Of a stretch of DNA of 64,000 bases, positions 1-64,000 are shown one piece after another (position 1 is the stretch's first letter; each line of letters opens with the position of its first letter). Below the pieces are notes generated by a model. That model was not told the DNA's origin. It made no database searches and saw only the letters and a list, made by a program, of their open reading frames with translations. The DNA comes from Cyanobacteria bacterium FACHB-471 (GTDB lineage: Bacteria > Cyanobacteriota > Cyanobacteriia > Elainellales > Elainellaceae). The DNA lies in assembly GCA_014695345.1 (NCBI GenBank), contig JACJOC010000012.1:62001-126000 (forward strand), given 5' to 3'. Both the position numbers and the translations under genes were made by a program.

Positions 1-404
1 CCAGTCGCAGAGGACACTCCGTTTACTGAAGGAGACGCAGGTAGCAATCGTTCCCATGTTCCAGGTCCAACAACTCCATCTGCGGTCAACCCTGCTGCTT
101 GTTGAAAGGCGGTAACGGCGATCGCAGTACTCTCCTGATACACACCGTCCACTACGCCGCTGTAGTAGCCCAAAAGCTTGAGCATTGCCTGCAACTCTGC
201 AACCTGTGTGCCCTGACTACCCACTCGCAACGTGATGCGGCTACTTTCCAGTGGCAAAATCTCAGCATTCGGTGCAGGCGCTTGAGCTTCCTGGCTACTG
301 CCGGGTGAAGCGCTTAAGCCAAGCAGCATAAAGCAGCCAATCAGTGCTACCTGCCCAATTTGCAGGCATCGAGGGAATGGGGTGGCGGTCCCCGGATTTT
401 GCAT
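1..404 (-). CDS. Secreted peptidoglycan-binding domain protein (3' end beyond window)
   Basis: Reading the minus strand from an ATG at 404 gives an open frame of 134 codons that runs off the left edge, so the C-terminus is missing. Residues about 15-40 form a hydrophobic signal-like segment (LIGCFMLLGL), followed by a short Pro/Ala-rich stretch. Residues about 58-120 match a PG_binding_1 domain: VGSQGTQVAELQ, LGYYSGVVDGVYQEST, then FQQAAGLTADGVVGPGTW. Such domains bind peptidoglycan or other wall polymers outside the plasma membrane. The domain resembles the one in the protein at 54778-56220. The gene is divergent from the ADP-ribosylglycohydrolase-like gene, so 405-537 probably holds both promoters. 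Any catalytic domain would lie beyond the window. Confidence 0.8.
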   Translation of the reverse strand, partial: MQNPGTATPFPRCLQIGQVALIGCFMLLGLSASPGSSQEAQAPAPNAEILPLESSRITLRVGSQGTQVAELQAMLKLLGYYSGVVDGVYQESTAIAVTAFQQAAGLTADGVVGPGTWERLLPASPSVNGVSSAT

Positions 405-537
405 CAAGTGAGTGCGGCTGGGCTGGAGTCCTGTTTGCATTGAGAGACCACGACTGCGGATCAAAATCCTTCTGAGTTTATCCCAAATTCTTGTCATGAT
501 GAATGAGGCGATCGCCAGAAATCCACAGATACAGTCA

Positions 538-1656
538 ATGCGCTATTCACTTTCCAGCCGATTTCAAGCTGTTTTACTGGGAGCCGCCCTGGGAGAAATT
601 TTAGGCACTCAGTGTCAGGTTATGCAAAGCCAACAGCCGCAAGTCAAACAGCCCTCTCAGTGGACGAGTCTAAGCCGTTGGGGGTTTAGCGACTCAACGC
701 TTGCAAACAGGATTGCGATCGCACCAGCTTGGGGTCGCGTAGCTGTCCAGCTGATAAAAGGACTGATTCGAGGCGGCGGTGGCGAAACAAGCTGGATTAA
801 TGAGGTATTGGATGTCTTAGAAATTCCGTTTGAACAGTCGAACAGAGAACCGAATTCTGAACGAAATTCATCTGAACAAGATGAGGGCAGCCCCCTTCCA
901 GACTTTCCACAGATTGACGCGGGGTTGGCGATCGCTGCCCTTCCGATTACTCTGTTTTTTCATGCTGACCCTCATCAGCTAGAACAGGAGCTTCAACAGG
1001 CAGACAAAGTTTGGCGACATCGACCAGAGTTGAGTGATGGAGTTCTTGCCATCAGTTATGCCCTTTCCCTAGCGCTGAGAGAACAGCTTGACCCAACCCA
1101 ACTCATTGCTGAAATCGTTGAAGAACTGGAGCTGAACCGCGATCGTCCCACAACGACAGACCCATCCGCTCCATCTAATTCTGCTAATTTTGTTGAGCAG
1201 CTTCGATTCGCGCAATCCTTAAACCAGACTAGCCTTGATAGAGCGACAGCTCAGATTCGCGACCAGCTTAGCAAATCACAAACTGGATTAGATGCGCTGA
1301 CCATTGCGATCGCCTTTCACTGTTTTCTAAACACACCAGAAGACTTTTGCCTTTCCGTTACTCGTGCTGCCCAGCTTCACCGAAACCCGCAAACCACCTG
1401 CCTTACAGCAGCCCTATCTGGAGCTTACAACGGGATTAGCAGCATTCCCTTAAACTGGCGGAGTGCTCTGAGTCGCGGCAGTTCTGAACACTCACCCCTA
1501 AACCACCTGTGGGGCGTCGCTACCGAAGCGGAACTGCAACAGCTGTCTGATCAACTTTTAGCCGCTTGGTCTGGAGCCTATGACCTGGTTCACCTACTCA
1601 ATTACCCCGGGCAGACTTTTGCGATCGCGGCCCCAAAGGTCATTCGTCCCCACTAA
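538..1656 (+). CDS. Degenerate ADP-ribosylglycohydrolase-like protein
   Basis: The protein starts with RFQAVLLGAALGEILG, the N-terminal signature of the ADP-ribosylglycohydrolase (DraG) fold, and ends with LSGAYNGISSIPLNWRSAL, which matches the last helices of the fold (compare GLAGIYYGLDNIPVEW in the paralogue at 4591). The metal-binding motifs are missing: there is no W(S/T)DD(T/S) after the first helix, and where GDDTDTTAA is expected the sequence reads HRNPQTTCLTAA. The middle part is a low-identity helical region. I therefore expect it not to hydrolyse ADP-ribose bonds and to have a structural or regulatory role, but this is inference. The frame is open back to a GTG at 412, but the ATG at 538 fits the family N-terminus; ATGs at 496 and 499 are alternatives. 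No strong ribosome binding site separates them. Confidence 0.72.
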   Translation: MRYSLSSRFQAVLLGAALGEILGTQCQVMQSQQPQVKQPSQWTSLSRWGFSDSTLANRIAIAPAWGRVAVQLIKGLIRGGGGETSWINEVLDVLEIPFEQSNREPNSERNSSEQDEGSPLPDFPQIDAGLAIAALPITLFFHADPHQLEQELQQADKVWRHRPELSDGVLAISYALSLALREQLDPTQLIAEIVEELELNRDRPTTTDPSAPSNSANFVEQLRFAQSLNQTSLDRATAQIRDQLSKSQTGLDALTIAIAFHCFLNTPEDFCLSVTRAAQLHRNPQTTCLTAALSGAYNGISSIPLNWRSALSRGSSEHSPLNHLWGVATEAELQQLSDQLLAAWSGAYDLVHLLNYPGQTFAIAAPKVIRPH

Positions 1657-2053
1657 ACCCCACTCAGCAGCCCTATAGCGTTTAGCGTTAATTGTAAGTA
1701 GATGGAAGGGCTCCCCGCTCCCCGGGGTGCCCTTCCATCTGTAGCCTCGTGCACCAACCTGTTTAGCTACAGCAATGAGTTCATACTTTCAACTACAAAT
1801 ACTCGGCACTCTTTACTGTATCTTTCGCCTGGCTTTACAAATTTACATGCCTAAAATCTGGCTTGGATATACTATTACTCAGGGTTAGCTTTTTTGCTGC
1901 AAATCAGACAACGTGAAGTCGCCACTGTTCATGTCCATCTACCAAAACTCCCGCCTTTAGTGTGGCGTTGGTATCTCCAAAAGTTCCATTGTTTTTGCTA
2001 ACACAGCTTGAGTTAGCACAGCTTGATCTAGCAAATCGATTCGGTGGTGGTAG
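1657..2053. other. Intergenic region with palindrome and probable promoter
   Basis: 397 bp without a gene. It holds the 41-nt palindrome at 1700-1740 directly after the upstream gene, then AT-richer sequence before the HD-domain gene. Around 1990-2035 the words GCTTGA and TTAGCA repeat (AACACAGCTTGAGTTAGC, then ACAGCTTGATCTAGC), a short direct repeat whose role is unknown. No RNA gene was seen. Confidence 0.5.
1700..1740. repeat. 41-nt palindrome, probable terminator (family A, copy 1)
   Basis: 12-bp perfect outer arms (AGATGGAAGGGC at 1700-1711 and its complement at 1729-1740) enclose a C/G-rich centre. It lies 44 nt after the stop of the upstream gene. It has the same length and the same outer and inner words as the palindromes at 33026-33066 and 59098-59138, so it belongs to a dispersed repeat family and probably acts as a terminator. 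There is no long T run after it. Confidence 0.7.
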
Positions 2054-4558
2054 ATGCATCTCTTAGATATTTCTCAAAGGCGCTTTAACCGGCTTGTAAG
2101 GCGGCTGTTTGGGAAAGCAAAGCGCTATACCGAGGCTGATCAAACTCGCCGATTTCTGTCCAAGGTTTCAAAACTCAAGTCCAAACAGATTGCAGCGATC
2201 GCTCTCCGCCCTAATCCTCTGCGGCGAAAGTCGTCTGAGCGGGGTGGCTCCCCTTCACCTGTCGCTTTGATTTTGGTGGTTGTTTCTCTCACCAGTGCAA
2301 TTGGGCATCGTTTTTATAACGAACCCAAGCTTGACGTAAACACAATTGCCCCTCAAACCATTCGAGCGCCCGAGTCGGCCAGCGTTGTAGATAGCGAAAC
2401 AACTGAAACCAAGCGGCAAGATGCTCGTACCGGAGCAGTTCCCGTTCTAATGGTTAACCAGGCAGTCAACCAAGAAATTTATCAGACATTACAGCGCTTG
2501 TTTGCTAGAGGCGATGAGTTGCGTCAGCAAGCAGGACCCCTGCCCTATATTGAAACTTCAGTATTATCTACCGGGACTCAACGCCATCTGCGACAGGCAC
2601 AAGAATGGGAATGGAGGACGATCCTGGCATCGGTGAATTCAAGAGCTCAAGCAACAGATCCTCGCACTCGTCCAGATTCGCCATCTCAACCGCCAGGTGT
2701 GCAGGCAAGTTCTTCTCAGCAGCTTGCGATCATCGAGTTACAGGCTTATCAACAAAATGCTTCAGCGGAAGATTTCTCAGCTTTGAGAGAAGTCATCGTC
2801 CGTGCTCGCCAACGCTATACCACCACGGCAGAAACACTGGAGTCTTCTCTCAAAGACGAGCAAAGCAAGTTTTATGACCCCAGTTTCTTTAACTTGACGG
2901 ATGCTGAGTGGAGCAGCACCAAAGCCGGAGTTCGCCAAGCTCTGGAACGCATTCTACTTCAAGGAATTCCGCCAGGGCTACCTGATTCGCTACTAGAAAA
3001 TGCAGTTCGGGCACAGCTTGATTTGACAATTCCAGCTGCATCAAAACCGCTGGCAAGCAAAGTTTTGATGAACGCCGTGCGCCCTAACCTGGTTCAAGAT
3101 CCGGAGCAAACCCGTTTACTTGCCGAGCGGGCAGCCGAGGCAGTTGAGCCTGAAGTTGTGGAGATTAGGCGGGGTGAGGTGATTACTCAGGCAGGTGAGC
3201 CGATCAGCCAGTCCGATTTTGTCTTGCTTGACCATTTTGGCTTGAGCCGCCGAGGAGTCAACTGGCTGGGTGTGATCGGCTTTGGCGGTTTGGTGGCGGG
3301 TGGGATAACTATTTTTCTGTTGGTTGAGCGGCGGTTTCATCCAGGCTTGCGACGACGCGATCACTTCCTGGTGGTTTTGCTGACGCTGACGACTCCCCTG
3401 CTCATCGCGCTGGGCGTTCCGGCAACCAATTTGCCTGCGTTAGGACTGCTGATCGGCAGTTTCTACGGTTCTGCTTTGGGCATTACGGTAGTGGGTTTAT
3501 TAAGCATCGCCCTGCCAATTGGCATGGAGATTTCCTGGGTCACGCTGACTGCCTGTGCGATCGGTAGTATTTTGGGTGCGGGCATGGCAGGGCGACTGCG
3601 ATCGCGCGAAGAGCTGGCGCTATTGGGTGGCGGAGTAGGTTTAGCCCAAGGGATTATTTACCTGCTGCTGAGCCTGATTTTGACGACGCCTGCTAACCCC
3701 GTTTGGTATGCAGTTTTAACCCAATCGGTGCTGCAAGGGTTGATGGGGCTTGCTTGGAGCATTGTCGCACTGGGTATCAGTCCTTATCTAGAACAACTTT
3801 TTGACCTGGTTACCCCGATTCGTCTTGCCGAATTGTCCAATCCCAATCGCCCGTTGTTGAAAAAGTTAGCTTCTGATGCTCCGGGCACATTTCAGCACAC
3901 CCTATTTGTCGCAACCCTGGCTGAAGCTGCGGCCCGTGCATTGGGCTGTAACGTAGAACTGGTGAGAGCGGGAACGCTCTACCACGATGTTGGCAAAATG
4001 CATGATGCGCTGGGCTTTATTGAGAATCAGATGGGCGGGCCGAATAAGCACGACCTGATCGATGACCCCTGGAAGAGCGCAACCATTATCAAAAAGCACG
4101 TCAGTGAAGGGGTCGTAATGGCGCGAAAATATCGCTTGCCCAAGGCAATTCAAGCCTTTATCCCGGAACATCAGGGCAGTATGCTAATCACTTATTTCTA
4201 CTATCAAGCGCAACAGCGAGCGAAAGAAAACCCCGACCTGGTGATTAACGAAGCCGATTTCCGCTATGACGGACCCATTCCTCAGTCTCGCGAAACGGGG
4301 ATTGTGATGCTGGCAGATTCATGCGAGGCGGCACTGCGATCGCTCAAAGATGCTAGCCGCGATGAAGCTTTAGCAATGGTTAACCGCATTCTACGGGCCC
4401 GCTGGCAAGATAACCAGATGGTGGATTGTGGGTTAACCCGAGCAGACATGACTAAAATTGCCGAAATTTTTGTGCGCGTCTGGCAACAGTTCAACCACCA
4501 GCGCATCCCCTACCCCAAAGCAGCCTTCGGTACACAGCCTGCTCCTGCTGCGAAGTAA
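2054..4558 (+). CDS. 7TM-HD domain phosphodiesterase (PgpH-type, probable c-di-AMP hydrolase)
   Basis: 834 residues. Order: short basic cytoplasmic N-terminus; one membrane segment near residues 70-85; a large extracytoplasmic region (about 90-400) typical of 7TMR-HDED; a bundle of about seven hydrophobic helices (about 400-590); and a cytoplasmic HD domain (about 600-790). The HD motif is AGTLYHDVGKMHDALGFIEN near residue 640, with downstream EHQGS and MLADSCEAALRSL, as in PgpH proteins. Family knowledge: PgpH hydrolyses c-di-AMP to pApA; in cyanobacteria this nucleotide is linked to osmotic, potassium and night-time physiology. That this protein does so is inferred from architecture. It is near full family length with no lesions. 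The gene is followed convergently by an ADP-ribosylglycohydrolase. Confidence 0.9.
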   Translation: MHLLDISQRRFNRLVRRLFGKAKRYTEADQTRRFLSKVSKLKSKQIAAIALRPNPLRRKSSERGGSPSPVALILVVVSLTSAIGHRFYNEPKLDVNTIAPQTIRAPESASVVDSETTETKRQDARTGAVPVLMVNQAVNQEIYQTLQRLFARGDELRQQAGPLPYIETSVLSTGTQRHLRQAQEWEWRTILASVNSRAQATDPRTRPDSPSQPPGVQASSSQQLAIIELQAYQQNASAEDFSALREVIVRARQRYTTTAETLESSLKDEQSKFYDPSFFNLTDAEWSSTKAGVRQALERILLQGIPPGLPDSLLENAVRAQLDLTIPAASKPLASKVLMNAVRPNLVQDPEQTRLLAERAAEAVEPEVVEIRRGEVITQAGEPISQSDFVLLDHFGLSRRGVNWLGVIGFGGLVAGGITIFLLVERRFHPGLRRRDHFLVVLLTLTTPLLIALGVPATNLPALGLLIGSFYGSALGITVVGLLSIALPIGMEISWVTLTACAIGSILGAGMAGRLRSREELALLGGGVGLAQGIIYLLLSLILTTPANPVWYAVLTQSVLQGLMGLAWSIVALGISPYLEQLFDLVTPIRLAELSNPNRPLLKKLASDAPGTFQHTLFVATLAEAAARALGCNVELVRAGTLYHDVGKMHDALGFIENQMGGPNKHDLIDDPWKSATIIKKHVSEGVVMARKYRLPKAIQAFIPEHQGSMLITYFYYQAQQRAKENPDLVINEADFRYDGPIPQSRETGIVMLADSCEAALRSLKDASRDEALAMVNRILRARWQDNQMVDCGLTRADMTKIAEIFVRVWQQFNHQRIPYPKAAFGTQPAPAAK

Positions 4559-4590
4559 GCAGCAAACGCCAAGCAAATATCAAGCAAACA

Positions 4591-5523
4591 TCAGGCGTTA
4601 GTGACCTGTTCAAATCGAGTTGCTAAATCTTCAATTGCTGCTTTTCGAGCAATCTGATTTATCCACTCCACAGGAATGTTGTCTAACCCATAGTAGATTC
4701 CGGCTAGACCTCCTGTGACAGCAGCAGTTGTATCGGTATCGTCGCCCAAATTAACTGCTTTCAACACCGCTTCAGCATAAGAATGGGTGTTGAGTAAACA
4801 CCAGAGCGCAGCTTCTAACGTATGAATCACATAGCCACTCGATTGAATCGCATCAACAGGTAGGCTAGCGATCGCCCCATTCGTGATCCGTTCAAAGTGC
4901 GGCAGTTCCAAACTGTAGGGTGATTTCTGATAAATTTGCTGAACTCGTTCCCACCCCTGCCGATAGGCCGTTTCCAGGTCAGACCCTTGCAGCAGATCAA
5001 TGGCAACACTGATGTAAATGCCACACGCGATCTGAGAACGAGGATGAGCATGGGTAATGCTGGCAACTTGATGGACGCGATCGATTAACTCTGGGAAGTC
5101 TAGCCGCTTGTGCCAGTACGCCATCGGCAAAATTCGCATTAGAGAACCGTTGCCATTGCTGCGATCGCTGCTCTCACCCGACTCCAAAGGAGAAATGCCG
5201 CGCTGTAATTTGGCGATCGCCACTTGAGTCGTGTTTCCCACATCAAATGTTTCACCATGTGCCGTCCAGTACGCTTCACTGTACCAGCAGCAAAATTTTT
5301 CAGCGATATCCTTCGGCGAATATCCGCTACAGAGGCTTTCTGCCAAACAAAAGGTTAGCGAACTGTCATCAGACCAGGTACCGGGCGGTTGGTTCCAGGT
5401 GCCATAGCCCTGCATTCCTGCAACTGGAGCTATTGTCCGTTGAGCCCGACTTGTAAACTCGACTGGAACGCCCAGCGCATCTCCAACACACAAACCCACA
5501 AACCCAGATAAACAGCTAGACAT
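4591..5523 (-). CDS. ADP-ribosylglycohydrolase family protein
   Basis: 310 residues, a complete DraG-fold protein. The N-terminal GFVGLCVGDALGVPVEF, the metal-binding GTWSDDSSLTFCLAESL near residue 50, GNGSLMRILPMAYW, and GDDTDTTAAVTGGLAG near residue 262 supply the acidic ligands of the two-metal site. The family removes ADP-ribose from proteins or small molecules; the substrate here cannot be told from sequence. It is the intact paralogue of the degenerate gene at 538-1656, with the c-di-AMP phosphodiesterase gene between them. It converges on that gene with 32 bp between stops. Start ATG at 5523. Confidence 0.9.
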   Translation of the reverse strand: MSSCLSGFVGLCVGDALGVPVEFTSRAQRTIAPVAGMQGYGTWNQPPGTWSDDSSLTFCLAESLCSGYSPKDIAEKFCCWYSEAYWTAHGETFDVGNTTQVAIAKLQRGISPLESGESSDRSNGNGSLMRILPMAYWHKRLDFPELIDRVHQVASITHAHPRSQIACGIYISVAIDLLQGSDLETAYRQGWERVQQIYQKSPYSLELPHFERITNGAIASLPVDAIQSSGYVIHTLEAALWCLLNTHSYAEAVLKAVNLGDDTDTTAAVTGGLAGIYYGLDNIPVEWINQIARKAAIEDLATRFEQVTNA

Positions 5524-5809
5524 AGTTTTTATTGAGGACTCTGAATGTTCCCTCTAGGCTATTGCGAACGCAATCAAAGATCATCAACAGCCAGAAGCCA
5601 GGCATGAGGAAGACAAGAAATGGAATGATGAGAAAGAATGCTTCCGGTCGAGTAGAAGCAAATTAAACTGCAAAACTGCTGCTGCTCACTAGATCTGAAA
5701 CATTCACAGGAATCTTCACAAAATAAATTAACCCAGCCCTTAGAAGATATCCTTCCAAGAACTGGGTTTATAACATTGCACTATCTTGCGCTTGCAGTCT
5801 GAATCAGTG

Positions 5810-6178
5810 CTACTTAACGGGCTCGCGAACTACCCCATCGGGCATGGTTGCCCCCTCTAGAGATGCGTCCTTGAGATTAGACTGCTCCAGTTTAACTCCG
5901 GTCAAATTTGCGCCTGTGAAATTTGTCCCGGTCAAATTTGCACCTGTGAGGTTTGCACCTGACAAGTTCGCACCTGTGAGGTTTGTATTCCACAAGTTAG
6001 CGTTACGCAAATCTGCTCCGCTAAGACAGGAATAGCTCAGGTTGACTTGAGTCAAATCTGCTTCACTAAAGTTAACACGCCTTAGATTTACACTTCTTAG
6101 TTTCGCTGCAATCAAATTGATGCCGCTAAAGTTTCTCTGTCCGGCAGCATACCGGCTCAGAAGTTCAGGAGTTTTCAT
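5810..6178 (-). CDS. Pentapeptide repeat protein
   Basis: 122 residues made almost entirely of A(D/N)LXX pentapeptides from about residue 25 to 110 (for example GADLRNANLWNTNLTGANLS), which fold as a right-handed quadrilateral beta-helix. There is no signal peptide or other domain. The DNA repeats accordingly, with motifs such as GTCAAATTTG and CACCTGTGAGGTTTG recurring at about 5895-5990. Function is unknown; the family includes topoisomerase-protecting and thylakoid-lumen members, but nothing here points to either. The start lies 12 nt after the stop of rbp on the same strand, so the two are probably cotranscribed. Confidence 0.85.
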   Translation of the reverse strand: MKTPELLSRYAAGQRNFSGINLIAAKLRSVNLRRVNFSEADLTQVNLSYSCLSGADLRNANLWNTNLTGANLSGANLTGANLTGTNFTGANLTGVKLEQSNLKDASLEGATMPDGVVREPVK

Positions 6179-6190
6179 GGTTTATTTCTT

Positions 6191-6490
6191 CTAGTAGCGA
6201 CGACGGTTATTATTGCCCCAACCGCCGCCACCCGAAGAGCCTCTATCTTCGCGAGGTTTTGCTTTGTTAACTCTCAAATCACGCCCCATCCACTCGGCTC
6301 CATCCAATGCTTCGATGGCTGCTGCCTCTTCTGCATCTGTCCCCATTTCAACAAAACCAAAGCCTCTCATACGACCCGTTTCCCGGTCAGTTGGTAACTG
6401 AACTCGCTTAACCGTACCGTATTCAGCAAAAACGGTGTTGACATCAGCTTCGGTGACTTCGTAGGACAGATTACCTACATAGATTGACAT
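6191..6490 (-). CDS. rbp: RRM-type RNA-binding protein
   Basis: 99 residues. One RNA recognition motif covers residues 2-80 with RNP2 (IYVGNLSY) and RNP1 (RGFGFVEM), then a short Gly/Arg-rich tail (GSSGGGGWGNNNRRRY). This is the glycine-tailed, cold-inducible class of cyanobacterial Rbp proteins. They bind RNA and help adapt to low temperature or localise mRNA; the family role is known, the role of this copy is inferred. A gene for a pentapeptide-repeat protein follows after 12 nt. An AT-rich leader lies upstream, as is usual for rbp genes controlled at the 5' UTR. Confidence 0.93.
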   Translation of the reverse strand: MSIYVGNLSYEVTEADVNTVFAEYGTVKRVQLPTDRETGRMRGFGFVEMGTDAEEAAAIEALDGAEWMGRDLRVNKAKPREDRGSSGGGGWGNNNRRRY

Positions 6491-6938
6491 AAGCTACTCC
6501 GGTTAGAAAAATATCTGAGATCCAAATTTCGGATAGCCGTCTGCCGATGATATACAAACTAAACTTACACCGAATTAAAGCCTCACATTTACTATATCCT
6601 GAATCTTTGCTGGAGCAAGCGTTTTTTACCGCTCGTTCAAATTTTGTAGGTTAGGAAGGTTAGGAAAGAGAGAATGTAGACCAATTGTAATGATTGAAAT
6701 TCAGTTTCTACAGCCATCTGGCTTTAATCATCAGGCTTCTTAAGAGATGATTTTAAAACTGAGAGTGTTTATATTTAAACATTTACATTCGGTCAAGCAG
6801 ATTTGATTTGCGATCGCTCAAACCCTTCTCTGAAGCAAGATCGAACAGGATTTCTATAACTTAATGAAGGTTAAGATTCAATTGTTCAGATAACTTAACG
6901 ACCAATTCACAATTTTAGAGATAAGGTTAAGTTAACTG
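6491..6938. promoter_or_regulatory. Divergent AT-rich region upstream of rbp and a small gene
   Basis: About 450 bp of AT-rich DNA between the divergent rbp and the small plus-strand gene. It should hold the rbp promoter and 5' leader and, on the other side, the small gene's promoter. A 9-bp perfect inverted repeat (TAACTTAAC at 6891-6899, GTTAAGTTA at 6926-6934) and a further GGTTAAG at about 6868 lie just before the plus-strand gene; they could be a regulator site or a leader hairpin. Confidence 0.4.
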
Positions 6939-7004
6939 ATGGGGAAGACAAACCCATATTTTATAAATTTTGGCAGTTCGTTTTTGAAACCAGAGGATAA
7001 AGAC

Positions 7005-7190
7005 ATGTTGAGCACAGATACATATAACTTTGAAGTTCAGCCCGGGACTCGTAATCACAAAGGATATTTTGTTCAAGAAACTGCTTACAAGCTAGTTGGA
7101 ATTGATCAGGCGGGTTGGGCACTGATTTGTCTTGACAACACGACTTGCCACTATGTTGATCCTGATAGTCTTCAGGAGTTACTAGGTTAA
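7005..7190 (+). CDS. Small conserved-type hypothetical protein
   Basis: From the ATG at 7005 the frame encodes 61 residues, with a good AGAGGATAA ribosome site about 5 nt upstream. An in-frame ATG at 6939 would add 22 residues but has no clear ribosome site and lies at the edge of the inverted repeat. The protein is soluble-looking and acidic with no signal peptide (begins MLSTDTYNFEV, ends HYVDPDSLQELLG). The GYFVQETAYKLVGIDQAGWA segment suggests a small beta-rich fold. I do not recognise a family. A terminator-like hairpin follows at 7256-7294, which supports it being an independently transcribed gene. Confidence 0.6.
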   Translation: MLSTDTYNFEVQPGTRNHKGYFVQETAYKLVGIDQAGWALICLDNTTCHYVDPDSLQELLG

Positions 7191-7255
7191 AATGTCGTGT
7201 AGCGGGGAACACAATTTCCTTTGGTTTGAGGACTGACGTTGCAGATTGTGAACGA

Positions 7256-7294
7256 AAATTGGGGCGTAGGGGCGTAGTTCCCGCGCCCCAATTT
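7256..7294 (+). terminator. Hairpin terminator after small gene
   Basis: 11-bp perfect stem (AAATTGGGGCG at 7256-7266, CGCCCCAATTT at 7284-7294) with a 17-nt loop, followed by a T-rich stretch (GTTTCTTTTG). It sits between the small gene and the radical SAM gene. Confidence 0.65.
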
Positions 7295-7400
7295 GTTTCT
7301 TTTGATGGTTCTTACAATCGCCAATTTCACAAATTATTTAGCCCTGCTATATGCTGGGAAAATATTCTGGGTCAATATTCATAGTGTGAGGCACGACTTA

Positions 7401-8990
7401 ATGCGGGTTTTACTGCTTTATCCCCTTTTCCCAAAGTCATTCTGGTCTTTTGATAAAGCTTTGGAGCTGGTTGGTCGTAAGGTTTCTCTCCCTCCATTGA
7501 GCCTAACTACGGTCGCTGCGATCTTGCCTCAAACCTGGGAGTTTCGTCTAGCTGACCGCAACGTCCGACTAGAGAGCGAAGCTGACTGGTATTGGGCAGA
7601 TTTAGTCATCATTTCAGGCATGATTGTGCAGAAGCCTGACATGCTGCACCTGATTAGCGAAGCAAAACGGCGCGGCAAGCGGGTTGCTGTTGGTGGTCCT
7701 TACGTTACCTCTGTGCCCGAAGCGGCGCAAGAAGCGGGCGCAGATTTCTTGGTGTTAGACGAAGGCGAAATCACCCTGCCGATGCTGGTGGAAGCGCTGG
7801 AGCGAGGAGAAACTTCAGGCGTATTCCGTGCTAATGGGGAGAAACCTGATGTCACGACGACCCCTGTTCCCCGATTTGACTTACTGGATTTGCGGGCATA
7901 CAACGATATGTCAGTTCAGTTTTCGCGGGGTTGTCCGTTTCAATGTGAGTTTTGCGACATTATCGTACTGTACGGTCGTAAGCCTCGAACGAAGGCTCCT
8001 GCTCAACTTTTGGCAGAGTTGCAGGCGCTGTATGACTTAGGCTGGCGGCGATCGATTTTTATCGTAGATGACAACTTCATTGGCAATAAGCGCAATGTGA
8101 AGCTGCTACTGCGAGAACTAGCGCCTTGGATGAAGGAACACGGTTATCCATTCCGCCTGACTACAGAGGCTTCTGTAGATTTGGCTCAAGATCAGGAATT
8201 ATTGGATTTAATGATTGCAGCTAATTTTACAGCTGTGTTTTTAGGCATCGAAACCCCCGATACAGAAAGCCTTTCTTTAACTCAAAAGTTTCAAAATACG
8301 CGCAACTCGTTAATAGAATCTGTGCAAAAGATTAACGAAGTAGGTCTGCGAGTCATGGCGGGTTTCATCATCGGGTTTGATGATGAGAAGCCAGGAGCAG
8401 GCGATCGCATCGTTGAATTTGTTGAAGCGACCGCAATTCCACAAGCGCTCTTTAGTATGCTTCAGGCCTTGCCCAACACGGCTCTGTGGCATCGACTTGA
8501 AAAAGAAGGGCGATTGCTTGATGGCGACGATGAAGCTAACATTCACCAGACGACATTAACCAACTTTATTCCGACTCGCCCCCTAGAAGAAATTGCACGG
8601 GAATATGTCCGTTGTTTCTGGGATTTGTATGAGCCTAGCCGCTATTTAGCGCGAGTTCATCGTCACTTTCTGGCTATGAAACCAAACCCTAATAAGAAGA
8701 AGTTTAAAGTGCCAGAATTTTCTGACATTCGGGCGCTTTTTACCATTTGTTGGCGGCAAGGGATCAAGCGAGATACACGCTTTCAGTTTTGGCGGCAGCT
8801 TTTCTCAATCATTCGGCACAACCCAGGTGTGTTTGAAACCTATCTAGTTAATTGTGCTTTGAATGAACATTTTGCTGAATATCGTCAAATTGTGCGAAAT
8901 GAAATTGAAGCGCAGTTGACGGAGTATCTAGCAGCGAAAGCAGAGTCCAATTTGAAAACTGCCGAACTGCAAGAACCCGCCGTTCTGTAG
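7401..8990 (+). CDS. B12-binding radical SAM protein (HpnP-like, DUF4070 type)
   Basis: About 529 residues from the ATG at 7401. Residues 1-150 form a cobalamin-binding Rossmann domain (MRVLLLYPLFP, then VAVGGPYVTSVP). The radical SAM cluster is SRGCPFQCEFCDI near residue 177 (CX3CX2C), then a TIM-barrel region with FIVDDNFIGNKRN and GIETPD, and a DUF4070-like C-terminal part. The closest family I know is the hopanoid C-2 methylase HpnP and its many cyanobacterial relatives; sequence alone does not prove hopanoid methylation. No hopanoid genes (shc, hpn) are in the window. The frame extends upstream to 7293, but that stretch overlaps the hairpin and is not typical of the family. Confidence 0.85.
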   Translation: MRVLLLYPLFPKSFWSFDKALELVGRKVSLPPLSLTTVAAILPQTWEFRLADRNVRLESEADWYWADLVIISGMIVQKPDMLHLISEAKRRGKRVAVGGPYVTSVPEAAQEAGADFLVLDEGEITLPMLVEALERGETSGVFRANGEKPDVTTTPVPRFDLLDLRAYNDMSVQFSRGCPFQCEFCDIIVLYGRKPRTKAPAQLLAELQALYDLGWRRSIFIVDDNFIGNKRNVKLLLRELAPWMKEHGYPFRLTTEASVDLAQDQELLDLMIAANFTAVFLGIETPDTESLSLTQKFQNTRNSLIESVQKINEVGLRVMAGFIIGFDDEKPGAGDRIVEFVEATAIPQALFSMLQALPNTALWHRLEKEGRLLDGDDEANIHQTTLTNFIPTRPLEEIAREYVRCFWDLYEPSRYLARVHRHFLAMKPNPNKKKFKVPEFSDIRALFTICWRQGIKRDTRFQFWRQLFSIIRHNPGVFETYLVNCALNEHFAEYRQIVRNEIEAQLTEYLAAKAESNLKTAELQEPAVL

Positions 8991-9023
8991 TATAGGCGCT
9001 TTTATAGTGCTAGTCGCTTAAGT

Positions 9024-9074
9024 TAGAACAAAGAAGGGAGGCAGGGTGAAGACCTGCCTCCCTTCTTTGTTCTA
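9024..9074. terminator. 22-bp perfect stem, bidirectional terminator
   Basis: Perfect 22-bp arms at 9024-9045 and 9053-9074 with a 7-nt loop, between the convergent radical SAM gene and the Uma2 pseudogene. The arms begin TAGAACAAAGAAGG. The A-rich 5' side and T-rich 3' side suit termination in both directions. Confidence 0.8.
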
Positions 9075-9188
9075 GCCTGTATGACTATAGCGATACCTTA
9101 ACGCCCCAACTCACTCATACCTGTGGAAGACCATGCTACACGGAGCTTCTAGACAAAAAAAGTTTTGATTACAATAGGTAGTGTCGTA

Positions 9189-9928
9189 TTAACTCAGTCG
9201 TTCAGGATCAATCCCTAGCTCTCGTAGCTTTGCTGCTAACGCCTCAGCACGTTGACGTTCTTGCTCAGTCTGTTCTGAACTCCACAAAAGCAGATTTCCA
9301 GACGCATCCCACCAGCGCAACCAGTTGATTGTATGTCCTAACCGTTCTCCTCTCCAAATTCCTAGCCACAGGTCTAACTCAGGAATATGAATTCGCCCTT
9401 CCAAGTTGACGGGTTGCAGCACATAGCGCCCTGCTTGAAGACAGCGCACCTCTAGTTCGGGTTCATAAGGATCGTAAGTAACATAGGTCGGAACTTGTAA
9501 GATGTGTTCGTAAAAGTAAAGCTTGCCGTAGGGTGGCGTAGAGCGAACCGACAGTTCACCACCATCTTCTTCGGATAAAAACTCCATCACAACTGCCACG
9601 CGATCGCCTTCTCGATTTGGGGTATAGCTTAGCTGCGGCGAATTACCCCCTCAGCTACAGGATTTACACGGGGCACGTAGAGCCAATCAGGGGCTTTAAC
9701 AACAATTTTTTTATTAACAGTGGCAACTAGCCCAAAATTGGAGACGATCAGCATTTCAGGCAAAACTCGCTGGTTTGCTCCTAATGCATCCGTGAGAGCA
9801 GCAGCAAGGAGCGGTTGTTGAACATTTTCTACCGGGTCATCAGGTAGTTTGTAGCCGGCAGGCAAAACGTTCCAGTTAACAGTTGGGGCTGACTGAGCGG
9901 ATGGGTGATGTGAAGTGTGTAAAACCAT
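9189..9928 (-). pseudogene. Uma2 (DUF820) family putative endonuclease, frameshifted by a 5-bp duplication
   Basis: Two minus-strand frames together make one Uma2-family protein. Frame 1 (start 9928) carries the N-terminal part, LPDDPVENVQQPLLAAALTD to KAPDWLYVPRVNP, and stops just after GVIRRS. Frame 2 (down to 9189) carries VAVVMEFLSEEDGGELS, KLYFYEHILQVPTYVTYDPY and a C-terminal coiled coil. Between them TAGCT is duplicated in tandem (plus strand 9625-9629 and 9630-9634). Removing one copy turns 740 nt into 735 nt, exactly 245 codons with stop, the usual size of the family. Uma2 proteins have a PD-(D/E)XK nuclease-like fold and are highly multicopy in cyanobacteria; their role is unclear. 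The lesion may be decay, a reversible slip, or a sequencing error. Confidence 0.85.
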
Positions 9929-10027
9929 CAGATTCCCTCAATCTGTAAGTCATTACAAAGTCATTACAAAAGACGATTCAGGAATAAATAGAACTAGTAC
10001 ACTTGTTTCCGCATCAAGTATATCAAT

Positions 10028-10468
10028 CTAACTACCTGCTTCTTGAAGCTGGGTAGCGATGCGTTCGCCAAACTCCGGATCGGTATTTGCTAACCCTAGA
10101 AGCTGGAGGTATTCTTGCCAGGTTAAGCCTGTGGAAGCGATCGCCTCAAACGCTTCTGCCTCAATCTCTTGCTGAACTTGTAGTGATTCAGATTCGGTTT
10201 CTGCACTTTGGAGCTCACCTTCTCGTTGCTCAACCAACTTGATCACCTGTACATAAGCTTGAACAAACTGGCTCACCTTTTCTGAAGAAATATCATTAAC
10301 GTCTGGGCTGGAGCGGTTAGGCGTTGTTTCCTCCAAAGTAGGAGTCGTCTCCTGGTTGGTGTTTGGTTGTGCAGCCCAACTTACTGGAGCAATAGCCAAC
10401 AGTCCCCATGCCCAAGCTGACACCACCAAAACAATCCGTTTTAACCAAATCCAGAGAGTTGAACACAT
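10028..10468 (-). CDS. DUF4168 domain secreted protein
   Basis: 146 residues. The N-terminus has a signal peptide (basic WLKR, hydrophobic IVLVVSAWAWGLLAIA, cleavage likely after SWA). A Thr/Pro/Asn-rich spacer follows, and then a DUF4168 region from about residue 60: EKVSQFVQAYVQVIKLVEQRE, a polar heptad-like stretch, then GLTWQEYLQLLGLANTDPE. Such proteins are exported helical proteins of unknown function, common in cyanobacteria. It stands alone, divergent from the pedR-like regulator, with no operon partner. Confidence 0.85.
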   Translation of the reverse strand: MCSTLWIWLKRIVLVVSAWAWGLLAIAPVSWAAQPNTNQETTPTLEETTPNRSSPDVNDISSEKVSQFVQAYVQVIKLVEQREGELQSAETESESLQVQQEIEAEAFEAIASTGLTWQEYLQLLGLANTDPEFGERIATQLQEAGS

Positions 10469-10659
10469 CGATATTCTGAGCTGTTGATTTTGAGATGTTG
10501 TAAATTCAATTCTTTTATCGTCTGAAACCCGTTTGGGCAGGATTCTCCACCGGGCAACATTTCAAAAGTTGAACAGGATTTTGAGATAAAAGCGGTTTTT
10601 GCAGTGAAGCCCTTAGAATTGAGGGAGGCGATGAGTAAATATACACGGTGAGAAGCATT

Positions 10660-10932
10660 ATGGCGGGCGGCGATCAGACCTCTGGGACACTCTCAGATCG
10701 AGAATTGCAAATCCTGGAACTGGTGGCTGGTGGCTTGACCAACCAGGAGATTGCAGAAAAGTTAGAAATTAGCAAGCGCACTGTTGACAACCATATCAGC
10801 AATATCCTGACCAAAACTTCAACCGGCAATCGAGTTGCTCTGGTCAGGTGGGCCTTGCAGTGGGGGAAAGTTTGTATTGATGAAGTTAACTGCTGTACTT
10901 TGCCCATTTCTAGTGATGAAATTATTTCTTAA
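10660..10932 (+). CDS. pedR: PedR-like LuxR-type transcription regulator
   Basis: About 90 residues consisting of one LuxR-type helix-turn-helix (SDRELQILELVAGGLTNQEI, then SKRTVDNHISNILTKT) and a short tail VRWALQWGKVCIDEVNCCTL. There is no receiver domain. The size and Cys-containing tail match PedR (Ssl0564 type), a cyanobacterial DNA-binding regulator reported to respond to photosynthetic electron transport through thioredoxin; tail cysteines are conserved here (VCIDEVNCC). The symbol is assigned by resemblance. The ATG at 10660 is preferred; a GTG at 10648 is also in frame. A small conserved gene and hisS follow on the same strand. Confidence 0.8.
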   Translation: MAGGDQTSGTLSDRELQILELVAGGLTNQEIAEKLEISKRTVDNHISNILTKTSTGNRVALVRWALQWGKVCIDEVNCCTLPISSDEIIS

Positions 10933-10950
10933 TGAGTGCGTTTAGCTGAG

Positions 10951-11268
10951 ATGATGAATCAACCGATCGCCCAAACTGGTGCCCAAACTGGAGATGTAGA
11001 GCAGCCTTACCAAATCCAATGTGATCGGTTGCCGTTGGCAATCTATCGCGAAGTAGTAGCCCATTTACGTCAAGTTGCGGGGGTCGAGGCGGGGCTGTTG
11101 CCTCAGACATCTCAAAAGTTTGACTATTTACAGAGTCAGGTGGGTGGGCTGTGGATTCAATATACGGCAGCGGCTGAACAGGCTTCGCATCTACGGGTGG
11201 AGCAGATTTTGGCGTACTATGGCGATCGCTACGGCAACTGGGAAGTGGTTAAACCGACTGAGAAGTAA
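10951..11268 (+). CDS. Conserved cyanobacterial hypothetical protein upstream of hisS
   Basis: 105 residues from the ATG at 10951 (a GTG at 10936 is also in frame). It is soluble, with the core CDRLPLAIYREVVAHLRQV, FDYLQSQVGGLWIQY and EQILAYYGDRYGNW. This looks like a small helical protein I associate with cyanobacterial hisS neighbourhoods, but I know of no function. It begins 18 nt after the pedR-like stop and ends 15 nt before hisS, so the three may share a transcript. Its stop codon lies in a 12-bp tandem duplication (TGAGAAGTAAT at 11259 and 11271) whose second copy reaches the hisS start region. Confidence 0.75.
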   Translation: MMNQPIAQTGAQTGDVEQPYQIQCDRLPLAIYREVVAHLRQVAGVEAGLLPQTSQKFDYLQSQVGGLWIQYTAAAEQASHLRVEQILAYYGDRYGNWEVVKPTEK

Positions 11269-11283
11269 TCTGAGAAGTAATTC

Positions 11284-12567
11284 ATGGGCGCGATTCAGGC
11301 TTTGAGAGGAACCCGCGATATTTTGCCAGAGGAGGTCAGCTACTGGCAGCGGGTAGAGACGGCTGCAAGAGATATTCTGGGCAGGTCGGCTTATCGAGAA
11401 ATTCGGACTCCTATTTTTGAGCAGACTGACCTGTTCGAGCGAGGCATTGGTGAAGCAACCGATGTCGTAGGCAAGGAGATGTACACCTTCAAGGATCGGG
11501 GCGATCGCTCCCTTACCCTGCGTCCTGAAAATACTGCTGGCGTAATTCGCGCCTTTATTGAGCATCACCTCCACGCTCAGGGTGGGGTGATGCGGCTCTG
11601 GTATACCGGACCCATGTTTCGCTACGAGCGTCCCCAAGCGGGGCGGCAGCGGCAATTTCACCAGTTAGGCGCTGAGTTGGTCGGCAGTCCCGATCCGCGT
11701 GCTGATGCAGAAGTCATTGCGATCGCCACCGACCTACTGCAATCGCTGGGCTTAAAGGCACTGCGAATGGACTTGAATTCAGTAGGAACTATCGCTGATC
11801 GGCAAACCTACCGAGAAGCGCTGGTTGCTTACTTCACGCCTCACCAAGCGGAACTAGATGCTGACTCTCAGGATCGGCTGACTCGCAATCCGCTACGAAT
11901 TCTGGATAGCAAAGATGAGCGGACAAAAGCAATCGCTCAAGACGCACCGAGCATTTTGGACTATCTCAGCCCTGATTCTCAAAAGCACTTTGACCGAGTA
12001 CGGCAGCTTTTGGAAGATTTAGGCATTTCCTATCAGCTAAATCCTCGTCTAGTGCGAGGGCTAGACTACTACACACACACTGCATTTGAGATTATTTCTG
12101 ATGACCTGGGTGCCCAGTCCACCGTTTGTGGTGGCGGTCGCTATGACGGTCTGGTTGCAGAATTAGGCGGACCAGAGACTCCCGCTGTGGGTTGGGCAAT
12201 CGGTCTGGAGCGGCTAATTTTGCTGCTACAACAGCAATCCCTTGCAGCAGCAGCCGTTGATTTTTACCTCGTGTCGCGGGGCGATCGCGCTGAGGCCCAA
12301 GCCTTAAAACTTGCCCAAACCCTCCGTCAGCTTGGATTTGCTGCCGAACTCGATCTCAGCGGCAGTGCCTTTGGCAAACAGTTCAAGCGGGCAGATCGCA
12401 GTGGTGCAGTCGCTTGCCTGATCCTAGGTGATGCCGAAGCAGACAGCGAAACGGTTCAGATCAAGTGGTTGAAATCAGGAGAACAGGAGGCAATCGCCCA
12501 ATCTGATCTACTAGACAAAGCCGATGACCTACGCCGCCGAATTACAGATTTCAGAGAGGGCGCATAG
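11284..12567 (+). CDS. hisS: Histidyl-tRNA synthetase
   Basis: 427 residues, the usual length. It is a class II synthetase that charges tRNA-His with histidine. Motif 1 region ALRGTRDILPEE, motif 2 region MRLWYTGPMFRYERPQ, the histidine-specific LVRGLDYYTHTAFEI, and motif 3 GWAIGLERL are all present, followed by a C-terminal anticodon-binding domain (VDFYLVSRGDRAEAQALKLA onwards). Start ATG at 11284, 15 nt after the preceding gene. A palindromic repeat block follows the stop. Confidence 0.97.
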   Translation: MGAIQALRGTRDILPEEVSYWQRVETAARDILGRSAYREIRTPIFEQTDLFERGIGEATDVVGKEMYTFKDRGDRSLTLRPENTAGVIRAFIEHHLHAQGGVMRLWYTGPMFRYERPQAGRQRQFHQLGAELVGSPDPRADAEVIAIATDLLQSLGLKALRMDLNSVGTIADRQTYREALVAYFTPHQAELDADSQDRLTRNPLRILDSKDERTKAIAQDAPSILDYLSPDSQKHFDRVRQLLEDLGISYQLNPRLVRGLDYYTHTAFEIISDDLGAQSTVCGGGRYDGLVAELGGPETPAVGWAIGLERLILLLQQQSLAAAAVDFYLVSRGDRAEAQALKLAQTLRQLGFAAELDLSGSAFGKQFKRADRSGAVACLILGDAEADSETVQIKWLKSGEQEAIAQSDLLDKADDLRRRITDFREGA

Positions 12568-12573
12568 AACGTG

Positions 12574-12813
12574 TAGGGGCGCAGCATTCGGGCAACAAAA
12601 GCGTTAGAGGCAAAGACTTGAATCCGAATGCTACGCCCGGTTCGGATTCAACCCCAGTTCGAGTTCAGTTCAAGGGTATGCCAAATCCGACATGACGTTT
12701 GGATGAAAATCAAGGGTGAATCACAAATGGTTTGTCATGTCGAACTGGGCGTGGCATTCGGACGAAAATCATCGGTATATCGCGAGAAGGGTTTGCCGAA
12801 TGCCGCGCCCCTA
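12574..12813. repeat. Nested palindromic repeat element (family B, two hairpins in inverted arrangement)
   Basis: The ends at 12574-12591 and 12796-12813 are inverted copies (TAGGGGCGCAGCATTCGG on the left). Inside are two separate hairpins with 15-bp arms, 12577-12638 and 12747-12810, each GGGCG..GCATTCGG to CCGAATGC..CGCCC with one mismatch. Between them a further inverted pair, CCAGTTCGA with TCGAACTGG, encloses ACATGAC/GTCATGT. A related single hairpin lies at 49702-49765. It resembles a MITE- or REP-like element and also fills the gap between convergent hisS and radA. It has no coding capacity. Confidence 0.75.
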
Positions 12814-12815
12814 CG

Positions 12816-14360
12816 TCATCCTTCCTCATTCCCCCCTTTCATCAACGCGACTCCGATCGCATCCACAACTCTTGCCACTGGAATGATTTCTAAACCAGAG
12901 TCAGAATTGGCTTGAGTATGAGGCACGATCGCCCGCTTAAATCCTAATTTGGCGGCTTCTTTGAGCCGTAGCTCCATTTGTGAGACGGGACGCACCTGTC
13001 CACCTAAGCCAACTTCGCCGATCAGCACCGTACCCGGATCAACGATGCGATCGCGGAAACTGGCAGCAACAGCGATCGCCACCCCCAAATCCGCTGCGGG
13101 TTCTCCTACACTCAGTCCCCCCGATGAAGCAACATAGGCATCCAGCTTAGACAGCGGAATTCCCACCCGCTTTTCTAGCACTGCCAGGATTTGCAGCAGA
13201 CGGTTGTACTCAATTCCCGTTGTGGAACGGCGCGGGGAAGCGTAGCTAGTTGGACTGACCAATGCCTGCAACTCCACGACTAAGGGACGGGTACCTTCAC
13301 AAGCGACGATTGTGGCTGTTCCTGAAGAGGCTTCATCCCGGTTACCCAAAAATAGCTCTGAGGGATTTGTCACCTCTTCTAAACCGCGATCGACCATTTC
13401 AAACACGCCTAGCTCATGGGTTGCACCAAAGCGGTTTTTCACCGATCGCAGCAAACGATGACTGGCAAAGCGATCGCCTTCAAAGTACAGCACCGTATCG
13501 ACCAAGTGTTCCAACACTTTAGGACCAGCGATCGCCCCTTCCTTCGTCACGTGCCCCACAATAAACAGCGTGATATGCTCCCGTTTGGCAAGCTGCATCA
13601 GCGCCGATGTACATTCCCGCACCTGAGAGACTGAACCGGGAGCCGAATTGAGGGTGGCAAAGTAGAGCGCCTGAATACTGTCGATAATCGCCACCTGCGG
13701 TCGCAACGATTCTAGTTCCAGCAAAACTGTTTCTAAATCCGTTTCCGGCAACAGATAAAGATTGGACTCTGAGGGCGCAATTACAGCAGCTCCAGTTGCT
13801 CCATTCCTATCGCCTGCATCCTCTGCCACAGCTTGTCGAATATTTGGGGGCTTACGAGAACTTCCATTTACATCTCCCTCTTTGCCCTTCTCTGCTCCAC
13901 ACAAACGCTGCCAACGCAGTTTTACCTGCTGCCCCGACTCTTCTGCACAGACATAAAGCATTCGGTATTGCGCCGATAGCCGATTGGTCACTTGCAGCAG
14001 CAGCGTTGATTTGCCGATACCCGGATCACCCCCAATCAGCACCAGGGAACCTGGAACAATGCCGCCGCCTAAGACCCGGTCTAACTCCGTATAGCCAGAG
14101 GACAATCGCGATTGAGGATAGTCGGAAATCTGCGGTAAAGTCAGCGACACAATTGCTTGAGGCGCAGTTGACTCACCCGAGCGCCTAGATTTTGTGCTGG
14201 TTTTAGCGGCGATCGCCCCCACCCTTGAAGAACTTGCACTAGCAGGTACAACCTGCTCTACCATTGAGTTCCAACTGCTACAAAAGGGACACTTACCAAA
14301 ATATTGAGGAGACTCTGCTCCACATTCGTTACAAACGTATTGCGATCGCGACTTTGCCAT
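12816..14360 (-). CDS. radA: DNA repair protein RadA
   Basis: 514 residues. A C4 zinc finger (C10, C13, C24, C27 in YVCNECGAESPQYFGKCPFC) is followed by a RecA-like ATPase with Walker A GGDPGIGKSTLLLQ near residue 110, the RadA motif KNRFG, and a Lon-like C-terminal domain. RadA is a branch-migration ATPase that helps process recombination intermediates. A Gly/Lys-rich insert follows CAEESGQQVKLRWQRLCG, which makes the protein longer than the E. coli form of about 460; such an insert is tolerated in the family. The stop codon lies right at the edge of the palindromic element at 12574-12813. Confidence 0.96.
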   Translation of the reverse strand: MAKSRSQYVCNECGAESPQYFGKCPFCSSWNSMVEQVVPASASSSRVGAIAAKTSTKSRRSGESTAPQAIVSLTLPQISDYPQSRLSSGYTELDRVLGGGIVPGSLVLIGGDPGIGKSTLLLQVTNRLSAQYRMLYVCAEESGQQVKLRWQRLCGAEKGKEGDVNGSSRKPPNIRQAVAEDAGDRNGATGAAVIAPSESNLYLLPETDLETVLLELESLRPQVAIIDSIQALYFATLNSAPGSVSQVRECTSALMQLAKREHITLFIVGHVTKEGAIAGPKVLEHLVDTVLYFEGDRFASHRLLRSVKNRFGATHELGVFEMVDRGLEEVTNPSELFLGNRDEASSGTATIVACEGTRPLVVELQALVSPTSYASPRRSTTGIEYNRLLQILAVLEKRVGIPLSKLDAYVASSGGLSVGEPAADLGVAIAVAASFRDRIVDPGTVLIGEVGLGGQVRPVSQMELRLKEAAKLGFKRAIVPHTQANSDSGLEIIPVARVVDAIGVALMKGGNEEG

Positions 14361-14542
14361 TTTTATTAATGTTAGATTTATTCAGCCCTGTTTAATTTTC
14401 AGCAAGAATCTTAAGAAACCGTGAAATGTAGCTCTAGCGCGATTTTCAGCGATCTCAGAGGGATCTTAATGAGGTAATATCTTAATGATAAAGTGATGAA
14501 AAATTAATTATCGAAAAGGTCACTTAAGGAGCGTTGAGTAAG

Positions 14543-15274
14543 TTGGAAAATCATAAAGAAAAAATACTGGTTGTGGATGACGAAGCCAGCATTCGTCGTA
14601 TCTTGGAAACTCGTTTGTCGATGATTGGTTACGACGTAGTAACAGCTGCGGACGGTGAAGAAGCTCTCGACACATTTCGCAATGCTGACCCCGATCTAGT
14701 CGTGCTGGACGTAATGATGCCCAAGCTAGATGGCTACGGAGTTTGTCAAGAGCTACGCAAAGAGTCAGACGTACCCATCATCATGCTAACTGCCTTGGGT
14801 GATGTGGCTGATCGCATCACGGGCTTAGAGCTGGGCGCTGATGACTACGTTGTCAAACCCTTTTCCCCCAAAGAGCTAGAAGCTCGAATTCGCTCTGTGT
14901 TGCGTCGAGTCGAAAAAGTTGGCACCACTGGAATTCCTAGCTCCGGCGTGATCCACATCAACAATATTCGGATCGACACCAACAAGCGACAAGTTTACAA
15001 AGGCGACGAGCGAATTCGGCTGACAGGCATGGAGTTCAGCCTGCTAGAACTGCTCGTGGGGCGATCGGGAGAACCCTTTTCTCGCTCCGAAATTTTACAA
15101 GAAGTGTGGGGCTACACACCAGAACGCCACGTTGATACACGGGTTGTAGATGTCCACATTTCACGCCTACGCGCCAAGCTAGAGGACGATCCTAGCAACC
15201 CAGAATTAATTTTGACCGCACGGGGCACAGGCTACTTGTTCCAAAGAATTATTGAGCCTGGAGAAAATGAGTAG
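14543..15274 (+). CDS. rpaB: Response regulator RpaB
   Basis: About 243 residues: an OmpR-type receiver (KILVVDDEASIRRILETRLS, phospho-Asp in LVVLDVMMPKLDGYG, Lys in VVKPFSPKE) and a winged-helix DNA-binding domain ending TARGTGYLFQRIIEPGE. It matches RpaB (Ycf27), the essential cyanobacterial regulator of high-light and photosystem genes that binds HLR1 sites. No ATG fits: TTG occurs at 14534 and 14543. The second gives MENHKEKILVVDD, like other RpaB N-termini, and stands 11 nt after AAGGAG at 14526-14531; the first would leave only 2 nt. It is followed by plsX, 67 nt downstream. Confidence 0.93.
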   Translation: MENHKEKILVVDDEASIRRILETRLSMIGYDVVTAADGEEALDTFRNADPDLVVLDVMMPKLDGYGVCQELRKESDVPIIMLTALGDVADRITGLELGADDYVVKPFSPKELEARIRSVLRRVEKVGTTGIPSSGVIHINNIRIDTNKRQVYKGDERIRLTGMEFSLLELLVGRSGEPFSRSEILQEVWGYTPERHVDTRVVDVHISRLRAKLEDDPSNPELILTARGTGYLFQRIIEPGENE

Positions 15275-15341
15275 TTCGTTCTATCCGTCCGAGGAGAGAG
15301 TCCATCTGATAGAATTTTTTAGGTTTCTATAACTTTGGTCA

Positions 15342-16373
15342 ATGGGATCAACTCGGGCACGGATTGCAATTGACGCGATGGGCGGAGATCATGCGCCCGC
15401 CGAAATCGTCGCTGGGGCGTTAAGGGCACGCGAAGAACTGGACGTAGAAGTTTTGCTGGTGGGCGATCCGCAGCAAATTGAAACGTCTATGAAACATCAC
15501 AACGCTTCTCAGGTAGAGGTCGTTCCGGCAGAAGGCACGATTGAAATGCATGAAGAGCCGCTTAGTGGCTTGAAACGCAAGCCTAAAGCTTCTATCAATG
15601 TCGCGATGGAATTGGTAAAGCAGGGGCGGGCCGATGGAGTGGTTTCAGCCGGACACTCTGGGGCTGCAATGGCAGCGGCACTGTTGCGTTTAGGACGGTT
15701 GAAAGGCATCGATCGCCCTGCAATTGGTGCGGTACTGCCCACTCTAATCGCCAGTAAGCCAGTGCTGATCCTGGATGTTGGGGCGAATGTAGACTGTCGC
15801 CCTAAATTCTTGGAACAGTTTGCGATGATGGGCACGATTTATTCTCACTCGGTGCTAGGCATTGAGGAACCCAAAGTCGGACTACTGAACATCGGCGAAG
15901 AGTCTTCTAAGGGAAATGATCTGGCCGTTCGGACGCACCAAATGCTGCACGACAACCCTAAGATTCCGTTTATTGGTAATGCCGAAGGACGAGATGTGCT
16001 GTCGGGTAACTTTGACGTGGTTGTCTGTGACGGATTTGTGGGCAATGTGCTGCTGAAGTTTGCCGAAGCGGTCGGTGAAGTAGCGCTGCACATTTTGCGT
16101 GAAGAATTACCTCAGGGTCTACATGGTCAGGTGGGTACAGCTTTGCTGAAGCCCAATTTGCGGCGGATCAAGCAACGAATGGATCATGCTGAGCATGGTG
16201 GCGGTCTGTTACTGGGCGTTGCTGGAATTTGCATCATCAGTCATGGCAGTTCTCAGGCTCCTTCAATCTTTAATGCCATTCGTCTGGCTAAAGAGGCGGT
16301 CGATCACAACGTCCTTGATCAGATTCAATCCCAATACCAGAAGACCGAGGCGATCGCCCCGGACGGAGAGTAA
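15342..16373 (+). CDS. plsX: Phosphate acyltransferase PlsX
   Basis: 343 residues. The N-terminal RIAIDAMGGDHAPAEIVAGA, the GADGVVSAGHSGAAMA-type motif (GRADGVVSAGHSGAAMA), and LLNIGEESSKGND with NAEGRD are PlsX signatures. The enzyme makes acyl-phosphate from acyl-ACP for PlsY in membrane lipid synthesis and acts at the inner face of the membrane. It is the first of a tight plsX-fabH-fabD group; fabH starts 2 nt after its stop. Start ATG at 15342. Confidence 0.97.
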   Translation: MGSTRARIAIDAMGGDHAPAEIVAGALRAREELDVEVLLVGDPQQIETSMKHHNASQVEVVPAEGTIEMHEEPLSGLKRKPKASINVAMELVKQGRADGVVSAGHSGAAMAAALLRLGRLKGIDRPAIGAVLPTLIASKPVLILDVGANVDCRPKFLEQFAMMGTIYSHSVLGIEEPKVGLLNIGEESSKGNDLAVRTHQMLHDNPKIPFIGNAEGRDVLSGNFDVVVCDGFVGNVLLKFAEAVGEVALHILREELPQGLHGQVGTALLKPNLRRIKQRMDHAEHGGGLLLGVAGICIISHGSSQAPSIFNAIRLAKEAVDHNVLDQIQSQYQKTEAIAPDGE

Positions 16374-16375
16374 CT

Positions 16376-17377
16376 GTGCATCAATCAGGAATCGGCATTG
16401 CGATTACAGGAAGTGGTTCAGCCGCACCTCCTGTTGTTCTCGATAACGCTGGCATGAGCCAGTTTGTGGAGACTTCAGATGAATGGATTTCGTCTCGCAC
16501 CGGAATTCGGCAGCGTCACCTGTCTGATGCCCAAGGTTCAGTGACAGATATTGCAACCCAAGCAGCTCAGGCGGCGATCGCTATGTCAGGCATCACTGCC
16601 GCCGATCTAGATCTGATCATCCTGGCAACCTCCACCTCTGACGATTTGTTTGGCAGCGCCAGCAAAATTCAGTCAGAACTGGGTGCGATCAAAGCGGCTG
16701 CCTTTGATATCACTGCCGCCTGCTCTGGTTTTGTGTTTGGCATGGTGACAGCGGCTCAATTTATCCGCACCGGTACCTATCGCAATGTCTTGCTGATTGG
16801 AGCCGATCTGCTTTCTCGCTGGACAGACTGGACCGATCGCCGTACCTGTGTCCTGTTTGGTGATGGAGCGGGTGCAGTCGTGATGCAGGCTCATGAGGGA
16901 GGCGATCGCCTCTTGGGATTTGAGCTACACAGTGACGGCAGCCAAAACCATTGCCTCAACCTTTCCTATCAGGCAGAGTCTAAAGAACTGATTGAGGGAG
17001 TTAGTGTCGGTAAAGGCACCTACCAACCCATTACGATGGACGGTCGGGAAGTGTACCGCTTTGCCGTCAAGCGAGTTCCCGAAGTTTTGGAAAAGGCTCT
17101 ATTCCATGCCAGCCTCACGGTTGAGGATGTCGATTGGCTGCTGTTGCACCAGGCCAACCAGCGAATTCTCGACGCAGTTGCCGAACGGCTCAACATTCCC
17201 AGCCAGAAAGTCCTCAGCAACATGGGCGAATATGGCAATACCTCCGCCGCGTCGATTCCAATTGCGCTGGATGAAGCTGTGCGAGATGGCAGAATTCAAC
17301 CCGGCGACGTGATTGCCGCCTCTGGTTTTGGAGCCGGACTGACCTGGGGTGCAGCTATTTTTCGTTGGGGCAAATGA
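16376..17377 (+). CDS. fabH: 3-oxoacyl-ACP synthase III
   Basis: 333 residues, starting from a GTG 2 nt after the plsX stop. The catalytic triad is visible: Cys116 in DITAACSGFVFG, His near residue 254 in LLLHQANQRI, and Asn near 287 in NMGEYGNTSAASIP. FabH condenses acetyl-CoA with malonyl-ACP to begin fatty acid synthesis. It lies between plsX and fabD, an order common in bacteria and cyanobacteria. Its stop overlaps the fabD start (ATGA). Confidence 0.97.
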   Translation: MHQSGIGIAITGSGSAAPPVVLDNAGMSQFVETSDEWISSRTGIRQRHLSDAQGSVTDIATQAAQAAIAMSGITAADLDLIILATSTSDDLFGSASKIQSELGAIKAAAFDITAACSGFVFGMVTAAQFIRTGTYRNVLLIGADLLSRWTDWTDRRTCVLFGDGAGAVVMQAHEGGDRLLGFELHSDGSQNHCLNLSYQAESKELIEGVSVGKGTYQPITMDGREVYRFAVKRVPEVLEKALFHASLTVEDVDWLLLHQANQRILDAVAERLNIPSQKVLSNMGEYGNTSAASIPIALDEAVRDGRIQPGDVIAASGFGAGLTWGAAIFRWGK

Positions 17378-18267
17378 ATATGACTAAAACCGCGTGGGTG
17401 TTTCCTGGGCAAGGGTCACAGGCGATCGGCATGGGAGCTGACTTACTCGATCTGCCTCTCGCTCAAGCAAAATTTGCTCAGGCTGAGCAAATTCTCGGCT
17501 GGTCCATCCCTGAGATTTGCCAGAGCGAAGACGACAAAGTATCTAAAACGCTTTACACTCAGCCCTGCCTCTACGTCATCGAAAGCATTTTGGCGGAGCT
17601 TTTGCTCGAAAAGGGTCAACAGCCCGATCTGGTTGCAGGTCACAGTTTGGGCGAATACGTTGCGCTTTGCGTGGCAGGCGTATTTGACTTTGAAACAGGA
17701 TTGCGTCTAGTCAAGCGACGAGCAGAGCTGATGGATAGCGCTTCAGACGGGATGATGGCTGCGCTGATTGGCTTTGATCGGGAGCAGCTAGAGCAGCAGA
17801 TTCAGCAAACCGAAAATGTGGTGCTAGCAAACGACAATAATTCGGGACAGGTGGTCATTTCCGGCACACCCGAAGCAGTAGAAAAGATTCTTTCCCAAGT
17901 CAAGGCAAAGCGGGCGGTTAAGCTTAATGTCAGCGGTGCGTTTCACTCTCCGCTGATGGCAGAAGCCGCTGCTGAGTTTAAGTTAGTCCTAGACATCGTC
18001 GCCTTTCAAACCGCCCGTGTACCTGTCTTGTCTAATGTTGAGCCAACGCCTGCTACAGATGGGGAGGTACTGAAGGATCGGCTGGTGCGCCAAATGACTG
18101 GCTCAGTTCGCTGGCGAGAAATTTCTCTACGCTTGCCTCAGGAAGGGATGGAGCGGGTTGTTGAGATTGGCCCAGGCAAGGTGCTGACCGGATTAATTAA
18201 GCGGACTAGCCCTGAATTAAAGCTGCAGAATATTAGCACGATTGAGGAACTTAGCGCTGCAAACTAA
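17374..18267 (+). CDS. fabD: Malonyl-CoA:ACP transacylase
   Basis: 297 residues. N-terminal WVFPGQGSQAIGMG, the nucleophile Ser91 in GHSLGEYVAL, and the His in SGAFHSPLM are present. FabD loads malonyl groups onto ACP for FabH and the elongating synthases. The ATG at 17374 overlaps the fabH stop (ATGA), implying translational coupling; a second ATG lies at 17380, and a TTG at 17365 is in frame but less likely. No plsC follows, although it often does in cyanobacteria; instead a palindromic element and a long non-coding stretch follow. Confidence 0.97.
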   Translation: MNMTKTAWVFPGQGSQAIGMGADLLDLPLAQAKFAQAEQILGWSIPEICQSEDDKVSKTLYTQPCLYVIESILAELLLEKGQQPDLVAGHSLGEYVALCVAGVFDFETGLRLVKRRAELMDSASDGMMAALIGFDREQLEQQIQQTENVVLANDNNSGQVVISGTPEAVEKILSQVKAKRAVKLNVSGAFHSPLMAEAAAEFKLVLDIVAFQTARVPVLSNVEPTPATDGEVLKDRLVRQMTGSVRWREISLRLPQEGMERVVEIGPGKVLTGLIKRTSPELKLQNISTIEELSAAN

Positions 18268-18282
18268 GTAGTAACTAAAGCC

Positions 18283-18445
18283 GTAGGATGGGTGGAGCAT
18301 CGCGGAACCCATGCTATTAGAGAATTTCAGCCTTTGAAGCTAACCAATCAAATGAGACTAGACACGCTGTGGATCGGGTGAAACAACGTGAGATTTAAGG
18401 TCTACTTAGTTTTTGTTGGGTTACGATTTGCTTCACCCAACCTAC
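18283..18445. repeat. MITE-like element with 16-bp imperfect terminal inverted repeats
   Basis: The left end GTAGGATGGGTGGAGC (18283-18298) and the complement of the right end GCTTCACCCAACCTAC (18430-18445) agree at 14 of 16 positions. The left end itself begins a local hairpin (GGATGGGT to ACCCATGC). The same right-end word recurs at 56257-56272, where it forms a short hairpin. Such GTAGG-TTGGGT repeats are widespread in cyanobacterial gaps. It does not encode a protein. Confidence 0.6.
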
Positions 18446-18649
18446 TGATGCAGCTGTTTGAATTGGCTAACAAGAAGAAACTTGATATAGGCTTCAACTA
18501 ACTGATTGTGTAGGCTTAGCGAATAGCTTACAAGCATGAGCCGAGGGGCTCAGTAGACTGCTCGTCGAGTAATGTTTGTGGCTTGAACGTGTGTTAGTTT
18601 GTGTACTAGACATCTATCTTTGTACACAAACTTGCCAGTGGCACCGTAA

Positions 18650-18680
18650 AAACTCCTGAATTACTGTAGGGAGTTTCTTT
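18650..18680 (+). terminator. Possible terminator hairpin
   Basis: 7-bp stem AAACTCC (18650-18656) / GGAGTTT (18670-18676), followed by CTTT. It is short, with a 13-nt loop, so it is only a candidate terminator for transcription through 18268-18650. Confidence 0.4.
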
Positions 18681-18717
18681 GCGATCGCTTCCAACCATAG
18701 CAACCGAGTGAGAAGCT

Positions 18718-18932
18718 ATGTCCTCACTGAACATTTTGGCGCAAATCTCTTTGGCTCAGGTGATTCAGTGTCATCCTCCGATTTTTGCCCCTGGTGCTCC
18801 GATTCAGCAAGTAATCAGCCGCAAGTCACTGGACTAATCACACTGCAAAATATTGCTGAATCTTTGGAGCAGCTTGTTGTTGAATACACCGATCGCATTG
18901 AGCAAGAAACGAGCGATCGCCAGAGCGACTGA
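18718..18932 (+). pseudogene. Decayed sensor-protein remnant (CBS-like start plus coiled-coil fragment)
   Basis: A frame starting at ATG 18718 reads for 39 residues to a TAA at 18835. Its second half, LAQVIQCHPPIFAPGAPIQQ, resembles the first strand-helix of CBS domains that begin many cyanobacterial sensor kinases. Another frame then reads through 18932 with LEQLVVEYTDRIEQETSDRQ, which resembles the coiled-coil linkers of PAS kinases. The two pieces are in different frames and the middle of a CBS pair is missing. I interpret this as the remains of a sensor gene next to the intact kinase at 19017. The evidence is weak similarity by eye. Confidence 0.35.
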
Positions 18933-19016
18933 GCAAGCCAATTTGCATCGCTGTCTGCACAAACCCTAGCAGGCTGAAGAACTGATTGAAACCATCAAAT
19001 CAGGTTTAATGAAACT

Positions 19017-22000
19017 ATGAATAAACCCGTTGTTATTTGTGTTGATGATGAGCCTGCGGTATTAGACAGCCTTAAAATTGAGCTTAAAAAAGCATTAGGA
19101 GATGAATGCATTATTGAAACGGCTGAAGGTAGTGAAGATGTACTAGAGCTGTTCCAGGAACTGTTAGATGAACAAGCCGAAGTCGCCTTAATTTCAGCTG
19201 ATTACGTGGTGCCTGGGATCAAGAGCAATGAATTGTTGGGGTGTATTCATGAGCGATCGCCCAACATGCTCAAAATCACACTAACTGGGCAAGCAACCTT
19301 AGAGGCAGTAGGCAATACACTTAGACAAGCTAGATTGCATCGCTACATTTCTAAACCCTGGCAGCCTGAGGATCTGATAGCCGTTGTGGACGCAGTTCAT
19401 AGCTATCTGCAAGACCGAAAACTGTCTAAACAAACCCATACATTACAGGAAGTCAATCAGCAGCTAAAACAACTGAATGCTTCGGTGGATCAAAGGATTC
19501 AGGAACGAACTGGGATTTTGGAGCAAGAAGCTTCCGAACGACAACAAATGGAGTCTGAACTGCGCCGACGAGAGCAAGAATTTAGAGCGCTAGTTGAGAA
19601 TTCACCAGACGCAATCATGCGGGTTGATCGGCAGGTTCGATATTTGTATGTCAATCCAAAGGTGGAGCAAGAAACAGGAATTCCTGCCTCAGCGTTTATT
19701 GGTAAAACCAATCAGGAATTAGGGTTTCCTGAGCCATTAGCAACCCTTTGGCAGGATGCAGTTCAGCGAGTTTTAGAATCTGGGCAAGAACAAAGCTTGG
19801 AGTATGAAATCTCGCTGCCGGATAAGACTGCTTATTATTTTTCTCGCATTGTTCCTGAGATTGCACGAGATGGCTCAATTCAGTCTGTTTTGATTGTTGC
19901 GCGCGATATTACCGATCGCAAACAAGCCGAAGAAGAACTGTTTCAAAGTAAACGGTTTATTGAACGAGTAACTGACGATTCACCACAGCTTTTATATATT
20001 TTTGACCTGACAACGCAGGGAAGCATTTACGTTAATCATCAAATTTATGAAACGTTAGGCTATCACCCAGAAGAAGTTTTGCAAGCAGGTTCACAATTTC
20101 TTTTAGATAAATTTCACCCTGAAGATCAAGAAGTTTTAGCGGAATACGTCAATGCTTGGGCAGAGGTTGCAGATGGTCAGGTTGTAGAGCGGGAATATCG
20201 GCTCAAGTGTGCCAATGGCGAATGGCGCTGGTTGCGATCGCGCGATGTCGTCTTTACCCGAGATGAGAACGGGGTTCCAACTCAAATTCTCGGTACTGCT
20301 GTTGATGTGACCACCCGTAAGCAAACTGAAGCCACATTGCAACAACAAGAACAGTTCCTCCGCAGCATTTATGAGGGGGTTGAAGAGTCCATTTTTGTGA
20401 TTGACGTTTTAGAAGATGGCGAATTTTGCTATGCCGGGTTGAATCCTTCTCATGAACGCTTTACGGGCATTTCGTCTGCCGATTTGTGTGGCAAAACGCC
20501 TGAGCAAGTGTTTCCACTAGAATCCGCAACAGCAGTACGGCGACACTATCAGGACTGTGTGGATCTGGGCAAAGCCATCGGCTATGAGGAATGTTTGCCT
20601 TTTAATGGACAGGAGGTGTGGTGGTTTACCAACCTGGTGCCGATCTGGAATGGCTCTCGGATTCATCGCATCATTGGCACCTCAATTAACATCACCGATC
20701 GCAAACAGGCAGAGCAAGCGCTCCAAGCCAGTCTAGAACGTGAACGAGCTGTCGCCCGCGTGATTGAGCAAATGCGCCAAAGTCTGGACGTAGAGACAAT
20801 CTTCAAAGCGACAACTCAGGAGCTACGGCAATTATTGAAGTGCGATCGCGTCGTTGTTTATCGCTTTAACCCGGACTGGAGCGGCAACTTTGTCTCTGAG
20901 TCGGTTGCCAACGGTTGGATTTCTCTAATTCAAAAACAGGAACTTGAACCTGATCTGACGCAAAATTTCACTAGCAGCAAAGACTGCAGGGTGAAGCGAC
21001 TAGAGCCACCCACAGATTTTGTCCAAGATACCCACCTGCAAAATACTCAAGGAGGTATCTACAGTCGAGGCAATCGGGGAATCTGGGTCGAAGACATCTA
21101 TCAGGCTGGGTTTAGTACTTGCTACATCGAGTTGCTTGAGCGGTTGCAAGCTAGAGCCTGCATGACGGTTCCGATCTGGCAGAGCAACAAACTGTGGGGA
21201 CTGCTCTCTGCTAACCAAAACTCAGGACCACGCTGTTGGGAAGAGACCGAAATAGGCATCGTCACTCACGTTGCAGCACAAATGGGAGTTTCCCTTCAAC
21301 AAGCAGAACTGTTTGCTCAGGTGCAGCACCAGGCAGCAGAGTTGCGAGAAGCCAAAGAGCGGGCAGATGCCGCCAACAAAGCGAAAGGCGAGTTTTTGGC
21401 AAACATGAGCCATGAATTGCGAACGCCCCTTAATGCAATTTTGGGATTCACTCAACTTTTAGGGCGAACTCCTGCCAGTGCGCTAGAAGCTCAAGAATAT
21501 TTAGACATTATTCTGCACAGCGGTGAGCATTTGCTGGAACTGATCAACGACGTTTTGGAAATGTCCAAGATTGATGAGGGTCGGGTCACGCTCAATCAAA
21601 CCTGCTTTGACCTTTATCAACTGTTGAACAACCTGGAGGAAATGTTTCGGCTCAAGGCGAAGTCTAAGGGACTGGAATTGCGATTCCACCGCACCGCTCA
21701 GGTTCCCCAGTTTATTCAAGCAGATGAGGGAAAACTTCGACAGATTCTCATCAACCTGCTGAGTAACGCAATTAAGTTTACTCAAACTGGAAGTGTTCTG
21801 CTTGGCGTTGCGACGAGGATTGAGGAATCTGTGGGGAGGGACTACGAAAGCAGACCGATGACCAGCCCAGCAGGGCAGGTAACGCTTTGTTTTGAAATTG
21901 AAGATACCGGACAGGGAATTTCGGCAGAAGAGCTTGACACCGTGTTTGATGCTTTCGTGCAGGCAAAAGCCGGACAACAAGCTCAACAGGGAACCGGTCT

Positions 22001-22859
22001 AGGGCTGTCGATTAGCCGCCGCTTTGTGCAACTGATGGGAGGCGACATCACGGTTAGCAGCACTGTGGGACAAGGCTCGACGTTTAAGTTTGAGCTTCGA
22101 GTTGACTCAGTTGTTTCTGCCAATCGACAAGGAAATACTCCTACACTCAGGAGGGCTGTCCGCCTGGAGCCGCATCAGCCAACTCGCCGGGTGCTGATCG
22201 TCGAAGATCAGATTACGAATCGGATGATTATCGTGAAGCTACTGACTAAGATGGGGTTTGAGGTGCGAGAGGCGGGGAATGGCGAAGAGGCGATCGCCCT
22301 TTGGCAAAGCTGGTTGCCTGATCTGATCCTGATGGACATGCAAATGCCTGTAATGGATGGCTATGAGGCAGCTCAGCAAATCCGAAAACGGGAGCGAGAA
22401 GCACAACTATCGTCCGATTATCATTCCCACACTGCAATTATTACCCTAACGGCCAGTGCCTTCGATGAACAGCGACAGCGGATGCTAGAAGCTGGCTGCG
22501 ACGATTGCCTCTATAAACCGATTGGAGCAGATGAACTGTTGACGGCGATCGCCCAACGTTTGGGCGTGCGCTATGCCTATACTGAAACCCCTGAACGAGC
22601 TAATGAACTTCAGCAAAACACAGATACACCTGCCACAGAACGACCTTTACAGGCTTCAGATTTGAAGGTGATGCCACTATCCTGGCGCACGGAGCTACAG
22701 CACGCCGCTGCTCAACTCAACCCTAGCCTTTGCACAAAGCTGATTAAGCAAATTCCTGCAGAACATGCGGAACTTGCCCGCGCACTGAAGAAGGTAGTCT
22801 ATAATTTTCAGTTTGCGACCCTGATTGAGCTAGCTCAACCTACTCAAAGTCAGGAGTAG
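19017..22859 (+). CDS. Hybrid sensor histidine kinase (REC-PAS-PAS-PAS-GAF-HisKA-HATPase-REC)
   Basis: 1280 residues, cytoplasmic, without membrane segments. An N-terminal receiver ([15 protein letters not shown], phospho-Asp62 in [10 protein letters not shown], Lys113 in YISKPWQP) is followed by a coiled coil and three PAS/PAC units (about 185-575, each closing with DITDRKQAE-like words). A phytochrome-type GAF domain (about 595-775) contains [20 protein letters not shown]. Then come HisKA ([14 protein letters not shown], His near 799), HATPase ([23 protein letters not shown]) and a second receiver (Asp near 1107 in [14 protein letters not shown]). It should autophosphorylate and pass phosphate to its own receiver and perhaps to the cyclase encoded 55 nt downstream. 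The GAF lacks an obvious bilin Cys-His signature, so chromophore binding is doubtful. Confidence 0.93.
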
Positions 22860-22914
22860 CGATCGCCACAAAAATGGTTTCCCAGGACGGACAAAGACTA
22901 GAGCTGGAGCCTAT

Positions 22915-24741
22915 ATGTCAAATCCCGATTCTAAATCAGCTGTTGATCTGTCCGAGGGGGAAAGGCTGTCTCTACCACCAGCGATCGCTTACTACATTCG
23001 TAGACTGCTGCGCCGCAACCTGGATCGGCTCCAGTCTAACCTGGCTCCAGAATCTGCAATTACCGTTAACGCTTTGAGCGATTTTGACGCAGTAATTGCA
23101 GACCTTTATGTGGAAACGGAAAGAATCAACGCAGCCGTTTTAGAACTCAAGGCTCTGACGGTATCTCACCAAACGTTTAGCTTGCAAAAGTCAAAGCACC
23201 GTCAGGAATTGCTGGACTTAGAGCAACAAATCTTTGAGTTGCTAGGCTTTGAATGGCAAGAAACAGATTACCAAAAAGTAATTTTGGTCGTAGATGATAC
23301 ACCCGAAAACTTGCATTTGTTATCTTCTACGTTGAGTCAGCAAGGCTACGACATTCGGGGGGCGATTAGCGGCTCAATTGCCCTGACTGGAATTCGCAAC
23401 ATCATGCCCGATTTGATTTTGCTGGATATTATGATGCCGGGAATCAACGGCTACGAAGTTTGCGAACAGATCAAAGCTGATACGCTGCTGCAAGATATTC
23501 CAATCATCTTTATCAGCGCCGTTGACGATGCCTTAGATAAAGTTAAAGCGTTTGAAGTCGGCGCAGTCGATTACATTACAAAACCCTTTCAAATTGAAGA
23601 GGTGCTAGCCCGCGTTGAGCTGCAACTTAACACCCGCAGTTTGCAAAAGCGGTTAGAAGAGCAAAACGTTCGCTTACAGCAAGAAATTGGCGATCGCCAG
23701 GACGCCGAGGACAAATATCGCAGCATCGTTGAAAACGCCATCGACGGTATCTTTCAAACCTCTCCTGATGGGCGTTATCTCAGCGCCAACCCTGCTCTAG
23801 CTAAAATCTACGGTTACGAATCACCTGACGAACTAGTTGCCCAGATCAGCAATATTGGCCGTCAGCTTTACGTCCTCCCGACCCGTCGAGCCGAGTTCAT
23901 CGCCTACATGCAGCAATACGGCATAGTTTCAGATTTTGAGTCTCAGGTCTACTGCAAAGATGGCAGTGTTATCTGGATTTCTGAAGATGCTCGGGCCGTC
24001 AAAGACGCAAATAACACGTTGCTGTACTACGAAGGCAGCGTCAAAGATGTTACTGAGCGCAGACAAGCCGAAGAAGAATTACGTCAAGCCCGTCGAGCTA
24101 CAGAGCAGCTGTTGCTCAACATTCTGCCCCAAAAAATTGCTGAGCGACTAAAGCGAGGACAGGCACAGGTAATTGCTGATAATTTTGCTGAAGTCACCAT
24201 TTTGTTTGCAGATATCGTTAACTTCACGCCCTATTCAGCCCAGGTACCACCTGTTCAACTGGTGAGACTACTGAATCAAATTTTCTCGACTTTTGATCAG
24301 CTCGTTGAACAGTATCGCCTGGAAAAAGTCAAAACTGTAGGAGATGCTTACATCGCGGTGGGTGGCTTGCCTCAGGTTAAACCCGACCACGCTGAAGCGA
24401 TCGCAGACCTGGCTCTAGCCATGCAGCAAGCGATCGCCCAATTTCACCGCGATACGGGGGACTCCTTTTGCCTCCGTATTGGCATCAATACCGGTCCTGT
24501 CGTAGCGGGCGTAATTGGCACCAAAAAATTTAGCTACGACCTTTGGGGGGACACAGTTAACGTCGCTAGTCGTATGGAGTCTGAAGGCGTAGCCGATAAA
24601 ATTCAGGTAACAGAAGTAACCTACAACGCTTTGCGAGAGAAATACATCCTCAAGCCCAGAGGCAGTATCCGGATCAAAGGGCGGGGCGAAATGATGACCT
24701 ACTGGTTACTTGGCAAGAAAGGGGAAAGCGCTCAGAGCTAG
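22915..24741 (+). CDS. Class III adenylate cyclase with receiver and PAS domains
   Basis: 608 residues. A variable N-terminal helical region (1-115) precedes a receiver (VILVVDDTPENLHLL, phospho-Asp171 in LILLDIMMPGINGYEV, Lys in YITKPFQIEE), a PAS/PAC unit (about 265-385) and a class III cyclase domain (about 415-600). In the cyclase, metal Asp residues (LFADIVNFT and KTVGDAY), the purine-recognising Lys (EKVKTVGDAY) and the Asp of YDLWGDTVNVASRM fit ATP rather than GTP, so cAMP is the expected product. cAMP in cyanobacteria acts through SYCRP-type regulators and affects motility and light responses (family knowledge). The gene lies directly after the hybrid kinase, its likely phosphodonor, and 12 nt before the CYTH gene. 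Start ATG at 22915. Confidence 0.93.
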   Translation: MSNPDSKSAVDLSEGERLSLPPAIAYYIRRLLRRNLDRLQSNLAPESAITVNALSDFDAVIADLYVETERINAAVLELKALTVSHQTFSLQKSKHRQELLDLEQQIFELLGFEWQETDYQKVILVVDDTPENLHLLSSTLSQQGYDIRGAISGSIALTGIRNIMPDLILLDIMMPGINGYEVCEQIKADTLLQDIPIIFISAVDDALDKVKAFEVGAVDYITKPFQIEEVLARVELQLNTRSLQKRLEEQNVRLQQEIGDRQDAEDKYRSIVENAIDGIFQTSPDGRYLSANPALAKIYGYESPDELVAQISNIGRQLYVLPTRRAEFIAYMQQYGIVSDFESQVYCKDGSVIWISEDARAVKDANNTLLYYEGSVKDVTERRQAEEELRQARRATEQLLLNILPQKIAERLKRGQAQVIADNFAEVTILFADIVNFTPYSAQVPPVQLVRLLNQIFSTFDQLVEQYRLEKVKTVGDAYIAVGGLPQVKPDHAEAIADLALAMQQAIAQFHRDTGDSFCLRIGINTGPVVAGVIGTKKFSYDLWGDTVNVASRMESEGVADKIQVTEVTYNALREKYILKPRGSIRIKGRGEMMTYWLLGKKGESAQS

Positions 24742-24753
24742 CAACTGAAAATA

Positions 24754-25236
24754 ATGGCAACCGAAATCGAACGAAAATTCCTGGTAGTTGGAGACGAATG
24801 GCGGAAATCTGCTATTGGAACAAGCTACCGTCAGGGTTACATCTTCTCAGACGTGCGGCGGACTGTGCGGGTGCGGATTGCAGGCGAAAAAGGATTTTTG
24901 ACGATCAAGGGTACGGCGGTTGGGCTGGTGCGTCCAGAGTTTGAGTACGCAATTCCAACCGAAGACGCAACGCTAATGCTAGACACGTTGTGCGATCGCC
25001 CCCTAATCGAGAAAACCCGACATGTCCTCCAACAAGGCGATTTAACCTGGGAAATCGACGAATTTGCTGGAGAAAATCAAGGGCTGATCGTGGCAGAAGT
25101 TGAACTATCTGACGAAAATCAGCCCGTCGAATTGCCCTCCTGGATTGGTCCAGAAGTTTCTCACGATCCGCGCTATTTCAACGCCGCGTTGGCCAAAAAT
25201 CCTTTCAGCCATTGGAAGGAAGAGGCTAGGGGCTAG
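24754..25236 (+). CDS. CYTH domain (triphosphate tunnel metalloenzyme) protein
   Basis: 160 residues covering one CYTH domain. The N-terminal EIERKFLV supplies the ExExK signature; RQGYIF, RVRIAGEKGFLTIKG, EFEYAIP, IEKTRHVL, WEIDEFAG and LIVAEVELSDE line the eight-stranded tunnel with alternating charges. Characterised small bacterial and cyanobacterial CYTH proteins hydrolyse inorganic tripolyphosphate; others in the superfamily are class IV adenylate cyclases or thiamine triphosphatases. The gene sits 12 nt after the adenylate cyclase stop and is probably cotranscribed, which raises a link to pyrophosphate or cAMP metabolism (inference). Its last codons and stop lie inside the left arm of the heptamer-repeat hairpin at 25225-25327. 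Confidence 0.9.
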   Translation: MATEIERKFLVVGDEWRKSAIGTSYRQGYIFSDVRRTVRVRIAGEKGFLTIKGTAVGLVRPEFEYAIPTEDATLMLDTLCDRPLIEKTRHVLQQGDLTWEIDEFAGENQGLIVAEVELSDENQPVELPSWIGPEVSHDPRYFNAALAKNPFSHWKEEARG

Positions 25237-25327
25237 GAACTGGTTTATTTCCTGGTGCTTCCTGGTTCCTAATCTCCAGTTCGGGAACCAGGAAGCCCTA
25301 GCCCCTAGCCCCCAGCCCCTAACCCCT
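25225..25327. repeat. Heptamer (STRR-type) repeat forming a long hairpin between convergent genes
   Basis: The right side (25295-25327) is a run of degenerate heptamers of the form CCCTAGC/CCCCAGC/CCCTAAC. Its complement GGCTAGGGGCTAGG appears on the left at about 25226-25239. Further inside, CTTCCTGGTTCC (about 25258-25269) pairs with GGAACCAGGAAG (about 25284-25295), so the region can fold into a long stem. Short tandemly repeated heptamers are known in cyanobacterial genomes. The left arm includes the CYTH stop codon, and the right end abuts the stop of the ferritin-like gene, so it probably serves as a two-way terminator. Confidence 0.7.
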
Positions 25328-25329
25328 CT

Positions 25330-26094
25330 TCAAACAGCCGCTAACTCCTTTCCTTCTGCTACACCTTCTGACATTTCAGCGGGTACTCCATCCTGTACGA
25401 GAGAAGGCTGCTGTCCATTTCGCTGGATCAAATTTCCCACCATTGCTAGCAGCGCATTAACTTTGCGAGTCCGCCATTCATCTACCAGGGCTATCACCTG
25501 ATTGTGAGGCAGACGACGCTCCATTGCTTCTAGCAAGTAGGCGGCATGTCCCTTCTCATCTTGGGCAATGCTGAGAAGGCTCTTTTTCAAATTGACACTC
25601 TGAGGATCGTCGGGCAGAGCGTTTGCCATTCGCGCAAAATCTTTACAGGCATCTAGCTCCAAAATATGAGTGCTGCCCAAAAATACAAGCCAGTCAATTT
25701 TTTCGGGACTCATATTTTCCCTAGAATAGCCCTCAAAGTAAGCATCAAAGAAAGGACTGCGCCGCCGCTCATCGGGTTTACCTTCTGCTGTAGTTTGGGG
25801 CACCTGCTTAAAGTCAATCACTTGTTTGTTGAGTTGCTTTAAGGCGTGGGCAAAAATCTGTCCGTGTTTGCGCTCGTCTTGAGCGTGGCGGCTAAGCTTT
25901 TCGGCTAACCAGTCATCCCCCTCCGCAGCGGCTCTCTGGCTGAGCGCTTCTAAAAAAGGAACTGAGCCTGATTCTGCAAGTTGAAAACCTGCTAGCAAGT
26001 TCGGGCGAGTCTGCAAATCCCGCATATTGCGCGCCGTGATGTAGGCGACTGCGCCAGAACCAACAAGATGAAAAATTTGGGTGAACAAGTTCAT
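25330..26094 (-). CDS. Ferritin-like di-iron domain protein
   Basis: 254 residues, mainly helical. Likely di-iron ligands occur in four helices: QLAESGSVPFLEALS, RHAQDERKHGQIF, THILELDACKDFAR and AQDEKGHAAYLLEAME (E..E/H..H pattern of the ferritin-like superfamily). About 35 residues at the C-terminus (QQPSLVQDGVPAEMSEGVAE) look disordered. The family includes oxidases, hydroxylases such as MiaE, and iron-storage proteins; I cannot choose among them. The N-terminus MNLFTQIFHLVGSGAVAYIT is weakly hydrophobic. It is convergent with the CYTH gene across a repeat hairpin and has no same-strand partner. Confidence 0.8.
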   Translation of the reverse strand: MNLFTQIFHLVGSGAVAYITARNMRDLQTRPNLLAGFQLAESGSVPFLEALSQRAAAEGDDWLAEKLSRHAQDERKHGQIFAHALKQLNKQVIDFKQVPQTTAEGKPDERRRSPFFDAYFEGYSRENMSPEKIDWLVFLGSTHILELDACKDFARMANALPDDPQSVNLKKSLLSIAQDEKGHAAYLLEAMERRLPHNQVIALVDEWRTRKVNALLAMVGNLIQRNGQQPSLVQDGVPAEMSEGVAEGKELAAV

Positions 26095-26467
26095 AGCACC
26101 ATCAAAGAGGAGAGTGTCTATGGTTCATCCTAATGAGTTTTATAAATTTGGGGGTTGAGGGCTAAGGATAAGACAGGCAGTCACTCACACCGTCTGGAAC
26201 TTGCCGATATCTATAAGGCACAATAATTTATAGGGCACAATAATAAGAAGTCTTGGCTTAGCCTACCTGCATTCAAGCAATGCTGAGGCTTGTGCTATGG
26301 TTGTTCGCTACCATTGAAGCTGAAATGTGACCCAATGTGACGGGCTTGCACTTGCCTCTACGAGCTGATGTGCTTCTTTGACGATCTACCGATTTGGCAG
26401 ATGATCTAACAGATTTCATTCTCTGGCTCTCGATTGGTTTTGAATTGGTACTCCCAGTAAGGCAGCG
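26095..26467. other. Intergenic region with 17-bp tandem repeat
   Basis: 373 bp between the divergent ferritin-like and SLH genes, presumably holding both promoters. A 17-bp unit is repeated directly: CTATAAGGCACAATAAT (26211-26227) then TTATAGGGCACAATAAT (26228-26244), differing at two positions. This could be a duplicated regulator site. No RNA gene was seen. Confidence 0.45.
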
Positions 26468-26824
26468 ATGAAAGAATTATTCTTGGCTCAAGGACGGTTT
26501 TGGATGGCAGTGGCGATCGCCACCAGCGTTAGCTTCATTCCTATTGCCGCTCAAGCTCAGTCCATAAAAGATCCAGGGCAATCGGGTATAGAATCTGCTC
26601 AACCTCGATTTACTAGCCCCACTGCTCCTGCGGTAGCGCAGAGTAGTCCAACTCGCGCAACAATCAGCCGCGATCAGGCTCCGTTGCCTCTGAGTACGGT
26701 GCTAGAAACACCGATTGAGCAGTTTGAGCCAGCTTTTGCAGATGTGTCTACTGACCACTGGGCATACGAAGCTGTAACCCGCTTTTTTTACAGTGGCATT
26801 GTTTCAGGCTATGCGACTGAGTAA
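26468..26824 (+). CDS. Truncated SLH-domain secreted protein
   Basis: 118 residues. A signal peptide (basic GRFW, hydrophobic MAVAIATSVSFIPIAA, cleavage after AQA) and a Pro/Ser/Thr-rich linker lead into the start of an S-layer homology domain, FADVSTDHWAYEAVTRFFYS then GIVSGYATE. The domain stops there; a full SLH would continue with a PDGTFKP...TRAEF segment. I could not find that continuation in any frame after the stop. It is therefore either a cut-down gene or a pseudogene of the larger SLH proteins that bind wall polymers in cyanobacteria. It lies 110 nt before the P-type ATPase gene on the same strand. Confidence 0.65.
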   Translation: MKELFLAQGRFWMAVAIATSVSFIPIAAQAQSIKDPGQSGIESAQPRFTSPTAPAVAQSSPTRATISRDQAPLPLSTVLETPIEQFEPAFADVSTDHWAYEAVTRFFYSGIVSGYATE

Positions 26825-26934
26825 AATCTAGAAACTTAGCCTGAGTCCAAAACCTCATCCTCCTAGACGAATGCGGCTTGGATTTAGGCACTGTAGTCTA
26901 CTGTAGTCTACTGCTGCTTCATGGTAAAAAGTTG

Positions 26935-29775
26935 ATGAACTCATCTATGGCTTCGGATTCCCCACCAGATTCGCTTCCCAGTGTTTGGCACAATCTTGAA
27001 ACTGAGAAGGCGCTGCGGTTGCTTCAGAGCGATCGCCAGACAGGTCTAACCGCTCAGCAAGTTCAAGAACGGTTACAGCGTTACGGTCTGAATGAGCTAG
27101 AAGAGCGCGGCGGACGCAGCAACTGGGCCATTCTGGTCGATCAGTTCAAGAACATCATGCTGCTGATGCTGATCGCAGTTGCGATTATCTCAGCCATTAT
27201 AGACATTCGCAGCGCATTGGCAGAGGGAGTCACACCTGTTCCCAAAGACGCGATCTCCATTTTTGCGATTGTGATTCTCAATGGAGCGTTGGGTTATATC
27301 CAGGAAAGCCGCGCTGAGAAAGCCTTGGCAGCGTTGAAACAGCTTGCTTCGCCTAAAGTTCGGGTAATCCGAGACAGCAGAACCATGGATATTGACTCTA
27401 AAGAGTTGGTACCCGGTGACTTGATGCTGTTAGAGGCAGGAGTACAGGTTTCAGCGGATGGTCGTCTATTAGAGGCTTCAAATCTGCAGGTGCGAGAAGC
27501 TGCCCTCACCGGAGAGGCGCACGCCGCCAACAAACGGGCTGAAATTGAGTTGCCTGATGATACACAGTTAGGCGATCGCATCAACCTGGTCTATCAAGGA
27601 ACTGAAATCGTGCAGGGGCGCGGCACCGTGTTAGTCACGGGCACGGGCATGAAAACAGAGCTGGGCCGCATTGCCGAATTGCTCCAGTCCGTTGAAACCG
27701 AGCCAACCCCGCTACAGCAGAGAATGACGCAACTGGGCAACGTCTTAGTTTCAGGTTCGCTTGCCTTGGTTGCGCTGGTCGTGATTGGCGGCTTGCTCCG
27801 AGCCGGAAACTGGGGACCTTTAGAAGATTTACTAGAAGTTTCACTCAGCATGGCGGTGGCAGTTGTGCCGGAGGGCTTGCCTGCCGTTATTACTGTCACC
27901 CTGGCATTAGGAACGCAACGGATGGTGCGCCGTCACGCGCTGATTCGCCGACTGCCTGCGGTGGAGACGCTCGGTTCTGTCACCAACATCTGCTCTGACA
28001 AAACGGGTACCCTCACCCAAAATAAGATGGTGGTGCAGTCGCTCCATACGGTAGATGCTTCCCTGCGCGTCACTGGAGAGGGCTATGACCCGACGGGTGA
28101 GTTTTACCATGACAACGAAGTTGCGTCTCCCCAAGACAGACCGGACTTAAAGGCGCTGTTGCTAGCGTGCATAATCTGCAACGATTCGATTTTGCAGAAA
28201 GAGAATGGAAGCTGGACAATTCTAGGTGACCCGACTGAAGGTGCCTTGCTAGTCGTTGCTAGTAAAGCTGGACTCGACCGTCACTATTGGACAGAACATT
28301 TGCCTCGCGCAGCTGAGTTTCCCTTCTCGTCTGAGCGCAAACGCATGAGCGTAATCGTGAAGGATGAAGGAAGAGGGGCAAAGGATGAACTGGCTAGCTT
28401 TATTCCTGGGGCAGAGTCGCTCGTTTTATTCTGTAAAGGATCGCCTGAACTGGTGCTGGAGCGGTGTCAACAGATTCGCGTGGGCGGGCAGGTACAGCCC
28501 CTGACAGAGGCGCATCGCAACCAGGTTTTACAGACAAACAATGATTTGGCATCGCGCGGTTTGCGGGTATTGGGCTTTGCCTACAAGCTGCTCAATCAAG
28601 TACCAGCAGAAGGTTCCGATGAAACGACGGAGCAAGAATTGGTTTGGCTGGGCTTGGTGGACATGCTGGACGCACCCCGACCCGAAGTGCGTGATGCGGT
28701 TGCCAAATGCCGCACCGCTGGAATTCGTCCAATTATGATCACGGGTGACCACCAGTTGACCGCACAGGCGATCGCCGAAGACTTGGGCATTGCTAAACCG
28801 GGCGATCGCGTCCTCACTGGCCGCGAGTTAGAAAGACTAGACGCAGCAGGCTTAGAGCAAGAAATCGATCACGTCAGCGTGTATGCGCGGGTTGCTCCAG
28901 AACACAAACTGCGAATCGTGCAGGCCCTCCAGCGTCAGGGCAAAGTCGTAGCGATGACCGGCGATGGCGTGAACGATGCGCCTGCTTTGAAACAAGCAGA
29001 CATCGGTATCGCGATGGGCATAACGGGCACAGACGTGAGCAAAGAGGCGAGCGATATGGTGCTGTTAGATGACAACTTTGCCACGATTGTCGCCGCTACG
29101 GAAGAAGGACGAGTCGTCTACACCAACATTCGTCGCTTCATCAAATACATCCTCGGCTCAAATATTGGCGAAGTGTTGACGATTGCAGCTTCCCCAATTT
29201 TGTTGCCGATGGGGGGCGTACCGCTCACTCCACTGCAAATTCTATGGATGAACCTGGTGACAGACGGCTTACCCGCCCTAGCGCTAGCTGTAGAACCAGC
29301 AGAACCCAACGTGATGAACCGTCCACCCCACGACCCAGAGGAAAATATCTTTGCGCGGGGCTTGGGACTTTACATGGTGCGAATTGGTATTATTTTGGCA
29401 ATCCTGGCGATCGCCCTGATGGTGTGGTCATACAACTACAGCCAGCAGTCTGGTGACCCTGAGCGGTGGAAAACAATGGTCTTCACGACCCTTTGTTTAG
29501 CGCAGATGGGACACGCGATGGCCATTCGCTCAAACAGCCGTCTCACCATAGAGCTAAATCCCTTCTCAAATCCCTTTATCTTAATGGCGGTTGGCTTAAC
29601 GACGATCCTGCAACTGCTGCTAGTCTATGTTGAGCCATTGCGGAACTTCTTTGGAACGCACTACCTCAGCCCGTTTGAACTTGCAGTTTGCATCGGCTTT
29701 AGCTCACTCATGTTTGTTTGGGTTGAGCTAGAAAAGCTGTTCATTCGCCTATTCTTAAGCAGACGCATGGGCTAA
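26935..29775 (+). CDS. P-type cation-transporting ATPase (P2A, PacL/Ca2+-type)
   Basis: About 946 residues from the ATG at 26935 (the frame is open back to a TTG at 26878, but that stretch is non-homologous; an ATG at 26947 is also possible). The N-terminal cation-ATPase domain ends [12 protein letters not shown]; the actuator has [12 protein letters not shown]4 carries [13 protein letters not shown]; the phosphorylation motif is [13 protein letters not shown] near residue 355; the hinge is [24 protein letters not shown]6 has [13 protein letters not shown]. About ten membrane helices are present. These are features of P2A pumps that export Ca2+ or Mn2+; the exact ion is inferred. The region 26887-26906 just upstream is a 10-bp tandem repeat. 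recF follows after 22 nt. Confidence 0.93.
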
Positions 29776-29797
29776 ACGCACCGTACACCTTGTAAAA

Positions 29798-30997
29798 ATG
29801 TATTTGAAAACTCTCCACCTGCGCCAATTTCGCAACTACCGAGATCAGCAGGTGGAGTTTTTTGCACCTAAAACCATCCTGTTAGGAGACAATGCTCAAG
29901 GTAAATCCAATCTTTTGGAAGCTGCCGAACTGCTGGCAACCTTGCGATCGCACCGGGCAACACGCGATCGCGAACTCGTGCAAGAAGGGGAAGCAATTGG
30001 TCAAATTACTGCCACGCTTGAAAAAGACACAGGCTTAACCGACTTGGCGATCGCCCTCCGCGCTAACGGTCGCCGCACCGTTGCTCTAAACGGTGAAACG
30101 CTGCGAAGACAGCTCGACTTTTTGGGCGTAATGAATGCCGTCCAGTTTTCTAGCTTGGATTTGGATCTGGTGCGGGGTGGTCCTGGACAACGACGCAGTT
30201 GGCTAGATGCTCTGCTAACCCAACTGGAACCCGTCTATGCCTACATCTTGCAGCAGTACAATCACGTTTTACGCCAGCGCAATGCGTTTCTCAAACAGCA
30301 GCGGAAGGATGGCGATCGCCCAGTTCCAGTTAGCTTTGTAGATGAGGCAGTCCCAGCAGTTGAATTGTTGGCTGAATCGGCTGGTAGCGAGGCAATACCA
30401 CCCGATGCAACCCAGCTTGCCATCTGGGATGCTCAACTTGCGGCAATTGGCTCTCGCGTGATTCGTCGTCGTGCCAGAGTGATAGAACGGCTGGCTCCGA
30501 TCGCGCAATTCTGGCATCAAGCGATCAGCGACAACAAGGAACTGCTCGAAGTGAACTACGCTCCCAATGTTGGATTGGAGCAGGATGATCCCGCTGTGGT
30601 GCAGCAGGCGTTTCTGGCAAAAATTCAGCAGCGGGCGATCGCCGAACACTATCAGGGCACCAGCTTAGTCGGTCCGCACCGCGACGAAGTAGAATTCACC
30701 ATCAACCAAACTCCTGCACGGCAGTACGGCTCCCAGGGACAGCAGCGAACCCTGGTACTGTCGCTGAAGCTAGCAGAATTAAAACTGATCGAATCCGTCG
30801 TTGGTGAAGCACCCTTGTTGCTGTTAGACGACGTACTCGCAGAGCTAGACCTGAACCGTCAAAACAAACTTTTAGAAACTATCCAGGATCGCTTTCAAAC
30901 CCTAATTACCACCACGCATCTCGGTTCCTTTGATGCCCAGTGGCTCAAATCTTCCCAAATTCTCACGGTTGAGGCAGGAAAAATTCGCCCATCGTGA
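29798..30997 (+). CDS. recF: DNA replication and repair protein RecF
   Basis: 399 residues, slightly longer than the usual 360. N-terminal [15 protein letters not shown], Walker [14 protein letters not shown], the Q-loop region [21 protein letters not shown], the signature region [19 protein letters not shown], and Walker [13 protein letters not shown] are intact. RecF loads RecA at single-strand gaps with RecO and RecR. A low-similarity insert near residues 170-210 ([19 protein letters not shown]) accounts for the extra length. The gene starts 22 nt after the P-type ATPase stop, so cotranscription is possible, although the functions are unrelated. Confidence 0.95.
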
Positions 30998-31101
30998 AAC
31001 CAGTGATTTCAAGCACTGGATGATTAGACATCCTACATAAGTTACTTTTTGAGGCGTGAATGGTAATGTGGCTGCGCTGCGCTAACATTCACGCGGGAGG
31101 T

Positions 31102-31938
31102 CTATTGATAAAACGAGTAGTCATACCAATCACACACCGGTTGATAGCCGATCGCCTGATAAACGTGATTGGATGTAGAATTCGTCTGATCCGTAAACAA
31201 CATGCAGTAATCACAGCCCTGGTTCAGCAACCTCTGGCTGAGTGCCGCTACGCAAGAACTGGCATAGCCCTTGCGGCGATATTCAGGCGGTGTGTAGACA
31301 GGTGAAATCCAACCGCCAGTGTGAAGAGACTTTCTGCCGCCAGCCATTGAGACGGGCACTCCATCGTGCCAAAGATACAGCATCTTTTGGGCTAAAGCAC
31401 GATCAACTGAAGCTTCAGCATTATTTTCAACTTGACCTAATGCTTCAATGTCGAACGCTTTCAACCAGTTGATTAGGAGGGAGCGATCGCCTTCCTCAGC
31501 AAGCCGCAAGTATCCACTCGCTTGAGAAATGGACTGTACCTGCACAAGCTGATTTGCCCACAGTTTCAGGCTCAGCTTATAAGAGTTCTGCGTCAAGGCT
31601 TGCCACTTCTGGGCAAAGTCCGTGGCAATATCTGGCAAACTGCTGACACCCGGTAGCGGTTCCTGATAGGTACTTAGGTCTTGAGCAATCAAATCTAATG
31701 CTGCAAAATCCCGCACTTGGGACAAAATTAAATAGCGGGGCGAAATCCACATTGCAACAGCAAGAATATCCTCTGCTTCTACAGTTGCCAGGTAAGGGAG
31801 GCGATCGCGAGGTTGAGGATTGTGCAACAGGGCATAGCAGGCTCTCAGCAGCATACAGTGCTGCGCTGTGTGTTGCTCCAGGTAATCTTTTACTCTTTCA
31901 TAGAAGCGATCGGCAGCCTGAAAGTGGTTAAGCTTCAT
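31102..31938 (-). CDS. GNAT family N-acetyltransferase
   Basis: 278 residues. The C-terminal half holds the acetyl-CoA binding motif A, ISPVYTPPEYRRKGYASSCV, followed by LFTDQTNSTSNHVYQAIGYQ, as in two-domain GNATs with a degenerate N-terminal half (EDILAVAMWISPRYLILSQ). The substrate is unknown. The stop of the LysR-type regulator gene lies 6 nt upstream of its start on the same strand, so the two form a probable operon. It converges with recF, with a 104-bp gap. Confidence 0.85.
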   Translation of the reverse strand: MKLNHFQAADRFYERVKDYLEQHTAQHCMLLRACYALLHNPQPRDRLPYLATVEAEDILAVAMWISPRYLILSQVRDFAALDLIAQDLSTYQEPLPGVSSLPDIATDFAQKWQALTQNSYKLSLKLWANQLVQVQSISQASGYLRLAEEGDRSLLINWLKAFDIEALGQVENNAEASVDRALAQKMLYLWHDGVPVSMAGGRKSLHTGGWISPVYTPPEYRRKGYASSCVAALSQRLLNQGCDYCMLFTDQTNSTSNHVYQAIGYQPVCDWYDYSFYQ

Positions 31939-31944
31939 ACAGCT

Positions 31945-32913
31945 TTAGGCGATCGCCCTCGACACTTTCTGTCGTCGTTCAGAGCTAATCGGCGTAGCTT
32001 GCAGTTCAGGCGGATAGAGTTCCTTTAGCGTATCCAGGAAAGCGTACACAGCAGGCGAATGCAGGGCATCTGCCAGCATTACCACCTGGATATGGCGATA
32101 GAGCGGCACGGGCAAGGAACAAACTTGAATTTCTGGAGGCAGCGGTTCGGTCGCCAGACGAGGCAGCACCGTTACCCCCAAACCGCGCTCAACCATGCCA
32201 ACGCTAGTTGAATCTTCCTGAATGTCATAGGCGATGTTGATCGGCTGCCCCAATTCAGCAAAGTGTTGACGAGTCAAAACGGAACAGTAATCTAACTTGG
32301 ACTGCCCAGAAGTCATGATCATCGGGTAAGTTGCCAGTTCCTCCCAAGTCAGAGGGGTCTCGGGACGCTGCAATTTGGGCGGCAGCAGCACGACGTATTC
32401 ATCGCGCATTAGCTCCCAACCCTCAAACCCGTCAGTGATTGGCATACAGGTAAAGCCGACATCTACCCGTCCTTCGCGCAGGGCTTGCTCGACCCGATCG
32501 TCATCGCGATATTCAATCGGGGTAGTGGTGATGTCAGGAAAGTAGTGCTTTAACCGCACAATTACTTCTGGCAGGAGACGAGTTGCGACGCTGCGAAACA
32601 CACCAACGCGCACCTGTCCGCCTTTCAACCCTTTGGTCAGGTTGACTTCCTTGCCGATGACATCCAGCAGCTTCAGCATGTTTTCAGCGTGATCTTTGAC
32701 CCGTTCGCCAATCGGGGTGAGTCGTGCGCCATGTCGTCCGCGTGAAAATAGGACGACACCTAATGATTCTTCTAGAGCGGCGATCGCATGACTGATTGCT
32801 GACTGAGAAACCTCCAGACGCAGGGCAGCTTCGCTAAAATTGCTGACTTCTGCGACTGCAACCAGCGCCCGCAACTGGGAAAGCTTAATTCCGTCCAGGT
32901 TACCTGTTCTCAT
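31945..32913 (-). CDS. LysR-type transcription regulator
   Basis: 322 residues from the ATG at 32913, which has GGGGAT about 9 nt upstream; the frame extends to 32976 but the extra 21 residues are unlike the family. A winged helix-turn-helix covers residues about 8-67 (LSQLRALVAVAEVSNFSEAA, SQSAISHAIAALEESLGVVL), then a periplasmic-binding-like effector domain (GQVRVGVFRSVATRLLPEVI). The effector and targets are unknown. It is placed 6 nt before a GNAT gene on the same strand. It does not look like NtcB, CmpR or RbcR to the extent that I would name it. Confidence 0.88.
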   Translation of the reverse strand: MRTGNLDGIKLSQLRALVAVAEVSNFSEAALRLEVSQSAISHAIAALEESLGVVLFSRGRHGARLTPIGERVKDHAENMLKLLDVIGKEVNLTKGLKGGQVRVGVFRSVATRLLPEVIVRLKHYFPDITTTPIEYRDDDRVEQALREGRVDVGFTCMPITDGFEGWELMRDEYVVLLPPKLQRPETPLTWEELATYPMIMTSGQSKLDYCSVLTRQHFAELGQPINIAYDIQEDSTSVGMVERGLGVTVLPRLATEPLPPEIQVCSLPVPLYRHIQVVMLADALHSPAVYAFLDTLKELYPPELQATPISSERRQKVSRAIA

Positions 32914-33025
32914 AAAACATCCCCAATTCTGGTTTGATTTTCGCGCAACTGCCCCGATCAATCCAGTCTTTTCCATGAATTTTATTAATGGAAGCTATGC
33001 ACCTCTTTGTTAGATCACCTCTTTA

Positions 33026-33066
33026 AGATGAAAGGGCACCCCGCTGAGCGGGGTGCCCTTTCATCT
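33026..33066. repeat. 41-nt perfect palindrome, probable terminator (family A, copy 2)
   Basis: Perfect 20-bp arms at 33026-33045 (starting AGATGAAAGGGCACC) and 33047-33066 around one central base. It lies 15 nt after the stop of the Deg protease, on whose transcript it would form a strong stem. It is homologous to the palindromes at 1700-1740 and 59098-59138. Confidence 0.8.
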
Positions 33067-33081
33067 ATGGCTCTAATTCGA

Positions 33082-34377
33082 CTATTCAGTCGGAAAATCT
33101 CCGGGCTGAACGGTCAGGTTGACCGTTTCTCCATTGCGAAGCACCTGCATCGAGAGGTCTTCACCCACGCTGCTGTCTGACACAATGCGCTGCACTTCCT
33201 CAGAAGTGGGTACAGCCTGTCCACCAACCTGCTGAATTACATCGCCAGCTTGCAGTCCCGAACTAGCAGCGGGGGAGTTGGGTTCAACTGCAATAATTAC
33301 AACCCCTTCCTCTACTGGAATCTGCACATCAATGTTGGGATCCTGGCTAAGGCGCTCTTTTAACTCTGGAGTAATGGTCGCCATCTGAATGCCTAGATAA
33401 GCGTGTTCAGCTCGACCCGTTTCAATGAGCTGGTTGGCAATGTCTTGAGCCGTGTTGATGGGAATGGCAAAGCCTAAACCCTGTGCACCACCGATGATGG
33501 CGGTGTTCATCCCGATCACTTCACCCCGCTCATTCAGCAATGGACCACCAGAGTTACCAGGATTGATGGCAGCATCCGTTTGAATGAAGTCTACTCGTTT
33601 GTCGGGTACACGCACGTCTGCGCTGCTGCGTCCTGTGGCACTGATGATCCCGGCAGTGACAGTGTTGTCGAGTCCAAGGGGGTTGCCAATGGCGATCGCC
33701 CATTCTCCCGGTCGAATTTGCTCCGAATTGCCCACTTTAACGGTGGGTAGCCCGTTCGCCTCAATTCTGATGACTGCAACGTCTGTGACGGGATCAGTTC
33801 CCAATACTTCACCGCTAAACTCGCGCCCGTCTTTAAGCGTTACTGTTACCTGGTCAGCACCATCTACAACATGGGCATTCGTTAAAATCAGTCCGTCTGC
33901 ATCAATTACAAATCCTGACCCTGTTCCCTCTTCGACCCGAGTTGGAGGTGAATTGGGATCGCCCGATTCACCAAAGAACCTGCGTCCGAAAATTTCAGGT
34001 ATACGAGTACTGACGGTACGTGAAGAATCGATTCTAACCACAGCGGGACCAACTTGCTCAACCGCTGCTGCGATGAAGTTTTGGTTGACTGGGATTAGCG
34101 ATGCACTGGGAGCCGCCGAGTTGATGGGTAGTTCGCTTGTTTGAGTCTCAAGGGGTGGCTGAGCCGGAATGGGCAGCTCAGACCCCACCAAACGATTGCC
34201 GATGATGCCAACTCCTGTACCTGCTAAGATCAGCGCCAAGTAGACGGGTGCCTGTCTGAAGGGATTGCGTCTCTTGCGATCGCTAGGTGCATCCGTTGCA
34301 ACAAAGTCAGAAGCAGGAATTGAATCTTGCAGATCAGTGTTTTGATGGTCAGAGTCGTTGCGACGGCTTATTTTCAT
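33082..34377 (-). CDS. Deg/HtrA family serine protease
   Basis: 431 residues. A cytoplasmic N-terminus of about 40 residues, one membrane anchor (APVYLALILAGTGVGIIG), a trypsin-like domain with the triad in ILTNAHVVDG (His), DPVTDVAVIRIE (Asp) and INPGNSGGPLLNE (Ser), and one PDZ domain (VAVEPNSPAASSGLQAGDVI) make it a typical HhoA/HhoB/HtrA protein. It degrades or refolds damaged proteins at the plasma or thylakoid membrane or in the periplasm. I cannot decide which of the three paralogues it is. A strong GGAGG site precedes the ATG. A 10-bp inverted repeat upstream (34485-34517) may be regulatory. Confidence 0.93.
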   Translation of the reverse strand: MKISRRNDSDHQNTDLQDSIPASDFVATDAPSDRKRRNPFRQAPVYLALILAGTGVGIIGNRLVGSELPIPAQPPLETQTSELPINSAAPSASLIPVNQNFIAAAVEQVGPAVVRIDSSRTVSTRIPEIFGRRFFGESGDPNSPPTRVEEGTGSGFVIDADGLILTNAHVVDGADQVTVTLKDGREFSGEVLGTDPVTDVAVIRIEANGLPTVKVGNSEQIRPGEWAIAIGNPLGLDNTVTAGIISATGRSSADVRVPDKRVDFIQTDAAINPGNSGGPLLNERGEVIGMNTAIIGGAQGLGFAIPINTAQDIANQLIETGRAEHAYLGIQMATITPELKERLSQDPNIDVQIPVEEGVVIIAVEPNSPAASSGLQAGDVIQQVGGQAVPTSEEVQRIVSDSSVGEDLSMQVLRNGETVNLTVQPGDFPTE

Positions 34378-34817
34378 AGTCCTCCGGAGTGTGAGATGCT
34401 AGCGTGAATAATTGGATTTTGAATGTCTCGTTCAGTTTGTTGCGCTTGCTGAACCGAGATGTAGGGCAGGTCATGCCGTGGGCTGATTTAGATATCTCTG
34501 CTACTAGTATCTAAATCTTAGATAGCCTTTGTGACATTGACATGGCGACCTTACCGCAAGTGAGTGAAGATTTGGAGTAAAGCGTTAGGGCTACCGATGG
34601 GACTTTAAGCCGTCTAAGAGATATAAAGGAATCTTGAAGTTTGTCATCTCAACTTCATCTCTGCAACATCTCGATGACAAGTCTGCCTGGTAGTTTTTAA
34701 TCACAGGTGAATGAATGCTAGGGAGGGAGGCGACCGCTGCTGGCTCTCAAGAAGCCTAGTCTTGATAGCAATACCTTCAGCGATCGCCCACTCCTTTTTT
34801 TCCCGATCGAAGGAAGC
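34378..34817. other. Intergenic region upstream of the Deg protease
   Basis: 440 bp. Next to the Deg start lies its ribosome site; further up is the inverted repeat at 34485-34517. The remaining 300 bp show no gene or repeat I can support. The ZIP transporter gene ends at 34818 on the same strand without an obvious terminator stem. Confidence 0.4.
34485..34517 (-). promoter_or_regulatory. 10-bp inverted repeat upstream of Deg protease
   Basis: GATTTAGATA (34485-34494) and TATCTAAATC (34508-34517) are perfect inverted copies 13 nt apart, about 110-140 nt upstream of the Deg start. The centre has no G+C-rich stem, so it looks more like an operator than a terminator. It does not match the CIRCE consensus. 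Confidence 0.4.
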
Positions 34818-35600
34818 TCATCCTAGCGTCACATCTAGAAACATCATGATTACGAATCCGACCATTACTCCGGCAGTTGCAGACTTTTCACAGCCGAGGC
34901 GATGGGATTCAGGAATAATTTCATCGCTGATCACAAACAGCATTGCTCCAGCCGCAAAACCCATCGCTACAGGCAGGAAAGGTTGAGCAATTGAAACTGC
35001 ACCAGCGCCAATAACGCCACCCACAGGTTCAACTAAGCCCGTTATTAAACTAATCAAAATTGCGTCTCGTTTGGAATAGGCTTCGCCCAGAAGCGAGATT
35101 GCTACGACTAAACCTTCTGGAATGTTTTGTAGACCGATGCCCACAGTCAGGGCGATCGCATTGGAAATGTCATCTCCACCAAAGCCAACCCCAACTGCCA
35201 ACCCTTCTGGGAAGTTGTGAATGGCGATCGCAATCACAAACAACCAGGCTCGCTTCAGGTTTGCTTGTTTGCTACCCTCTTGTCCCTTAAAGAAGTGTTC
35301 ATGCGGGAAATAGCGGTTGCTCAACCACAGAAACACGCCACCTAAGACAATGCCAAAAGCCACAATCGTTGCGGCATAAACGGAGCTGTTAATCTGAACA
35401 GTGGCAGCTTCTAACCCTGGAACCACTAGCGAAAAGGCTGTCGCTGCTAACATCACGCCCGCACCAAATCCCAGCAGGACACCCTGAGCATTTTGGGTGA
35501 TTCGGGTGAAAAACAGGATGGGAAGTGCTCCTACGCCTGTTGCCAGACCTGCGATCGCACTGCCCAACAATCCAAGATAGAGGGTGGGAAGTTCTAGCAT
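34818..35600 (-). CDS. ZIP family divalent metal transporter (GufA-like)
   Basis: About 260 residues with eight hydrophobic helices. The metal-binding motifs are in TM4 (AIAIHNFPEGLAVGVGF) and TM5 (GIGLQNIPEGLVVAIS), and a final IPESHRLG. ZIP proteins bring Zn, Fe or Mn into the cytoplasm; the metal is not predictable. The ATG at 35600 lies 11 nt after the cruG stop; an upstream start at 35636 would overlap cruG. The gene is thus the third in a cruF-cruG-ZIP transcription unit, although no functional link between carotenoids and metal uptake is obvious. Confidence 0.88.
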   Translation of the reverse strand: MLELPTLYLGLLGSAIAGLATGVGALPILFFTRITQNAQGVLLGFGAGVMLAATAFSLVVPGLEAATVQINSSVYAATIVAFGIVLGGVFLWLSNRYFPHEHFFKGQEGSKQANLKRAWLFVIAIAIHNFPEGLAVGVGFGGDDISNAIALTVGIGLQNIPEGLVVAISLLGEAYSKRDAILISLITGLVEPVGGVIGAGAVSIAQPFLPVAMGFAAGAMLFVISDEIIPESHRLGCEKSATAGVMVGFVIMMFLDVTLG

Positions 35601-35611
35601 GAGTTTTATAG

Positions 35612-36820
35612 CTAAGAATAGCTCCGACCGCGCCACTGAGTTGGAGTGCGGAGGGAAGAAAGCAAAATCCGCAGAACTGCCGCCGGATCAGCTAAAGGAG
35701 ACAACCAGAAAGCCCACTTTCCTTTGTCTGAGGTGCGGGCATAGGAAGGCGCGATCGCCCAAAGCAAAGCAACTCGCATGATTACCAGAGCCGCGTTTAG
35801 CGTCAACGCCACCAACACGGGCAAGGAATGAAAGCCTGCCGCTACGAGTGCGGCAAGTCCCAGCAGGTTAATCAGGGGCAAACCTTGGACAGCCAGTAGA
35901 AATGCTAAGTCACCCCATTTTTGGGCAACGGAGGAGGCATCTTTGAGATCGAGCGATCGCCCCCATTCACGCCAGGTTTCCGCCACCCCTTCATACATCC
36001 GCACCTGCAACAGCTTTGCGCCGTCGAGAAAGCCAACCTTTGCGCCCCGCCTGGCAGCATATCGCGCCAGGGTGACATCATCGCAAAATGAACTGCGGGC
36101 GCTGGTGTAACCGCCCAGATCAGCAAGGAGCGATCGCCGACAGAGAAAACATTGCCCATTTGCCATGACTCGCTCTGAACTGTCTGTCGCTGCTCCCGCC
36201 GGTCCGAAGCGGTAAACCAGCGTCATCAGCAAAGCAGGCTGAAGCCAAAATTCACCCGAACTTTTGAGAATAAACTGAGGCGATAGCGAAACCAGGTCAT
36301 AGCCTTGCTCGGTTGCCGTTGAAACTAGACTGGCAACCAAACCTTTTTGCGGGCGCGTGTCTGCATCAATTCCCAAAATCCACTCGCTGCCCTCGGAGCT
36401 AGACAAGAATCCGTTGTGCAGCGCCCAAGGACGACCCACCCAGCCAGACGGCAGAGGATCATCGGTCATTAACCGAAAACGGGGATCGTGCTGCTGTGCT
36501 GCCTTCACCAGATCGACCGTACCGTCCTGGGAGCAGCTATCAACAATAATTATTTCCCGCACTTCGTATCCTTGGTGGCTAAGCCCGTCAAGACAGGGAC
36601 CAATTCGCTCAGCTTCATTCAAAGTTGGAACCACAACGCTCACCTGACCCAGCAAATCGGGCGTAGGTTGGCAAGGGGAAAGAGGCGGCTGCCGCCCTGG
36701 ACCTTGAAGTAAGCGAGAAAGTAGAATGGCGATCGCCGGAAACTGCACCAAAACCAAAAAAAAGGCTACGGCCCCAACCCAAAGGTCAGCAGCAGTAGCC
36801 CACACGTTTCCAACAATCAT
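35612..36820 (-). CDS. cruG: Carotenoid glycosyltransferase CruG
   Basis: About 402 residues. It is a family 2 glycosyltransferase: an N-terminal membrane segment, then VSVVVPTLNEAERIGPCLDG, the DxD-type GIDADTRPQKGL, and two or three C-terminal helices (VAAGFHSLPVLVALTLNAAL). It directly follows cruF; in cyanobacteria the neighbouring pair makes myxoxanthophyll, CruG adding the sugar at the 2' position of the carotenoid end. Assignment rests on this neighbourhood and the protein's layout. The ATG at 36820 overlaps the cruF stop by one base (TGATG); a GTG at 36823 is also in frame. Confidence 0.85.
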   Translation of the reverse strand: MIVGNVWATAADLWVGAVAFFLVLVQFPAIAILLSRLLQGPGRQPPLSPCQPTPDLLGQVSVVVPTLNEAERIGPCLDGLSHQGYEVREIIIVDSCSQDGTVDLVKAAQQHDPRFRLMTDDPLPSGWVGRPWALHNGFLSSSEGSEWILGIDADTRPQKGLVASLVSTATEQGYDLVSLSPQFILKSSGEFWLQPALLMTLVYRFGPAGAATDSSERVMANGQCFLCRRSLLADLGGYTSARSSFCDDVTLARYAARRGAKVGFLDGAKLLQVRMYEGVAETWREWGRSLDLKDASSVAQKWGDLAFLLAVQGLPLINLLGLAALVAAGFHSLPVLVALTLNAALVIMRVALLWAIAPSYARTSDKGKWAFWLSPLADPAAVLRILLSSLRTPTQWRGRSYS

Positions 36821-37773
36821 CACTTAGCACTAACTCCAACAGCAGCGGGAGGCTGCTTGGGCTTCAGCGATTCCGTCTCACTAACAAATCCGGTAACAGA
36901 AATTGCTTCAAGGTCGGCAGTTTGTGATGTGCGCCAGCAGATCACAGCAGGAACCACCCCTAAAACAACTCCCAGAACAACCGGAATCCAGATTCCAGCA
37001 GCCAAACTCATCACCGTGGCGAAAACAAAATTGCCCAGGTAGATGACGATCGGCAGATTCAGTTGAGAACGCTGCAAGACGGGCTGTCGCGTGCGCCAAA
37101 ATAGAGCCGCTACCGTCATAAACACTGCACCTGTACCCATCCATCCAGCAAAGTTTTGGTAGGGCATTCCAAAGAAAGCTCCGGGCTGATGCCAGTACCA
37201 GAAGGGCATTGCCGTTTGGCTCATAGCTGGATCAAGCACAAAATCCCAAGAGGTGAGTAGCAAAGCGCCCAGGGCGATCGCCACAATTTGTCTCAACCAG
37301 CCAAACTTGGGCAGATCACCTGCCACATTCACCTGACCAATTCCCAACCCGGCACGAGCTAGGAGGTAAGAGGCTAAACCCAGGTAGAACCAGGACAGAG
37401 GGATAGTAAATGGCACCAGACCTGCAATTTTGTACCCCAAGCCACTCAAGTAGCTGTAGTCGCTAAAAGGAAAGCCAGTGCTAGTTCCCAGTAGCTCACT
37501 GCTTAAAGAAATTAGAATTGCTGGCAGCATAAAGACTAGCCAGTTGCGTAGACCCAGCGTGCGATAGGCATAAACCGCAACGGCAATCGCCCCCAGTAAA
37601 ATATAAACCACACCACCGCCAGCCATACTCCACCGAAAGAGAGTTTGTCCCGCAGGCAGCAGTGAGAGAAATTCAGGATGCGGCATCACCAGCAGCAACC
37701 CTGCCAACCCGAAAGCCATTGCTCCGAGGTGACCAATCAGACAGAAGCGTTCAGCAGTAACCAGTTGCTTCAT
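36820..37773 (-). CDS. cruF: Carotenoid 1',2'-hydratase CruF
   Basis: 317 residues with about eight membrane helices and the conserved word LLTSWDFVLDPAMSQTAMPF, typical of the CruF/bisanhydrobacterioruberin hydratase family. It hydrates the psi end of gamma-carotene-type intermediates in myxoxanthophyll synthesis, acting in the membrane. It is the first gene of a tight unit with cruG and a ZIP transporter. The ATG at 37773 is followed by MKQLVTAERFCLIGHLGAM. The C-terminal tail (about 30 residues, Thr/Ser/Pro-rich) is probably cytoplasmic and flexible. Confidence 0.9.
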   Translation of the reverse strand: MKQLVTAERFCLIGHLGAMAFGLAGLLLVMPHPEFLSLLPAGQTLFRWSMAGGGVVYILLGAIAVAVYAYRTLGLRNWLVFMLPAILISLSSELLGTSTGFPFSDYSYLSGLGYKIAGLVPFTIPLSWFYLGLASYLLARAGLGIGQVNVAGDLPKFGWLRQIVAIALGALLLTSWDFVLDPAMSQTAMPFWYWHQPGAFFGMPYQNFAGWMGTGAVFMTVAALFWRTRQPVLQRSQLNLPIVIYLGNFVFATVMSLAAGIWIPVVLGVVLGVVPAVICWRTSQTADLEAISVTGFVSETESLKPKQPPAAVGVSAK

Positions 37774-38055
37774 TACAAACTCTCCAAAGTAGGATGCTTA
37801 ACGAGAGCTTCCCATTAGTTTACAAATGTTTAAGAAAAATCTGGTGACAGAATAGTACCGCAAAATCAGCAGATTTGTAAATTTCACTTCCTATATTAGG
37901 TTGAATATTTTGGAGCAGGCTCCGCTTCAAGATACTCTGCCTTAGTTGGTATAAGTATCCCTGGATTCTATAGACTTGCTAGAGAAACATGATGTGCAAT
38001 TGGGTACATCTTTGCAAGTACAGTTTCTTCTTATTGCATTTAGCTAGGGATTACG

Positions 38056-39276
38056 GTGTTTTTAGAAACTATCTTGATTGGGTTAGGAATTGTTGCGCTG
38101 CTGCTGGTACTGGGTGCCTTGGCGCTAGAAATTCGGTATCGCCGCCATCCCGGAAACGATCTGGTGATGACATCGGGCGACTGGAATTTGGAGGTATACG
38201 AACCTCATCGCTACCTGCTGGTAGGCGAACCGGAACTGCCCAGCCGTAGCCCCAGAGTCGAAATCATGGTGTTGGAAGTTGAAGCCGATGTGACGCTGCT
38301 CTCCAAGGGAAGCTTGGACGAGATTACGCACACGATTAAAGTCACACCACGCCATCCCGATACGCCAGCCCGACCGGATGGTTACTGGTTTGGCTACATC
38401 ATTAAGCGCCACAAGACCACCCGTCTAGAAGTGTCGCTCGACATTCGTGGAAAAGAGCTAAACCAGCTTCAGGCAGCCTGGGTACGAATTCGTTACTTGA
38501 CCTACGGTCCACGCGGCAGAATTCCCAAAGTTTGCCATGTGATCGTGCCCCTCAAGTTTCCGGCAACGGAAGATTCACAACGTTGGCGGCCTACGCTTCA
38601 TGCCGATGTTCTGCCGGTTAAAACTCACCTGCTGACTCAGCTGGACAATCCAGTTGAAATTGTTAAGCGGTATGTGATGCCCCATGCTCAACCCGGAGAT
38701 ATTGTCACGATTGGCGAAACGCCTGTAGCCGTGATGCAGGGACGGTTTCACCATCCTAGTGAAGTGCGTCCGGGATGGGTGGCGAAGCGGCTGTGTTTCT
38801 ACTTCATGACGACTTCCACGCTGTCTTCTGCCTGCGGAATGCAGACGCTGGTGGATATTGTTGGTCCAGTGCGGGTGGTGTTTGCGTTTGTAGCGGGGGC
38901 GATCGCCAAAAAATTCCTTAACCAACCGGGGATGTTCTACCAGCTTGCAGGCGAACAGGCCCGACTAATTGACGACGTAACGGGCACTTTGCCTCCCTAC
39001 GATCAGTTCATTGTGTTGGGTCCGGAAAACCCGCAGCAAGTGGTGGATCAGATCAAAGCCGAGACAGGTCTGTCTGCCGCGATCGTCGATGTGAATGATC
39101 TCAAAGCAGTTAATATAGTGGCATCCACTTCTGGTATTCCAAAAGGTTTACTAGAGCAAGCTTTGGTCAGTAACCCGGCTGGCAACGACGACCAACAAAC
39201 GCCAGTGGTGTTAATTCGCCCAACTGAAACAGCCGTTAACCCAAAGTCTGCCCAACATTCAAAGCCAACGACTTGA
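38056..39276 (+). CDS. CofE-like (F420-0:gamma-glutamyl ligase-related) protein
   Basis: 406 residues. One N-terminal membrane segment (LETILIGLGIVALLLVLGAL) anchors a long soluble part. The central region (QPGDIVTIGETPVAVMQGRF and later LVDIVGPVRVVFAFVAGAIA) resembles the CofE superfamily that adds glutamate to coenzyme F420. Most cyanobacteria are thought not to use the full F420 pathway, so the true substrate is unknown. The start is a GTG at 38056 with GGGA upstream. It is divergent from the cruF operon and has no same-strand partner. Confidence 0.75.
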   Translation: MFLETILIGLGIVALLLVLGALALEIRYRRHPGNDLVMTSGDWNLEVYEPHRYLLVGEPELPSRSPRVEIMVLEVEADVTLLSKGSLDEITHTIKVTPRHPDTPARPDGYWFGYIIKRHKTTRLEVSLDIRGKELNQLQAAWVRIRYLTYGPRGRIPKVCHVIVPLKFPATEDSQRWRPTLHADVLPVKTHLLTQLDNPVEIVKRYVMPHAQPGDIVTIGETPVAVMQGRFHHPSEVRPGWVAKRLCFYFMTTSTLSSACGMQTLVDIVGPVRVVFAFVAGAIAKKFLNQPGMFYQLAGEQARLIDDVTGTLPPYDQFIVLGPENPQQVVDQIKAETGLSAAIVDVNDLKAVNIVASTSGIPKGLLEQALVSNPAGNDDQQTPVVLIRPTETAVNPKSAQHSKPTT

Positions 39277-39423
39277 GCAAGATCAATTCTGGGGCTGATA
39301 GATTTTGGAATTGCTGTCAAGATAGTAATGACGACTGAATAGTTAACCCTGGCTAAAGGCGATCGCTCACCGATCGTTTTATTAGCGATAGACGGCGTAG
39401 ACGCAAGTTGGACCTTATATCCC

Positions 39424-40680
39424 ATGACTTCAGCGCTTCCTCAAACCACAAACATTACCGTTCGCCCATTCCAATTCCGGGATTTGGAGGCGATCGCGCA
39501 TTTCTCGTTGGAAGGGGCCGAGGTCGAGCAGCAAAGCGTCTCCCTCAAGCTGGGGCAACGCCTCCAGCACCTTCGTCGCTGGTATGGACTACTCAAGTTT
39601 CTCAGCCTATTTCCCAACCCACTTCAGCATCTCTTCTCAGCCTACGTTGCTGAGCAAGGGAACCGAATCCAGGGAATTATTCAAGTTTCTCCGTTTAACC
39701 GCACGCGCAGCACCTGGAAAGTTGATCAGGTCGCGGTTGAGGCGATCGCTCCCGCCAAGGGCGACCAACCGCTTTCCTCAGACATTGGCTCACAGCTATT
39801 GCGCTACTGCTTCCAGGCAATTTGGGAAGCGCGAACCTGGCTGATTGAGGTAGATGTGAATGACAAGTCTGCCCTGGCACTCTATCGCCAAAACGGATTT
39901 CAGTCTTTGGCAGAGATGACCTATTGGGCGATCGCCCCAGAGCTACTTGAAGCTCTGGCAGAGCGCGAACCTGACCTGCCCAACTTGCTGCCTGTCAGCA
40001 ATGCGGATGCGTCTCTGTTGCACCAGCTTGATACGGCCTCCATGCCGCCTCTGGTGCGTCAGGTATTCGACCGCCAAATTTCAGACTTCAAGACGAGTCT
40101 ACTGGGTTCCTTCTACTACGGCATGACCAACTGGGTTAGCCACACCGAAGTGATTAGCAGCTATGTGTTTGAGCCGCAGCGCAAGGCCGCTATTGGCTAC
40201 TTCCAGATTAAGCTTTGCCGTGATGGAAGCCGTCCTCACGTGGCGCAGCTTACGGTTCACCCGGCTTACACCTGGCTCTACCCAGAGCTGCTGTCACAGA
40301 TGGCGCGAATTGCTCAGGAATTCCCAGCTCAAACGTTGCGGCTAGCTTCAGCGGACTACCAGCCAGAACGGGAAGAATATCTGCAGCAAATTGGAGCCAG
40401 CCGCACTGAGCACACCTTGATGATGTCGCGCTCCGTCTGGCATAAACTGCGCGAGGCAAAGCCTGTCTCTCTCGAAGGGCTACACCTCTCCGAGGTACTG
40501 CAAGGCTTCCAGCCCGCCCGCAAGCCTGTTCCCAGTCGTATTTCTTTGATTAAGTCAATTCCGCCGTTGCCGCAGCCTGGATCTGGGCAAGCTCCATCGG
40601 TCCCACAGGCTGATTCCCAGCCTCCCAACTCCGCAGACAATACTCTGCCCGACTTACCCGATAGTCCCAATCTAGGATGA
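39424..40680 (+). CDS. Double-GNAT N-acetyltransferase family protein
   Basis: 418 residues. Residues about 10-180 form one GNAT fold (ITVRPFQFRDLEAIAHFSLE, YVAEQGNRIQGIIQV, WLIEVDVNDKSALALYRQNG FQ). Residues about 185-340 form a second, degenerate one (PHVAQLTVHPAYTWLYPELL). A Pro/Ser-rich tail of about 60 residues ends the protein. The substrate is unknown. The stop overlaps the ruvX start by 4 nt (ATGA), so the two are translationally coupled; the pairing with ruvX recurs in cyanobacteria as I recall, but I cannot check it here. Confidence 0.8.
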   Translation: MTSALPQTTNITVRPFQFRDLEAIAHFSLEGAEVEQQSVSLKLGQRLQHLRRWYGLLKFLSLFPNPLQHLFSAYVAEQGNRIQGIIQVSPFNRTRSTWKVDQVAVEAIAPAKGDQPLSSDIGSQLLRYCFQAIWEARTWLIEVDVNDKSALALYRQNGFQSLAEMTYWAIAPELLEALAEREPDLPNLLPVSNADASLLHQLDTASMPPLVRQVFDRQISDFKTSLLGSFYYGMTNWVSHTEVISSYVFEPQRKAAIGYFQIKLCRDGSRPHVAQLTVHPAYTWLYPELLSQMARIAQEFPAQTLRLASADYQPEREEYLQQIGASRTEHTLMMSRSVWHKLREAKPVSLEGLHLSEVLQGFQPARKPVPSRISLIKSIPPLPQPGSGQAPSVPQADSQPPNSADNTLPDLPDSPNLG

Positions 40681-41099
40681 TCTCAGCGCTGGGATTAGAT
40701 GTCGGTAAAAAGCGAATTGGAGTCGCAGGCTGCGATCGCACAGGATTAATCGCAACCGGACTAACTACCATCGAGCGCCGTTCTTTCCTGCAAGACGTAG
40801 AAGAGTTTCGCTGCATCGTTGAGGAACGTGAGGTGCAAATTCTCGTTGTTGGCTTGCCCTACACGATGGATGGCTCTATAGGGTTTCAGGCAAAACAGGT
40901 GCAGAAATTTGCTAGTCGGCTGAGTACAGCGCTTCAGCTTCCAGTGGAATACGTAGACGAGCGGCTGACTTCCTTCGAGGCAGAACAGGCTTTGCTGGCA
41001 GAAAATCGCTCCCCTTCGCGCAACAAAGCTTTAATCGACCGTAAAGCCGCCGCCATTATTTTGCAGCAATGGCTTGATGCGAGACGCAATTCTCAATAG
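40677..41099 (+). CDS. ruvX: Holliday junction resolvase-like RuvX/YqgF
   Basis: 140 residues with an RNase H-like fold: LGLDVGKKRIGVAGCDRTG at the start, ILVVGLPYTMDG in the centre, VEYVDERLTSFEAEQALL, and NKALIDRKAAAIILQQWLD at the end carry the usual acidic residues. The family processes the 5' end of pre-16S rRNA and was earlier described as a Holliday junction resolvase. The start overlaps the preceding gene (ATGA at 40677-40680). Confidence 0.95.
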   Translation: MISALGLDVGKKRIGVAGCDRTGLIATGLTTIERRSFLQDVEEFRCIVEEREVQILVVGLPYTMDGSIGFQAKQVQKFASRLSTALQLPVEYVDERLTSFEAEQALLAENRSPSRNKALIDRKAAAIILQQWLDARRNSQ

Positions 41100-41148
41100 G
41101 GCCGTTTCGGTATAGTTAGGGTACAAACAAAATTCAATCAGGTTAGTT

Positions 41149-41763
41149 ATGGTTCAAGTACAAATCATTGTCTTTGATGGATTTGATGAGCTTGATGCGA
41201 TCGCTCCCTTTGAAGTTTTGCAGACTGCGGCAGCGATGGGGGCTGACGTCCAGGCAGAACTGGTCACTCTAGACGGCTCCACAGAGATTATTGCAGCCCA
41301 CGGCTTACGGATTCAGCCGTGGGCAAAGCTCAGGGATCAACTAGACATTTTGATTGTGCCAGGTGGAGGTTGGGGAGATCGGGCCAAGCAAGGAGCATGG
41401 GCAGAAGCCCAGAGAGGCAAAATACCCGCAGCAATTTCTCGGTTGCACCAGAGTGGCACAACAATTGCTTCAGTGTGTACAGGTGGGATGTTAGTTGCTA
41501 GCGCAGGACTGCTAAAAGGTCGTCCAGCCGTCACTCACCATGTGGCGATAGAAGAGTTGAAAGCCATGGGTGCAGAAATCGTCAATGCTCGTGTTGTAGA
41601 TGATGGCGACATCGTCACAGCCGGAGGCGTCACTTCTGGTATAGACCTGTCGCTGTGGTTATTGGAACGATATCTTAGCCCTCAAGTCGCTTATGAGGTA
41701 GAGCAAGAACTAGAGTACGAGCGTCGGGGTGTCGTATGGCAAACAGTTAAAAACGCCCTCTAA
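41149..41763 (+). CDS. DJ-1/PfpI family protein
   Basis: 204 residues. The class I glutamine amidotransferase-like fold has the nucleophile Cys110 in IASVCTGGMLVAS, with VFDGFDELDAIAPFEV supplying the acidic partner and VVDDGDIVTAGGVTSGIDLS near the end. This pattern is closest to the isonitrile hydratase/AraC-N-terminal branch of DJ-1 proteins. The enzyme activity cannot be given. A spacer of 49 bp separates it from ruvX on the same strand, with GTTAGTT directly before the ATG and no strong ribosome site. Confidence 0.88.
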   Translation: MVQVQIIVFDGFDELDAIAPFEVLQTAAAMGADVQAELVTLDGSTEIIAAHGLRIQPWAKLRDQLDILIVPGGGWGDRAKQGAWAEAQRGKIPAAISRLHQSGTTIASVCTGGMLVASAGLLKGRPAVTHHVAIEELKAMGAEIVNARVVDDGDIVTAGGVTSGIDLSLWLLERYLSPQVAYEVEQELEYERRGVVWQTVKNAL

Positions 41764-42062
41764 AGGGAAACTGGAGCTGCCGAACTAGCCTTCCTATGCT
41801 AGAGCCTAGTCACCCAGCAAATCACCCAAAATCACGACAAACTTGTTTTAACCTTCTTGCTGAAACGCATGAGTGGAGATAACTTCTGGGAGAGGGCGAG
41901 TCAAATCAACCCAATTAGAATTATTCAGGGAGTGAAACGGATCTAGTCATGCTGTAAAGTTTTTTGTGGCGGGGCTGTAGTAATACTCCTTGCCGATCGC
42001 TCTCATCCTGAAATTCAGGGAGCAGCATACAGCAAGACGCAAGTTGTGATCAGAGGAATAGC

Positions 42063-42662
42063 ATGACCGATTCAGATATGAGCAGAGAGAATCCGGGAAT
42101 GGATGCAGACGAGGCAGACATCGACGCACCAACCGTCAGCTTGACCGATGAACAGGGGCGATCGCTGCTTTGCTATGTCGAACGTTCTTTGGAAGTTGAG
42201 GGTAAAGAGTACGTGCTGCTGATGCCCGTTGACAACCCCATTGAGATTTTTGCTTGGGAAGCAGATGAAGAAGATGAGGATGAAGAAACTCTGATCGACA
42301 TCGAAGATGAGGAAATTGATGACATTTTCCCAACTGCCCGTGCAGTTTTGGCGGAGCAAGACCTCACCCTCAATCGCTCAGCGCTGACTCTGACTGCTAG
42401 CGGAGATCTGCCAGCAGCAACCGAAGATGACATCATCACCTTAGACATTGGCGAAGATGAAGCCAACCTGGACTCTGAGCAGTTTCAGCTTTTGACAAAC
42501 TTTTATTACGAAGAGCAAGAATACGCTGTTTGTACGCCGCTCGATCCTCTTTTATTTTTCGCTCGGATGAATTCGGAAGGCAACCCTGAACTGCTTTCGC
42601 CAGAAGAATTTCAACTGATGCGATCGCAGTTAGAAGATCAGCTATTTGACGATCTGGAGTAG
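42063..42662 (+). CDS. DUF3727 domain acidic protein
   Basis: 199 residues, strongly acidic (WEADEEDEDEETLIDIEDEE). Two similar halves, SLTDEQGRSLLCYVERSLEV and LTNFYYEEQEYAVCTPLDPL, are DUF3727-type modules. The family is confined to cyanobacteria and plants and its function is unknown. It precedes mltG and yqeG on the same strand, an order common in cyanobacteria, which suggests an envelope-related role (inference). Start ATG at 42063. Confidence 0.88.
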   Translation: MTDSDMSRENPGMDADEADIDAPTVSLTDEQGRSLLCYVERSLEVEGKEYVLLMPVDNPIEIFAWEADEEDEDEETLIDIEDEEIDDIFPTARAVLAEQDLTLNRSALTLTASGDLPAATEDDIITLDIGEDEANLDSEQFQLLTNFYYEEQEYAVCTPLDPLLFFARMNSEGNPELLSPEEFQLMRSQLEDQLFDDLE

Positions 42663-42853
42663 ATCTCTCTTTTAGACCTAGAACGGGTGGCGATCGCCAC
42701 TCCCGCTATTTTCCATATCCTATTTCCCAAATTGGGGTAAGCGCTCTTTTGGGGTGATGGCTTATGGCAACTTCACCCCCCCTCACTCACATCACTCTTC
42801 ACTAGGCTTCACGATGAACGATTGATCTACCCATTCTCAAACCACAAGATCTC

Positions 42854-43996
42854 ATGACAGTCACCCAGCGCATCTCCAAGTGGTTCTTTTACCTGATTGT
42901 TTTTCCTGCGACGCTCGGTCTGTGTGGATGGCAAGGTTGGGTTTGGTGGAGTTGGGCAAACGCGCCCGCAGATGCTGCAACCGAACAGCTTGCTACAGCT
43001 GAACAACCGACTACAACTGAACAGCCTGCTACAGCCGAACAGCCTGCCCCAACTGAAGCCAAAACAGTTCAGTTTCAAATTTCAGAAGGCACGTCAGCCC
43101 AACAGATTGGGCAAGACCTTGAAGCTGCAGGTTTGATTCGTTCTACAACGGCCTGGAATTTGTGGACTCGCTGGCAAACGTTGCAAAATCGTGAGGGTGG
43201 CTTTTTAGCTGGCACTTACGCACTGTCACCGAGTGAACCGATGGAGGCGATCGCCAACAAAATTTGGCGGGGAGAAGTCGTCCAGCTCAGCTTCACCATT
43301 CCTGAGGGATGGTCGACTAAGGAAATGGCGGAATACTTTGAAGAGCAAGGCTTTTTCACTGCTCAGGAGTTTCTAGCTGCGACTCGGCAAGTTCCGCGTG
43401 ACCAATATCCCTGGATACCCCGGCAGCTTCCCCTTCTAGAAGGGTTCCTTTATCCCGACACCTACCAGGTTGAGGATGAGGTAACACCTGAATCTGTAAT
43501 TAACCAGATGCTAGATCGTTTTGAGCAGGTTGCCCTACCGGTTTATCAGCAGGGACAAACGCAATTTTCCTTGCTGGAATGGGTGACACTCGCTAGCATC
43601 GTCGAACGAGAAGCAGTAATCAGCGAAGAGCGTCCTCAGATTGCTAGCGTGTTTGCCCGTCGCTTGCGGGAGAACATTCCCCTAGGAGCTGACCCCACGG
43701 TTGAATATGCCCTTGGCATTCGCCAAACTCCAGAGCAACCTTTAACCTTGGACGAGGTCAACACGCCATCTCCTTACAACACCTATGTCAACACAGGGTT
43801 GCCCCCTACGCCGATCGCCAGTCCAGGTGTGTCTAGCTTGGAAGCTTCTCTAAACCCAGCCTATACGGAATATCTCTTTTTTGTCGCCCGCTATGATGGG
43901 ACTCACGTCTTTAGTCGTACTCTGGCAGAACATGAAGCTGCCCAAGCTGCCATTCAAGACGATATAGCAGCTCAGCAACAAGGCAGTGAAAACTAG
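42854..43996 (+). CDS. mltG: Endolytic transglycosylase MltG
   Basis: 380 residues. A short cytoplasmic end and one membrane anchor (WFFYLIVFPATLGLCGWQGW) lead to a Thr/Glu/Gln/Pro linker of repeated five-residue units (ATAEQP, TTTEQP, ATAEQP), encoded by 15-bp DNA repeats at about 42985-43055. A LysM-like part (FQISEGTSAQQIGQDLEAAG) and the YceG catalytic domain with the Glu of LASIVEREAVISEE follow. MltG cuts nascent glycan strands at the outer face of the membrane and is thought to end chain growth. It lies between DUF3727 and yqeG. Confidence 0.95.
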   Translation: MTVTQRISKWFFYLIVFPATLGLCGWQGWVWWSWANAPADAATEQLATAEQPTTTEQPATAEQPAPTEAKTVQFQISEGTSAQQIGQDLEAAGLIRSTTAWNLWTRWQTLQNREGGFLAGTYALSPSEPMEAIANKIWRGEVVQLSFTIPEGWSTKEMAEYFEEQGFFTAQEFLAATRQVPRDQYPWIPRQLPLLEGFLYPDTYQVEDEVTPESVINQMLDRFEQVALPVYQQGQTQFSLLEWVTLASIVEREAVISEERPQIASVFARRLRENIPLGADPTVEYALGIRQTPEQPLTLDEVNTPSPYNTYVNTGLPPTPIASPGVSSLEASLNPAYTEYLFFVARYDGTHVFSRTLAEHEAAQAAIQDDIAAQQQGSEN

Positions 43997-44142
43997 CTAC
44001 CGCAGGAATCTGTGGGGGTCAACTGTAGGGATCAACAACCAAGTGTATCCAAACCCATCTAAGATTGAGACGGAGTAGCCCTGGTATCGCTTAGGGCATC
44101 TTCAACCAAGAGGGCAAACGTTATCTGAACTTCAATCCTTTT

Positions 44143-44688
44143 ATGTCCTGGGGCAAACTGTTACAACCTGATCTAATTTTGGGAGACTCGATTTTAAGTT
44201 TGTCTCCTAAGCTGTTACAGCATTACAACCTGAAGGGGTTGGTGTTGGACGTAGACGAAACCCTGGTACCCATGAGTGCTGCCGAAGTTTCAGAAGAACT
44301 ACGGCAGTGGGTCGAGGAAATTCGCCCATCGGTAGCGCTGTGGCTGGTCAGCAATAACCTGAGTCAAAACCGGATTAGCCGCATTGCTCAGTCGCTTAAC
44401 CTGCCCTACATTTTGGGCGCACGTAAGCCTTCTCGTCGCAAGCTGAGGCAAGCCGTCGAGGCAATGGGTATTCCAGTCGAGCATGTGGCAATGGTGGGCG
44501 ATCGCCTCTTCACCGATGTTCTAGCAGGAAATCGGCTAGGCATGTTTACAGTTTTGGTCGAGCCGATGGTCAATCCCGCTAAAGTTGCCCGGCGACACCC
44601 AGTGCGAACTGTGGAAGTTTGGCTTTCGCAAATCTTAGGAGCTTCCCTGACCCAGCAACATAACTTTACAAAACCTGATGAATTCTAA
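44143..44688 (+). CDS. YqeG family HAD IIIA-type phosphatase
   Basis: 181 residues. HAD motif I LDVDETLVP, motif II VSNN, the Lys in KPSRRKLR, and motif IV VGDRLFTDVLAGNRLG make it a YqeG-type phosphatase. Related proteins in plants and cyanobacteria act as phosphatidylglycerophosphate phosphatases, so a role in phosphatidylglycerol synthesis is possible. It follows mltG and is followed by a terminator hairpin at 44819. Confidence 0.9.
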   Translation: MSWGKLLQPDLILGDSILSLSPKLLQHYNLKGLVLDVDETLVPMSAAEVSEELRQWVEEIRPSVALWLVSNNLSQNRISRIAQSLNLPYILGARKPSRRKLRQAVEAMGIPVEHVAMVGDRLFTDVLAGNRLGMFTVLVEPMVNPAKVARRHPVRTVEVWLSQILGASLTQQHNFTKPDEF

Positions 44689-44818
44689 AGAATGTAAATA
44701 TAAAGAAAACCTTAAAGCAGCCAGGACAATCCAATTTTTCTGGCATTCTACTAATAGATTAAATGGGGTCAGCAAATATAAAGACCCTAGCCCATAAATC
44801 CCTATGAATACTCTGTAG

Positions 44819-44850
44819 AGCGCCAGTCCGGCTTTTGTAGGGCTGGCGCT
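44819..44850 (+). terminator. Terminator hairpin after yqeG
   Basis: Arms AGCGCCAG (44819-44826) and CTGGCGCT (44843-44850) with extra CC/GG pairs inside the loop, followed by TTTGC. It lies between yqeG and proB. Confidence 0.7.
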
Positions 44851-44987
44851 TTGCACATTGGGAGACTTAACGCTGTACTAAGGGACTAGGACCGGAGCAG
44901 AGGGCTAAATTCCCAAAGTGTCAGAGGTTAGTGAAAAATGAATAGCAGATCGTTGAGTGTTCGTTACAAAAGTTTTACTCCACTCTC

Positions 44988-46106
44988 ATGAAGGCAGCCC
45001 AGACTTTAGTCATCAAAATCGGTACTTCTAGCTTGACTCAAGCGGATAGCGGCTATCTCGCACTCTCCACGATTGCGGCTTTAGTAGAAATGCTCAGCCA
45101 ACTGCGTCGCCAGGGGCATCAGGTGATTTTGGTATCATCGGGTGCCGTTGGCATTGGCTGTGCTCGACTCGGCATGAGCGAACGCCCCCGCACCATAGCA
45201 ATGAAGCAAGCCGTCGCCGCTGTCGGACAGGGAAGACTGATGCGGGTCTATGACGATTTATTTACCTCGCTCCAGCAGCCGATCGCCCAGGTGTTGTTAA
45301 CTCGCAGCGACCTGGTGCAGCGCAGCCGCTATGTCAACGCCTATCGCACGTTCCGCCAATTGCTGAAGTTGGGAGTGGTACCAATTGTCAATGAGAACGA
45401 TACGCTAGCCGTCGATGAGCTAAAGTTTGGCGACAACGATACGCTTTCAGCGATGGTGGCGAGTTTAGTGGAGGCAGATTGGCTGTTTCTGCTCACGGAT
45501 GTCGATCGCCTCTATTCTGCTGATCCTCGCTCCAATCCTGACGCTAAACCGATTAGTCTGATAGACAAATTTGACCAACTGGAAGCACTCAATGTGGAAG
45601 TGGGCGATCGCGGCTCTGCGTGGGGCACAGGTGGCATGGTGACAAAAATTGCAGCCGCCCGAATTGCCGCAAATGCTGGAGTTCGCACGGTGATTACAGA
45701 AGGGCGATCGCCCCATAACATTGAGAAAATCCTTCAAGGAGAAGCCTTGGGAACCCAGTTTCAGCCACAGCCACAGCCATTCAACGCTCGAAAGCGCTGG
45801 ATTGCTCACGGACTGGTGCCTGCCGGAAAGCTGTATCTCGATCCGGGTGCGGTCACTGCCATTTCTCAGGCAGGCAAATCACTCTTGGCAGCCGGGATTG
45901 CTGAAGTCGAGGGAGAGTTTCAAAGCCAGGATGCTGTGCAATTGTGCGATCGCAGCGGACAGGAGGTCGCTAGAGGCATCGTTAACTACAGCAGCAGTGA
46001 GCTACAAAAAATTAGAGGAGTTCACTCCGATAAAATTTCAGGGATTTTGGGCTATTCAGGCGCAGAAACAGTAGTTCATCGTGACAACTTAGTTTTGAAT
46101 ACCTGA
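44988..46106 (+). CDS. proB: Glutamate 5-kinase
   Basis: 372 residues. The amino acid kinase domain begins [12 protein letters not shown] and includes [36 protein letters not shown] and [15 protein letters not shown]; a C-terminal PUA domain follows ([18 protein letters not shown] to IRGVHSDKI). ProB phosphorylates glutamate in the first step of proline synthesis. It stands alone between a terminator hairpin and a perfect palindrome. Start ATG at 44988. Confidence 0.97.
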
Positions 46107-46132
46107 TGCAGCTTCAATCCGGTTACCTTCTC

Positions 46133-46175
46133 AACAGAAACGGAGGGAGGGCTAAGCCCTCCCTCCGTTTCTGTT
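46133..46175. terminator. 21-bp perfect palindrome, bidirectional terminator
   Basis: Perfect 21-bp arms (46133-46153, starting AACAGAAACGGAGGG; 46155-46175) around one base, between the convergent proB and the barrel-protein gene. Purine-rich on one side, pyrimidine-rich on the other. Confidence 0.8.
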
Positions 46176-46199
46176 ACTGAATTAAGTGCCTACCGATCT

Positions 46200-47150
46200 T
46201 TAGAACGCGCCAAAGTTGTAGCCAACACCTAGCATCAAGCCTACAGCCGGATTGTCAAACACAGTTGCATTCACAGCAGCCGTTGCAGTAATCCGGGATG
46301 TGATAGGCACATCTACCCCGCCTGAAAGCAGGAAGTCAACGCTACCATCATCTCCGGTAGAGATTGCAACGCCACCTCCAACATAAGGAGAAACTCGAAG
46401 ACCTAGTTCTCCTGATACATCCTCTGTTACGTCGGTTACACCAGGGATAAAGTCAAACGTGACGGGAACCAAAATAGTTGGATCATCGGAGAACAGGACA
46501 GCCGGACGTACAGACAAAAAGCTGGTTAAACCAATTTTGCTGAAGACGGCAAAACTACCTTCACCGAGAGCTGTGTCTCCATCACCGAGCCCGATGTTAC
46601 CACCAACACCAAGGTAGCTAGGACCAGACCGAGTTGAGCGACCGGGTGTAACCGTCTGAGCAACCTGCTCAGCAGTAGGTTCGACGCTGAGCTCTTGTCC
46701 TTCAACAGTCTGACCGTTAACCATCTCAGGCTGTTCGGTTAAAGCTGCCGCAGAAGTTGAAGCTGTACTGTCTTCTACATACTCTTCAGCTACAGTCACA
46801 GATTCAGCCGGAGCTGCAGTGGAATTAGCTTGCTCCGTTTCAGGAGTCGCCGTGATTGCTGGCAGTTCTTGAATGTCTGCCAGTTGAACTTGCGCTTCAG
46901 TCGTTACATCTAGTGCAGTTACATCTGGTGCAGTCAGACTTGCGCTGTCAGCAGTCACAGTCTGCTCAGGTTGAACGGGGGCGATCGCCAACCCAGGTTG
47001 AGTTTCTACTGCCTCTACTTCGCTTGCAGGCTGCTCACTCACAACATCAACCGATGCAGATTCTACAGTGTTAGCCTGAGCAACCAGTGCATTGGAAACA
47101 AGGGCTAAAGCAGCAAGACTCAGCGAGACAGAAACATATCTAAATAGCAT
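46200..47150 (-). CDS. Putative outer-membrane beta-barrel protein with long acidic linker
   Basis: About 316 residues from the ATG at 47150 (a GTG at 47165 is in frame but overlaps its own GAGGAG site). A signal peptide (LSLAALALVSNALVAQA) is followed by about 140 residues rich in Ala, Glu, Thr, Val and Gln with no hydrophobic segment. A C-terminal part of short amphipathic strands (SGPSYLGVGGNIGLGDGDTA, VRPAVLFSDDP, LRVSPYVGGGVAIS) ends with an aromatic residue (VGYNFGAF), as in small barrel proteins. I infer an outer-membrane location. No family name is recognised; the disordered linker before the barrel is unusual. Confidence 0.7.
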   Translation of the reverse strand: MLFRYVSVSLSLAALALVSNALVAQANTVESASVDVVSEQPASEVEAVETQPGLAIAPVQPEQTVTADSASLTAPDVTALDVTTEAQVQLADIQELPAITATPETEQANSTAAPAESVTVAEEYVEDSTASTSAAALTEQPEMVNGQTVEGQELSVEPTAEQVAQTVTPGRSTRSGPSYLGVGGNIGLGDGDTALGEGSFAVFSKIGLTSFLSVRPAVLFSDDPTILVPVTFDFIPGVTDVTEDVSGELGLRVSPYVGGGVAISTGDDGSVDFLLSGGVDVPITSRITATAAVNATVFDNPAVGLMLGVGYNFGAF

Positions 47151-47165
47151 GATGTTTACACTCAC

Positions 47166-47592
47166 TCCTCAATGGTTCTTAGAAATTAAATGTTGATGCA
47201 GTCCAATCTCAGGTGGGTTGCCGTCTTCGACTTACACAAGTGCCTTTGAAACAGAGTAGTCAAGATCAAAAAATACTCAGGTAAACCAATCGGTGAACCA
47301 CCTGGTAGTTTGGACGTAAAAAGCCAGTTTTTGAGCCTTTACGTCCAAATTTGATATTATTCAGACACTCAGTAGCGAACAATAAGCACTGGTATAGCCT
47401 GGGGCAAATGCCAGAGAATGGAACAGCCTCTATTCGCCAATTTAGGAAATTATGGCGGTATATGCCACCAGTCTTGAGGCATATATGCAAATTTCGGTCG
47501 CAAAAGTCCAATTCTTTGCAAATTACTCTGGATTTTTAAGACTTACTAAAAATCCGATCGCTTTTTGATCACTTTTCTGTACAGTACTTTTT
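47166..47592. other. Intergenic region upstream of the barrel protein
   Basis: 427 bp between two minus-strand genes. It holds a 12-bp perfect inverted repeat (TTTGGACGTAAA at 47309-47320, TTTACGTCCAAA at 47338-47349, 17-nt spacer) about 160-200 nt upstream of the barrel gene. It could be the terminator of the glycosyltransferase gene or an operator. No other feature was seen. Confidence 0.5.
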
Positions 47593-48615
47593 TTACACAG
47601 TACTTTTGGAGTTGCCAACGGGTTCAATGACTTCTCTGACTCGATAAATTGGGCGACCCTGAGACTCATGGTAGGTTCGCATAGACAACTCCGCCAACAG
47701 CCCAAAGCTAAATAGCTGAACTCCAGTGAGGAACAGCACAACCGCCAGAATCAGGAGGGGGCGATCGCCAATGCTTTGATCTAGCCCCAGCTTGAGAAAA
47801 CTGAGGTACACGCCCAACAGAATTCCCAACGCCATCGAAACTAAACCAAACCAGCCAAACACATGCATGGGGCGGGTGAGGAATTTTTTCATGAAGAAGA
47901 TCGTAAACAGATCCATCAACACGCGAAACGTTCTCCCCAAGCCATATTTACTCTGTCCAAAGCGACGAGCATGATGGCGCACAGGCATTTCTGTGATCCT
48001 GGCTCCTTCGATAAAAGCCAGCGCGGGCAAAAAGCGATGCAGTTCCCCATACAGGTTCAAATCGGCGACCAATTCTGAGCGGTAGGCTTTGAGCGAGCAG
48101 CCATAGTCATGCAGCTTTACGCCAGTCACTTGCCCAATCAACCAATTTGCTATTTTGGAGGGCAGCAAGCGAGTTAAGGCTGCATCCTGCCTGTTTTTGC
48201 GCCAACCGCTAACCAGGTCATAGCCTTCCTCTAATTTCGCCACCAGTTGCGGAATGTCTGCTGGATCATTCTGCAAATCTCCATCCAGCGTAATTAACAC
48301 GGCACCCCTAGCGTAATTAAAGCCAGCCGCCATAGCTGCGGTTTGTCCATAATTTCGCCGCAGAACCACCACGCGCAAATCTTTTCGCAACTTTGCCTGC
48401 TGGTGAAGCAACTCCGTCGTGCCGTCGGTAGAGCCATCGTCTACACAGATAATCTCATAGGAAAAATGATGGTCTTTGAGAATTTGCGAGACCTGATCCA
48501 GCAAATGGGGAACACACTCTACCTCGTTGTAAATTGGCACGATGATAGACAGGTCAAGCTGTAGCGCTGACGCAGATCGGTCGCTATGGTAGTCGGGATG
48601 CAGCACTGTTTTCAT
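47593..48615 (-). CDS. Family 2 glycosyltransferase (DPM1/GtrB-type) with membrane tail
   Basis: About 340 residues from the ATG at 48615. The GT2 domain starts LSIIVPIYNEVECVPHLLDQ, has the DxD-like DDGSTDGTTELL and LITLDGDLQNDP, and HDYGCSLKAYR, and is followed by two helices (FGLVSMALGILLGVYLSFLK; LLILAVVLFLTGVQLFSFG). This layout fits polyprenyl-phosphate sugar transferases. The UPF0104 gene upstream on the same strand (81 bp) is likely in the same unit and might flip or transfer the lipid-linked sugar (inference). Sugar and acceptor are unknown. Confidence 0.9.
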   Translation of the reverse strand: MKTVLHPDYHSDRSASALQLDLSIIVPIYNEVECVPHLLDQVSQILKDHHFSYEIICVDDGSTDGTTELLHQQAKLRKDLRVVVLRRNYGQTAAMAAGFNYARGAVLITLDGDLQNDPADIPQLVAKLEEGYDLVSGWRKNRQDAALTRLLPSKIANWLIGQVTGVKLHDYGCSLKAYRSELVADLNLYGELHRFLPALAFIEGARITEMPVRHHARRFGQSKYGLGRTFRVLMDLFTIFFMKKFLTRPMHVFGWFGLVSMALGILLGVYLSFLKLGLDQSIGDRPLLILAVVLFLTGVQLFSFGLLAELSMRTYHESQGRPIYRVREVIEPVGNSKSTV

Positions 48616-48696
48616 GGACACTCACTCACACTCAAACTGAATACTCACACTTGATCGCTTGCAATCGCTCTCTAGAAGTGTCGCCGTATGGCTAAG

Positions 48697-49611
48697 CTAT
48701 ATTCTACGGCTGTAGAGCCAGGCTATTCCTGCACCTGCTAGTTCTGCTAAAAGGCTCACTAAGCGGTAGACTGCGACTGCACTGACGACCATTGCAGGTG
48801 GAAAGTGGTTATCCAGAAGGGCGATCGCCGTTGCCTCAAAAACGCCAATGCCACCGGGTGCGCCAGGAATTATCAATCCTAGCAGCCATGCAACGCTAAA
48901 AGCACCTAGCAATAACGGAACTTGCTCCCAAGCGATCGCAGTCAGCGCCATCACCGTGAAACAAAAGCCTGCGCCTCGAATCCCTAGAAATATTAACTCT
49001 CCCAGGAGCGGCAAGAAAGGATAATGCTGAATCGGAGGAATAGCCGGAGCAGGATTTTCAGTGCTATCAGCATCAACCCTTGTCTTGGGCTTTTTCAACC
49101 GACCGACTAACCGAATTGCCGGATTCAAGCTACGGGGATGCACCGCAACTAGCACCACGCCTAAACCAAGCAATTGCAAACCTTTGTAAGCTGCCGAACT
49201 GCTGACCAGTGCAACAATCAGTGCCGCTGCCGCCATCAGCAGCGGTTCTAGCAAGACGCTCAAGCTAGCAATTTCTAAAGGAATGCCTGCGGCTTTGGCA
49301 GCCCAGGCGCGTCCATAAAAGTGCCAGACGTTCCCCGGCAAATATTTGGCAACGTTCGTTTGCAGGTAAACTCGGCTGCTCCAAAAGCCAGACACTGGAT
49401 GATTTAACCCTGCTAAAATCCATCCCCATACCCAACCCGTCCAAACATGCGCTAGCAGCGTGATAGTGAGAGCGATCGCCAAATATCCCCAAGCTTCTGC
49501 TCCTACCCGAATGGATGCAACTTCCTGCCAATGATCCCTCAAGGTTTTAGCAATGAAAAATAGCGTCCCACCCAGGATGAACCAGCGGAGGTAAGGTTTT
49601 AGTTTTTGCAT
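48697..49611 (-). CDS. Lysylphosphatidylglycerol synthase TM-region/UPF0104 family protein
   Basis: 304 residues with about eight membrane helices and the characteristic GLIIPGAPGGIGVFEATAIA near the end. This is the flippase-like transmembrane domain of MprF without the synthase half. Similar proteins accompany glycosyltransferases of envelope glycolipids. A central polar stretch of about 25 residues (KKPKTRVDADSTENPAPAIP) is an added loop. It lies upstream of the DPM1-type gene, and the order supports a common function. Confidence 0.88.
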   Translation of the reverse strand: MQKLKPYLRWFILGGTLFFIAKTLRDHWQEVASIRVGAEAWGYLAIALTITLLAHVWTGWVWGWILAGLNHPVSGFWSSRVYLQTNVAKYLPGNVWHFYGRAWAAKAAGIPLEIASLSVLLEPLLMAAAALIVALVSSSAAYKGLQLLGLGVVLVAVHPRSLNPAIRLVGRLKKPKTRVDADSTENPAPAIPPIQHYPFLPLLGELIFLGIRGAGFCFTVMALTAIAWEQVPLLLGAFSVAWLLGLIIPGAPGGIGVFEATAIALLDNHFPPAMVVSAVAVYRLVSLLAELAGAGIAWLYSRRI

Positions 49612-49701
49612 GAGGGGAGGGAGAAAGAGGGAGGTTAGGGATTAGGGGTGCGGAGTACTTTATACAGAATCCGTTTCGTAAAGAAGAACTATTGAGTGTA
49701 C

Positions 49702-49765
49702 GGGCGAAGCATTCGGCAGAAGAATTGTGCTTCAGTGGCAGAGATTGTGACCGAATGCTTCGCCC
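49702..49765. repeat. Palindromic hairpin repeat (family B, single copy)
   Basis: Perfect 15-bp arms GGGCGAAGCATTCGG (49702-49716) and CCGAATGCTTCGCCC (49751-49765) around a 34-nt loop. The loop shares words with those in the element at 12577-12638 (GGCA.AGA.TTG), so they have a common origin. It lies between NlpC/P60 and the UPF0104 gene and may also terminate transcription. Confidence 0.75.
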
Positions 49766-49855
49766 CTATAGATGCCGCTATCCTACAGACAAATTTGGTA
49801 CCACCTATTTAGGAAGAGATGGGGGATGCCTTTAAAAACTTGTGCAATTAGAGTT

Positions 49856-50614
49856 TTAGGTGTCAGGACTTTTATAGCTGGCGATCACGCGACCTGCACC
49901 CCGTAGCTGATGATAGTAGGCTTTGGCGATCGCTCCCCCCTCAGCAGACAGCGGATCGATACCAATACCATTGCGCCCGATCGCCTTGCCAGAGCTGTGG
50001 GTGTAGCCTTCTTCGCCCAGATAAAGTCCAACGTGAGTACAGCGATCGCGACTGCCAAAGAAAACTAAATCTCCTGGCTGCAACTCCTCTACCGCAATCG
50101 GTTGAACAAATGCCTCCTGCTGATAGGCATCCCTGGGTAGCCAGATGCCAACCGCAGCAAAAGCCGTTTGAACTAATCCAGAACAGTCATAGTTTGGCCC
50201 AACCGTGCCGCCCCAGAGATAATGGTTAGGTTGGGTCATCGCTTTACGGGCAAAAGTAATCACCCTGGGTAAACGGGCTTGAATTTCGGATGGGGAGAGG
50301 GCGATTGCCCGATAATTTTCTTCTGCTACGCTCAGCAAATCCAGGTCTTCTAAGGGCAGCCAGCCTGAATAGTCATCTTCACAGAGGCAAACTTTGAGCG
50401 CGCCTGTACTGTTTTGAACTGCTCCTAGACTGTCTTGAGGCTCTAAAGCGGCTTGATCTGAGAGTGATACAATACGCAACTGACGACCCGCTACTGCTTG
50501 AGTTGCCAGGTCTTTGAGTTCAGGCGAATCATACAAGTTGAGGTTTGTTTGACACTGATATTCAACTGGTCGTCCCGCAATCAGAGCCGACTGCAATTCT
50601 GAGAAAGAAACCAT
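49856..50614 (-). CDS. SH3b-NlpC/P60 peptidoglycan endopeptidase
   Basis: 252 residues. An N-terminal SH3b-like region (YQCQTNLNLYDSPELKDLAT, DDYSGWLPLEDLDLL) precedes a C40 peptidase domain with Cys144 in NYDCSGLVQTAF, His194 in CTHVGLYLG and His206 in GYTHSSGK. This matches the structurally characterised Anabaena/Nostoc enzymes that cut the gamma-D-Glu to diamino acid bond in free cell-wall peptides during recycling. There is no signal peptide, which fits a cytoplasmic recycling enzyme. It is divergent from a class A beta-lactamase-like gene, 39 bp apart. Confidence 0.93.
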   Translation of the reverse strand: MVSFSELQSALIAGRPVEYQCQTNLNLYDSPELKDLATQAVAGRQLRIVSLSDQAALEPQDSLGAVQNSTGALKVCLCEDDYSGWLPLEDLDLLSVAEENYRAIALSPSEIQARLPRVITFARKAMTQPNHYLWGGTVGPNYDCSGLVQTAFAAVGIWLPRDAYQQEAFVQPIAVEELQPGDLVFFGSRDRCTHVGLYLGEEGYTHSSGKAIGRNGIGIDPLSAEGGAIAKAYYHQLRGAGRVIASYKSPDT

Positions 50615-50653
50615 ATCTAAAACTCAAAATTCAAAACTATTTCTCAACTGGGT

Positions 50654-51601
50654 ATGACATTTTTTCGTCGAGATGAATCGTTAGAACAGTGGGGCGATCG
50701 CATTCTCGCTGCGACCCGGGCAGAATTTCCGGGCTTAGCCCAAAACCAAATTGCCCTGACTTGGATCGTCTACGATGATCCGGTTCCTGTAAATACCGGA
50801 GGAGCGCTGAGCCCTGCCGAATTTTGGCAGCACTCGGTACGCGGCTTTGCCTATCGTGGGGTTGAGCGAATTTATCCAGCCAGCGTCGTAAAGCTGTTTT
50901 ACCTGGTTGCCGTCTATGAATGGCTGGAGCGCGGCATGATAGCCCCATCTGGCGAATTAGACCGGGCGATTCGCGACATGATCGTAGATTCAAGCAACGA
51001 CGCAACTAGCCTGATAGTAGATATATTGACAGGCACAACCAGCGGACCAGAACTCCCTGCCGCTCCGTTTGAAACCTGGAAAAATCAGCGCAACCTGATC
51101 AACCGTTATTTTCAGTCACTCAACTGGACTGAATTGGAAACAGTCAATATTAATCAAAAAACCTGGTGTGACGGCGCTTACGGGCGTGAACGAGCATTTC
51201 TGGGAGAGCTAATGGAAAACCGCAATATGCTGACAACAAACGCCGTAGCGCGATTGCTGCACAGCATTATAGGCGGTGTGGCAGTGTCATCGGGGCGATC
51301 GCAAACGATGATGGCGCTGATGCAGCGTCGTCTTGACCCGGAAGCTCTGGCTGCCGATCCTGAAAATCAGGTGACGGGCTTTTTGGGTGCAGGACTGCCT
51401 CAGACTGCCAGGGTATGGTCTAAGGCAGGGCTGACCAGCAAAGTTCGCCACGATGCTGCCTATGTAGAATTGCCGGAGCGATCGCCCTTTTTGCTGGTCG
51501 TTTTCACTGAAGGCGAAGCGCATAGCAAAAATGAAGCCATCCTTCCATTCGTGGCTCAACAGGTAACCGCCGCGATTGACTCAATAAGCGCCTCGACCTA
51601 G
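50654..51601 (+). CDS. Serine hydrolase, class A beta-lactamase-like fold
   Basis: 315 residues. The penicillin-recognising motifs are visible: SxxK in YPASVVKLFYLVAVYEWLER, a SSND in the SDN position, and WSKAGLTSK in place of KTG. There is no clear signal peptide (begins MTFFRRDESLEQWGDRIL), so unlike beta-lactamases it may act in the cytoplasm. No general-base Glu of class A is obvious, so antibiotic hydrolysis is not to be assumed. It lies opposite an NlpC/P60 wall-recycling peptidase and may share a promoter region (39 bp). Its 3' end overlaps the convergent aroH by 21 nt. Confidence 0.85.
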   Translation: MTFFRRDESLEQWGDRILAATRAEFPGLAQNQIALTWIVYDDPVPVNTGGALSPAEFWQHSVRGFAYRGVERIYPASVVKLFYLVAVYEWLERGMIAPSGELDRAIRDMIVDSSNDATSLIVDILTGTTSGPELPAAPFETWKNQRNLINRYFQSLNWTELETVNINQKTWCDGAYGRERAFLGELMENRNMLTTNAVARLLHSIIGGVAVSSGRSQTMMALMQRRLDPEALAADPENQVTGFLGAGLPQTARVWSKAGLTSKVRHDAAYVELPERSPFLLVVFTEGEAHSKNEAILPFVAQQVTAAIDSISAST

Positions 51602-51991
51602 CCGAACCGTTTTCTGAGAATCGATGCTCCAATCAGGTCTAAGGCTTTTTGCCTGGCGCAAATAGGGATGATGAATCTCAGCTAACGGGTCTAGCATATT
51701 GACGTGGATCAGCAGACGAATACAGCGCTCTAGACTGCCCTCGACATGCATTTGCTGGACATCCAGCAGCGGTACATTTTGCCAGTGAACCCGTTCACGG
51801 GCGATCGCCGCTGGAAAAATCGCATCCAAATCACGAGTCACCGAAAACGTAGCGCTGACAATATCGTCCGGGTCAATTGGGTTTAGGCTTTCCAATTCAT
51901 CTAGCAGTTCCCTCACCGCATCGCGAATTGCCTCAACCGAATTTTCTGAGACTGTCGTTGCCCCTCGAATTGCCCGAACTTTCCAGCCCAC
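51581..51991 (-). CDS. aroH: Chorismate mutase (AroH type)
   Basis: 136 residues, the size of monofunctional AroH. VRAIRGATTVSENSVEAI supplies the catalytic Arg, followed by LLDELESLNPIDPDDIVSAT and the C-terminal VRLGRGAY. It converts chorismate to prephenate for Phe and Tyr synthesis. The start is a GTG at 51991 with GGAGGG about 8 nt upstream. It lies downstream of sppA on the same strand and overlaps the convergent hydrolase gene by 21 nt (3' ends). Confidence 0.95.
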   Translation of the reverse strand: MGWKVRAIRGATTVSENSVEAIRDAVRELLDELESLNPIDPDDIVSATFSVTRDLDAIFPAAIARERVHWQNVPLLDVQQMHVEGSLERCIRLLIHVNMLDPLAEIHHPYLRQAKSLRPDWSIDSQKTVRLGRGAY

Positions 51992-52173
51992 GTTAAAGCC
52001 CTCCCATTAAATGACTAGAAGCTATATTTAGTTTGCGCCCCCAAGCGGACGTTTGAGAAGTCTAGCCTATAGCCTGAATCAATGCAGGATTAACTCTGAG
52101 GGAAGAAATTGAGTTTAATTCAGTTTAGGTCACTTCCAGCGCCTATTTGCCAAACGACCTAGAATCAATGCCC

Positions 52174-52995
52174 CTAGGGACGGTATAGCCACAGGGGTAA
52201 ACCGCTTGTAGCTAATTCAAACTCTACCCAGTCAACTCCGGTTGACAGTCCCGTATGCAACTGAACACTACCCGACAGGACCCGATTTAGCAGGCTTTTT
52301 CGCTCCTCCAGGGTATAGCACTGTGTTTTGTCGGGGTCAAGTCCAGCCAACTCTGCGGCCCAGCGGCGAGCATCTTCTTCGGTCCCCAAGCGATCGACTA
52401 CGCCTAACGCTAGTGCCTGCTGTCCGGTAAAGATACGTCCATCTGCAAAGCTCTTAACCGTATCTACAGCAAGATTTCTAGCTTCGGCAACTGTTTGTAC
52501 AAATTGCTGGTAGCTGACATCGATCAATTCCTGCAAAATGTGCTGCTCCGGCTCAGTCAACTCTCGATCAAAAGCGAGGATGTCTTTGTAGGGTCCAGAC
52601 TTGATCACCTTAAAGGAAACGCCAATTTTATCAAGCAGGCGTTCCAAGTTGTTACCCCGCAGGATCACACCAATGCTGCCGGTAATCGTCCCGGGATTGG
52701 CAACAATGTGGTCAGCTCCCATGCCGATGTAAACCCCTCCCGAAGCTGATATGTTGCCAAAGCTAGCAACGATCTTGACCTTTTCTCGCAGCTTTCTGAG
52801 AGCGCTGTAAATTTCCTGAGAATCGCCAACTGTTCCACCGGGGCTGTCAATTCTCAGCAGCAGCACCGGAAATTTTCTTTCTTCAACTGTTTTGAGAGCT
52901 TCTAAAACTCGTTTGCGGGTTGATCCAGCGATCGCTCCGGTAATTTCAATGCGGGCAATTTGTTTCCGAGAACTCGGCTTAAAGGGCCAGATCAT
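52174..52995 (-). CDS. sppA: Signal peptide peptidase SppA
   Basis: 273 residues, the short bacterial form. The catalytic Ser lies in NISASGGVYIGMGADHI and the Lys in VIKSGPYKDI; LLLRIDSPGGTVGDSQEIY and GSIGVILRGNNLE are typical of the ClpP/crotonase fold. It degrades cleaved signal peptides. There is no N-terminal membrane helix (MIWPFKPSSRKQ), so it may be a peripheral form. aroH lies 182 bp downstream on the same strand. Confidence 0.93.
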   Translation of the reverse strand: MIWPFKPSSRKQIARIEITGAIAGSTRKRVLEALKTVEERKFPVLLLRIDSPGGTVGDSQEIYSALRKLREKVKIVASFGNISASGGVYIGMGADHIVANPGTITGSIGVILRGNNLERLLDKIGVSFKVIKSGPYKDILAFDRELTEPEQHILQELIDVSYQQFVQTVAEARNLAVDTVKSFADGRIFTGQQALALGVVDRLGTEEDARRWAAELAGLDPDKTQCYTLEERKSLLNRVLSGSVQLHTGLSTGVDWVEFELATSGLPLWLYRP

Positions 52996-53156
52996 AATGT
53001 AGTGAAGCGATTAGACAGTTAAGTTTATTAAGCAAGGCTAAATTATAGTGTGCCTTATCTAGAGAAATTTGGCGGAGCGATCCAGCACCACCGCCACAGC
53101 AATTCTTAATATAAGTACATATTCAGTTAATATATGTAAAAGCCTGAGCCAGAATC

Positions 53157-54278
53157 ATGCATCTAAAACTAACCGAGTCCCGACTACCCTTTGCATCACT
53201 TCTGCTGATTGCCCCCTTCTTCCTTTGGGGCACTGCAATGGTGGCGATGAAAGGGGTGATGCCTCACACAACTCCGCTGTTTTTGGCAGGCATTCGGCTA
53301 GTGCCCGCAGGCGTGTTAATTCTGATTGTTGCTGCACTCATGGGCAGGTCCCAACCCAAAGGTTGGCTTGCCTGGCTCTGGATCGGCTTATTTGGGCTTG
53401 TAGATGCGACCTTATTTCAGGGTTTTCTGGCAGAAGGGTTAGCTAGAACCGGGGCTGGTTTGGGTTCAGTCATGATTGACTCACAGCCACTCGCAGTCGC
53501 GGTGATGGCACGGTTTTTGTTTGCGGAACAGGTGGGACTGTGGGGTTGGCTGGGGTTGGCGTTTGGTGTATTTGGAATTAGTCTGCTGGGCTTACCGGAT
53601 GCCTGGATTTTGGCTTTTTTACACGGTGAGGTATCTGTCAGCGGGCAAATCGGGGTAGAGGCAGTGCAGCGGCTTTTTCAGAGTGGCGAATGGCTGATGC
53701 TGCTGGCAGCACTATCGATGGCGGCAGGTACGGTAATGGTGCGGTTTGTTTGCCGCTATGTCGATCCGGTTGTGGCAACGGGCTGGCACATGATCTTGGG
53801 GGGAATGCCCTTGTTTGCACTCTCTGCAACGGCAGAGGCGCAGCAGTGGGTACAGCTTCAACTTCCTGACTGGATGGCTTTGAGCTATTCAACGATTTTT
53901 GGCAGTGCGATCGCCTACGGCTTGTTTTTCTACTTTGCTTCTAGCGGCAACTTGACCAGCCTCAGTTCATTGACCTTTCTCACGCCTGTCTTTGCGCTAC
54001 TGTTTGGCAATCTATTTCTAGCGGAGGTGCTTAGCCCAATTCAATGGATTGGGGTCGGCTTTACCCTGGTCAGTATCTATTTGATCAATCAGCGGGAGAA
54101 TTTGGCTGAGAGGCTTCAAGGTTTGATGCAGCGGCAGAGGGAGCGATCGCTCACATATCAGGCAGCAAGTAGCACTGAAGGCAAATCTGCCTTTTCAAAT
54201 TCGCTACCTTTACCGAACAGTGATCCTACTGAGGTATCATCGGTAAACATAGGGATGCGTGACTCAGAATCAGAATAG
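53157..54278 (+). CDS. EamA/DMT superfamily transporter
   Basis: 373 residues. Ten hydrophobic helices in two EamA repeats; the first begins APFFLWGTAMVAMKGVMPHT, the second includes AAGTVMVRFVCRYVDP and ends FLTPVFALLFGNLFLAEVLS. A polar C-terminal tail of about 65 residues follows. The substrate is unknown; the family exports metabolites such as amino acids. Start ATG at 53157. The gene is divergent from sppA and monocistronic by position. Confidence 0.9.
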   Translation: MHLKLTESRLPFASLLLIAPFFLWGTAMVAMKGVMPHTTPLFLAGIRLVPAGVLILIVAALMGRSQPKGWLAWLWIGLFGLVDATLFQGFLAEGLARTGAGLGSVMIDSQPLAVAVMARFLFAEQVGLWGWLGLAFGVFGISLLGLPDAWILAFLHGEVSVSGQIGVEAVQRLFQSGEWLMLLAALSMAAGTVMVRFVCRYVDPVVATGWHMILGGMPLFALSATAEAQQWVQLQLPDWMALSYSTIFGSAIAYGLFFYFASSGNLTSLSSLTFLTPVFALLFGNLFLAEVLSPIQWIGVGFTLVSIYLINQRENLAERLQGLMQRQRERSLTYQAASSTEGKSAFSNSLPLPNSDPTEVSSVNIGMRDSESE

Positions 54279-54777
54279 CTTTAACAGGAAATATAGACAG
54301 ACAAAAAGAAACTCGGTCCGGCTGTCAATTTTGTATTGAGAATTAGCAATATCTAAAATTGAGAGAGCGATCGCCCTATTGCGGCGTTTGGGATGATTGA
54401 TTTCTATAATTGAGTCTGTCTACACAAGCTAAGAATTGGACTAGCATCAAGTCTTGTTAGTTATAGCTGCTTATCTAACTATGTCCGAGTTTGACAAGCT
54501 GAATATGAATATTATGTCTTGACTTAATATTCCTGTGTTTTTTCTGTGTTGGTTGCCAAAATCTAACTCTGATGTTTCGTTTTATGAGTAACATCTATTC
54601 TCAACTCATGTCTTTAGCATTTACCCTGGCAAAAGCCGCACTCCTGTAGCCCAGCTAGATTTTTACTCCTAAATAATCGGGAATCGTTTTGTGGAATAAC
54701 CATCAGGATTGAGTTAGCTTGAGTTGACATCTGCTCGAATACCCGGACTAGATCTTCGATCCCAAACTCGAACTACC
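54279..54777. other. Intergenic region with no identified feature
   Basis: About 500 bp of AT-rich DNA. A TTGACA at about 54490 followed by AT-rich sequence could be a promoter, but no good -10 box is fixed. No hairpin, RNA gene or repeat was found beyond a HIP1-like GCGATCGCC at about 54368. Confidence 0.35.
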
Positions 54778-56220
54778 ATGTCCTATCGTTTAAGTTTATT
54801 GTTAGTTACCTGCCTTACGGGCCTTGGTGTAATCCCCGTCTTACCTCTGGGATTGCGAGTCGATGCAGCTGTAACGCTTCAAGAAATCACAAACTCCACG
54901 GATGCTTTTGCTCCGGGTCAACGGTCTGGCACTAACGCTTTCATGATGGAGCTAGCCCAGTCCGAGTCTTCGCCTTCTCCATCTGCTACGCCAGAATTAC
55001 CGAATCTCTTGCCTGGTAGCCAGGGGCAAGCTGTGACTCAACTGCAAACCATTTTGCAGGAGCTAGGTCACTACACCGCAGCAGTTGATGGAAAGTATGG
55101 AGACAGCACCGCTGAGGCAGTCTCCAAATTTCAGCAAGCAGCAGGTCTAACGGCAGATGGTCGAGTTAACACTGAAACTTGGGAAAAACTGATAGCAGCC
55201 CAAGCAACAGAGGCAATAGAAGCAACAAATACTTCAACCGATGCTTCAGGAGCTACAGAATCAACCGCCGAAACTGAATCTGCTGAGGCAACCAATGCAT
55301 CCAGCAGTGGTCTAACCTGGTGGATCTTGAGCTTTTTGGTAGTCCTGGGGGTTGCAGGTGGACTGTTTTACTTCCTACGGATGGAAAAGCTTGATGCAAA
55401 GCGTCCTAGTTCCTCATTAAAAGGTGGATTAGCTGACCAGTCGCCGACGCTGGAAACCCCCACCCGCCCCTATTTCCCAAATGGCAGCAGCAAGCGTGAT
55501 TTGGTTCGTTCTGAGGTAGTTTCTGGGCACATGGAAGATGCTTCAGATATGGAGGGGACTTCTCGACTCTCCAAGATAGACATCGTTCAGGAGCTAGTCA
55601 GAGATTTGCACAGCCCTGACCCCAGTAAGCGACGCAAAGCAATTTGGGAATTGGGACAGCGGGGAGATTCGCAATCGCTTCAGCCGCTAGTGGATATGAT
55701 GATTGATGCGGATTCCAGCCAACGAAACTTGATCTTGGCGGCTATCTCAGAAATTGGCGTGCGATCGCTCAAACCCGTTAACCGTGCCCTGCTGATATCG
55801 CTACAAGACAATAGCCCTGACGTTCGTAAAAACGCGATTCGAGATTTGACCCGGATCTACGATCAGGTCGCGCAAGTCAGTCATCTGCTGCGCCATGCGG
55901 CTGAAGATGGCGACGACGAGGTGCGGGAAACAGCCCGTTGGGCCTTGGGTCAGCTTAATCGCATTAAGACTTTGACCGACTCTTTGCCAGAGTCAGGGGC
56001 AAATTCAACGGCTCTCCCGAATTCTGTGAAACAAGAGCAACTGCCGCAAGATTCCTCGACTAGCTCCGATCGCCATACAGAGGAATCCGATTCGCCTAGC
56101 TCAAATTATTACTCAGAAAATTCTGGCTCGAATTACTACTCAGAGGATGCTCCCGTTTCAGGGACAAGCGATTCGAACTCAAATTCGAACTCAAATTCAA
56201 CTAACGAAACTTTCTGGTAG
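54778..56220 (+). CDS. Peptidoglycan-binding / transmembrane / HEAT-repeat protein
   Basis: About 480 residues from the ATG at 54778 (a TTG at 54724 is in frame but adds a polar stretch before the signal). Order: signal-like helix (LSLLLVTCLTGLGVIPVL), a PG_binding_1 domain (PGSQGQAVTQLQTILQELGH; FQQAAGLTADGRVNTETW), an Ala/Thr/Ser linker, a membrane helix (WWILSFLVVLGVAGGLFYFL), and a cytoplasmic HEAT/PBS-type repeat region (SPDPSKRRKAIWELGQRGDS, SPDVRKNAIRDL, DDEVRETARWALGQL), then a Ser/Asn tail. It would join the wall to a cytoplasmic protein-binding surface. I know of no named function. The tail DNA has short repeats (AACTCAAATTCG). Confidence 0.85.
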   Translation: MSYRLSLLLVTCLTGLGVIPVLPLGLRVDAAVTLQEITNSTDAFAPGQRSGTNAFMMELAQSESSPSPSATPELPNLLPGSQGQAVTQLQTILQELGHYTAAVDGKYGDSTAEAVSKFQQAAGLTADGRVNTETWEKLIAAQATEAIEATNTSTDASGATESTAETESAEATNASSSGLTWWILSFLVVLGVAGGLFYFLRMEKLDAKRPSSSLKGGLADQSPTLETPTRPYFPNGSSKRDLVRSEVVSGHMEDASDMEGTSRLSKIDIVQELVRDLHSPDPSKRRKAIWELGQRGDSQSLQPLVDMMIDADSSQRNLILAAISEIGVRSLKPVNRALLISLQDNSPDVRKNAIRDLTRIYDQVAQVSHLLRHAAEDGDDEVRETARWALGQLNRIKTLTDSLPESGANSTALPNSVKQEQLPQDSSTSSDRHTEESDSPSSNYYSENSGSNYYSEDAPVSGTSDSNSNSNSNSTNETFW

Positions 56221-56237
56221 CGCTGCGCTTGTTAGGT

Positions 56238-56272
56238 GTAGGTTGAGTTCCGCTTTGCTTCACCCAACCTAC
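56238..56272. repeat. Short GTAGG hairpin at convergent gene ends
   Basis: GTAGGTTGAG (56238-56247) pairs imperfectly with GCTTCACCCAACCTAC (56257-56272), the same right end as in the element at 18283-18445. It lies between the HEAT gene and the CHASE2 gene and overlaps the last bases of the latter. Confidence 0.6.
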
Positions 56273-58482
56273 TGGTCCAGGCAAGGTGTTTCTGGTGCAA
56301 AAAACTTATAGCAATTTTTGCCTAGCTCTTTGGCACTGTACATGGCTCGGTCTGCTTTGACCATCAAATTATCCATGTCCGTTCCATCAAGGGGATAGAT
56401 GCTGATGCCAAGGCTGGTCGTGATCAGAATGGGCTGTTCTTCCAGGACAAACTTTTTCGCGAGCGTCTCCAAAATCTTTTCAGCCACTCTGGCAACATCT
56501 TGAACACCAGGAATTGCTGGAAGCAACACAACAAATTCATCCCCACCCAAACGCGCTACCAGGTCACTGCCTCTGAGGCATCCTGTTAACCGTTGGGCGA
56601 CTGCCTTGAGCATCAGGTCACCGACCTGATGCCCAAGCGTGTCATTGATGGCTTTAAACCCATCCAGATCAAGAAACAGCAATGCGGCTAGCTGTCCGTG
56701 GTCACTAGCCCAAACTAAAGCCTCCTGCAAACGGTCTTGCAGCAGTTTTCGATTAGGTAACCCGGTCAGCGGATCGTGATAGGCCATTTGCCGCAGGTGG
56801 GTTTCAGCTTGCATTAGCTCAGCGTTAGAGCGCACCAATTCGGCAGCGGTGCGTCTCAATTCTTCTTCTACTTTTTTGCGCTGAGTGATATCGCGAATGA
56901 TGCCGACCAGAAACTGGTTGCCCGCTGCATCTCGGTGGAGCGATCGCTTGGTTGCAATCAGGTGAGTGATTCCGTGAGCATCGGTGAATTCTTCCTCACT
57001 TTCTTGATCGGTTCCCGTTGCGAAAGTTAGTTCGTCTTGCTGCCGAAACGCGATCGCTTGTTTCTCTGAGAAAAAGTCGCTGTCTGATCGTTCTAAAAGT
57101 GCTTGCAGCGGTTGCCCAATTAAGCGACAGTAAGCCTCGTTGAGTACGATCCAGCGATGGTGATTGTCCTTCACAAATATCGGGTCGGGAATGGTGTTAA
57201 TGACGGATTGCAGAAATTCTTTTGACTTTTTCAACTCTTCCTGGAGGTGAGCAATGTAACCTGTAACGGCAACCGCAGAACCGACCAAAGCCATCGCAGC
57301 AGGAACCAGCGGAATCCACCATCCTTGAAGTAAGGCAAGGTAGCAAATTCCGGTTAGGCTGGCGCTGGCAACCAGAACGCTAAGAGCAGATTTGCGCGGA
57401 GATCGGAGCTTCCAAACTACGCTAGCCCCAACCCAAGACCAAACCAAGATCCAACCGAGTTCCAGTGGATCGGACCACACTCTAAGGAGCGATCGCCCCT
57501 CTAGCGCTGCCCCTAAAATTTGATGAATAAAATTGGCATGAAGCTCAACCCCTGACATCTGACGGATTTCTTTCCCCAAGCCGCTACTGTTGGAGGTATA
57601 GAAAAAATCCTTGAGGCTGACTGCCGTAGAGCCAATTAAAACAATGCGATCGCGCAGCAAATCGGGCGGCACATTTCCGGTCATCACGTCGCTCAGGGAG
57701 ATCATCTCAAACCCAGACAGAGCATTGTAAAAGTTGACCAACACCTGATACCCGCCGCTATTTCTCATTCGTATATAGCCACCATCACTGGGCTGAAACG
57801 GATGAAAGACTGCCTGCCCTAACTGGAGATACTTAGGATTGACATTGGCTGGTTTTGGCTCAACGTTTTCTGCCTTCAAATAGATTAGGGCGAGCTTTAG
57901 CGCAAAACTGGTATGACTTTGCCCATCTACTGTCCAATACAGCAAAGAGCGACGGATCCTGCCATCGTCATCTACAACAACGTTGTTGAAACCGATTTGA
58001 TTTCTGTTGCTTAGCGCGGCAGGTGGAGCAACTGCAAAACTGTTTTCGTCCTCAATTTTTTCAATTCCGACCAGGTTAGGGGTTGTCTCAAAGACTTGCT
58101 CTAGCTCAGTCTGCCCTGCCCCAACCGAAAAGTCTCGGTAAATGTCCAGCCCAATTGCACGAGGCTGATAGGAGGCTAGCTTTTGCAGCAGTTCTGCCAT
58201 TCTTTGGTCGGGCAGCGGCCATTGCTGAATTTGCCGCAAATCTTGCTCATCAATGCCAACAATTACGATGCGATTGTCAATCGCTTCTGCGGGACGCAAA
58301 CACGAAAGCTGATCAAGGGCTGAAAGTTCTGCTGACTGCAATAGCCCAAACATTCGCAGTAAAACGACGCATCCTGCAACACTTGTAGCAGTTAGCCAAA
58401 CTCGGCGATCGCCCTTCAGCCATTGCTTAAAACTTGCTCGCGGACGGGTTGCTTCTTCGTCTGGCTGTGTGGGTGGGTTCAA
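56269..58482 (-). CDS. CHASE2-PAS-GGDEF diguanylate cyclase
   Basis: 737 residues. An N-terminal membrane helix (VWLTATSVAGCVVLLRMFGL) is followed by a CHASE2 sensor (VIVGIDEQDLRQIQQWPLPD; IGSTAVSLKDFFYTS), three membrane helices (about 365-415), a PAS/PAC unit (NTIPDPIFVKDNHHRWIVLN) and GGDEF (RLGGDEFVVLL near residue 650). RGSD precedes GGDEF by five residues, so the allosteric I-site is present and product inhibition is expected. It makes c-di-GMP from GTP in response to an outside signal. The gene has no same-strand partner nearby. The last codons overlap a repeat hairpin. Confidence 0.95.
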   Translation of the reverse strand: MNPPTQPDEEATRPRASFKQWLKGDRRVWLTATSVAGCVVLLRMFGLLQSAELSALDQLSCLRPAEAIDNRIVIVGIDEQDLRQIQQWPLPDQRMAELLQKLASYQPRAIGLDIYRDFSVGAGQTELEQVFETTPNLVGIEKIEDENSFAVAPPAALSNRNQIGFNNVVVDDDGRIRRSLLYWTVDGQSHTSFALKLALIYLKAENVEPKPANVNPKYLQLGQAVFHPFQPSDGGYIRMRNSGGYQVLVNFYNALSGFEMISLSDVMTGNVPPDLLRDRIVLIGSTAVSLKDFFYTSNSSGLGKEIRQMSGVELHANFIHQILGAALEGRSLLRVWSDPLELGWILVWSWVGASVVWKLRSPRKSALSVLVASASLTGICYLALLQGWWIPLVPAAMALVGSAVAVTGYIAHLQEELKKSKEFLQSVINTIPDPIFVKDNHHRWIVLNEAYCRLIGQPLQALLERSDSDFFSEKQAIAFRQQDELTFATGTDQESEEEFTDAHGITHLIATKRSLHRDAAGNQFLVGIIRDITQRKKVEEELRRTAAELVRSNAELMQAETHLRQMAYHDPLTGLPNRKLLQDRLQEALVWASDHGQLAALLFLDLDGFKAINDTLGHQVGDLMLKAVAQRLTGCLRGSDLVARLGGDEFVVLLPAIPGVQDVARVAEKILETLAKKFVLEEQPILITTSLGISIYPLDGTDMDNLMVKADRAMYSAKELGKNCYKFFAPETPCLDQ

Positions 58483-58805
58483 GTCTATGCCCTCTATTTC
58501 AGCTACAGCTCATGCAGCAACGTAAACAAGATGGAAAGAAATGGTTTGGAGGAATGCAGTCCCTCAAGCTCATCCTTTCTTCTGACGCTAACTGAGCTGC
58601 CCCTGTAACTTTTTTGCCTAGAGTGCCCGGTGGAAGCTGAATAATATCTCCCTCAGTTGAACTTTTTTATCTTTTCTAGAGAGTAAAATTTGTCACCTCC
58701 CTTTAGAAAAGTCCTGGGGTTGCCAACTCCTTACAGAAATCCATCGCACCTTCAAGCCTCATCTTTCCAAACCCAGTCAACATTGGGTTTGATTTTGGCT
58801 AAGTT
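58483..58805. other. Intergenic region upstream of the CHASE2 gene
   Basis: 323 bp. The end near 58490 holds the CHASE2 start region; an inverted repeat lies at 58768-58791. Nothing else is supported. Confidence 0.35.
58768..58791 (-). terminator. Possible terminator of the small gene
   Basis: CAAACCCA (58768-58775) and TGGGTTTG (58784-58791) are perfect inverted copies 8 nt apart, 14 nt beyond the stop of the minus-strand small frame at 58806. Confidence 0.4.
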
Positions 58806-58973
58806 CTAACCTTTATTTAGAAGGGGAATCTGGATACGAAAGGATGAATTGGACAAAACTTCGTTAATGCCTGCAAAGTCAAGCTGAATCTGCCCTGAGA
58901 TCACTGCGATCGCCGCGGTGATGGCGATCGCCTGAATAACGGAGACAGCTTTGTAGCTAAGGGAGCGTGCCAT
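58806..58973 (-). CDS. Small putative membrane or secreted peptide
   Basis: A 55-residue frame from an ATG at 58973. It starts MARSLSYKAVSVIQ, then has a hydrophobic stretch (AIAITAAIAVISG) that looks like a signal anchor, and ends with a polar part (NSSFRIQIPLLNKG). The upstream AGAGA about 9 nt before the ATG is a weak ribosome site. A hairpin lies just after the stop. There is no recognised family. HIP1 motifs lie within the frame, which can make chance frames, so it is a candidate only. Confidence 0.4.
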   Translation of the reverse strand: MARSLSYKAVSVIQAIAITAAIAVISGQIQLDFAGINEVLSNSSFRIQIPLLNKG

Positions 58974-59091
58974 GACGGATTCTCTGATCAGGATATTATT
59001 CGTTATCGTGCCTATTTAGAGAAATAGAAGTGACTTCAACGCCCTTCTTGGTGAGATCTTCATCACAACTAACACCAATTCCTAAAATTAG

Positions 59092-59144
59092 GGCTATAGG
59101 TGGAGGGGCATCCCACAGAGCGGGATGCCCCTCCACCTATAGCC
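59092..59144. repeat. Palindrome with 23-bp perfect arms (family A, copy 3)
   Basis: Perfect arms at 59092-59114 (GGCTATAGGTGGAGGGGCAT start) and 59122-59144 with a 7-nt loop. The inner 41 nt (59098-59138) match family A members at 1700 and 33026 in length and in most positions. Here it is not directly behind a gene stop: the nearest is 217 bp upstream of serA, so its role as terminator is less clear. Confidence 0.75.
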
Positions 59145-59361
59145 TCTTTTGAGAGAAACGTTATAACAAGTCACCTTCCTGAAATTTTTGGGAAAGCCAA
59201 AATTTTTTAGTTGCTTGAGAGAGCCGTCCCACCTTTGCAGTAAAATGACCTTCTGTGGAAAATCTGAATTGATGGCTAGGGTGCAAGCAACGGTGTTGAC
59301 TTCCCCATACCAATTTTCCAGCTCATTGCTCAGACACTCTTGTTGAACTCGCCTGCCGATC

Positions 59362-60942
59362 ATGCCAAAGGTTCTCGTCTCAGATCCAATTGACCAAGTT
59401 GGAATCGATATTCTCTCTCAAGTTGCCCAGGTCGATGTCAAAACAGGTCTACCAGTAGAAGAGCTGGTTCAGATCATTCCAGACTATGACGCACTCATGA
59501 TCCGCTCTGGCACCCGTGTGACTCAAGAGGTGATTGAGGCTGGGACTCAGCTCAAAATTATCGGACGTGCGGGCGTTGGGGTTGACAATGTTGACGTGCC
59601 TGCGGCGACCCGTCGCGGTATTGTTGTCGTCAACTCGCCCGAAGGAAACACGGTTGCCGCAGCCGAACATGCGGTGGCAATGATGCTGTCGATGTCGCGG
59701 CATATTCCTGATGCTAACCAGTCCGTTAAAAGCGGCAAGTGGGATCGCAAAAGCTTCACAGGGGTAGAAGTTTATAAGAAAACATTGGGGATCGTAGGGC
59801 TAGGCAAAATTGGTTCTCATGTGGCGGCGATCGCCCGTTCAATGGGAATGCGCCTGCTGGCCTTCGATCCGTTTCTCTCTACCGAACGCGCCGACCAAAT
59901 TGGCTGCCAGTTAGTTGAGCTAGACTTGCTGTTCCAAGAATCGGACTACATCACGCTGCACTTGCCTAAAACGCCAGAAACCTATCACTTGATTAACAGT
60001 GAGTCTTTGGCAAAAATGAAGCCTACCGCTCGAATCATCAACTGTGCCAGAGGCGGCATTATTGACGAGCAGGCATTAGCAGAGGCAATCGAGCAGGGCA
60101 AAATTGCTGGGGCTGCGCTGGATGTGTACGAGACAGAGCCGCTGGGTGATTCTCCTTTGCGATCGCTGGGTAAAGAGGTCATCCTGACTCCGCACTTGGG
60201 TGCATCCACCGAAGAAGCTCAGGTCAACGTCGCCATTGATGTCGCCGAGCAAATCCGCGATGTGCTGCTAGGATTGCCCGCTCGTTCTGCGGTTAACATT
60301 CCTGGTCTACGACCCGACTTGTTGGAAAAACTGCGTCCCTACCTGCAGCTGGCAGAAACCTTGGGCAACCTGGTTAGCCAACTGACAGGAGGACGGGTCG
60401 AGTCATTCAACGTCAGGCTGCAAGGCGAGTTAGCCAACAGTGAAAGTCAACCTGTTGTAGTCGCTGCGCTGAAAGGACTGCTCTCTCACGCCCTGCAAGA
60501 GCGAGTCAATTACGTCAACGCCAGCATTGAGGCAAAAGAACGGGGAATTCGGGTGATCGAAACTCGGGATGCTGCGGTCAAAGACTATACAGGATCGCTG
60601 CACCTGATGGCTAAAGGCTCTCTCGGCGAACATTCAGTGACGGGAGCGCTGTTGGGCGATAGCGAAATTCGGATCACCAGCATTGACGAATTTCCGATCA
60701 ACGTTCCGCCTAACCGCTATATGCTGTTTACGCTGCACCGTGACATGCCAGGAATCATCGGTAAAATCGGTTCTCTGCTAGGCAGCTTCAATGTCAACAT
60801 TGCCAGTATGCAGGTTGGACGCAAGATTGTCAGAGGTGATGCAGTCATGGTGCTAAGCATCGATGACCCACTGCCCGAAGGCATTTTGGCAGAAATCGTC
60901 AAAGTTCCAGGCATTCGCGATGCTTATACCGTAACGCTTTAG
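59362..60942 (+). CDS. serA: D-3-phosphoglycerate dehydrogenase (long form)
   Basis: 526 residues. The catalytic and NAD-binding domains include AGVGVDNVDVPAATRRGI, the Rossmann GIVGLGKIGSHVAA, the catalytic INCARGGIIDEQAL and the His of LTPHLGASTEEAQ. An ASB domain (about 320-445) and a C-terminal ACT domain (LFTLHRDMPGIIGKIGSLLG) follow, the latter binding serine for feedback. The enzyme starts the phosphorylated serine pathway from 3-phosphoglycerate. Start ATG at 59362. A palindrome lies 217 bp upstream. It converges on the hydrolase gene, 6 bp between ends. Confidence 0.97.
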   Translation: MPKVLVSDPIDQVGIDILSQVAQVDVKTGLPVEELVQIIPDYDALMIRSGTRVTQEVIEAGTQLKIIGRAGVGVDNVDVPAATRRGIVVVNSPEGNTVAAAEHAVAMMLSMSRHIPDANQSVKSGKWDRKSFTGVEVYKKTLGIVGLGKIGSHVAAIARSMGMRLLAFDPFLSTERADQIGCQLVELDLLFQESDYITLHLPKTPETYHLINSESLAKMKPTARIINCARGGIIDEQALAEAIEQGKIAGAALDVYETEPLGDSPLRSLGKEVILTPHLGASTEEAQVNVAIDVAEQIRDVLLGLPARSAVNIPGLRPDLLEKLRPYLQLAETLGNLVSQLTGGRVESFNVRLQGELANSESQPVVVAALKGLLSHALQERVNYVNASIEAKERGIRVIETRDAAVKDYTGSLHLMAKGSLGEHSVTGALLGDSEIRITSIDEFPINVPPNRYMLFTLHRDMPGIIGKIGSLLGSFNVNIASMQVGRKIVRGDAVMVLSIDDPLPEGILAEIVKVPGIRDAYTVTL

Positions 60943-60948
60943 CCACGA

Positions 60949-61722
60949 TCAAAAAATTCTATCTTGATCCATCTGTTCGCTTAGCCAAGCCCGAATGGTT
61001 TGGTGCACTTCTCCAGCAACCTCATCTAATCCATGACCTGCGTTGGGGTAAAGCACCAGCCGTTTAGGTTCAAATGCCCTGTTGTAGACGTAGCGTGAGC
61101 AGAGTGACGACAAAACGGAATCGTGTGTACCATGCAGCAGCAATAGCGAGCAGTGGCTTGCCAATGCTGAAACAGAATCTGTGCCGTAGGATTGTGTTGC
61201 TAGAGTCACCACCGTGCGAACCACCTCTGCTTGAGCTGCTGCCTGAATCACAACCGCACCGCCAAAAGAATGACCAATCAGGGCGATCGCCTCAATTCCT
61301 TCATTCTCTAGATAATTGATGCCCGCTAACACGTCTAGAACGGACTCTTGCAGGTGCGTGGAGTTGCGAAACTGAAGGCGTAGTGCAGCAATGCCGTCAC
61401 TCATTAAATCCTGACAAAGCCGAGGATAAAGCCCTTGCGCGGGGGTATCCCAATTTCCACCAATTCCACCAACCCAAATCGCAGCTTGTTTAGTTGCTTC
61501 TATTCGGTAATACTGGCAATGAACAACTCCTTGGGGTGTTGCCAGTTCAATTGGATAGTAGCTGTGCTGACGGGGTTCGCCCCCAAAATCTTGAAACATC
61601 GTTCTGAAAGGCTTACTGTTGCTAGATAGCACACGCTTTCTCCTATCTTGTATAGATTCAGTTTCAACGTGGCGGGGATAAATATCCTCTACCTGAAGCC
61701 CAAGATAGGTCTGCAATTCCAT
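60949..61722 (-). CDS. Alpha/beta hydrolase family protein
   Basis: 257 residues. The nucleophile elbow is IALIGHSFGGAVVIQ (Ser), the acid is LLLHGTHDSVL (Asp), and the base is YPNAGHGLDEV (His). An N-terminal extension of about 60 residues (MELQTYLGLQVEDIYPRHVE) precedes the fold. No signal peptide. The substrate is unknown. Its stop lies 6 bp from the serA stop on the opposite strand. Confidence 0.9.
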   Translation of the reverse strand: MELQTYLGLQVEDIYPRHVETESIQDRRKRVLSSNSKPFRTMFQDFGGEPRQHSYYPIELATPQGVVHCQYYRIEATKQAAIWVGGIGGNWDTPAQGLYPRLCQDLMSDGIAALRLQFRNSTHLQESVLDVLAGINYLENEGIEAIALIGHSFGGAVVIQAAAQAEVVRTVVTLATQSYGTDSVSALASHCSLLLLHGTHDSVLSSLCSRYVYNRAFEPKRLVLYPNAGHGLDEVAGEVHQTIRAWLSEQMDQDRIF

Positions 61723-62187
61723 TAAGATGAAAAGTTACCTCAAACACGGTTAGGCAGTAGAAACAGTTACTTATTAAATACTTATTAAATAGGTGAACAG
61801 GGACAGACATTCTCATCAAAAACGTAGCATCCGTTCATGTCCAAGCTGTTCTCTAAGTTAATGACATCCTGGCTGCTAGAACTCACGGTAACATCTGGAG
61901 TTGCCCTCTGGTTTTGACTACTGCTGCGACTGTTGGGATGGGTAGCACAGATTCGGGTTAAATTCATTACTCTGCCATCTTCGGTTCATATGTAGCAAAA
62001 GAAAGTATCGTTCAAGTTAGATTCGCTCAACAGCGGAGAGATCGATGGAAAAATAAGAGTGTCGCCAGCAGCAATCTAGGTAAGAGGGCGATCGCCAACC
62101 ATAAGAAAGTAACCGTCAAAACACCTGTCAAACTCAAAAACTTCAGCATAGGATTACTTCGATACAATTGGAGAACTCACTTGCAAC
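61723..62187. other. Sparse region with a small candidate frame
   Basis: Beyond the small minus-strand frame at 61785-61967, no gene was seen. The sequence is AT-rich with HIP1 words. 61988-62187 shows no coding frame or repeat I can support. Confidence 0.35.
61785..61967 (-). CDS. Small Cys-containing peptide candidate
   Basis: 60 residues from ATG 61967 to the stop at 61785. The N-terminal half is Ser/Asn/Gln-rich (NSRSSSQNQRATPDVTVSSS), and the end is distinct: ENSLDMNGCYVFDENVCPCS. There are four Cys in all, three near the end. The layout (disordered front, compact Cys-rich end) recalls a small secreted or modified peptide, but it has no hydrophobic leader and no neighbouring modification genes. 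The ribosome site is poor. It may be a chance frame. Confidence 0.3.
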   Translation of the reverse strand: MNLTRICATHPNSRSSSQNQRATPDVTVSSSSQDVINLENSLDMNGCYVFDENVCPCSPI

Positions 62188-62511
62188 TCAAAACTCAAAA
62201 TCTATCACTTGCATAAATGCTTGTGTGGAAATGCCAACGCTAGTTAGCACAATGCTTAACGCACTTACGACGGGTAATATTTTCAGCAATCGCCGTTGAC
62301 TGAGAACTTGTTTTAACAGTCGCTTAGTGTAAACGAGCAATCACTCCAATCCAGTCAGCACGATCGCTAAACCTGTACTAAACGCCAGCACCAACACCAG
62401 TCCAACAGCCACATTACCTAAAGCGATCGCGCTAAGCAACAACTAAATCATGTACCTAATCGTGAGCATGAGTATGGCTATGGATAGGGAAACCCTCACA
62501 CTCACTATGTC
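62188..62511 (-). pseudogene. Decayed nickel/cobalt transporter (NiCoT/RcnA-type) C-terminal remnant
   Basis: On the minus strand one frame reads HSECEGFPIHSHTHAHD, a His-rich loop as in NiCoT/RcnA-type exporters. After a frame change the sequence reads LLLSAIALGNVAVGLVLVLA, FSTGLAIVLTGLE, an in-frame TGA, and then LLVYTKRLLKQVLSQRRLLK, ILPVVSALSIVLTSVGIS. These are the final membrane helices of such transporters. The conserved GGLLPCPSAL-type segment between loop and helix is deleted, and the N-terminal half is absent upstream. It is thus a pseudogene with a deletion, a frameshift and a nonsense codon. Confidence 0.7.
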
Positions 62512-62750
62512 TTTGAATCGGGATAAGCCGCTTATGTTATGGAAAAAGTTCTTTCAATAATCGGCTTATGTTAAAGCGCTGCATGAGTAGGTTCAAATCG
62601 CCAGCAGTACTCCACCAACTGTATATCCTACAAACCCTGACGTGGTGAGAGCGATCGCTGAGTTGGGGTCAATACAAGTAGACTTCATCCATTTGGATTG
62701 CAGACGAAGCAATTTTTTTGGTGCTGTGAACAAAAGCCTCAGCCAAAGTC
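62512..62750. repeat. Gap with 17-bp direct repeat
   Basis: ATAAGCCGCTTATGTTA (62523-62539) is repeated as ATAATCGGCTTATGTTA (62557-62573), 15 of 17 identical. The first copy contains the palindrome ATAAGC-C-GCTTAT. It lies where the Ni/Co transporter's N-terminal half would be, so it may mark an insertion or deletion scar. No gene is seen in the rest. Confidence 0.4.
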
Positions 62751-63524
62751 TCAATATCCACCCAATCTGCCTCTGCGTTTGGTCTCGCGTTCGGCTTGAC
62801 GAAAGAGGAACAGTCCCAAAGAAAAATAGACGACTCCATTGGCGAGGGCGATCGCCCACTGTCCCCAGTTCAGCCCCAATTCCCGCGCCATCAGATCTCG
62901 CAGTAGTCCTGCTCCGGGTGTCATCGGCAGCAGCAGCGCAAATATTCTGCCTGACCCAACCCAGGTCTCAGTAGGAACGGATAGTAAAAATAGCAAAGCA
63001 AATTGAAAAATACCGAGTAATTGTTGGACTCGTTTCAACAACAGGGCTAGGGACCCCATTGCAAACGCTAGCCCGTAGGCTCCTAGCAGCACGGTGATAA
63101 AGGGCAATAGCAGACTGGGCGGAAAGGAAAGCTGACTGCCCGTGATCGCAATGATGATGAGTAAAATGCTGATATTAAGTGTGATTTGAATGGTGAGACT
63201 GGCGATCGCTCTCACCAAAAAAACCTTTGATGCATTAAAAGGTGAGAGAAAAAGCTGCTCCAAAGTTCCGGTTTGCGCCTCATTTTGCAAACCTCCAGCA
63301 ATGTCACTCATGATAAACAATACTAGTGTCCACAGGACATAGCCAATTACAACGGCGTCCAGGCGATCGCCAAACTGAAGCCCTGGTCCTGCAATATATT
63401 GGGCACTGAGAAAGAGTCCATAAAAAATGGAGGTTGTGATAATGATGCCGCCAATTGCCTCTGTAGAATAGCGAATCAGTTGAATCCAACTGCGCCTGAG
63501 TTCTGCCAAAAATAGCTCAACCAA
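62751..63524 (-). CDS. ABC-2 type transporter permease
   Basis: 257 residues with about six membrane helices (IGGIIITTSIFYGLFLSAQY, VIGYVLWTLVLFIMSDIAGG, ITLNISILLIIIAITGS, VLLGAYGLAFAMGSLALLLK, IFQFALLFLLSVPTE, ALANGVVYFSLGLFLF). The word QNEAQTGTLEQLFLSPFNAS between helices 2 and 3 is typical of ABC-2 exporters. It overlaps the ATPase gene upstream by 8 nt and forms a two-gene exporter with it. The substrate (drug, lipid or polysaccharide) is unknown. Confidence 0.9.
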   Translation of the reverse strand: MVELFLAELRRSWIQLIRYSTEAIGGIIITTSIFYGLFLSAQYIAGPGLQFGDRLDAVVIGYVLWTLVLFIMSDIAGGLQNEAQTGTLEQLFLSPFNASKVFLVRAIASLTIQITLNISILLIIIAITGSQLSFPPSLLLPFITVLLGAYGLAFAMGSLALLLKRVQQLLGIFQFALLFLLSVPTETWVGSGRIFALLLPMTPGAGLLRDLMARELGLNWGQWAIALANGVVYFSLGLFLFRQAERETKRRGRLGGY

Positions 63525-64000
63525 GGGTTTTCTCCCGCACCAGTTTTAGAAAAATATCTGTTAAGTTCGCTTGATCTCGGTAGACTCTGACCAGTGGTAG
63601 AGGCTTCAGCACATCAAGGATTTGATATAGCTCGTCTGACTCACGCACATAAATCAACTGTCCTTGAAAGGTGCCACCTAACTCTTTCACTTTACTCACT
63701 TTTTCTGAGTCTAAAGGATGCTCTAGCTCAATCGTGTAAGCGGTTCCTGAGAACTGGCGAATCAGTTCTGAAGTAGGTTCTTCAATTGCAATTTTGCCCT
63801 GTTGGATAATTGCGACCCGATCTGAAAGTTCTTCTGCAATGTCGAGTTGATGTGTAGTGAGTAAGATGGCTCGCCCCTCAGCAGCAATTTCACGAATCAA
63901 CTGTTTTACGGTTTGGGTAGCTTCTACATCCAGTCCTAAAGTGGGCTCATCCAACAACAACAGTTGCGGATCGTGAATTAGGGAAACGGCGATCGCCAGT
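63517..64000 (-). CDS. ABC transporter ATP-binding protein (5' end beyond window)
   Basis: The frame is open to the right edge of the window; visible are the last 160 residues. It begins in LAIAVSLIHDPQLLLLDEPT (Walker B), with LGLD, then the H-loop LLTTHQLDIAEELSDRVAII. The C-terminal part (GTAYTIELEHPLDSEKVSKV) is the extension of CcmA/DrrA-type ATPases. Walker A lies beyond the window. Its 3' end overlaps the permease by 8 nt, indicating coupled translation. Confidence 0.92.
   Translation of the reverse strand, partial: LAIAVSLIHDPQLLLLDEPTLGLDVEATQTVKQLIREIAAEGRAILLTTHQLDIAEELSDRVAIIQQGKIAIEEPTSELIRQFSGTAYTIELEHPLDSEKVSKVKELGGTFQGQLIYVRESDELYQILDVLKPLPLVRVYRDQANLTDIFLKLVREKTLG

Follow-up and report, generated by a model that had tools for sequence, protein, structure and literature searches.

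A Uma2-family gene interrupted by an exact 5-bp tandem duplication: probable recent loss of one copy of a large cyanobacterial family

When the two halves of one protein are encoded in different reading frames on either side of a short tandem repeat, has the gene been lost, can it be switched on and off, or has an intact gene been misread? This question is raised by a Uma2-family gene in the 64,000-nucleotide stretch of DNA analysed here (the window), which comes from Cyanobacteria bacterium FACHB-471. A sequence-only reading had described the gene as broken by a recent 5-bp duplication that might act as a reversible switch.

The duplication and the reading frame of homologues

The following features define the gene and its lesion:

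9189-9928, minus strand: Uma2-family (PF05685) gene, frameshifted, assigned by orthologue alignment and by a Pfam match in the C-terminal frame
9629-9928, minus strand: N-terminal half, 99 amino acids followed by TAA, carrying the equivalent of D81 (numbering of the intact relative L091)
9189-9626, minus strand: C-terminal half in the other frame, carrying the equivalents of E114 and K134 (L091 numbering)
9625-9634, no strand: two copies of TAGCT, the 5-bp tandem duplication that shifts the frame, located in the conserved RRSYTP motif

The two TAGCT copies (9625-9629 and 9630-9634) are exact and the match extends by 0 bases on either side. On the coding strand, the TAA ending the N-terminal open reading frame is a product of the junction between the copies and stands directly after residue 99. 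The C-terminal frame, which has its stop at 9189, is open back to 9626 at least, and its first listed start is a GTG at 9599 (136 amino acids), 29 bases past the stop codon of the N-terminal half. Removal of one copy leaves 735 of the 740 bases, which with the stop counted corresponds to the 245 codons claimed from the sequence alone. That the TAGCT repeat is remarkable in itself was ruled out, as exact period-5 tandem repeats occur in the 64-kb window at chance level (60 versus 52.8 +/- 6.2 in 20 dinucleotide shuffles), and the gene contains another of them at 9346-9355 (TCTCC). The lesion was judged real because of a comparison of the frame across the junction in relatives and not because of the repeat.

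For this comparison, 60 related genomes were searched, of which 53 matched the C-terminal half and 35 the N-terminal half, 30 loci being taken from the matches listed for each half; from a scan of named genomes for homologues the best 80 of 351 were kept, and further stretches were retrieved. Among the resulting 204 loci, 155 matched at least one half and 149 matched both, in every case with the halves side by side, and six loci matching a single half were left out of the junction count. Defined by the 120 bases round the junction, the 149 loci represent 110 distinct places, namely the window, three paralogues from the same genome, and a further 106. The 109 places other than the window are thus the best-ranked homologues from other species together with paralogues, and some of them are too closely related to count as independent, with a 45-base stretch in common to 16 pairs.

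The distance across the junction is 32 bases in the window alone, whereas it is 27 in 77 of the other places, 24 in 18, 21 in 13, and 30 in one. The relatives' distances are all multiples of three, and the Uma2 gene of the window carries a true 5-base insertion relative to its homologues, so the described break of the gene by an exact tandem duplication of 5 bp, with its halves in different frames, holds. In all 109 other places the frame is free of stops up to 40 codons from the junction, and neither a two-copy TAGCT unit nor any exact repeat of period 5 occurs in the 24 bases there. Orthologues with the same split, which would have spoken against a lesion, were looked for in these 109 places and 0 were found, and a split common to orthologues was ruled out on this count. 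Stops elsewhere in the gene were seen in two of the 109 homologues, 78 codons (L035) and 52 codons (L070) past the junction.

Family membership and the residues separated by the lesion

The C-terminal frame (window 9189-9638) matches Pfam Uma2 (PF05685) with 28.2 bits at a cut-off of 27, and the N-terminal half searched alone against Pfam matches no family. Intact relatives score 36.7 (L095), 34.5 (the orthologue in the same-genus genome G001) and 24.9 (L091, which is below the cut-off of 27). Fold comparison was carried out with the modelled structure of L091, an intact relative (mean pLDDT 77.6, pTM 0.70). The structures most similar to this model were 9y1l (Z 10.4, rmsd 3.5, 136 aligned), 6okh (Z 10.2, rmsd 3.1, 140 aligned), 1wdj (Z 9.3, rmsd 4.8, 148 aligned), 3ot2, which is titled DUF820 (Z 8.9, rmsd 4.0, 148 aligned), and 3ijm (Z 8.2, rmsd 3.4, 122 aligned), followed by 3s1s with Z 5.8. 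Foldseek returned E-values of 2.9e-03 (1wdj) and 5.0e-03 (3ot2), the query-length TM-scores being just 0.34-0.35, and a profile built from the relatives found no match when searched against the sequences of solved structures. From its model, L091 is predicted to adopt the restriction-endonuclease-like fold of Uma2/DUF820. Uma2 is described as a PD-(D/E)XK nuclease family with structure 1wdj (PMC1913061).

Residues D81, E114 and K134 (L091 numbering) show no variation in 28 of 28 aligned relatives and are present in the halves of the window gene, and they may be the active-site residues of a PD-(D/E)XK-type nuclease. The lesion lies after the invariant D81 and before the invariant E114 and K134. 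The gene resembles Uma2/DUF820/COG4636 (PF05685; 1wdj, 3ot2) in the sequence family of its C-terminal frame, in the modelled fold of L091 and in being multicopy in a cyanobacterium. It differs in that this copy is frameshifted and in that its subfamily has a helical tail of QERQRAE type at the C-terminus, beyond the Uma2 domain match. One unit of the tail is found in the window:

9243-9263, minus strand: single 7-amino-acid unit (QERQRAE type), from translations and alignment, with coordinates derived by hand from the frame

Counted by eye, the number of these 7-amino-acid repeats in the tail varies, with 1 in the window, 2 in G003, 3 in G019, 5 in G001, and 6 in G006.

State of the locus in related genomes and age of the lesion

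In G001, gene order is collinear with the window and comprises a radical SAM protein with a B12-binding domain, Uma2, DUF4168, a presumed LuxR-type regulator, a small open reading frame and a protein that we take to be HisS, the names LuxR-type and HisS having been assigned from the sequences and not by family search. Uma2 at the same locus of G001 is open, with 272 codons and a single TAGCT copy. In G002, of the same genus, the radical-SAM and DUF4168 neighbours lie on one contig about 270 bases apart with no Uma2 between them, and protein matches in the 9-kb stretch of this genome are at chance level only. Since Uma2 is intact in G001, broken in the window and absent in G002 at one place in one genus, it is an accessory gene here. 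G002 has either lost Uma2 already or never had it, and its absence from the same place points to ordinary gain and loss. The Uma2-free intergenic stretch of G002 (L204:6428-6568) contains 16-nt inverted repeats that are 109 nt apart and 94% complementary, possibly a small mobile element. In the stretches round close homologues in G003, G006 and G019 the neighbours differ from those of the window, the sole likeness being a radical-SAM match of 24% identity in G003; for G019 the contig has a length of just 6550 bases.

The genome of the window, an assembly in 118 contigs, contains 46 Uma2 matches, and the loss of one copy is to be expected because there are so many. Three of the 46 have in-frame stops, several others are partial, some of them near contig ends, and a copy on contig C103 (G000, L177:1105-1686) is split between two frames. 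Uma2 copy number is also stated to differ between related strains (PMC9403480).

In order to estimate the age of the lesion, lineage-specific codon changes were polarised with G003, G019 and G006 as outgroups, excluding ambiguous sites (in the N-terminal half 2 nonsynonymous and 6 synonymous ones, in the C-terminal half 10, all synonymous). In the N-terminal half 9 nonsynonymous and 14 synonymous changes are specific to the window and 2 and 8 are specific to G001 (p 0.43). The corresponding numbers for the C-terminal half are 5 and 24 for the window and 5 and 19 for G001. Overall, nonsynonymous and synonymous changes number 14:38 in the window and 7:27 in G001 (Fisher p 0.61), against about 2.5:1 for random mutation. 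Had selection been absent over 20% of the window branch, the chance of finding no more than 14 nonsynonymous changes among 52 would be 0.02. Because the changes in both halves are mostly synonymous, with no difference from the G001 side, the lesion is young relative to the split from G001, in agreement with the recent origin that had been proposed. The N-terminal half of the window has a change at the near-invariant position 25, and its excess of amino-acid changes, which is not significant and rests on small numbers, might reflect a slightly older decay.

Probable loss of function and its alternatives

On the whole, one member of a large and dispensable Uma2 family has very probably suffered a recent loss of function by tandem duplication. 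The exact 5-bp duplication, which would have arisen by replication slippage or a similar templated event, shifts the frame and creates a stop directly after residue 99, where translation would end. Both halves would be inactive as nucleases, since the conserved acidic residues and lysine of the PD-(D/E)XK-type fold would no longer be on one polypeptide, and this Uma2 copy would be on its way to being lost. A frame-breaking lesion is found opposite an intact same-locus orthologue with little further decay, as in a recent pseudogene, and likeness to ordinary recent pseudogenes formed by small tandem duplications extends to the single lesion, the conserved halves and the dispensable paralogous family; no differing feature was found.

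Slippage is probably the origin of the duplication, since the window exceeds G001 in length at two nearby tandem repeats as well, with units of 11 and 12 bp. Two features flank the gene:

9947-9970, no strand: exact tandem repeat with an 11-bp unit in 2.2 copies, 18 bases upstream of the Uma2 start codon
9022-9076, no strand: hairpin (24-bp stem, 7-base loop; -46.2 kcal/mol, z -9.08) lying between the radical-SAM and Uma2 genes, which converge, and likely a shared terminator-type structure

The upstream repeat at 9947-9970 is 12 bases shorter in G001, and a repeat with a 12-bp unit at 11258-11281 is 12 bases longer than in G001 and is longer than in G002 too, from which it follows that tandem-duplication mutation occurs here. 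Within 4000-14000 there are 22 exact tandem repeats with periods of 5-20, of which 15 are comparable with G001 and three are longer in the window; a 1-base alignment difference from G001 at 6926-6935 (period 5) was not counted. Exact repeats with periods of 9-12 are in excess over the whole window (8 versus about 0.2 in shuffles), being located at 6648-6666, 9947-9970, 11258-11281, 26890-26913, 53541-53560, 56171-56198, 61455-61472 and 61768-61791. Their comparison with G001 is confined to 4000-14000, where 6648-6666 aligned in part only.

An error of sequencing or assembly, with one TAGCT copy and an intact Uma2 gene in the real genome, is unlikely. Conserved halves are equally what such an error would leave, and the 118 contigs of the assembly also count in its favour. 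However, five neighbouring open reading frames (radical SAM, DUF4168, LuxR-type, 10936-11268 and HisS) are open and align over nearly their full length with G001, and an exact 5-base duplication is unlike the usual homopolymer-type sequencing error.

The proposal that the gene is phase-variable, slippage between one and two TAGCT copies turning a Uma2 nuclease on and off, found no support in the comparison and is very unlikely. It draws on a repeat unit whose length is not divisible by three within a gene that is conserved in other respects, on the recent date of the lesion, and on low-copy promoter repeats in another bacterium (about 54-57 bp, 1-3 copies), which are reported to vary within isogenic populations (PMC12817950). 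The same text treats those promoter repeats as phase-variable and mentions homopolymer slippage in its introduction, and no case of phase variation by a two-copy 5-bp unit was found in the literature searched, the available part of that study (PMC12817950) included. Against switching stand the presence of just two copies of a short unit, the chance level of two-copy period-5 repeats, the finding of a broken state or two-copy unit at the junction in none of the 109 other places, and the absence of Uma2 from the same place in G002. Simple-sequence contingency loci, which vary by slipped-strand mispairing, are similar in having a tandem repeat within a reading frame and a copy number that alters the frame. 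In such loci the tract is longer than chance and has several units, whereas here there are two units at the chance level given above; and a repeat tract or alternate states would be expected in relatives, whereas the 109 best-ranked matches have none. There is likewise no sign here of both states in the species or of recurrent switching, with one genome compared per species. That slippage would control an on/off nuclease directed at self or phage in part of the population, with the upstream 11-bp repeat perhaps tuning its expression, is hardly credible. If the two-copy state were reversible, the Uma2 nuclease would be a contingency gene in a cyanobacterium.

It is also highly improbable that the gene still works, with its halves produced as two proteins after reinitiation at GTG 9599 or fused by programmed frameshifting. 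This GTG lies close behind the stop codon, a GAGAAGG 7 bases before it resembles by eye a ribosome-binding site, and most changes are synonymous. Reinitiation could occur, but the resulting protein would be without the first part of the core. Against two functional products, none of the 109 other homologous places is split at the junction, D81 would be on one chain and E114/K134 on another, and inspection by eye revealed no slippery sequence at the junction. Least probable of all is that TAGCT was duplicated as the target site of a transposon that came and went, leaving the gene broken regardless: some transposon families make 5-bp target duplications and such a footprint is indistinguishable from slippage by sequence alone, but no remnant bases lie between the copies, excision in bacteria more often restores one copy, and the longer 11- and 12-bp repeats nearby suggest a common duplication process.

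Loss of this one copy has little significance alone. With intact, broken and absent states at one locus in one genus, this Uma2 gene provides a clean example of turnover in a very large cyanobacterial family.
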